Source: a virus. Taken from it: DNA of 20,110 nt. Every line of letters starts with the position of its first letter. Position 1 is the first letter of the stretch. The notes under the pieces were generated by a model that did not search any database, had not been told where the DNA came from, and saw nothing but the letters and a program-made list of their open reading frames with translations. Positions 1 to 20,110 of the stretch are shown one piece after another. Made by a program: the position numbers and the translations under genes. The DNA lies in the IMG/VR virus record IMGVR_UViG_3300012928_000062, positions 1-20,110 of that record, one strand, 5' to 3'.

Positions 1-1062
1 TGCTAGACCATTATTCAAAGGTGCTGATGGATCATCATCAGGGAAACTAAACACATAGGTTTGGTTGTCCTCAATGTTGCTGAGATCAAACTGGATCTTT
101 CTGGTGTCATCACCAACGTCAGCAAAAATTGCGCCTTTGTAAATCTTGTTAGTAAGTGTCTGAGATGATGCTTCGCCAACCACCTTGATATTCATATCAG
201 GGAAGGTAACCGTGCGGTTATTGCTCAGCAACGAAGAGTCAAAGATCACATACCTTGTGGGGTCATTCTCTTCATCTGTTGAGGGAGTGTTGGAGAATGT
301 GGGGTTGACCATGTTTTTGTTGAAGACATTCTGGTCAGAGATGTCATCCAACAGAGTAGACTGAGTGTTAGCAGCACCAAAGTCAGGCAGTTTGTAAGTG
401 TGCTGACCAGGACTTTCCCAGGCGTCACACTCAAACTTTGCGATTTTATCAGTTGCAGTAGATCCAGTAATTTGGAGCTCAGCATCCTTGATGATAATCG
501 TTTTGTTTGTAACAGTCTGGAAAGTATCATTCGCCAGAATAGTGGTGCTTGTGTTTGTACCTACGTTAGGTAGGTCAAAACGACGTGTGCCAGACTGTGT
601 AGAGATCGTATCAACGTTAAATTGCACTCTCTTTGCAGGGTTTTGATCACCTTGCAGGAAGAATTGTGCGTCGGTCTGAATAATAGGACCATTGATAGTG
701 AAAAATCCACTACCCTGAGGAGTCATCTCAATGCTTGACGTTGCAGATGCACTGTCAACAGCACGAATGACTAGAGTAGAGGATCCGTCAGTATTTTCTC
801 TTCTAGAATTATAGAGAGATGCTGATCCAAATGCAAGTCCGATCTCGTTGATTGCAGACTGATAGATCCCACTGTCACGATCCAAGTCGAAAGCTAATCC
901 TGGCGCTGAGGCACTTCCTGCGCTCACACCACGGAATAGTTGATTGACCTTTGCCTTACGGTTTGGAATCAGAGGGTCAGAGATAACGATGGGCAGAATT
1001 GCCTCGCCAGTAACGAGTGCGTCTGCAATCGTATCTAATTGGGATATACGTTTAGTTGCCAC
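1..1062 (-). CDS. Modular virion structural protein (partial, C-terminus beyond window)
   Basis: This is the first 354 codons of a protein whose 3' end lies outside the window. The chosen start is a GTG at 1062 (GTG GCA ACT AAA), with a weak GAG ribosome site 7 bases upstream and a TATAAATA motif about 30 bases upstream. The N-terminus resembles cyanophage structural or fibre-like proteins, with GLAFDLDRDSGIYQ near residues 55-68. From about residue 160 the sequence becomes modular. Units of the form hydrophobic-LPD/LPN or FPD are followed after about 20 residues by a TNK/FNK motif: RRFDLPN with TVTNKTI at 183-189, HTYKLPD with VFNKNM at 246-251, RTVTFPDM with TLTNKIY at 302-308, and a fourth beginning QTYVFSFPDDD at 334-343. 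I infer a virion or fibre-associated role from this composition and the neighbours. The exact structure it belongs to cannot be told from the sequence. Confidence 0.72.
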   Translation of the reverse strand, partial: MATKRISQLDTIADALVTGEAILPIVISDPLIPNRKAKVNQLFRGVSAGSASAPGLAFDLDRDSGIYQSAINEIGLAFGSASLYNSRRENTDGSSTLVIRAVDSASATSSIEMTPQGSGFFTINGPIIQTDAQFFLQGDQNPAKRVQFNVDTISTQSGTRRFDLPNVGTNTSTTILANDTFQTVTNKTIIIKDAELQITGSTATDKIAKFECDAWESPGQHTYKLPDFGAANTQSTLLDDISDQNVFNKNMVNPTFSNTPSTDEENDPTRYVIFDSSLLSNNRTVTFPDMNIKVVGEASSQTLTNKIYKGAIFADVGDDTRKIQFDLSNIEDNQTYVFSFPDDDPSAPLNNGLA

Positions 1063-1089
1063 GAAATCTCAACACGATTTGCTACAGTT

Positions 1090-1761
1090 TTATTTATAAC
1101 CATTCTGCCTCAACCATTTATCGGTGAGCGGAGTAGGACTATAAGTCTCCCACATTTTGCCCCGCGCACATGCTTGAAGTGCTCGCATTGTCATGCCTTC
1201 AGTCTTACCTGCCCAGAATGCTTCTTTCTCCCAGGGAATAGCGTTAGGCATATTCTTGTAGGTGTCAGATGCAATGTCTTGCCAGATCTGAGGGACTTTC
1301 TCTTCATCCATAATGATAGCAATCATACTATTGTTAATAGTACCTGCCATACAGTCTTGTGCAGCGTGCCATCCTTCATGACGCATTACACTCATGAGCA
1401 CATGTGGGCGACCCATGAATCGACGATTCAGATAGAAGTTGTTGCTTACAGTGTGATAAACACCACGGTGTCCCACTGGGAAATACTTCTCATCTGCCAA
1501 AAATACTTTTACGCCTACCTGATGCAGTGCATTCAACATGTTGTTGAATTCAATAGCAGCGAAGGTATAACGCTCTGGATCATCATATTGACTGGAGACA
1601 TCAAGCAATGAGTGGACCTCAGTGACTCCTTCAGTGCATTCTCGCAGGAGCATACACCCCATAGCATCGAATGTAAAATAACCTTTAGTCGGTTTAGCAA
1701 CTGCTGCTAAACTTGTCAATCCTAACAGGGCTCCTGCCAGGAGTGCATTCCGAAATTTCAT
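1090..1761 (-). CDS. Exported HExxH (zincin-like) putative metallopeptidase
   Basis: The protein has 223 residues. The N-terminus is a signal peptide: a positive start (MKFRN), a hydrophobic stretch at about 6-20 and an AVA-K cleavage-like site near residue 22. HEGWH at 128-132 is a perfect HExxH zinc-binding and catalytic motif. About 45 residues on, WEKEAFWAG (177-185) supplies a glutamate in the ExxxA context typical of the third zinc ligand in gluzincins. Several cysteines (36, 42, 137, 198) could form disulfides after export. I infer a secreted zinc peptidase or degenerate zincin; the substrate is unknown. The start overlaps the stop of the upstream gene in ATGA (1758-1761), so translation is probably coupled. 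It could act on the envelope at lysis or be a virion-associated protein; nothing in the sequence decides this. Confidence 0.6.
   Translation of the reverse strand: MKFRNALLAGALLGLTSLAAVAKPTKGYFTFDAMGCMLLRECTEGVTEVHSLLDVSSQYDDPERYTFAAIEFNNMLNALHQVGVKVFLADEKYFPVGHRGVYHTVSNNFYLNRRFMGRPHVLMSVMRHEGWHAAQDCMAGTINNSMIAIIMDEEKVPQIWQDIASDTYKNMPNAIPWEKEAFWAGKTEGMTMRALQACARGKMWETYSPTPLTDKWLRQNGYK
1091..1098 (-). promoter_or_regulatory. T4-type late promoter motif TATAAATA
   Basis: The minus strand reads TATAAATA, an exact match to the T4 late promoter element used by the gp55-type sigma factor of T4-like phages. It lies about 30 bases upstream of the GTG start of the structural gene at 1062 and overlaps the stop codon of the zincin-like gene (1090-1092). 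Position and exact match support a functional late promoter. Confidence 0.65.
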
Positions 1762-2090
1762 TTTGTTTCCGCAAGTTTACCATCTACAAATGTAAGCATC
1801 ATCCTAGGGAATGGTGCGTAATGTGCATCCCACTTCGTAGGATATACTTCTATTGTCTTCGTAGCATAGTATGGTCTTACCCTACCACGCAAACCGTTGG
1901 GGACATAACCTTTAGGATCGTCTCTTGAGAAGTCCTGAGTGTCACTGTAATCAACTTCAAATAATCTCCCTGCTGGGTCTAGAAAGAAAGTAACACACCA
2001 ACCGTCAAGGTCTGTTGTCTGGAGAGATCTTCCCCAAAACCCTGATCCAATGTCACAGTGACATAGAATGGTGTCATACATTTTTTCCAT
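1758..2090 (-). CDS. Hypothetical phage protein, 110 residues
   Basis: I do not recognise this family. The protein is soluble-looking and rich in aromatic and charged residues, with no signal peptide or membrane segment. A second in-frame ATG sits at codon 4. GAGG five bases before the ATG at 2090 favours the first start. The gene begins 6 bases after the cupin-like gene stops and its own stop overlaps the start of the zincin-like gene (ATGA), so it is the middle gene of a coupled set. The N-terminal stretch CHCDIGSG and the segment GWCVTFFLDPAGRLFEVDY look like a small folded beta-rich domain. No function can be given. Confidence 0.7.
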   Translation of the reverse strand: MEKMYDTILCHCDIGSGFWGRSLQTTDLDGWCVTFFLDPAGRLFEVDYSDTQDFSRDDPKGYVPNGLRGRVRPYYATKTIEVYPTKWDAHYAPFPRMMLTFVDGKLAETK

Positions 2091-2096
2091 AATACC

Positions 2097-2582
2097 TCAG
2101 GAGAAACTTAGTGTAGCTCGGGGTCCGTATACTACAGGCTCATGATACACATACTTAGGTATGTATAGCACATCTCCTGGGTCCATTTCGACTGCACCGA
2201 GTCCATCTACACGATAACCTATTTTTCCTATAATTGGCACAATCATTACATCTACGTTATCATTGTGCCTACCAAATGTGCTGGATCCAGCACCAAAGGA
2301 AATGTATTGATGAAACTCTCTCATATTATACTGTGCCCACATATAGTCAAATAGTGGTCTCATTTGAAATGGGACGTATTTACCCTCACATATAATAGTA
2401 TTCAGCGCACCTTGATGCAACATGATGCTCTTTGTTTCGTTAAGGATTTCTTCAGATTTCACTTTTGGTGCAATCACCGTAAAAGTTTTATTGAGTCTGT
2501 CGTAATCTAACTTATCAAATACATCAGTCCAAGTGATGTTATCTACATCAACTCTTTTTCTCGTCAGTGTTGCGCGATTCAT
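2097..2582 (-). CDS. Cupin/JmjC-like protein, putative Fe(II) oxygenase fold
   Basis: The protein has 161 residues. The C-terminal half is a double-stranded beta-helix pattern: an HxD pair in GRHNDNVDV (His106, Asp108), strands with glycine turns, then the GD-hydrophobic-IP pattern GDVLYIPKYVYHEP with His147. His-x-Asp...His is the iron triad of JmjC and other cupin-type 2-oxoglutarate oxygenases, and GDxxxIPxxxxH is typical of the cupin_4/JmjC-like bacterial group. A basic residue for 2-oxoglutarate binding is not obvious, so the catalysed reaction is open; it may be a hydroxylase or only a cupin. The first 35 bases overlap the end of the 40-residue gene upstream in another frame. The next gene starts 6 bases after its stop. 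Confidence 0.6.
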   Translation of the reverse strand: MNRATLTRKRVDVDNITWTDVFDKLDYDRLNKTFTVIAPKVKSEEILNETKSIMLHQGALNTIICEGKYVPFQMRPLFDYMWAQYNMREFHQYISFGAGSSTFGRHNDNVDVMIVPIIGKIGYRVDGLGAVEMDPGDVLYIPKYVYHEPVVYGPRATLSFS

Positions 2583-2670
2583 GGAGTTTCTTCACTGCTT
2601 TAACAACCTCAGGAGTTTCTTCCCATTCCCAAGTATCACCTTTCTCTGAAATAAACTGTTTCTTAGGCAT
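2548..2670 (-). CDS. Small hypothetical protein, 40 residues
   Basis: This short frame reads MPKKQFISEKGDTWEWEETP onward and ends NTDEKKS. It is supported by an excellent ribosome-binding site, GGAGGAG four bases before the ATG (2675-2681), the strongest in the cluster. It also fills the gap between the 67-residue gene upstream (8-base overlap) and the cupin-like gene downstream (35-base overlap). The protein is highly charged, with two tryptophans in a WEWEE motif, and no known domain is visible. Function is unknown. Confidence 0.6.
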   Translation of the reverse strand: MPKKQFISEKGDTWEWEETPEVVKAVKKLHESRNTDEKKS

Positions 2671-2866
2671 CCTTCTCCTCCTTTTTTTTCTTAAAGTACA
2701 GACTATAGTAAGTCTTTCTCATTTCGCTAATGGTTTCCATATCTTCTTTGAATCCCATATATTTAAGATGTTGGTATGTGCCCTCCATCTCACTAATTAG
2801 GAGAAGAATGTTTACTGCGGTGACTGGTCTGCCACCAAAGTCATACTCACTCAGGGACCTCCTCAT
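2663..2866 (-). CDS. Hypothetical protein, 67 residues
   Basis: This is a small, probably helical protein with a Lys/Glu-rich C-terminus (FKKKKEEKDA). I do not recognise the family. The start at 2866 overlaps the 90-residue gene by 20 bases and the stop overlaps the start of the 40-residue gene by 8. The first codons are ATG AGG AGG TCC, so an AGGAGGT sequence lies just inside the frame rather than before it. No in-frame ATG, GTG or TTG follows at a suitable distance, so the first ATG is kept with some doubt. Confidence 0.55.
   Translation of the reverse strand: MRRSLSEYDFGGRPVTAVNILLLISEMEGTYQHLKYMGFKEDMETISEMRKTYYSLYFKKKKEEKDA
2675..2681 (-). promoter_or_regulatory. Strong Shine-Dalgarno (GGAGGAG) for the 40-residue gene
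   Basis: On the minus strand GGAGGAG lies four bases before the ATG at 2670 and follows a run of eight A. It sits inside the Lys/Glu-rich end of the upstream 67-residue gene. It is the feature that shows the 40-codon frame is translated. Confidence 0.65.
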
Positions 2867-3119
2867 AATTTTCTATCCAATCACTAAGGTCAAATAAGAT
2901 AGGGTGACACCCTTCCATTACGAGATAATCTGATGCTTGATATAGATCCTCCAAGGTATATTCCCGTGCAGTATCTGCATCTAGTTTAACTTCTTCCATG
3001 TCCTTCATCGGAGCAGGTAACTCTTCAAATGTAAAAGGTATGCCTTGTATGAAATACATCTGGACTATACCTACGTCTTTAAGATTGTGAAACGAGTTAG
3101 TGATCCGAATCTTGTCCAT
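2847..3119 (-). CDS. Hypothetical acidic protein, 90 residues
   Basis: This is an acidic protein with no membrane segment and no motif I recognise. Its second half (LEDLYQASDYLVMEGCHPILFDLSDWIENYEEVPE) looks like a compact helix-strand unit. It starts one base after the stop of the Phd-like gene and overlaps the 67-residue gene by 20 bases, so it belongs to the same coupled cluster. No function is suggested. Confidence 0.6.
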   Translation of the reverse strand: MDKIRITNSFHNLKDVGIVQMYFIQGIPFTFEELPAPMKDMEEVKLDADTAREYTLEDLYQASDYLVMEGCHPILFDLSDWIENYEEVPE

Positions 3120-3120
3120 T

Positions 3121-3369
3121 TTAGAAGTCTGCCGTCATTTCTCCAAGAGACTCTGCAACGTATGCCTGCACCCCAGCGGGATCGGGCACAAATTCTTCAG
3201 GGTCTGGGATATTTATCTCAGATCCCTTGTCCTTAGTGATGAGTGGCGTCATCATACAAACTCCATTGTCATGGATAATTTTGATGGTGTGCCCTCTCTC
3301 AACCAAGGAGAATACGAAGTCAAAGTTGTCTTGGACTTCTTGACAGGATAGCGTAATAATACTATTCAT
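3121..3369 (-). CDS. Phd/YefM antitoxin-like small protein
   Basis: The protein has 82 residues, the usual size of a Phd/YefM antitoxin. The N-terminal 45 residues follow that fold: a short strand (MNSIITLSCQ), a helix (EVQDNFDFVFSLVERG), a strand with basic residues (HTIKIIH), a turn (DNG) and a closing strand (VCMMTPL). This compares with the family pattern of an s-E-a-r-x-n-l helix, a v-x-x-G turn, i-I-t-r-x-G and a strand ending in P. The C-terminal part (INIPDPEEFVPDPAG) is Pro/Asp-rich and probably disordered, as in antitoxins that wrap their toxin. No partner toxin of a known family is visible next to it. It may be a phage transcription regulator or an orphan antitoxin. Its start overlaps the 63-residue gene's stop (ATGA). 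Confidence 0.45.
   Translation of the reverse strand: MNSIITLSCQEVQDNFDFVFSLVERGHTIKIIHDNGVCMMTPLITKDKGSEINIPDPEEFVPDPAGVQAYVAESLGEMTADF
3210..3217 (-). promoter_or_regulatory. Possible late promoter GATAAATA inside the Phd-like gene
   Basis: The minus strand reads GATAAATA, seven of eight to the T4 late consensus, about 90 bases upstream of the 90-residue gene. It lies within coding sequence and may be chance. Confidence 0.25.
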
Positions 3370-3557
3370 GCGAGGTATGTAATGAATTCTTCAGGGACGT
3401 TTTCGTTGAATTGAGCAATAGTCTCGTAGAATCCTTCAGCACCTTCGGCATCAAATTTCCACTTGATCTCCTCGTCAACTCCTTCGTTGTCCATGATTTT
3501 CACGGTGCGTTGAGGGATGTTGACCCAGATGTGCTCAAGGTAGGTTTCCGTAGACAT
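3366..3557 (-). CDS. Hypothetical protein, 63 residues
   Basis: This is a small acidic protein with the pattern TYLEHIWVNIPQRTVKIMDN followed by a helix around EGAEGFYETIAQFNENVP. I do not recognise the family. It is the first gene after the gp5-like gene, 31 bases downstream. There is no Shine-Dalgarno before its ATG; instead a 6-base-pair hairpin abuts the start codon. Its stop overlaps the Phd-like gene's start as ATGA, making the two a likely translational pair. Confidence 0.6.
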   Translation of the reverse strand: MSTETYLEHIWVNIPQRTVKIMDNEGVDEEIKWKFDAEGAEGFYETIAQFNENVPEEFITYLA

Positions 3558-3578
3558 GGGAGTGCTGTGAAGACTCCC
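3558..3578 (-). other. Inverted repeat (hairpin) between gp5-like gene and next start codon
   Basis: On the minus strand GGGAGT and ACTCCC are perfect inverted repeats separated by a 9-base loop. The second arm ends immediately before the ATG at 3557. No T-tract follows, so it is not a classical intrinsic terminator. It could limit translation of the 63-residue gene or protect the 3' end of the gp5-like message. Confidence 0.45.
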
Positions 3579-3588
3579 GTATCATACA

Positions 3589-6330
3589 TCAATTCAGCAG
3601 CAATGGCAAGCCATAGACCTGATGGGGTCCGAGACCGCAACCAGTTGCCATGTAACCCGTGCCGACACCCGTGTGGATCAGACCAGTAGCAACCTGATTC
3701 AGTAGGGCACCAGTGGGCACAAATTCAGCGATCACACCAGTGGGTGTTGCGATGAATGTAGAGTGGACACCTGCACTAGATCCCATGATGATGTCATTCA
3801 TGGACCCAGGCATGGATGTGCCCAGACAGATTCTAGTCTGTGTTGGTGGTGCCAGACCAGGGATAGGCAGGTCAGTAGTGATATCAATGATTGCACCATT
3901 CACAAAGGTAAACTGACCAGAGAGTGCTTTGAGTGGGTTGAAGATTGCAACCATCTCAAATCTACCACTGTTAAGGAAGGAAGAGATCCAGTTTGCTTCG
4001 TTAGTGATCTCACCAGAAGCAATGTTTTCAATGGTGTTTGCCTCAGTCTTAATAGTCTGAGAGTTAAATGCCAGTGAGTTGATTGCAGTGATCTTAACCT
4101 TTGCACCCTGGATACTAACGTCACCAGTGTATGCAATATCGTGGTCACCTTCTTTACGAGATCCAGACTTCTGCTCTTTCTCGTCTTTCAGGTTACCTTT
4201 AAGTTGACTACCCCATGGCACTCTACCGTGCTCATCTGATTCAGGGTGGAAGGGAATCTCATCAACAGGATAGAAATGACCACCAGGCAATGCCTTGAAG
4301 TATTGATCACGCTCAGTCTGTTTGATGTGGACCATGTTGATCATGTCCTGCTTCTTATTCTTCTTCTTGGTAGAAGACTTATCAGCACCACCAGTATCGA
4401 TACTAGCAGTCACATCTGTGCCTGCTGAAGCAATCTTAGTTTTCTTATTGTCAGTCCTATTAACAACTTTCTGACTCTGCTTGTCTAGATCACTCTTAGC
4501 GTCTGTCTTATCAGGTTTCTTACTTGATCCCTCAGACTCTGCTTGAGGACCCTGAGAGGCATTGTCATTCTTGGCACCTGTCACTTCCTCGTGATAGTTA
4601 CCCATGACCTTCAGATAGAAGTCACCCTCAACTGTCAGCACATAGTTACCTTTAATAGTCTCACACTTATCTCTAGCAACGATCTTAGTCTCATTGTTAG
4701 GGACATTCTTGTGCTCATTACCGTGAGCATCTTGGAATGTAGTGATACCACCAGGACCCTGTTTGATTTGTTTCTCAACACCAGGGGTTGAATCATTGAT
4801 CTCCTTGGCACCATTGAGGTGAGTAACAACCTCCATGAGGTCTGTATTGATAGCAGTAAACATCTTATCGATGTAACTACCGCCACCACCTGCTCCAGTG
4901 ACACCATCATCAAAACTAGAGAATGGTGTGCCAACAAGCACTTCACCGATATTACCACCACACTGTGTGGTACCGATCAATGGATACCACGCCTTAGACT
5001 TCGGTCGTTTAATCTTCCTCCCGCAATCTTTCTTGAAGAACATCGCGATGATGGCAAAGATGAGTTTAATCAAACCTGCCCAGTTGAGTGATGTAAAGTC
5101 AAACTCAAAGATCATCTGCACAGTCTCACCGATGCTTCTTGCTGCACCTGCGATACCTTTTGCCATATCAACAGCAGCAATCACATCACCAGCAATATCC
5201 TTGACGCGATTCATTGTGCTAGTGATACCACCCAAGATACGGTTAGTAACACCTTTAACAGCAGAGTCAACACCCTTAAGTTTATCAGCAATCTTATCTA
5301 CAATCTGCGTCGCTATATTATTAGCGAACGCAGAGACATCCGATATTGCGGCTTGCACTAGCCCCAACCACATCGGTTTCTTCATGCAGAAGATGTCAAA
5401 GATCATCTCAAGAAACATCATGATTGTGTTGATCACAACCAGAGGCACGAAACTGGAGATGATAGAAACAATCTTACCAACAATCTCTGCAATGAGTTTG
5501 GCAAGCAATTCTTTCAGTGGTGCAAGGATACCAGCAATACCACCAGCAAGGAAATTCATGATCTTGCCCATGTGCTCCATCACCTTATCACCTGCAACCT
5601 TCTTACCAGTTGCAAGAGAGATGAAACCAGCAGGACCACTAGCAAGCGTCGCTGCCATGTTGCCCAACTCAGTGAGCATACGCTCTAGGTCAGTGCCGAA
5701 ACCTTCACCACCAGCACCAGCAACACCATCACCAATCGCCTGCTTCTCTACAGGAGGTTTGGTTGGGTTAGTAACAGCATTACCAGGCAGAGTCTCCTCA
5801 GCGGCAGAGATAGCACCACGAGACTCCTCATTACCAGATCCAGTAGGATTCGTGGGTGTAGTATTCTGACGCTTAACCATAGGACTACCGTCCATACGGT
5901 CATTGCCCGCCATGTCCTTCTGACCAGGGGTCTCAGTCTTCAGTTTATCAGCGGTTGTGCCGTCAGCAGCAGTGGTCCTCTTCTCGGGATCTTCTTTTAC
6001 TTGGAAACCACGGAATGCACCCATGACGACAGGCATCTGTGCCTCATCACCATCAAGGAAGAATCCCATGACCCATGCACCAGGCTGCAACTCAGTGGTT
6101 GTACCTGTATTCTTTGTCTGTGACTTATCACAGGGGAGCAACACAGTTGCCCATGGCAGCACCTCAGTAGGCAACTCCTTAGTATATGCCTGCTTTGCCT
6201 TGTGACCAGTATACCACCCAAGAATACGCACTTGGACACGACCCAGCTTGGAGGGGTCTTCGTTGCTTTCAACTTCCCCGATCCACCAAGTGTATCCGTC
6301 TCTACCTAGGTAGTCTGTCCGATCCAACAT
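3589..6330 (-). CDS. gp5-like baseplate hub/spike protein (no lysozyme domain visible)
   Basis: The protein has 913 residues; T4 gp5 has 575. Residues about 1-110 form the OB-fold seen in gp5 and VgrG-type hub proteins: WWIGEVESNEDPSKLGRVQV, then LPWATVLLP, PGAWVMGFFLDGDEAQMPVVMG. Residues about 115-215 are a Pro/Thr/Gly-rich linker. Residues about 250-435 are unusually hydrophobic and helical, with several membrane-like runs (255-312, 418-433). Residues 550-770 contain repeated VEGDFYLKVMGNYHEEVTG-type strands, like the beta-helical needle of gp5, interrupted by a Lys/Asp/Ser-rich linker (about 585-665). The C-terminus is Gly-rich. I see no T4-lysozyme-like catalytic segment. The protein should sit at the tip of the central hub, working with the gp27-like protein. 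It begins 21 bases after cpeT and no Shine-Dalgarno is evident. Confidence 0.75.
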   Translation of the reverse strand: MLDRTDYLGRDGYTWWIGEVESNEDPSKLGRVQVRILGWYTGHKAKQAYTKELPTEVLPWATVLLPCDKSQTKNTGTTTELQPGAWVMGFFLDGDEAQMPVVMGAFRGFQVKEDPEKRTTAADGTTADKLKTETPGQKDMAGNDRMDGSPMVKRQNTTPTNPTGSGNEESRGAISAAEETLPGNAVTNPTKPPVEKQAIGDGVAGAGGEGFGTDLERMLTELGNMAATLASGPAGFISLATGKKVAGDKVMEHMGKIMNFLAGGIAGILAPLKELLAKLIAEIVGKIVSIISSFVPLVVINTIMMFLEMIFDIFCMKKPMWLGLVQAAISDVSAFANNIATQIVDKIADKLKGVDSAVKGVTNRILGGITSTMNRVKDIAGDVIAAVDMAKGIAGAARSIGETVQMIFEFDFTSLNWAGLIKLIFAIIAMFFKKDCGRKIKRPKSKAWYPLIGTTQCGGNIGEVLVGTPFSSFDDGVTGAGGGGSYIDKMFTAINTDLMEVVTHLNGAKEINDSTPGVEKQIKQGPGGITTFQDAHGNEHKNVPNNETKIVARDKCETIKGNYVLTVEGDFYLKVMGNYHEEVTGAKNDNASQGPQAESEGSSKKPDKTDAKSDLDKQSQKVVNRTDNKKTKIASAGTDVTASIDTGGADKSSTKKKNKKQDMINMVHIKQTERDQYFKALPGGHFYPVDEIPFHPESDEHGRVPWGSQLKGNLKDEKEQKSGSRKEGDHDIAYTGDVSIQGAKVKITAINSLAFNSQTIKTEANTIENIASGEITNEANWISSFLNSGRFEMVAIFNPLKALSGQFTFVNGAIIDITTDLPIPGLAPPTQTRICLGTSMPGSMNDIIMGSSAGVHSTFIATPTGVIAEFVPTGALLNQVATGLIHTGVGTGYMATGCGLGPHQVYGLPLLLN

Positions 6331-6351
6331 TTGAATAATTATATCGTGTGA

Positions 6352-6813
6352 TTATTTATCGAGTAATACGAATTGGAATTCACCTTCCTCTTCAGGTTTA
6401 CCCCACGCTTGTTTATCTGTCTCAGTATCCCAACCCTGATCCATTGATCTGTAATCCAATCCATTGAATCGGATCTTAGACTTGACCAGATACTTTCCGA
6501 CTCGGCAGAATCCATCAGGAATTCCTGTCCACCACTTACCGTCCCAAGTCCAGATAAAGGGACAACTGTCTTCCCTACTGATGTAATTGAATATATCTGT
6601 CTTTACAGTGGTCTCGGTAGATTCTGTAATCCTATACCTCAACCAGTTGTAAGCATTCTTCTCACCTTGATACTTGTACCAGGATTTGGATTCATATACT
6701 CCAGACTGAGTTTTCCAAATCCTGATATCTATCTGTGGCCATTGCGCTGGATTAGATTGCGCCTGCAGTTTATTACGATAATGCCCATATAAGAGCTCTT
6801 CAAAGTTATTCAT
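6352..6813 (-). CDS. cpeT: CpeT/CpcT-like phycobiliprotein chromophore lyase
   Basis: The protein has 153 residues, shorter than cyanobacterial CpcT/CpeT (about 200) and similar to phage versions. The N-terminus shows the family signature FEELLYGHYRNKLQAQSNPAQW (residues 4-25): an aromatic/G-x-(Y/F)-x-N-x-x-QA pattern followed by NP. It is followed by a (Y/W)-rich core with VYESKSWY near 39-46. The C-terminus has MDQGWDTETDKQAWG then EGEFQF (124-148), matching the family ending DRG-D-ET-WG-GPFRF. CpeT enzymes attach phycoerythrobilin to a cysteine of the beta subunit of phycoerythrin, so this is an auxiliary gene acting on host light harvesting. It has its own consensus promoter. A GTAAGGGTTGAG stretch precedes the ATG. 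Substrate specificity cannot be inferred. Confidence 0.78.
   Translation of the reverse strand: MNNFEELLYGHYRNKLQAQSNPAQWPQIDIRIWKTQSGVYESKSWYKYQGEKNAYNWLRYRITESTETTVKTDIFNYISREDSCPFIWTWDGKWWTGIPDGFCRVGKYLVKSKIRFNGLDYRSMDQGWDTETDKQAWGKPEEEGEFQFVLLDK
6353..6360 (-). promoter_or_regulatory. Late promoter motif GATAAATA before gp5-like gene
   Basis: The minus strand reads GATAAATA, seven of eight to the T4 late consensus with the variable first base changed, about 22 bases upstream of the gp5-like ATG. It overlaps the cpeT stop codon, one of the few positions in this packed module where a dedicated promoter could fit. Confidence 0.45.
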
Positions 6814-6831
6814 CTCAACCCTTACATGGTT

Positions 6832-6860
6832 ATTATAATAATTTATTGTAGGTTTGTCAA
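6832..6860 (-). promoter_or_regulatory. Full-consensus sigma-70 promoter for cpeT
   Basis: On the minus strand TTGACA (6860-6855) and TATAAT (6837-6832) are separated by exactly 17 bases: both hexamers and the spacer match the bacterial housekeeping consensus. Transcription would start near 6825, giving a leader of about 12 bases before the cpeT ATG at 6813. The -35 hexamer contains the cp12 stop codon (TGA). It is unlike the T4-type late motifs elsewhere in the window and resembles host-read early promoters. Confidence 0.75.
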
Positions 6861-7084
6861 TCCTCGTAGACTAGACACTCAGGCTCCGATGGGTTTTGAT
6901 CACAGTAGAGCTCAAGATATGTAGGATCGTGGTGGTCACCTGCTTCGATCTCTTTCTTATGGTGATCAGCATACTCCTCAAGATCATGCAATTCGCCTTC
7001 AATATGACGACGCATTTGAGGATTTGTGTTAGGGTTATCCAGAATTTCTTTATCCTTCTGGATGTGTTGCTCGATGTTTTCCAT
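6857..7084 (-). CDS. cp12: CP12-like Calvin-cycle inhibitor
   Basis: The protein has 75 residues, the length of CP12. The C-terminus DPTYLELYCDQNPSEPECLVYED carries the diagnostic CP12 pattern LE-YC-x8-C-x-VY-D/E-D, with Cys61 and Cys70 forming the redox pair that binds GAPDH. The middle, GELHDLEEYADHHKK (30-44), matches the helical core region that in plant and cyanobacterial CP12 carries AWDAVEEL, in the divergent form found in cyanophages. No N-terminal cysteine pair is present. CP12 bridges GAPDH and phosphoribulokinase and shuts down the Calvin cycle, which in infected cells is thought to favour NADPH flow to nucleotide synthesis. The gene starts 5 bases after the gp27-like stop, with no strong Shine-Dalgarno, so it is probably read from the late transcript. 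Confidence 0.88.
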   Translation of the reverse strand: MENIEQHIQKDKEILDNPNTNPQMRRHIEGELHDLEEYADHHKKEIEAGDHHDPTYLELYCDQNPSEPECLVYED

Positions 7085-7089
7085 TATGG

Positions 7090-8472
7090 TTACTTTTTAG
7101 GGATGGAATCGCGGAATAAGGTTAACTCAGATGTGCAACCTCGCTGGGTGAAAACGAAAGTATGAGCAGCAACAATGTATTTGCCACTAAACTTTCTATC
7201 CTTCAAGACGGTCTCTTGCTCTCCCCGCGAAGCAGGGATGTTGAGTGTGATAACGTCACCAGCACAGACACCAGTATTACCTGGCACCGTGATTGTTAGC
7301 TGAATCGCCTTCATTAGATTATATCTAGCAGCGGCGTATTCTGCAACTGCTAGAGTGTCAGCAGTCTCTGATCCACTATCAGGATGACCTTTTGGCTGAC
7401 CAGACCCGCCCTGCTGATGAATCAGCGTTGGAATTGGTCTGAGTTTTTGTCGAGTGGGCGGTGCTCCTTCTCCCGCCACTTCCTCTGGCATGTTAAATGG
7501 AGGTTGTGAATGGAGAGGAGTTGCTCTCGAAAAGATTTTATCAAACGCTGTTTCTCTTGCAGCGTAGATTGTGCCCGATGGTGATGACTTACTTTTATTG
7601 CTACCACCATTATTAGTTATATTGTTAGCACCAAGGTTAGCAAGACTCACACCACTGGTCACTGTCTTATATGTACCCATCCTCATATGTCTGAGGTGGT
7701 TTGCTTTGTCTGGATACTGGATAGACTCAACGTTAAGGTAACCTGCGTCCTCCGTGTGTCCCTGCTGCACATACTTGAATGTGTATTTAGATTCTTGCTC
7801 ACAGAGACCATCAATAGATCTAAACTGAAATCCTCGTTGATTCTCATAGAAGAGGAATCCAGACTGCTTTGATGATCCTTTACCTGATGGTTTTGAATTA
7901 TTACCAGAGCTCTTTCTAGTTACCTTATCTGAAATGTATGAGATGAGGTCAACAGGTCTCCAGTTTGGTGACACAACCTGGACCTTTGAGTGCGCTTCAA
8001 AGTGCTCTTCTTTGATACGTTTGCCAGGTGCTTTGAGATACTTCTTGACGATATGCTTAGGAATATGATCCTCATCCTTAGATGCTCCTTCAGAGATTGC
8101 ACCAAATGCTTTGAAGACCTTATTGGTTTCATTATTATACATCTCAGGCGTGCAGCAGTAAATGATATACATCTGACCACGCTCAGACTTGATGATCTTA
8201 CCGATCTTGTAAACTCTAAAATCTAGTTTTAGTTTACCTTTACCATCTGCTGCTTCTGTGATCAGATCCAGTTGCACTTTCTCACCACCTGTGAGATTCA
8301 AGTTAAAGTCAACGGAGTCAACCATTGACAACTCTACACGGCAGAAGGGTGCCTCAATAGACTCGTAGTACTTAAAGTCTGGCACCATCTGTTTAAGATC
8401 ATACTCCTTATCACTATTAGTAGTGAGAGTAATCTTCTTAAGCTCAAATTGTCTTGATTTCTGCTCTGCCAT
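7090..8472 (-). CDS. gp27-like baseplate hub protein
   Basis: The protein has 460 residues. The N-terminal third is beta-rich: FCRVELSMVDSVDFNLNLTGGEKVQLDL near 43-70, typical of the first barrel of gp27/gpD-type hub proteins. The segment SGFLFYENQRGFQFRSIDGL after residue 200 matches the recurring hub motif F-x-F-x-x-x-x-x-G-F-x-F-R-S. The C-terminus (GDVITLNIPASRG, GKYIVAAHTFVF, CTSELTLFRDSIP) matches the second barrel where hub proteins end. A Ser/Gly/Asn-rich linker occupies about 190-205 and 285-310. In T4, gp27 trimers carry the gp5 spike; here the gp5-like gene is downstream, with cp12 and cpeT between. The start overlaps the upstream stop in TAATG. The family call is by pattern, not alignment. 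Confidence 0.55.
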   Translation of the reverse strand: MAEQKSRQFELKKITLTTNSDKEYDLKQMVPDFKYYESIEAPFCRVELSMVDSVDFNLNLTGGEKVQLDLITEAADGKGKLKLDFRVYKIGKIIKSERGQMYIIYCCTPEMYNNETNKVFKAFGAISEGASKDEDHIPKHIVKKYLKAPGKRIKEEHFEAHSKVQVVSPNWRPVDLISYISDKVTRKSSGNNSKPSGKGSSKQSGFLFYENQRGFQFRSIDGLCEQESKYTFKYVQQGHTEDAGYLNVESIQYPDKANHLRHMRMGTYKTVTSGVSLANLGANNITNNGGSNKSKSSPSGTIYAARETAFDKIFSRATPLHSQPPFNMPEEVAGEGAPPTRQKLRPIPTLIHQQGGSGQPKGHPDSGSETADTLAVAEYAAARYNLMKAIQLTITVPGNTGVCAGDVITLNIPASRGEQETVLKDRKFSGKYIVAAHTFVFTQRGCTSELTLFRDSIPKK

Positions 8473-11400
8473 TACATGAAGTTAACGAGTGTAGATCTTG
8501 CCTCAGCAACAATGCCAAATTTACCGAGAAGATACTCGTCAGCATCATTCTTCTCTGTAGATGGGATGATAATCTCATCTCCACCGCCTGCCATGATGGG
8601 CGCTCCTTGCTGCTCTTGGACAATAGGTTGCAGTGCTGCATCACGCTCTGCAGTCAATGCTTTTAGTTTATCTAGCTTAGTTTCAGTCTTCTTCTGCTCA
8701 GCCTCGTTTACCTGCTCGCCAGAGTCATTAGTTGACTCTGTTCTGGCATTCTTACCAAACTCCAGAAGACCTTTTTGCAAAGCACCTTCTTCACCAAAGA
8801 GACTCTTGATTTGCTCATCAACAGTTTGTGCTTTATCAGTCTTTGCGTCAGTCTTATTCTTATTCTTTTCTGCCTCTCTCGCTGCCTTACGGTCTGCCTC
8901 AGTCACTGTATTGTGCTCTGTGGCAGACTTCTCTGCTGCTTCTCTCTTAGTTAGACCAGCGTCTCTAGCATCATGATATGACTTATTATACTGGTAAAAC
9001 TTCATCGCTTTAGGATGAACCTTTATCTCAGTGATGTTAGAAGGTCTGGAATTACGACCTCTACTATCGCCCTTGCTCTTATGTCTGTTGGCAATGTCAG
9101 TCTTAAGACCACCAGAATTCATCACTGCCTTCCATTCATCCGTGCCAGGCTCAATACCAACTCTTTCTTCACCAAAACCAAGAGTGCCTGCCTTTGTCCT
9201 CTTAGACATACTCTTGATGCTGATCTTTGCATCAGAGGGGTCACCTTCATAACCATAAGTCACATAGTATGACTTATCATTCAGGACAACTCTACTTGCC
9301 TTGAATGAATCTTTAGTATATGCCTTAGGATCAAATTTACCACCAGCACTAAACTTAGGTAGGAATCCACCCTTTGCAAAGCGTGGCATGGAGTATCCAC
9401 CACGGGATGCCTCACCCATTCTTTGTGATGTGAGACCAGGATTCTGTCTAGTTGCAGGGGTGTCAAATGGCACAACAAATGCACCACCACCTGCGAATCC
9501 CTTCATACCTACCCACTCAGTGCCATGACCGATGAATGATGTGGTAGCACCACCATCAAGTGACACAGGGTAACCAGACTGAGGACCAGAGATCCATCCA
9601 CCCATTGCTCTGCCAGGGACATAACCACCCTCAGAGAATCCAAAGAAACTACCAACAGCACCTAGGAGACCTTTAGCAACTGCCTTAACGCCTTTGAAGA
9701 TAGGGTGCTCTACGATTGCTTTGAATAGTTTACCAAACAGTGCAATGGTGCCATTGTCACCAGCGATTGCCTCTAGGAGTTTTTCCTCCCAGGTCATTCC
9801 TACTTCACCAGCTTTATCTGCCTTGCCTTTATCCTCACCCTTCATCTCCTCGTTAGAGGCAGCACTTCCACCAATAGCAGAAGTTGGGACACCAAAGATC
9901 TTAGCGAGGGGTGCAATCATCGACCCCAGCATATTCCTTATAGGTGCAGGGAGGAATGCGCCGAATACCTTACCAATACCACCAATGGCAGTCATGATAC
10001 CAACACCCAGTGCTTTGAATGGGAGTTGCATCAACTGACCAAATGCCTTGGCGAGCTTCATGGTCTTGCGAAGTTGCTTCGCCATCTCATCTTGCAGGTT
10101 GAATGTCCCGCCAGATGCCATCTTGGGCTTGACCATCTTAGCAGTCTGGAATCTTCCACCTGCTGCTTTGCCTGACTTACTCTTCTCTTTATCTACCTCG
10201 TCTGTCTTAGGTGCAAAGAATTTCAGCACTGCTGTCAGTGCCTTCAGTCCCAGGAAGAATGGGGCAAACATTACCTGGATACCAATACCCAGGATCTTGC
10301 TGATTAGTGGTAGATGTGGCTCAACAAAGTCGAGTATACCATTCATCACAGCACCCAGTGCTTCAAAGAATCCACCTAGTGCTTCCTTGATAGGTGCCAT
10401 CACATTGTTGAAGACCTCTCCAACCATGCCAAAGAATCTCTGGATAGGCTCAAAGATGGGCTCTAGGAATCCACCGATTGCCTTACCTACCTTACCACCA
10501 ACAAATCCACCAGCAACACCGCCGATCATCCCACCAAGGGGACCACCAAACTTACTACCGATCTTCTCACCAATCAGAGCACCAGCACCAGTACCTACAC
10601 CAGCACCAACTGCTTCACCTTGACTATCACCAGCAGCTCTTGCTCCAAGATATGCACTAACACCAGCGGTGCCAGCAATAGCAACCTTACCAAACTTAGA
10701 GCTGGCAAATTTCTTTAACTTACCCGCTGCCTTGGTTGCTTTACCGATATTAAGGATGCCCTTAACAAGACTACTAACAACCCATCCAACTGTCTTCGCT
10801 GTTGCTAATGGATTCTTAAGGAATGCAATCCCCAAGAATATAGGAGCAGCAGACAGTAGAAACTGTCCAAATCCCAGCAATCCCTGTAAGGATATGGGAT
10901 TCTCCATAAACTTAACCAGTCCATCAAACGCCGACCCTACTAGGAATGACGTTATCTTATAGACAAACTTACCAATAGCAACGAGTCCTTCAGCAAGTTT
11001 CTGGACCTTATCTGGATTCTTAGAGATCCAATCTAATACAGCAAATCCAATAAAGAGCTTAAAGATACCACCAAGGAATCTAGCAATAGCACCAAGGAAT
11101 CCACCGAAAGCAGATTTTGCTGCCTCCTTAAATTCTTTTACCTTTTCACTCCCTACCTTCTTCTTTTTAAGCTCGCTCTTCTCCTCAGCGTCAGCTCTCT
11201 TTTTCTTTGCTTCTTGAAGTTTTTCTGCAGCAGTTTTCTTCTTCTCTCTATCTGCCTCTTTCTTTTCGGCAGCTTCCTCTTGCTTCTTAGTGATGTTATC
11301 GCCTCTGATCTTAGCAGAGACTCTATCCTTCATCGCTTGAGTCATTGCTTCTACTTGGAGAGCAATGCCATTCATCGATGCACCCAAGGAATTCATACCT

Positions 11401-11567
11401 GCGGTGATACTCTTAAATGCTTTATCCTGATCCTTTGAGATCTGAGTTAACTCATCAGCAGCAGTTAATGCAGTAAACTTCTTGCCACCACCAGTGCCCC
11501 TATAAGAGATCATCTTATAGAGTCGTGCCTTCTGGACTTTCATCGACGGTGCTTTATTATTTGCCAT
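8472..11567 (-). CDS. Tape-measure-like tail structural protein, 1031 residues
   Basis: Layout: residues 30-80 helical; 90-150 a Lys/Glu/Ala coiled coil; 153-275 hydrophobic helices with FKLFIGFAVLDW (169-180); 300-370 Gly-rich, membrane-like glycine-zipper repeats; LEPIFEPIQRFFGM (368-381); 465-740 tape-measure-like linkers with repeated A/S-x-GG units, GYPVSLDGGATTSFIGHGTEWV, and AKGGFLPKFSAGGKF. A distinct small domain lies at about 755-860, ahead of an alanine/lysine-rich helical C-terminus. The FIGHGTEWV and GG-linker patterns are typical of phage tape-measure proteins. The protein is a paralogue of the adjacent 1232-residue protein but lacks its transglycosylase and amidase. It starts 3 bases after that gene's stop, where TAA is followed at once by TAG, and ends overlapping the gp27-like start. 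Probable role: inside the tail or hub. A match to a named T4 gene is not claimed. Confidence 0.65.
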   Translation of the reverse strand: MANNKAPSMKVQKARLYKMISYRGTGGGKKFTALTAADELTQISKDQDKAFKSITAGMNSLGASMNGIALQVEAMTQAMKDRVSAKIRGDNITKKQEEAAEKKEADREKKKTAAEKLQEAKKKRADAEEKSELKKKKVGSEKVKEFKEAAKSAFGGFLGAIARFLGGIFKLFIGFAVLDWISKNPDKVQKLAEGLVAIGKFVYKITSFLVGSAFDGLVKFMENPISLQGLLGFGQFLLSAAPIFLGIAFLKNPLATAKTVGWVVSSLVKGILNIGKATKAAGKLKKFASSKFGKVAIAGTAGVSAYLGARAAGDSQGEAVGAGVGTGAGALIGEKIGSKFGGPLGGMIGGVAGGFVGGKVGKAIGGFLEPIFEPIQRFFGMVGEVFNNVMAPIKEALGGFFEALGAVMNGILDFVEPHLPLISKILGIGIQVMFAPFFLGLKALTAVLKFFAPKTDEVDKEKSKSGKAAGGRFQTAKMVKPKMASGGTFNLQDEMAKQLRKTMKLAKAFGQLMQLPFKALGVGIMTAIGGIGKVFGAFLPAPIRNMLGSMIAPLAKIFGVPTSAIGGSAASNEEMKGEDKGKADKAGEVGMTWEEKLLEAIAGDNGTIALFGKLFKAIVEHPIFKGVKAVAKGLLGAVGSFFGFSEGGYVPGRAMGGWISGPQSGYPVSLDGGATTSFIGHGTEWVGMKGFAGGGAFVVPFDTPATRQNPGLTSQRMGEASRGGYSMPRFAKGGFLPKFSAGGKFDPKAYTKDSFKASRVVLNDKSYYVTYGYEGDPSDAKISIKSMSKRTKAGTLGFGEERVGIEPGTDEWKAVMNSGGLKTDIANRHKSKGDSRGRNSRPSNITEIKVHPKAMKFYQYNKSYHDARDAGLTKREAAEKSATEHNTVTEADRKAAREAEKNKNKTDAKTDKAQTVDEQIKSLFGEEGALQKGLLEFGKNARTESTNDSGEQVNEAEQKKTETKLDKLKALTAERDAALQPIVQEQQGAPIMAGGGDEIIIPSTEKNDADEYLLGKFGIVAEARSTLVNFM

Positions 11568-11570
11568 CTA

Positions 11571-14500
11571 TTACTGAGTGAGAAGAGGCGAAGGTTTGGT
11601 ATACACAGCTTTACTGCTACCTGATGTATTTATCTGCTGTGTGACCTTTTGTATGACGATACGGTCCTGTATGACAGGATATACCTCTGCTAGACCATCA
11701 CGCTCTGCCTTCTCCTTGATTGCTTTTAATTTCGCCATTGCATCGGTTTTGACTTGACCGACTGCCATAATCGTTGAAGGGTCAGTAGTTGATGTAGTTG
11801 ATGTAGTTTCAACCTTTTCTGGTTTTGCATCATCTGTTGCAGTGACGCTGCCAATACCTGCTGATCTTACATTAGATCCAAATGCTTCTAGTGCTGTTGT
11901 CAAACCTGACTTGAAGTCTGCTAGCATCTCTGCAACAGTCTTTGGTTTCTCGGGTTTAGCTTCTTCCTGCGCCTGATTCTCTGCTTTTATCTCTGCATTG
12001 ATACCCCGCTTAGTGTTAATGGTAGTGGATGAATCTGTTACGGTCCCATCTGTTTCTCTAACAGTGGAATCACCACCCATGAAACCTCGTGCCATAGCAC
12101 GAATGATATTACCACCCTCACCATTCTTACCACCTTTCTTCAGACGTAAGAGGTCCCAACGAGTACCATCACCACCCCACATTGTAGGACCATAGTTGTC
12201 ACCACGAGGAAGCAATCCATCTTTACCAGATGCTGCCTCAGCATGAGTCATCACATTCTTGACATTGATCTCATCAGGTGACCAACCTCGTGATTTAGCA
12301 ATGTTGGCAATTTCTTTTGCCATTGCTTCAACTTGTATATCCTTAACAGGGACAGTCCAATAATCTGGTTTGCCGCCCATAGCAGCAATACTCAAACCAA
12401 TACCCTGACTATTTCTCAAATATGTGTGAGCAACACCAGATCTTTGACCATAATCATGTGCTCTGAAAACACTACCATCACCTTGAATAATACCGTGATA
12501 CTTACCTCTATATTTTGCAGTATATCCTCCACCTGTCCAGTGCAGGAAGATTTTTCCACCCTTGGCAAATTGCTGAAGTTTTTCACCACCCGCCATACTG
12601 TCCTCAGAGTATGCACCCTGCTTAGGACGTTTCTTTCTAATCTTACCGCCCTTAGCAGCAGACTGAATACCAAACTCTTTCTTTTTCTGTCTGATTCTCT
12701 CACCCAACTCATCGATGGTAATACTACCATCGTTATTCATGTCTAGACCAGCATTACCTGTATACCAAGAGTCTGGGTGATATCCAAAATCATCCTTAAA
12801 TCCACCTTTCTTTGCTAAGACATAATTGCCTGGTTTGTTAGCAAATGCAGGGAGGAATGTAACTGTATAGAGGTGACCAGCACCTGCACCATAAGGTAGT
12901 TTCCAATAGTCAAAGTATTTCTCGACCAGTCCCATCTGGTCAGCACGACTCATCTTCTTGATTTCGCTCTGGGTCTTACCTACCAGTGCTGCGCTATCAG
13001 TACTAAACTGAATCAGACCGACGTGAGTGCCATTGTCTGCAGCGGGATTGAATCCCGACTCAGATGCAATCTTACCTAAAAGATCACTTGGATCAACACC
13101 AAACTTCTTAGCAACTCTGTTGACCTCTTTAATAAATGCAGGATCATTGGGGACACTACCAGTAGCAGCGACATCTCCGCTATAACGGTTAGTGCCACTA
13201 CCTGATGGAGCAACTGTGGAAGGAGTCTGACCACCTGGACCACTTGGACTGCCTGATTGTCTCTGCTTCTCAAGATTAGCAGCTAATGCTGGATCAAAGA
13301 TCTTGATACCACTGATGAGTAGTTTGTTTAACCCATCATGGACGCCTTTGTAGAGGTTTTCTTTATAGGTGAGATTCTTTACATTCTCAACCTTCTTCTT
13401 CTCAGTCTGTGTTGCTTGGAAGGTGACAGATGTGCTCATCCCCTTGGCGGCAGCTCCACCGCCTGTCCCAACACTGACACCAAATGCACTGCCGAGTTTT
13501 TGGATATCAGGTGCTAAGACAGATTTTACCTTATTACCAACAAATCCAAATGCACCAAGACTTCCGACGATTGCCTTGAGGTAGAGACCACCTGTAGCAG
13601 CAAGCATGTCAGGATGACTACCAAACTGAGCAGGACCACCTGCTGCCAGCTCTACAGGACCACCTGCTGCCTTCTTATTCTCTCCGTCGAAGTCAAACAG
13701 GTTGAATGTCATAGCATCTAGGATGCCCTTACCTACAGAGGCAGGATTCATCAGACGCTTAGCATTATTGACAACGAATTGGACTACTCCACCAATAGCA
13801 TCGAATACAGGACCAAGGATGAATCCAGTAAAGTCCATCAAGACCTTGGCACCATCCATCAGGAATTGTCCAAGTTTACCGATCAACTCAAAGATCATGC
13901 CCATGGGCTCTTTGACTTGCTCGATGATCGGACCTAACGTCATCTTAACGAGGTCGAAGATCATACCAAAGTATCTCTTGATAGGTCCGAAGATAGGCTC
14001 CATGAGTGGACCTAACTCTTTACCTACCCATTCACCTAGGAAACTACCGATGGCATTACCAACGATAGGTGCAAAGGGTCCCAGGAAGGGTCCTAGCAGT
14101 GCTGTGCCTGCAATACCACCAAGGACACCACCTGCTGCCTGACCTACGCCAGCACCGATTGCAGAGGATGCCTTCTCACCACTTGCGAGACCTCCTGCAA
14201 TCCTGGTAGCACCACCAAGGAATGCCATCCCGACGTTTGCCTTACCGCCGAGTTTACCAAATACTTTATTTGCCCTGCCACCGAGTTTACCCTTAAACCC
14301 TTTCATCTTGTCGCCCATGCGACCCTTCATCTTGGAGAATCGACCTTCTCTCCCGAATCTCTCCTCAAATGCCTTCTTGGCACCAGGACGCTTGCGGTCT
14401 GCCTTCTCGGCAGCTTTCCGCATTGATTTTATTTCTTCTTTGGAGTATATAACTCCAGTCTTCGGATCTCTAACTCCGTCCTTTCTTACTTTTACGTTTC

Positions 14501-15269
14501 TTTCTGCCTCAGCAGATGCTTCAGCGTTTCCTGAGAAAATCATCCTCAGACGATTAACGTCCTTGAAGAGTTTCCAAGGCATAATCATATACTGTGCTGT
14601 CCTAAGCACAGCAAGTCCACCCATCAGTTGTACGACACCAAGCACACCTCGGAGTCCACGTTTGATGGCATTTTCATCCTTAAAGTTACCAATGACATTT
14701 GTCAGACCATCGAGAATCATCCCGACGCCCATCTTGGTAACCTTGAAAGCAAATTTACCTATAGTAAATAAGACTTTGAATACCTTTACAGCATTCTCAG
14801 CATTCTGTGGGTTGCTTAACCAATCAAGTGCTGCATATACGATTAGTAACTTAAAGACTCGGAAGATACCACTAAGAAACTTACCAAGCATACTCATCTT
14901 GGGTTTTTGTTTCTCAATCGCCTTGCGACCTTCTTCCTTACCTTCCTCTATGCCCTTCTCTGCCTGATCTTCTAATCTCTCACGTTTCTTCTTTGCAAAA
15001 GATCTTCGGAATTTCCGCATGGAGTCAGTCCACTTGGTCTTTTCCTTCTTATCTTTCTTCTTGATCTCCGTGACTTCATCGCTAGAAGTGTCTGAAAGAT
15101 ACTCTGTTTCAAACTTTAGAAGCTCAGTCGTATCATAAAAACTCTTGGCAATACCATCTGTAACCGCTCCCATGCGATTGATGCTTTTACGCACCTGATC
15201 CATGTTTTGAGCGATACCTGACTTACCAGTTATCGGTTGAATTTTTACGAAACTACGGATTGCTGCCAT
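11571..15269 (-). CDS. Tape-measure-like protein with transglycosylase, EF-hand and amidase domains
   Basis: The protein has 1232 residues. Residues 1-125 are charged helices. Residues 128-235 are hydrophobic with FKLLIVYAALDW (139-150). A Gly-rich zipper lies at 350-420 and MEPIFGPIKRYFGM at 423-436. A lytic-transglycosylase (SLT-like) domain spans about 708-810, with catalytic Glu737 in IASESGFNPAADN and the GLIQFS motif. A complete EF-hand loop, DMNNDGSITIDE, occupies 843-854. An amidase_2/PGRP-like domain spans about 905-1042, with zinc ligands His910 (FLHWTGG) and His1009 (VMTHAEAA) and Asp1039 (RWDLL) as the likely third. Two peptidoglycan-cutting activities in one tail protein suggest local cell-wall opening at DNA entry. 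The gene starts in TAATG overlap with the gp26 frameshift extension, the classic position of a tape-measure gene after its chaperones. Confidence 0.75.
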   Translation of the reverse strand: MAAIRSFVKIQPITGKSGIAQNMDQVRKSINRMGAVTDGIAKSFYDTTELLKFETEYLSDTSSDEVTEIKKKDKKEKTKWTDSMRKFRRSFAKKKRERLEDQAEKGIEEGKEEGRKAIEKQKPKMSMLGKFLSGIFRVFKLLIVYAALDWLSNPQNAENAVKVFKVLFTIGKFAFKVTKMGVGMILDGLTNVIGNFKDENAIKRGLRGVLGVVQLMGGLAVLRTAQYMIMPWKLFKDVNRLRMIFSGNAEASAEAERNVKVRKDGVRDPKTGVIYSKEEIKSMRKAAEKADRKRPGAKKAFEERFGREGRFSKMKGRMGDKMKGFKGKLGGRANKVFGKLGGKANVGMAFLGGATRIAGGLASGEKASSAIGAGVGQAAGGVLGGIAGTALLGPFLGPFAPIVGNAIGSFLGEWVGKELGPLMEPIFGPIKRYFGMIFDLVKMTLGPIIEQVKEPMGMIFELIGKLGQFLMDGAKVLMDFTGFILGPVFDAIGGVVQFVVNNAKRLMNPASVGKGILDAMTFNLFDFDGENKKAAGGPVELAAGGPAQFGSHPDMLAATGGLYLKAIVGSLGAFGFVGNKVKSVLAPDIQKLGSAFGVSVGTGGGAAAKGMSTSVTFQATQTEKKKVENVKNLTYKENLYKGVHDGLNKLLISGIKIFDPALAANLEKQRQSGSPSGPGGQTPSTVAPSGSGTNRYSGDVAATGSVPNDPAFIKEVNRVAKKFGVDPSDLLGKIASESGFNPAADNGTHVGLIQFSTDSAALVGKTQSEIKKMSRADQMGLVEKYFDYWKLPYGAGAGHLYTVTFLPAFANKPGNYVLAKKGGFKDDFGYHPDSWYTGNAGLDMNNDGSITIDELGERIRQKKKEFGIQSAAKGGKIRKKRPKQGAYSEDSMAGGEKLQQFAKGGKIFLHWTGGGYTAKYRGKYHGIIQGDGSVFRAHDYGQRSGVAHTYLRNSQGIGLSIAAMGGKPDYWTVPVKDIQVEAMAKEIANIAKSRGWSPDEINVKNVMTHAEAASGKDGLLPRGDNYGPTMWGGDGTRWDLLRLKKGGKNGEGGNIIRAMARGFMGGDSTVRETDGTVTDSSTTINTKRGINAEIKAENQAQEEAKPEKPKTVAEMLADFKSGLTTALEAFGSNVRSAGIGSVTATDDAKPEKVETTSTTSTTDPSTIMAVGQVKTDAMAKLKAIKEKAERDGLAEVYPVIQDRIVIQKVTQQINTSGSSKAVYTKPSPLLTQ
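11627..11634 (-). promoter_or_regulatory. Candidate late promoter GATAAATA before the 1031-residue gene
   Basis: The minus strand reads GATAAATA about 60 bases upstream of the ATG at 11567, inside the last codons of the upstream gene. It is the same variant as the one before the gp5-like gene. It would give the paralogue an extra late start. Confidence 0.4.
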
Positions 15270-15466
15270 TAGAGGGACATGCGTGACTGATCTTGGTTTT
15301 GCCGTCTTTCTTCCTCAGCAATATGTGCGAGGAGAAGATTCACATATACATCACGTTCCCACGGTATCATATTCTCCAACTCGGTTAGTGAATACTTGTG
15401 GTGCTGCATTAAGGCAAAGTTTGTTTTGTAGTAGTTTTCAAGACTATCATGCAGTAGGGCTACTCG
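15269..15466 (-). CDS. -1 frame extension of gp26 (putative tail-assembly-chaperone T-like segment)
   Basis: Reading in the -1 frame from the T TTT TTC heptamer gives 65 residues: RVALLHDSLENYYKTNFALM, then a segment with YSLTELENMIPWERDVYVNLL and a polar Glu/Arg/Gln tail. The frame crosses the gp26 stop and ends in TAATG with the 1232-residue gene. An internal ATG at 15409 would give 46 residues but has no Shine-Dalgarno, and the residues before it look equally protein-like. The expected fusion has 233 gp26 residues plus 65, 298 in all. A -1 stop lies about 8 codons before the gp26 stop, so any slip must occur in that short overlap, which contains the heptamer. Frameshift translation is inferred. 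Confidence 0.65.
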   Translation of the reverse strand, partial: RVALLHDSLENYYKTNFALMQHHKYSLTELENMIPWERDVYVNLLLAHIAEEERRQNQDQSRMSL

Positions 15467-16164
15467 AAAAAAGCAGCGAGTCCTTCAAGCACGACATCAG
15501 ATGTAACTTTAGTGTTAGGGTTAGTAACCTGAAGTGTGTATGTCAACTTAGGCATAGTCTCAAAGAATTTCTGGATCTTAGCAAACTGCTCAGAATTCAG
15601 ATCTTCAAGGAAATCTAGTGCTTCCTTTGGAGTGAAGCTATCATAGACTTCTTCCTTATCGTATACACTTTCAATACAACCTGCTGCCAACTCAAATACA
15701 TCCTCAATTCCAGGATTATCCGACATGTTTTGACTGATGAATACATCAATCGAAGGATACTTCATAACCACACCCACTTCATCATTAAGGAGAATTTTCT
15801 TCTCGTGGTCAGAGGGGATTTCTACCTCAACTTCATTCAGAGGCACTTGTACTTCGACCTGGGTCTCATTGTCATCAGGGCAGGTGATTTTGAATTCACT
15901 TGCTTCACCAACAGCAGTAGCACGAATGCGAAGGAAGATATATTCGATCTCAAAGGTTGCGAGATCTTCCACCTTACCTTTCAGGTTGGTGCAATTCTTG
16001 ATGATGGTTTTAACTGCCTTGATCATCTGCTTGTCGTCTTGCGACTCCATAGCGAGATATAGCAGTTTTTCCTCTTTGACAAGGAAGGGTCGATATGTAA
16101 CTTGGGTGCCAGTGATAGGCAAAGTCAGATCATACTCGGGGATAGCGAGCTTGGGTAAAGGCAT
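15460..16164 (-). CDS. 26: gp26-like baseplate hub / tail assembly protein (T4_baseplate family)
   Basis: The protein has 234 residues. The N-terminus MPLPKLAIPEYDLTLPITG, then TYRPFLVKEEKLLYLAMES and IIKNCTN, is the typical start of the T4 gp26-type family in T4-like phages. The middle is a beta-rich domain (FKITCPDDNETQVEVQVPLNEVEVEI) and the C-terminus is helical (ALDFLEDLNSEQFAKIQKFFETMPKL), ending in AAFFE. In T4 gp26 is a hub component needed for baseplate assembly. Its place just upstream of tape-measure-like genes and the slippery end suggest it also acts as the G part of a tail-chaperone pair. GGAG lies four bases before the ATG. The gap to the upstream gene is 25 bases. Confidence 0.75.
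   Translation of the reverse strand: MPLPKLAIPEYDLTLPITGTQVTYRPFLVKEEKLLYLAMESQDDKQMIKAVKTIIKNCTNLKGKVEDLATFEIEYIFLRIRATAVGEASEFKITCPDDNETQVEVQVPLNEVEVEIPSDHEKKILLNDEVGVVMKYPSIDVFISQNMSDNPGIEDVFELAAGCIESVYDKEEVYDSFTPKEALDFLEDLNSEQFAKIQKFFETMPKLTYTLQVTNPNTKVTSDVVLEGLAAFFE
15466..15472 (-). promoter_or_regulatory. Slippery heptamer T TTT TTC for -1 frameshift
   Basis: The minus strand reads TTTTTTC, in phase as T TTT TTC in the gp26 frame, two codons before the GAG TAG end. It fits X XXY YYZ. No strong stem or pseudoknot is evident downstream: only weak pairing of AGTA with TACT, or GTAG with a later CTAC. Confidence 0.65.
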
Positions 16165-16189
16165 AATACTCCATAACTATTAAATTTAT

Positions 16190-16936
16190 TTAGGTGCCAA
16201 AGAAGGCGGAATCTGACTGAGAGTCAATTCCTAGTGCTTCTGCAATTCTATCAAAGTTACGAATAACTTTGTCTTTGGCATTAGGACTGAAGGAGAGAAC
16301 ATCTTCTCCAACCGTATCAAATCTAAATCTCTCATACTTAAAGTCAACGTCGATCTTCATAAGATCAGCAGGACCATTATTGAGAGTCATTGCAGAAATA
16401 TCAAATGGGAATGCACCATACATCTGCCATACAGCAGTGGATCTATTCATCCTCTGCTCAAACTGGACTTGTTTTCCGTTAAAGTTAGTAGCACCCTTAT
16501 AAACGATGTTAGCAGCATTCTCCCATTTCAGGATCTGAATGTCTGCTGTGTACTCGTCGTAGAATGTAACTCTGTTTTCAGCATCGCTAGCAGTGAGATT
16601 CATCCACTTCTCAAAGAATTGGCGATGATACATGTCCTTTGTCATGATGAAGGACATCCTGACTTCTTGCTTTTGCTGACCATATGCATAATCATATGGT
16701 TGACCAACCATTTTAACTGATTGGGTTTTAATTCTTCTCGCAGGAATAGTTACACTATCAGCGAAATAGTTAATCGCTTCATAATGCTCTCTATAATTAG
16801 GATGCCAACCTTTAGCGTATAGCATAGCAGGGAGTGTAATCTCCACCGAGAATAGATTCGACTTAGCGATATCCTTCTCGCCACCTGCTACGAGATCGGC
16901 AAAACGTGTAAAACTGTTTGGATTTCTATATCCCAT
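16190..16936 (-). CDS. Tail-tube-like baseplate protein, gp54-type
   Basis: The protein has 248 residues. The order FSVEITLPAML, SVTIPARRIKTQSVKMVGQPYDYAYG, EVRMSFIMTKDMYHRQFFEKWM, VTFYDEYTADIQILKW, QMYGAFPFDISAMTLNN and DLMKIDVDFKYERFRF follows the fold shared by T4 tail-tube protein gp19, gp48 and gp54: strand pairs around a central helix carrying the FFEKW motif. Because gp48 is coded separately on the other strand, the tube-initiator gp54 is the best candidate, but the two cannot be separated firmly by eye. The start overlaps the previous gene's stop (TAATG). Confidence 0.5.
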   Translation of the reverse strand: MGYRNPNSFTRFADLVAGGEKDIAKSNLFSVEITLPAMLYAKGWHPNYREHYEAINYFADSVTIPARRIKTQSVKMVGQPYDYAYGQQKQEVRMSFIMTKDMYHRQFFEKWMNLTASDAENRVTFYDEYTADIQILKWENAANIVYKGATNFNGKQVQFEQRMNRSTAVWQMYGAFPFDISAMTLNNGPADLMKIDVDFKYERFRFDTVGEDVLSFSPNAKDKVIRNFDRIAEALGIDSQSDSAFFGT

Positions 16937-17406
16937 TAAACTCTGCTCCAGATGTGACTGCTAGGGACTTCAATCCATCTACCTGCTGCATTAAATAGGA
17001 ATTGCTCTATAGGCAATGGTGTCATATCCTGCAGATCGATCGGCTTAACAGTATAGATGTTAGTGGCGTTTGACATAAAGTATTTATGATGACAACGGGC
17101 AGGATACGCGGGACTACCCATAGACCACTGTGCAGCGATTGTCTTTCTTGCTGATGGTTGTAGATAATGCAAGTTACCACCTGAGAATTGCATGTTTGGG
17201 TCATCTTTGTCGGATATCTTCACCATCGGGAATCTATCGTAGAATGACAGTTTCTCAGTTGCTGCAGAGTATGCAAAGAAGATGACATCACCGACCTCAA
17301 AGGTGCCTTCATATGGCTCCAGACCATATTGCAGTTGACTGCGATACCAGTCTTTAGATTGTTTCTTGCCTTCTGCAAGATCTTTGACATCAGTGAAGAT
17401 GCTCAT
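16936..17406 (-). CDS. Virion-associated protein with YDRFPMV and NLHYL motifs
   Basis: The protein has 156 residues. It contains EVGDVIFFAYSAATEKLSFYDRFPMVKI followed by GGNLHYLQPSAR (about residues 37-87). I recall this pattern (GD-x-x-F/Y, Y-D-x-F-P-x-V, N-L-H-Y-L-x-P-x-x-R) from uncharacterised structural proteins of T4-like marine phages, but cannot name the gene. A conserved-looking C-terminus (EQFLFNAAGRWIEVP) follows. It lies between gp4 and a tail-tube-like gene, with ATGA overlap upstream and TAATG overlap downstream, so it is produced with head-completion and baseplate proteins. Confidence 0.6.
   Translation of the reverse strand: MSIFTDVKDLAEGKKQSKDWYRSQLQYGLEPYEGTFEVGDVIFFAYSAATEKLSFYDRFPMVKISDKDDPNMQFSGGNLHYLQPSARKTIAAQWSMGSPAYPARCHHKYFMSNATNIYTVKPIDLQDMTPLPIEQFLFNAAGRWIEVPSSHIWSRV
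17081..17088 (-). promoter_or_regulatory. Possible late promoter CATAAATA
   Basis: The minus strand reads CATAAATA, seven of eight to the T4 late consensus, about 145 bases upstream of the tail-tube-like gene and inside the 156-residue gene. It may be chance in coding sequence. Confidence 0.3.
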
Positions 17407-17837
17407 ACGTTTAACTCGTTTTCTGTGAGAATTAAGAATTCCATACGACGATCCTTACAGTATTCTCTTGCTGCCTTCCACTTTGCTTGGTTGACACCGT
17501 AAGTTTTCACTTCAGTTATATATTTTCTAGTTTGCCTTTTCGGTCTCTTCGGGGGCGCACACTGGACCTTCGGTTTAACTTCGATAATGAATTTCTGAGT
17601 CCCTCCGTTTCTAGTTCGTGCTCGGACGTAGAAGTCGGGGAAATAGCGATGAATCCGATTATCAACAGGACTGATGTATGGAATAACGATTTCTTCACTG
17701 CCCCACTCAATCACGTTTACATTTTTGTCACACCAGACCATAAACTTTCTTTCCCACAAACTCCTATAAATAATATTTGTGGGATCACCCTTATACTTAT
17801 GTCTATTTGATGGTCTGAATTTGCCAGAATAACTCAT
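17403..17837 (-). CDS. 4: gp4-like head completion protein (nuclease-like fold)
   Basis: The protein has 144 residues from the ATG at 17837; T4 gp4 has about 150. The sequence MSYSGKFRPSNRHKYKGDPT, then YRSLWERKFMVWCD and EWGSEEIVIPYISPVDN, is the standard gp4 N-terminus of T4-like phages. It carries a PD-(D/E)xK nuclease core: a glutamate in SLWERKF (Glu29), PDF at 67-69 (Asp68) and IIEVKPK with Glu86 and Lys88, the TnsA-like arrangement noted for this family. In T4 it acts late, closing filled heads before tails attach. A longer GTG start at 17879 is possible but would add an atypical leader and overlap gp48. No good Shine-Dalgarno is visible. Confidence 0.82.
   Translation of the reverse strand: MSYSGKFRPSNRHKYKGDPTNIIYRSLWERKFMVWCDKNVNVIEWGSEEIVIPYISPVDNRIHRYFPDFYVRARTRNGGTQKFIIEVKPKVQCAPPKRPKRQTRKYITEVKTYGVNQAKWKAAREYCKDRRMEFLILTENELNV
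17765..17772 (+). promoter_or_regulatory. T4-type late promoter TATAAATA for gp48-gp53
   Basis: The plus strand reads CTATAAATA, an exact late consensus, about 100 bases upstream of the gp48 start at 17872 and inside the gp4 coding region. It is the only exact late motif seen on this strand and is placed correctly for the two plus-strand genes. Confidence 0.65.
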
Positions 17838-17871
17838 GTCAGAATTGTTAGTATTCCCAAGGGTCAAACCC

Positions 17872-18750
17872 ATGGGCACATCAGGTAGCAGTAGACGGTC
17901 TGTAAGGAAGGAAGCATCCTTCCCAACGGAAGTGATCGACTACCTTAAATTGAGTATTTATAAGCACCAGTCAGGAAGAAACTATGGCTCAGACAAGGGT
18001 AGTGGTAAACCAGAGGGGTCTATATTCCTGTATCTCCCTCCTGGTCTGAATGAGAAATACACAGCAAAGTATGAGGGTAAAAACCTCGGTGCTGTGGGTG
18101 CAGCAGTTATTGATGCTGCTGGTGATGCCTTGGCAGGTGGTCAAGAAATTGGATCAAACATTGCAAAGGCAGCAGATGCAGCAAAACCTGCACTTGGATT
18201 CAAGGTAGGATCTGAAGCAATCAACACATTGGTTGGTAAAGTATCTCCCTATGGTTTCAACGTTGATTCTAACGATCTTTCACAATTAACGCAAGGTAAG
18301 GTGTTTAACCCCTACGAAGAGATGCTCTTCAAAGGTGTGCAATTCCAAAACCATAGTTTTAAGTTTACCATGGTGCCTAAGTCTGCTGCTGATGTGCAGA
18401 CGATCTATCAGATTATTAGCACCCTTAGACAGGCAATGCACCCATCAAAAGAAGGTAATGACTGGTTGACTATCCCTGATAAGTTTGAAGCAGACATCGT
18501 TAGATACGTTTCTAAGGATGATACTGAAGAATTGGGTGAGGGTAAGGCAGCAGGTGGATATATGAATACACTCCTACGCTTCCCACATAGAATGGTCCTA
18601 CAGGACATGAGCGTTGATTTCGGTGACTCTACCGCAATTCGCTCTCAAATTCCTGGCATGGAAGATAAAGATTTCGGTTTTGCGGTGTATAACATGACGT
18701 TATCCTTCCAAGAAATCAAATACCGCACACGCGAAGACTTCAAAGACTGA
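17872..18750 (+). CDS. 48: gp48-like baseplate tail-tube cap protein
   Basis: The protein has 292 residues. The N-terminus (FPTEVIDYLKLSIYKH) and the small helical Ala/Gly insert (73-118) are followed by the core FNPYEEMLFKGVQFQNHSFKFTMVPKSAADVQTIYQIISTLRQAMHP (145-191). The (Y/F)-E-x-x-F-K-G-V-x-F, F-x-F-x-x-x-P-x-(S/N), I-I-x-x-L-R/K pattern marks the T4 gp48 group. The C-terminus has LRFPHRMVLQDMSVDFG and MTLSFQEIKYRTREDF. In T4 gp48 caps the hub and starts the tail tube with gp54. I chose the ATG at 17872 because AAGGG lies 8 bases upstream; the longer ATG at 17836 has no such site and its ATG overlaps the divergent gp4 ATG. It overlaps gp53 in TGATG. Confidence 0.75.
   Translation: MGTSGSSRRSVRKEASFPTEVIDYLKLSIYKHQSGRNYGSDKGSGKPEGSIFLYLPPGLNEKYTAKYEGKNLGAVGAAVIDAAGDALAGGQEIGSNIAKAADAAKPALGFKVGSEAINTLVGKVSPYGFNVDSNDLSQLTQGKVFNPYEEMLFKGVQFQNHSFKFTMVPKSAADVQTIYQIISTLRQAMHPSKEGNDWLTIPDKFEADIVRYVSKDDTEELGEGKAAGGYMNTLLRFPHRMVLQDMSVDFGDSTAIRSQIPGMEDKDFGFAVYNMTLSFQEIKYRTREDFKD
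17955..17962 (-). promoter_or_regulatory. T4-type late promoter TATAAATA for the gp4-led operon
   Basis: The minus strand reads TATAAATA, an exact late consensus, about 118 bases upstream of the gp4 ATG and inside the gp48 gene. It is the probable main start of the long leftward baseplate operon. Confidence 0.6.
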
Positions 18751-19718
18751 TGGCAAATTATTTCTCATACATACCAGACGTATTCGTCAGGACAAAGAGT
18801 TATCGCACAGGGACTAATGATCCCTATGTTATGGCGAAGAATCTCTTCCGTCGTGTCAAGATCAGAGATGATATCAGTGATGTTATTCTTGGATTTGAAA
18901 AATACACTATCCAGAATAATGAAAGACCTGATCAGGTCGCTGAGAAGGTATATAAAAACGTCAACTACGATTGGGTTATCCTGCTGGTCAATAACATCAT
19001 CAATATCTACGATGATTGGCCCATGACAGAGCAAGAGCTCTACAATTATATGGTGCGTAAGTATGGAAAGGATGATGTAGAAAGCATCCACCATTGGGAA
19101 ACGCAAGAGATTAGAAATACTCGGGGAGATATACAACTGAGAGCAGGTCTTGAAGTCCCTGAAGACTTTAATTATACTAGACCTGATGGCACATCCATTC
19201 CTAAAGAAGAGTTAATTAGACCTCTTTCTAACTATGACTATGAATCTGGTTTGAATGACTACAAGAGAGGCATTCACGTCCTGAAACCTCAATTCTTGAA
19301 TTCATTCGTTGAAGAATTTGAAGATCTGGTCGAATATCTGCCTTCTAATGAGGTTGATCCTCTTACAGGTATCAAGAGAAGTGTTGGCACAGTTGCAGAA
19401 GCATTTACTAGCGTCAAACCCACATATCAGACTCTTGTTGGTCAGACACCATCTATCCAATTTGCTGCTACAGCAGAATACACCTCCAGAAACTTCGGAT
19501 CTACCGATCCTACTATCTCTGAAGGTGATGTGCTTGCTGATGGTAGCACCGTTGCAGTTACTGTCTCTACGGGTCAAACCAGTGCTACTGTTGAGCAGGC
19601 AGGTGAGATGACCCAGACAGAGGTCAACCAGTATGGATCCGCTGGATCTTCTAGTGGTCAAACCTCCAGTGGTGGCACCAGTAGCGGTGGATCATACCAA
19701 GGTGGTGGGGGATATTAA
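18750..19718 (+). CDS. 53: gp53-like baseplate wedge protein with long C-terminal extension
   Basis: The protein has 322 residues; T4 gp53 has about 196. The gp53 core is clear: RPDQVAEKVYKNVNYDWVILLVNNIINIYDDWPMTEQEL (59-97) aligns with the T4 pattern RPEELANAIYGN-YWVLLMCND-DPYYGW-TSQEA. The conserved end GLNDYKRGIHVLKPQFLNSFVEEFEDLV lies at 167-194. Beyond about residue 205 is a Thr/Ser-rich extension finishing in a Gly/Ser/Gln low-complexity tail (about 290-322). In T4 the LysM-like gp53 links neighbouring wedges around the hub. The gene is coupled to gp48 (TGATG), and its stop overlaps the convergent glutaredoxin gene's stop by 4 bases. Confidence 0.85.
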   Translation: MANYFSYIPDVFVRTKSYRTGTNDPYVMAKNLFRRVKIRDDISDVILGFEKYTIQNNERPDQVAEKVYKNVNYDWVILLVNNIINIYDDWPMTEQELYNYMVRKYGKDDVESIHHWETQEIRNTRGDIQLRAGLEVPEDFNYTRPDGTSIPKEELIRPLSNYDYESGLNDYKRGIHVLKPQFLNSFVEEFEDLVEYLPSNEVDPLTGIKRSVGTVAEAFTSVKPTYQTLVGQTPSIQFAATAEYTSRNFGSTDPTISEGDVLADGSTVAVTVSTGQTSATVEQAGEMTQTEVNQYGSAGSSSGQTSSGGTSSGGSYQGGGGY

Positions 19719-19960
19719 ATAAGTCCTCTCTCTTTCGCTACATGTAGCAATTCTTTCAAGTCGCCCACATGTCGTGCTCCTAGCGCGATTTGTGGGTATT
19801 GTGCTTCTGGACCAAATTCGTCTTCAAACGCTCTTTGGTCAAAATGTTGATCTAGGCGATATTCGAGATATTCACCATCTAGTGCTTTTAGCAGTTGTGC
19901 TGCTCTTTCGCATTCTTGTGATCCATTACTATAAATTACTGCTGTCTGAGGTACTACCAT
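19715..19960 (-). CDS. Glutaredoxin-like protein with SxxC active site
   Basis: The protein has 81 residues, the size of a small glutaredoxin. It has the thioredoxin-fold order: strand TAVIYSN, active-site loop GSQEC at 13-17, helix ERAAQLLKAL, strand YLEYRL, then cis-proline YPQIAL (Pro56), GARHVGDLKELLHV. The usual CPYC is replaced by SQEC: Ser14 takes the place of the nucleophilic N-terminal cysteine and Cys17 remains. Normal dithiol chemistry is therefore unlikely. It could work by a monothiol route through Cys17, or only bind partners. Many cyanophages carry glutaredoxin genes linked to nucleotide reduction, but that link is not shown here. GGAG before the ATG supports the start. Its first bases overlap the stop of the upstream gene (TAATG). 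Confidence 0.75.
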   Translation of the reverse strand: MVVPQTAVIYSNGSQECERAAQLLKALDGEYLEYRLDQHFDQRAFEDEFGPEAQYPQIALGARHVGDLKELLHVAKERGLI

Positions 19961-20110
19961 TACTTCTCCTTGTGATTGTAGGTAATGACAATTTTTTCGT
20001 GTGTTGTACGCTTATCGGAGCACATGACATGCTCCACCTTTCCATCCAATAATTCACCAACCTTTTCTAGAAGGTTATTCGCTATGTTGCGATTGGTTAC
20101 GTCGTTGCCA
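19960..20110 (-). CDS. Hypothetical protein, C-terminal 50 residues (partial)
   Basis: An open frame on the minus strand runs from the window edge to a TAA at 19960-19962 that overlaps the glutaredoxin ATG. The readable end, beginning with NRNIANNLLEKVGELLDGKV and closing VITYNHKEK, looks coding: a helix followed by two strands. It gives no recognisable family. The start lies outside the window. Confidence 0.5.
   Translation of the reverse strand, partial: GNDVTNRNIANNLLEKVGELLDGKVEHVMCSDKRTTHEKIVITYNHKEK

Follow-up and report, generated by a model that had tools for sequence, protein, structure and literature searches.

In a T4-like cyanophage, we found a perfect sigma-70-type promoter directly before the photosynthesis auxiliary gene cpeT, with an operator-like palindrome over its predicted start site, and the same promoter-palindrome unit recurs in the gap before gene 55, the late sigma factor gene, where it is directed away from gp55. 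As judged from sequence comparison, the fact that cpeT and the late master-switch gene share one unit points to a circuit of early/late control that has not been described before. We regard it as reasonably probable that the unit combines a strong early promoter for cpeT, used by the host RNA polymerase, with an operator for a phage regulator that would also act at gp55.

The window analyzed here, a stretch of 20,110 bases from an IMG/VR virus record, encodes on its minus strand, in this order, a 460-aa tail protein, cp12, cpeT, a gp5-like hub, a DUF7294 protein and a Phd-like protein. The gene identities assigned in the preliminary description were borne out by profile matches: cp12 (7084-6857, 75 aa; PF02672, E = 3.6e-12) lies upstream of the promoter, cpeT (6813-6352, 153 aa, CpeT/CpcT family; PF06206, E = 5.5e-10; phrog_488, E = 2.2e-31) is the first gene behind it, and the gp5-like baseplate hub/tail lysozyme gene (6330-3589; phrog_694, E = 4e-162) lies downstream of cpeT. 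Co-directional with these, the DUF7294 gene (3557-3366; profile matches, phrog_662) follows gp5, as does the Phd-like gene (3369-3121; phrog_31964, E = 3.8e-26; phrog_375, E = 9.8e-7). The product of positions 2582-2097 (minus strand), downstream in the same module, is 161 aa long and matches a JmjC_2/cupin-like domain (PF08007, E = 1.7e-8).

The promoter, TTGACA-N17-TATAAT at 6860-6832 on the minus strand, matches the sigma-70 consensus at 12 of 12 positions, as the preliminary description had claimed, and no other site in the window reaches 12/12. Its -35 box (6860-6855) is built on the cp12 stop codon, overlapping the TGA at 6859-6857, and is followed by a 17-nt spacer (6854-6838), the -10 box (6837-6832) and the imperfect palindrome AACCATGTAAGGGTT (6831-6817, approximately -6 to +9). 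The spacing predicts a transcription start at a G six bases past the -10 box, position 6825, the same start as had been proposed before. The cpeT ATG at 6813 begins 19 nt past the final -10 base, and the resulting 12-nt leader would contain a Shine-Dalgarno-like AAGGG (6823-6819), 5-10 nt 5´ of the ATG. In 3000 dinucleotide-preserving shuffles of the window, a 12/12 site arose in 1.4% of sequences when spacers of 16-18 nt were allowed and in 0.3% when the spacer was exactly 17 nt. Sites matching at 9-10 of 12 positions were about as frequent as expected by chance (38 observed vs 37 expected).

We also searched the locus for phage-type promoter elements. At cpeT the T4-type late motif NATAAATA is absent; the spacer holds just AATAAATT (6847-6840, at -34), which is degenerate and not kept in relatives, and a late promoter overlapping the sigma-70 site was rejected on these grounds. 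A MotA-type middle promoter was likewise not found, since TGCTT is absent from 6870-6820 (minus strand) and TTGACA is present where a MotA box (TGCTT at -30) replaces the -35 element. Within 70 nt upstream of start codons, NATAAATA was found for gp5 (as GATAAATA, 6360-6353, 30 nt 5´ of the start), a 1031-aa gene (-67) and the ORF at 1062, but not for cp12 and most other starts in the window, so the characterization of the module as otherwise marked by T4-type late motifs holds only in part. Given its own late-type motif, gp5 is independent of the cpeT promoter, from which read-through into gp5 is possible.

The unit is carried unchanged at the cpeT site by close IMG/VR relatives. Among 12 distinct sequences, including one (L014) with 46% CpeT identity, no position varies in either hexamer (0/6 and 0/6) and only one of 15 varies in the palindrome, whereas variation affects 11 of the 17 positions of the spacer and 29 of 30 wobble positions in cp12, a pattern that by this comparison reflects purifying selection on the hexamers and palindrome. 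The element lies directly before cpeT at the cp12-cpeT-gp5 loci L001-L014, L033-L042 and L047-L054; in L015 and L016 it is found just behind cp12, several hundred bases upstream of cpeT. It is absent from L029-L032, L043-L046 and L060, in which a cpeT with 46-62% identity is still located between cp12 and gp5. Loss of the motif in close relatives that keep cpeT had been proposed as a refuting test. No such loss was seen among close relatives, the promoter being kept in every relative with CpeT identity of at least 63% and in one at 46%, but some distant clades (46-62% identity) lack it. We consider it nearly certain from these alignments that the cpeT site is a genuine, selected sigma-70-type promoter. 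Promoters of this type are held to serve early genes in T4-like cyanophages (PMC2984593), and early use of the cpeT promoter by the host RNA polymerase is likely.

When 2.9 million viral contigs were searched for the -10 box plus palindrome, 67 sites were returned, all with an upstream TTGAC-type -35 box; 22 of these are before cpeT and 45 elsewhere, many without a sense ORF behind them. A second scan was carried out for the AACACTGT variant, and contexts were pooled over the at least 147 sites from both scans. Among the sites listed, at least 69-70 are divergent from or antisense at gp55. The cp12/cpeT/gp5 neighborhood accounts for at least 36 (assigned by distance to homologues, with three of the 36 listed having a weak gp5 match only), at least 25 of them directly before cpeT; at least 13 precede a 65-70-aa gene (phrog_718) and at least 28 are in other contexts. 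The four sites of this last class that were inspected run antisense to a giant structural gene at its 3´ end, and their -35 box falls where the following small gene starts. Overlap or abutment of the -35 box with the next small gene's start was noted in L065, L072, L073, L092 and similar loci, and at P-TIM40 101138 (minus strand).

Whole-genome scans of ten T4-like cyanophages (S-WAM1, S-SM1, Syn33, S-MbCM6, P-TIM40, S-SZBM1, Syn9, S-PM2, P-RSM6 and S-B64) detected the promoter and palindrome in all ten, with one to four copies each, mostly without an ORF behind them; in P-TIM40 the unit is strongly altered. When the strict pattern was reversed, none of 20 records matched. The palindrome is absent from most of the other promoter matches of 11-12/12 in these genomes and is therefore not part of a generic promoter. 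A copy in the gp5/cpeT neighborhood is present in seven of the ten genomes at variable positions: before cp12 (S-SM1), between cp12 and cpeT (Syn33), directly before cpeT (P-TIM40), before a 2OG-Fe(II) oxygenase gene (S-WAM1, S-SZBM1) or after gp5 (S-MbCM6, S-PM2). The unit also precedes the phrog_718 gene in Syn9 (52741), S-MbCM6 (43391), S-SM1 (48992) and Syn33 (46909), and this family possibly encodes an early regulator or takeover protein. The preliminary description had viewed the cpeT promoter as dedicated to one auxiliary gene, a view that these scans do not support: the unit recurs elsewhere, mostly antisense or before other genes, so that cpeT is one member of a small regulon.

The gap before gene 55 is the most constant place of the unit, occupied in nine of the ten complete genomes; in the exception, P-TIM40, the copy is antisense to a DUF4815 structural gene. 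We collected 56 distinct gp55 upstream regions from relatives with a gp55 85-100% identical to that of S-SM1. All 56 contain the leftward unit (operator score at least 10/11), and 53 contain a rightward, sigma-70-like gp55 promoter (at least 9/12). The offset between the two -35 boxes takes a few fixed values, in most cases 10 or 1 nt, such that the divergent promoters overlap in most regions and cannot both be occupied at once. With this geometry, the palindrome center would lie approximately 56 bp before the start expected for gp55. Overlapping divergent sigma-70-like promoters with a palindrome upstream of gp55 are seen in L202-L281 (for example L203, 3866-4000).

The unit was also found before gp55 in S-CAM9, S-CAM3 and S-RIM8, and in altered form in ACG-2014f and ACG-2014d, while no recognizable operator precedes gp55 in P-HM2 or Sinorhizobium phage phiN3. 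In the P-HM2 region (L462) the leftward promoter position seems to be kept and the palindrome is unrecognizable; Eurybiavirus may use another operator. Two annotations in these regions deserve mention. The gene before gp55 at L144 (4367-4798, T4-GC_139) is labelled 'methylamine utilization', which looks misleading, as the product matches Sm_like (PF16243, E = 4.6e-47). For S-MbCM6 gp55 (NC_019444, 114102-114569), homology crosses an in-frame TAA and the annotated start is downstream, at 114312, possibly reflecting a truncation or a sequencing error.

If transcription starts where the spacing predicts, a palindrome spanning approximately -6 to +9 would be a DNA rather than an RNA feature. Symmetry is imperfect in the window (five of seven pairs complementary), higher for AACACTGTCAGGGTT (six of seven; shuffle P = 0.003) and poor in P-TIM40 (two of seven). 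Palindrome variants agree within genomes, with a mean distance of 0.96 vs 2.71 when permuted, a value reached in none of 20,000 permutations; this P is not a formal one, as the sites were gathered with these very motifs as the search pattern and common descent adds to the agreement. Both sites read AACTCTGTC in S-PM2, have an extra center base in S-SZBM1 and read AGCTTGT in P-TIM40, and at least four such coordinated changes are visible. From a conserved dyad that is positioned at a promoter, recurs at several sites and, with the caveat of shared ancestry, varies in concert within genomes, we infer that the palindrome is the operator of a dimeric DNA-binding protein.

Several candidates for this regulator were considered and set aside. 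S-PM2 and Syn33, both phages of Synechococcus WH7803, differ in the palindrome, which argues against a host regulator, and the real-looking host matches sit in mobile islands (5 of 400 genomes). The Phd-like protein has an attractive operon position, but its Pfam matches are all below the cut-off (best 0.035, PhdYefM, for one homologue), it is acidic and it is also present in genomes without the cpeT-site element, leaving it a doubtful candidate. The ribbon-helix-helix-like proteins of the islands have no convincing phage homologue.

The strict pattern matched eight sites in 85,000 bacterial genomes: two in binned cyanophage contigs, three probably due to chance and three in picocyanobacteria. 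The binned contigs are T4-like cyanophage sequences assigned to unrelated MAGs (L455, Lewinella; L460, Rhodopirellula). In a family-wide search of 400 picocyanobacterial genomes, five carried the unit, as AACTCTGTnAGGGTT (L474-L478, in Prochlorococcus/Synechococcus genomes G016, G017, G018, G266 and G284), and none carried the reversed pattern. Each of the five units has genes for a tyrosine integrase, a serine recombinase or both in its vicinity, and two also have a nearby tRNA gene; tRNAs were the only RNA families detected near the host copies. Three of the five islands encode, divergently from the unit, a 113-117-aa relative of the zinc-finger end of cyanophage DNA primase (phrog_47; 33% identity over 78 residues, E = 6.5e-5, for one island), and each of the three genes is faced by a divergent promoter. 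These layouts suggest that the gp55 arrangement may have been reused in phage-responsive islands, which are candidate satellites of T4-like cyanophages or anti-phage islands.

The operator reading we favor would work as follows. The host RNA polymerase would use the housekeeping-sigma promoter without a phage factor, and cpeT, together with gp5 and the small genes by read-through, could thus be transcribed from the start of infection, gp5 later being served also by its own GATAAATA late motif. A dimeric, probably phage-encoded protein would then bind the palindrome over +1 and shut the promoter or set its level. At gene 55, where the operator-promoter is directed away and its -35 box overlaps or abuts that of the gp55 promoter, binding would stop the antisense transcript and free gp55 transcription, or assist it from approximately 56 bp upstream, with cpeT being switched off as gp55 and the late program come on. 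We more tentatively suggest an extension in which a phage repressor/activator recognizing AACnnTGTnnGGGTT-type operators sets the time of the change to late transcription, in that it shuts the strong early promoters (those of cpeT and a small early gene, and the antisense promoters) and releases gp55 at the overlapping divergent promoters, while the Prochlorococcus and Synechococcus islands copy the operator, sense the phage and answer with the primase-zinc-finger relative, here as a stand-alone protein.

A simpler explanation, which we judge unlikely, does without an operator: cpeT would have an ordinary early promoter of the sigma-70 type, and the block that follows the -10 box would be constrained just as start site, discriminator and Shine-Dalgarno element. 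S-PM2 and Syn9 are known to have early sigma-70-like motifs (PMC2984593), and AAGGG does lie 5-10 nt before the ATG in the window, but the same block is kept at antisense sites that lack a sense ORF, most other near-perfect promoter matches in these genomes do not have it, and its variants match within genomes. The chance that the match has no function at all is negligible. Although 9-10/12 sites are as common as random expectation, a 12/12 site appears in only about 1% of shuffled windows, and the strong conservation and comparative data contradict a coincidence.

Two further explanations start from the sites away from cpeT. Strong ORF-less promoters, few per genome, in late-gene regions and near gp5, near uvsY-uvsW-gp55 or in giant structural genes, are what would be expected of transcript-primed replication origins as in T4, with an R-loop of the promoter RNA priming replication and cpeT expression as a by-product. 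We consider this idea improbable: no GC-skew extremum was found at the sites, the A+T content downstream is usually only slightly above the genome mean, a single theta origin was predicted for Syn9 (PMC2984593), and both the fixed overlap with the gp55 promoter and the palindrome would be left unexplained. The other takes the unit to have served at first for antisense RNA or transcriptional interference, limiting early read-through into gp55 and late genes, with the sense copy at cpeT secondary. About half of the sites listed fire away from gp55, and others run antisense into the ends of structural genes; antisense transcription alone does not account for the palindrome. We consider this explanation distinctly improbable by itself; it is compatible with the operator reading rather than opposed to it.

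Marine T4-like phages lack MotA, AsiA, Alt and Mod, and their control of early and middle transcription has been called unclear (PMC2984593). A conserved unit at both the late sigma gene and a photosynthesis auxiliary gene provides a concrete DNA target for the question of transcription order. Through it the lytic switch would be linked with an auxiliary metabolic gene, and the island copies suggest that a control element of the phage itself is present in chromosomal islands. Our limited literature search, which is not proof of novelty, found no description of the palindrome or of its overlap with the gp55 promoter, and no expression timing for cpeT or gp55 was found in the text of the P-HM2 paper.

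Several known systems resemble parts of this arrangement. The lambda PR/PRM region is the overlapping divergent promoter-operator switch of a temperate phage, and the gp55 region is similar in that the -35 regions of two promoters overlap and a palindrome lies at one of the start sites, but here the phage is lytic, no repressor is known and the gene under control encodes the late sigma factor. Cyanomyoviruses are known to have early motifs of the sigma-70 type, late motifs of the form NATAAATA and early promoters that overlap with late ones (PMC2984593), and S-PM2 psbA has both sigma-70 and gp55 elements (PMC5931967). Like the early promoters of S-PM2 and Syn9, the unit has consensus -35 and -10 boxes suited to unmodified host RNA polymerase (PMC2984593); unlike them, it has a palindrome over +1, occurs one to four times per genome and is mostly antisense. 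The AATAAATT in the cpeT spacer, close to NATAAATA, recalls the overlapping early/late promoters proposed for middle-type or psbA genes in RB49 and S-PM2, except that at cpeT the late motif is unconserved and the palindrome is conserved. T4 oriE uses an early-mode promoter, with oriF and oriG at uvsY and gene 34 (PMC3016281), and our sites share with these origins a promoter of early or middle type in the vicinity of gp5, uvsY or structural genes, but no downstream unwinding element or skew was seen at them, and the palindrome has no explanation there. Finally, the five islands with promoter and palindrome, three of them with the adjoining primase zinc-finger relative, resemble tycheposon-type elements and phage satellites, helper-dependent islands of picocyanobacteria that differ from the phage in being chromosomal and in carrying integrase and recombinase genes.
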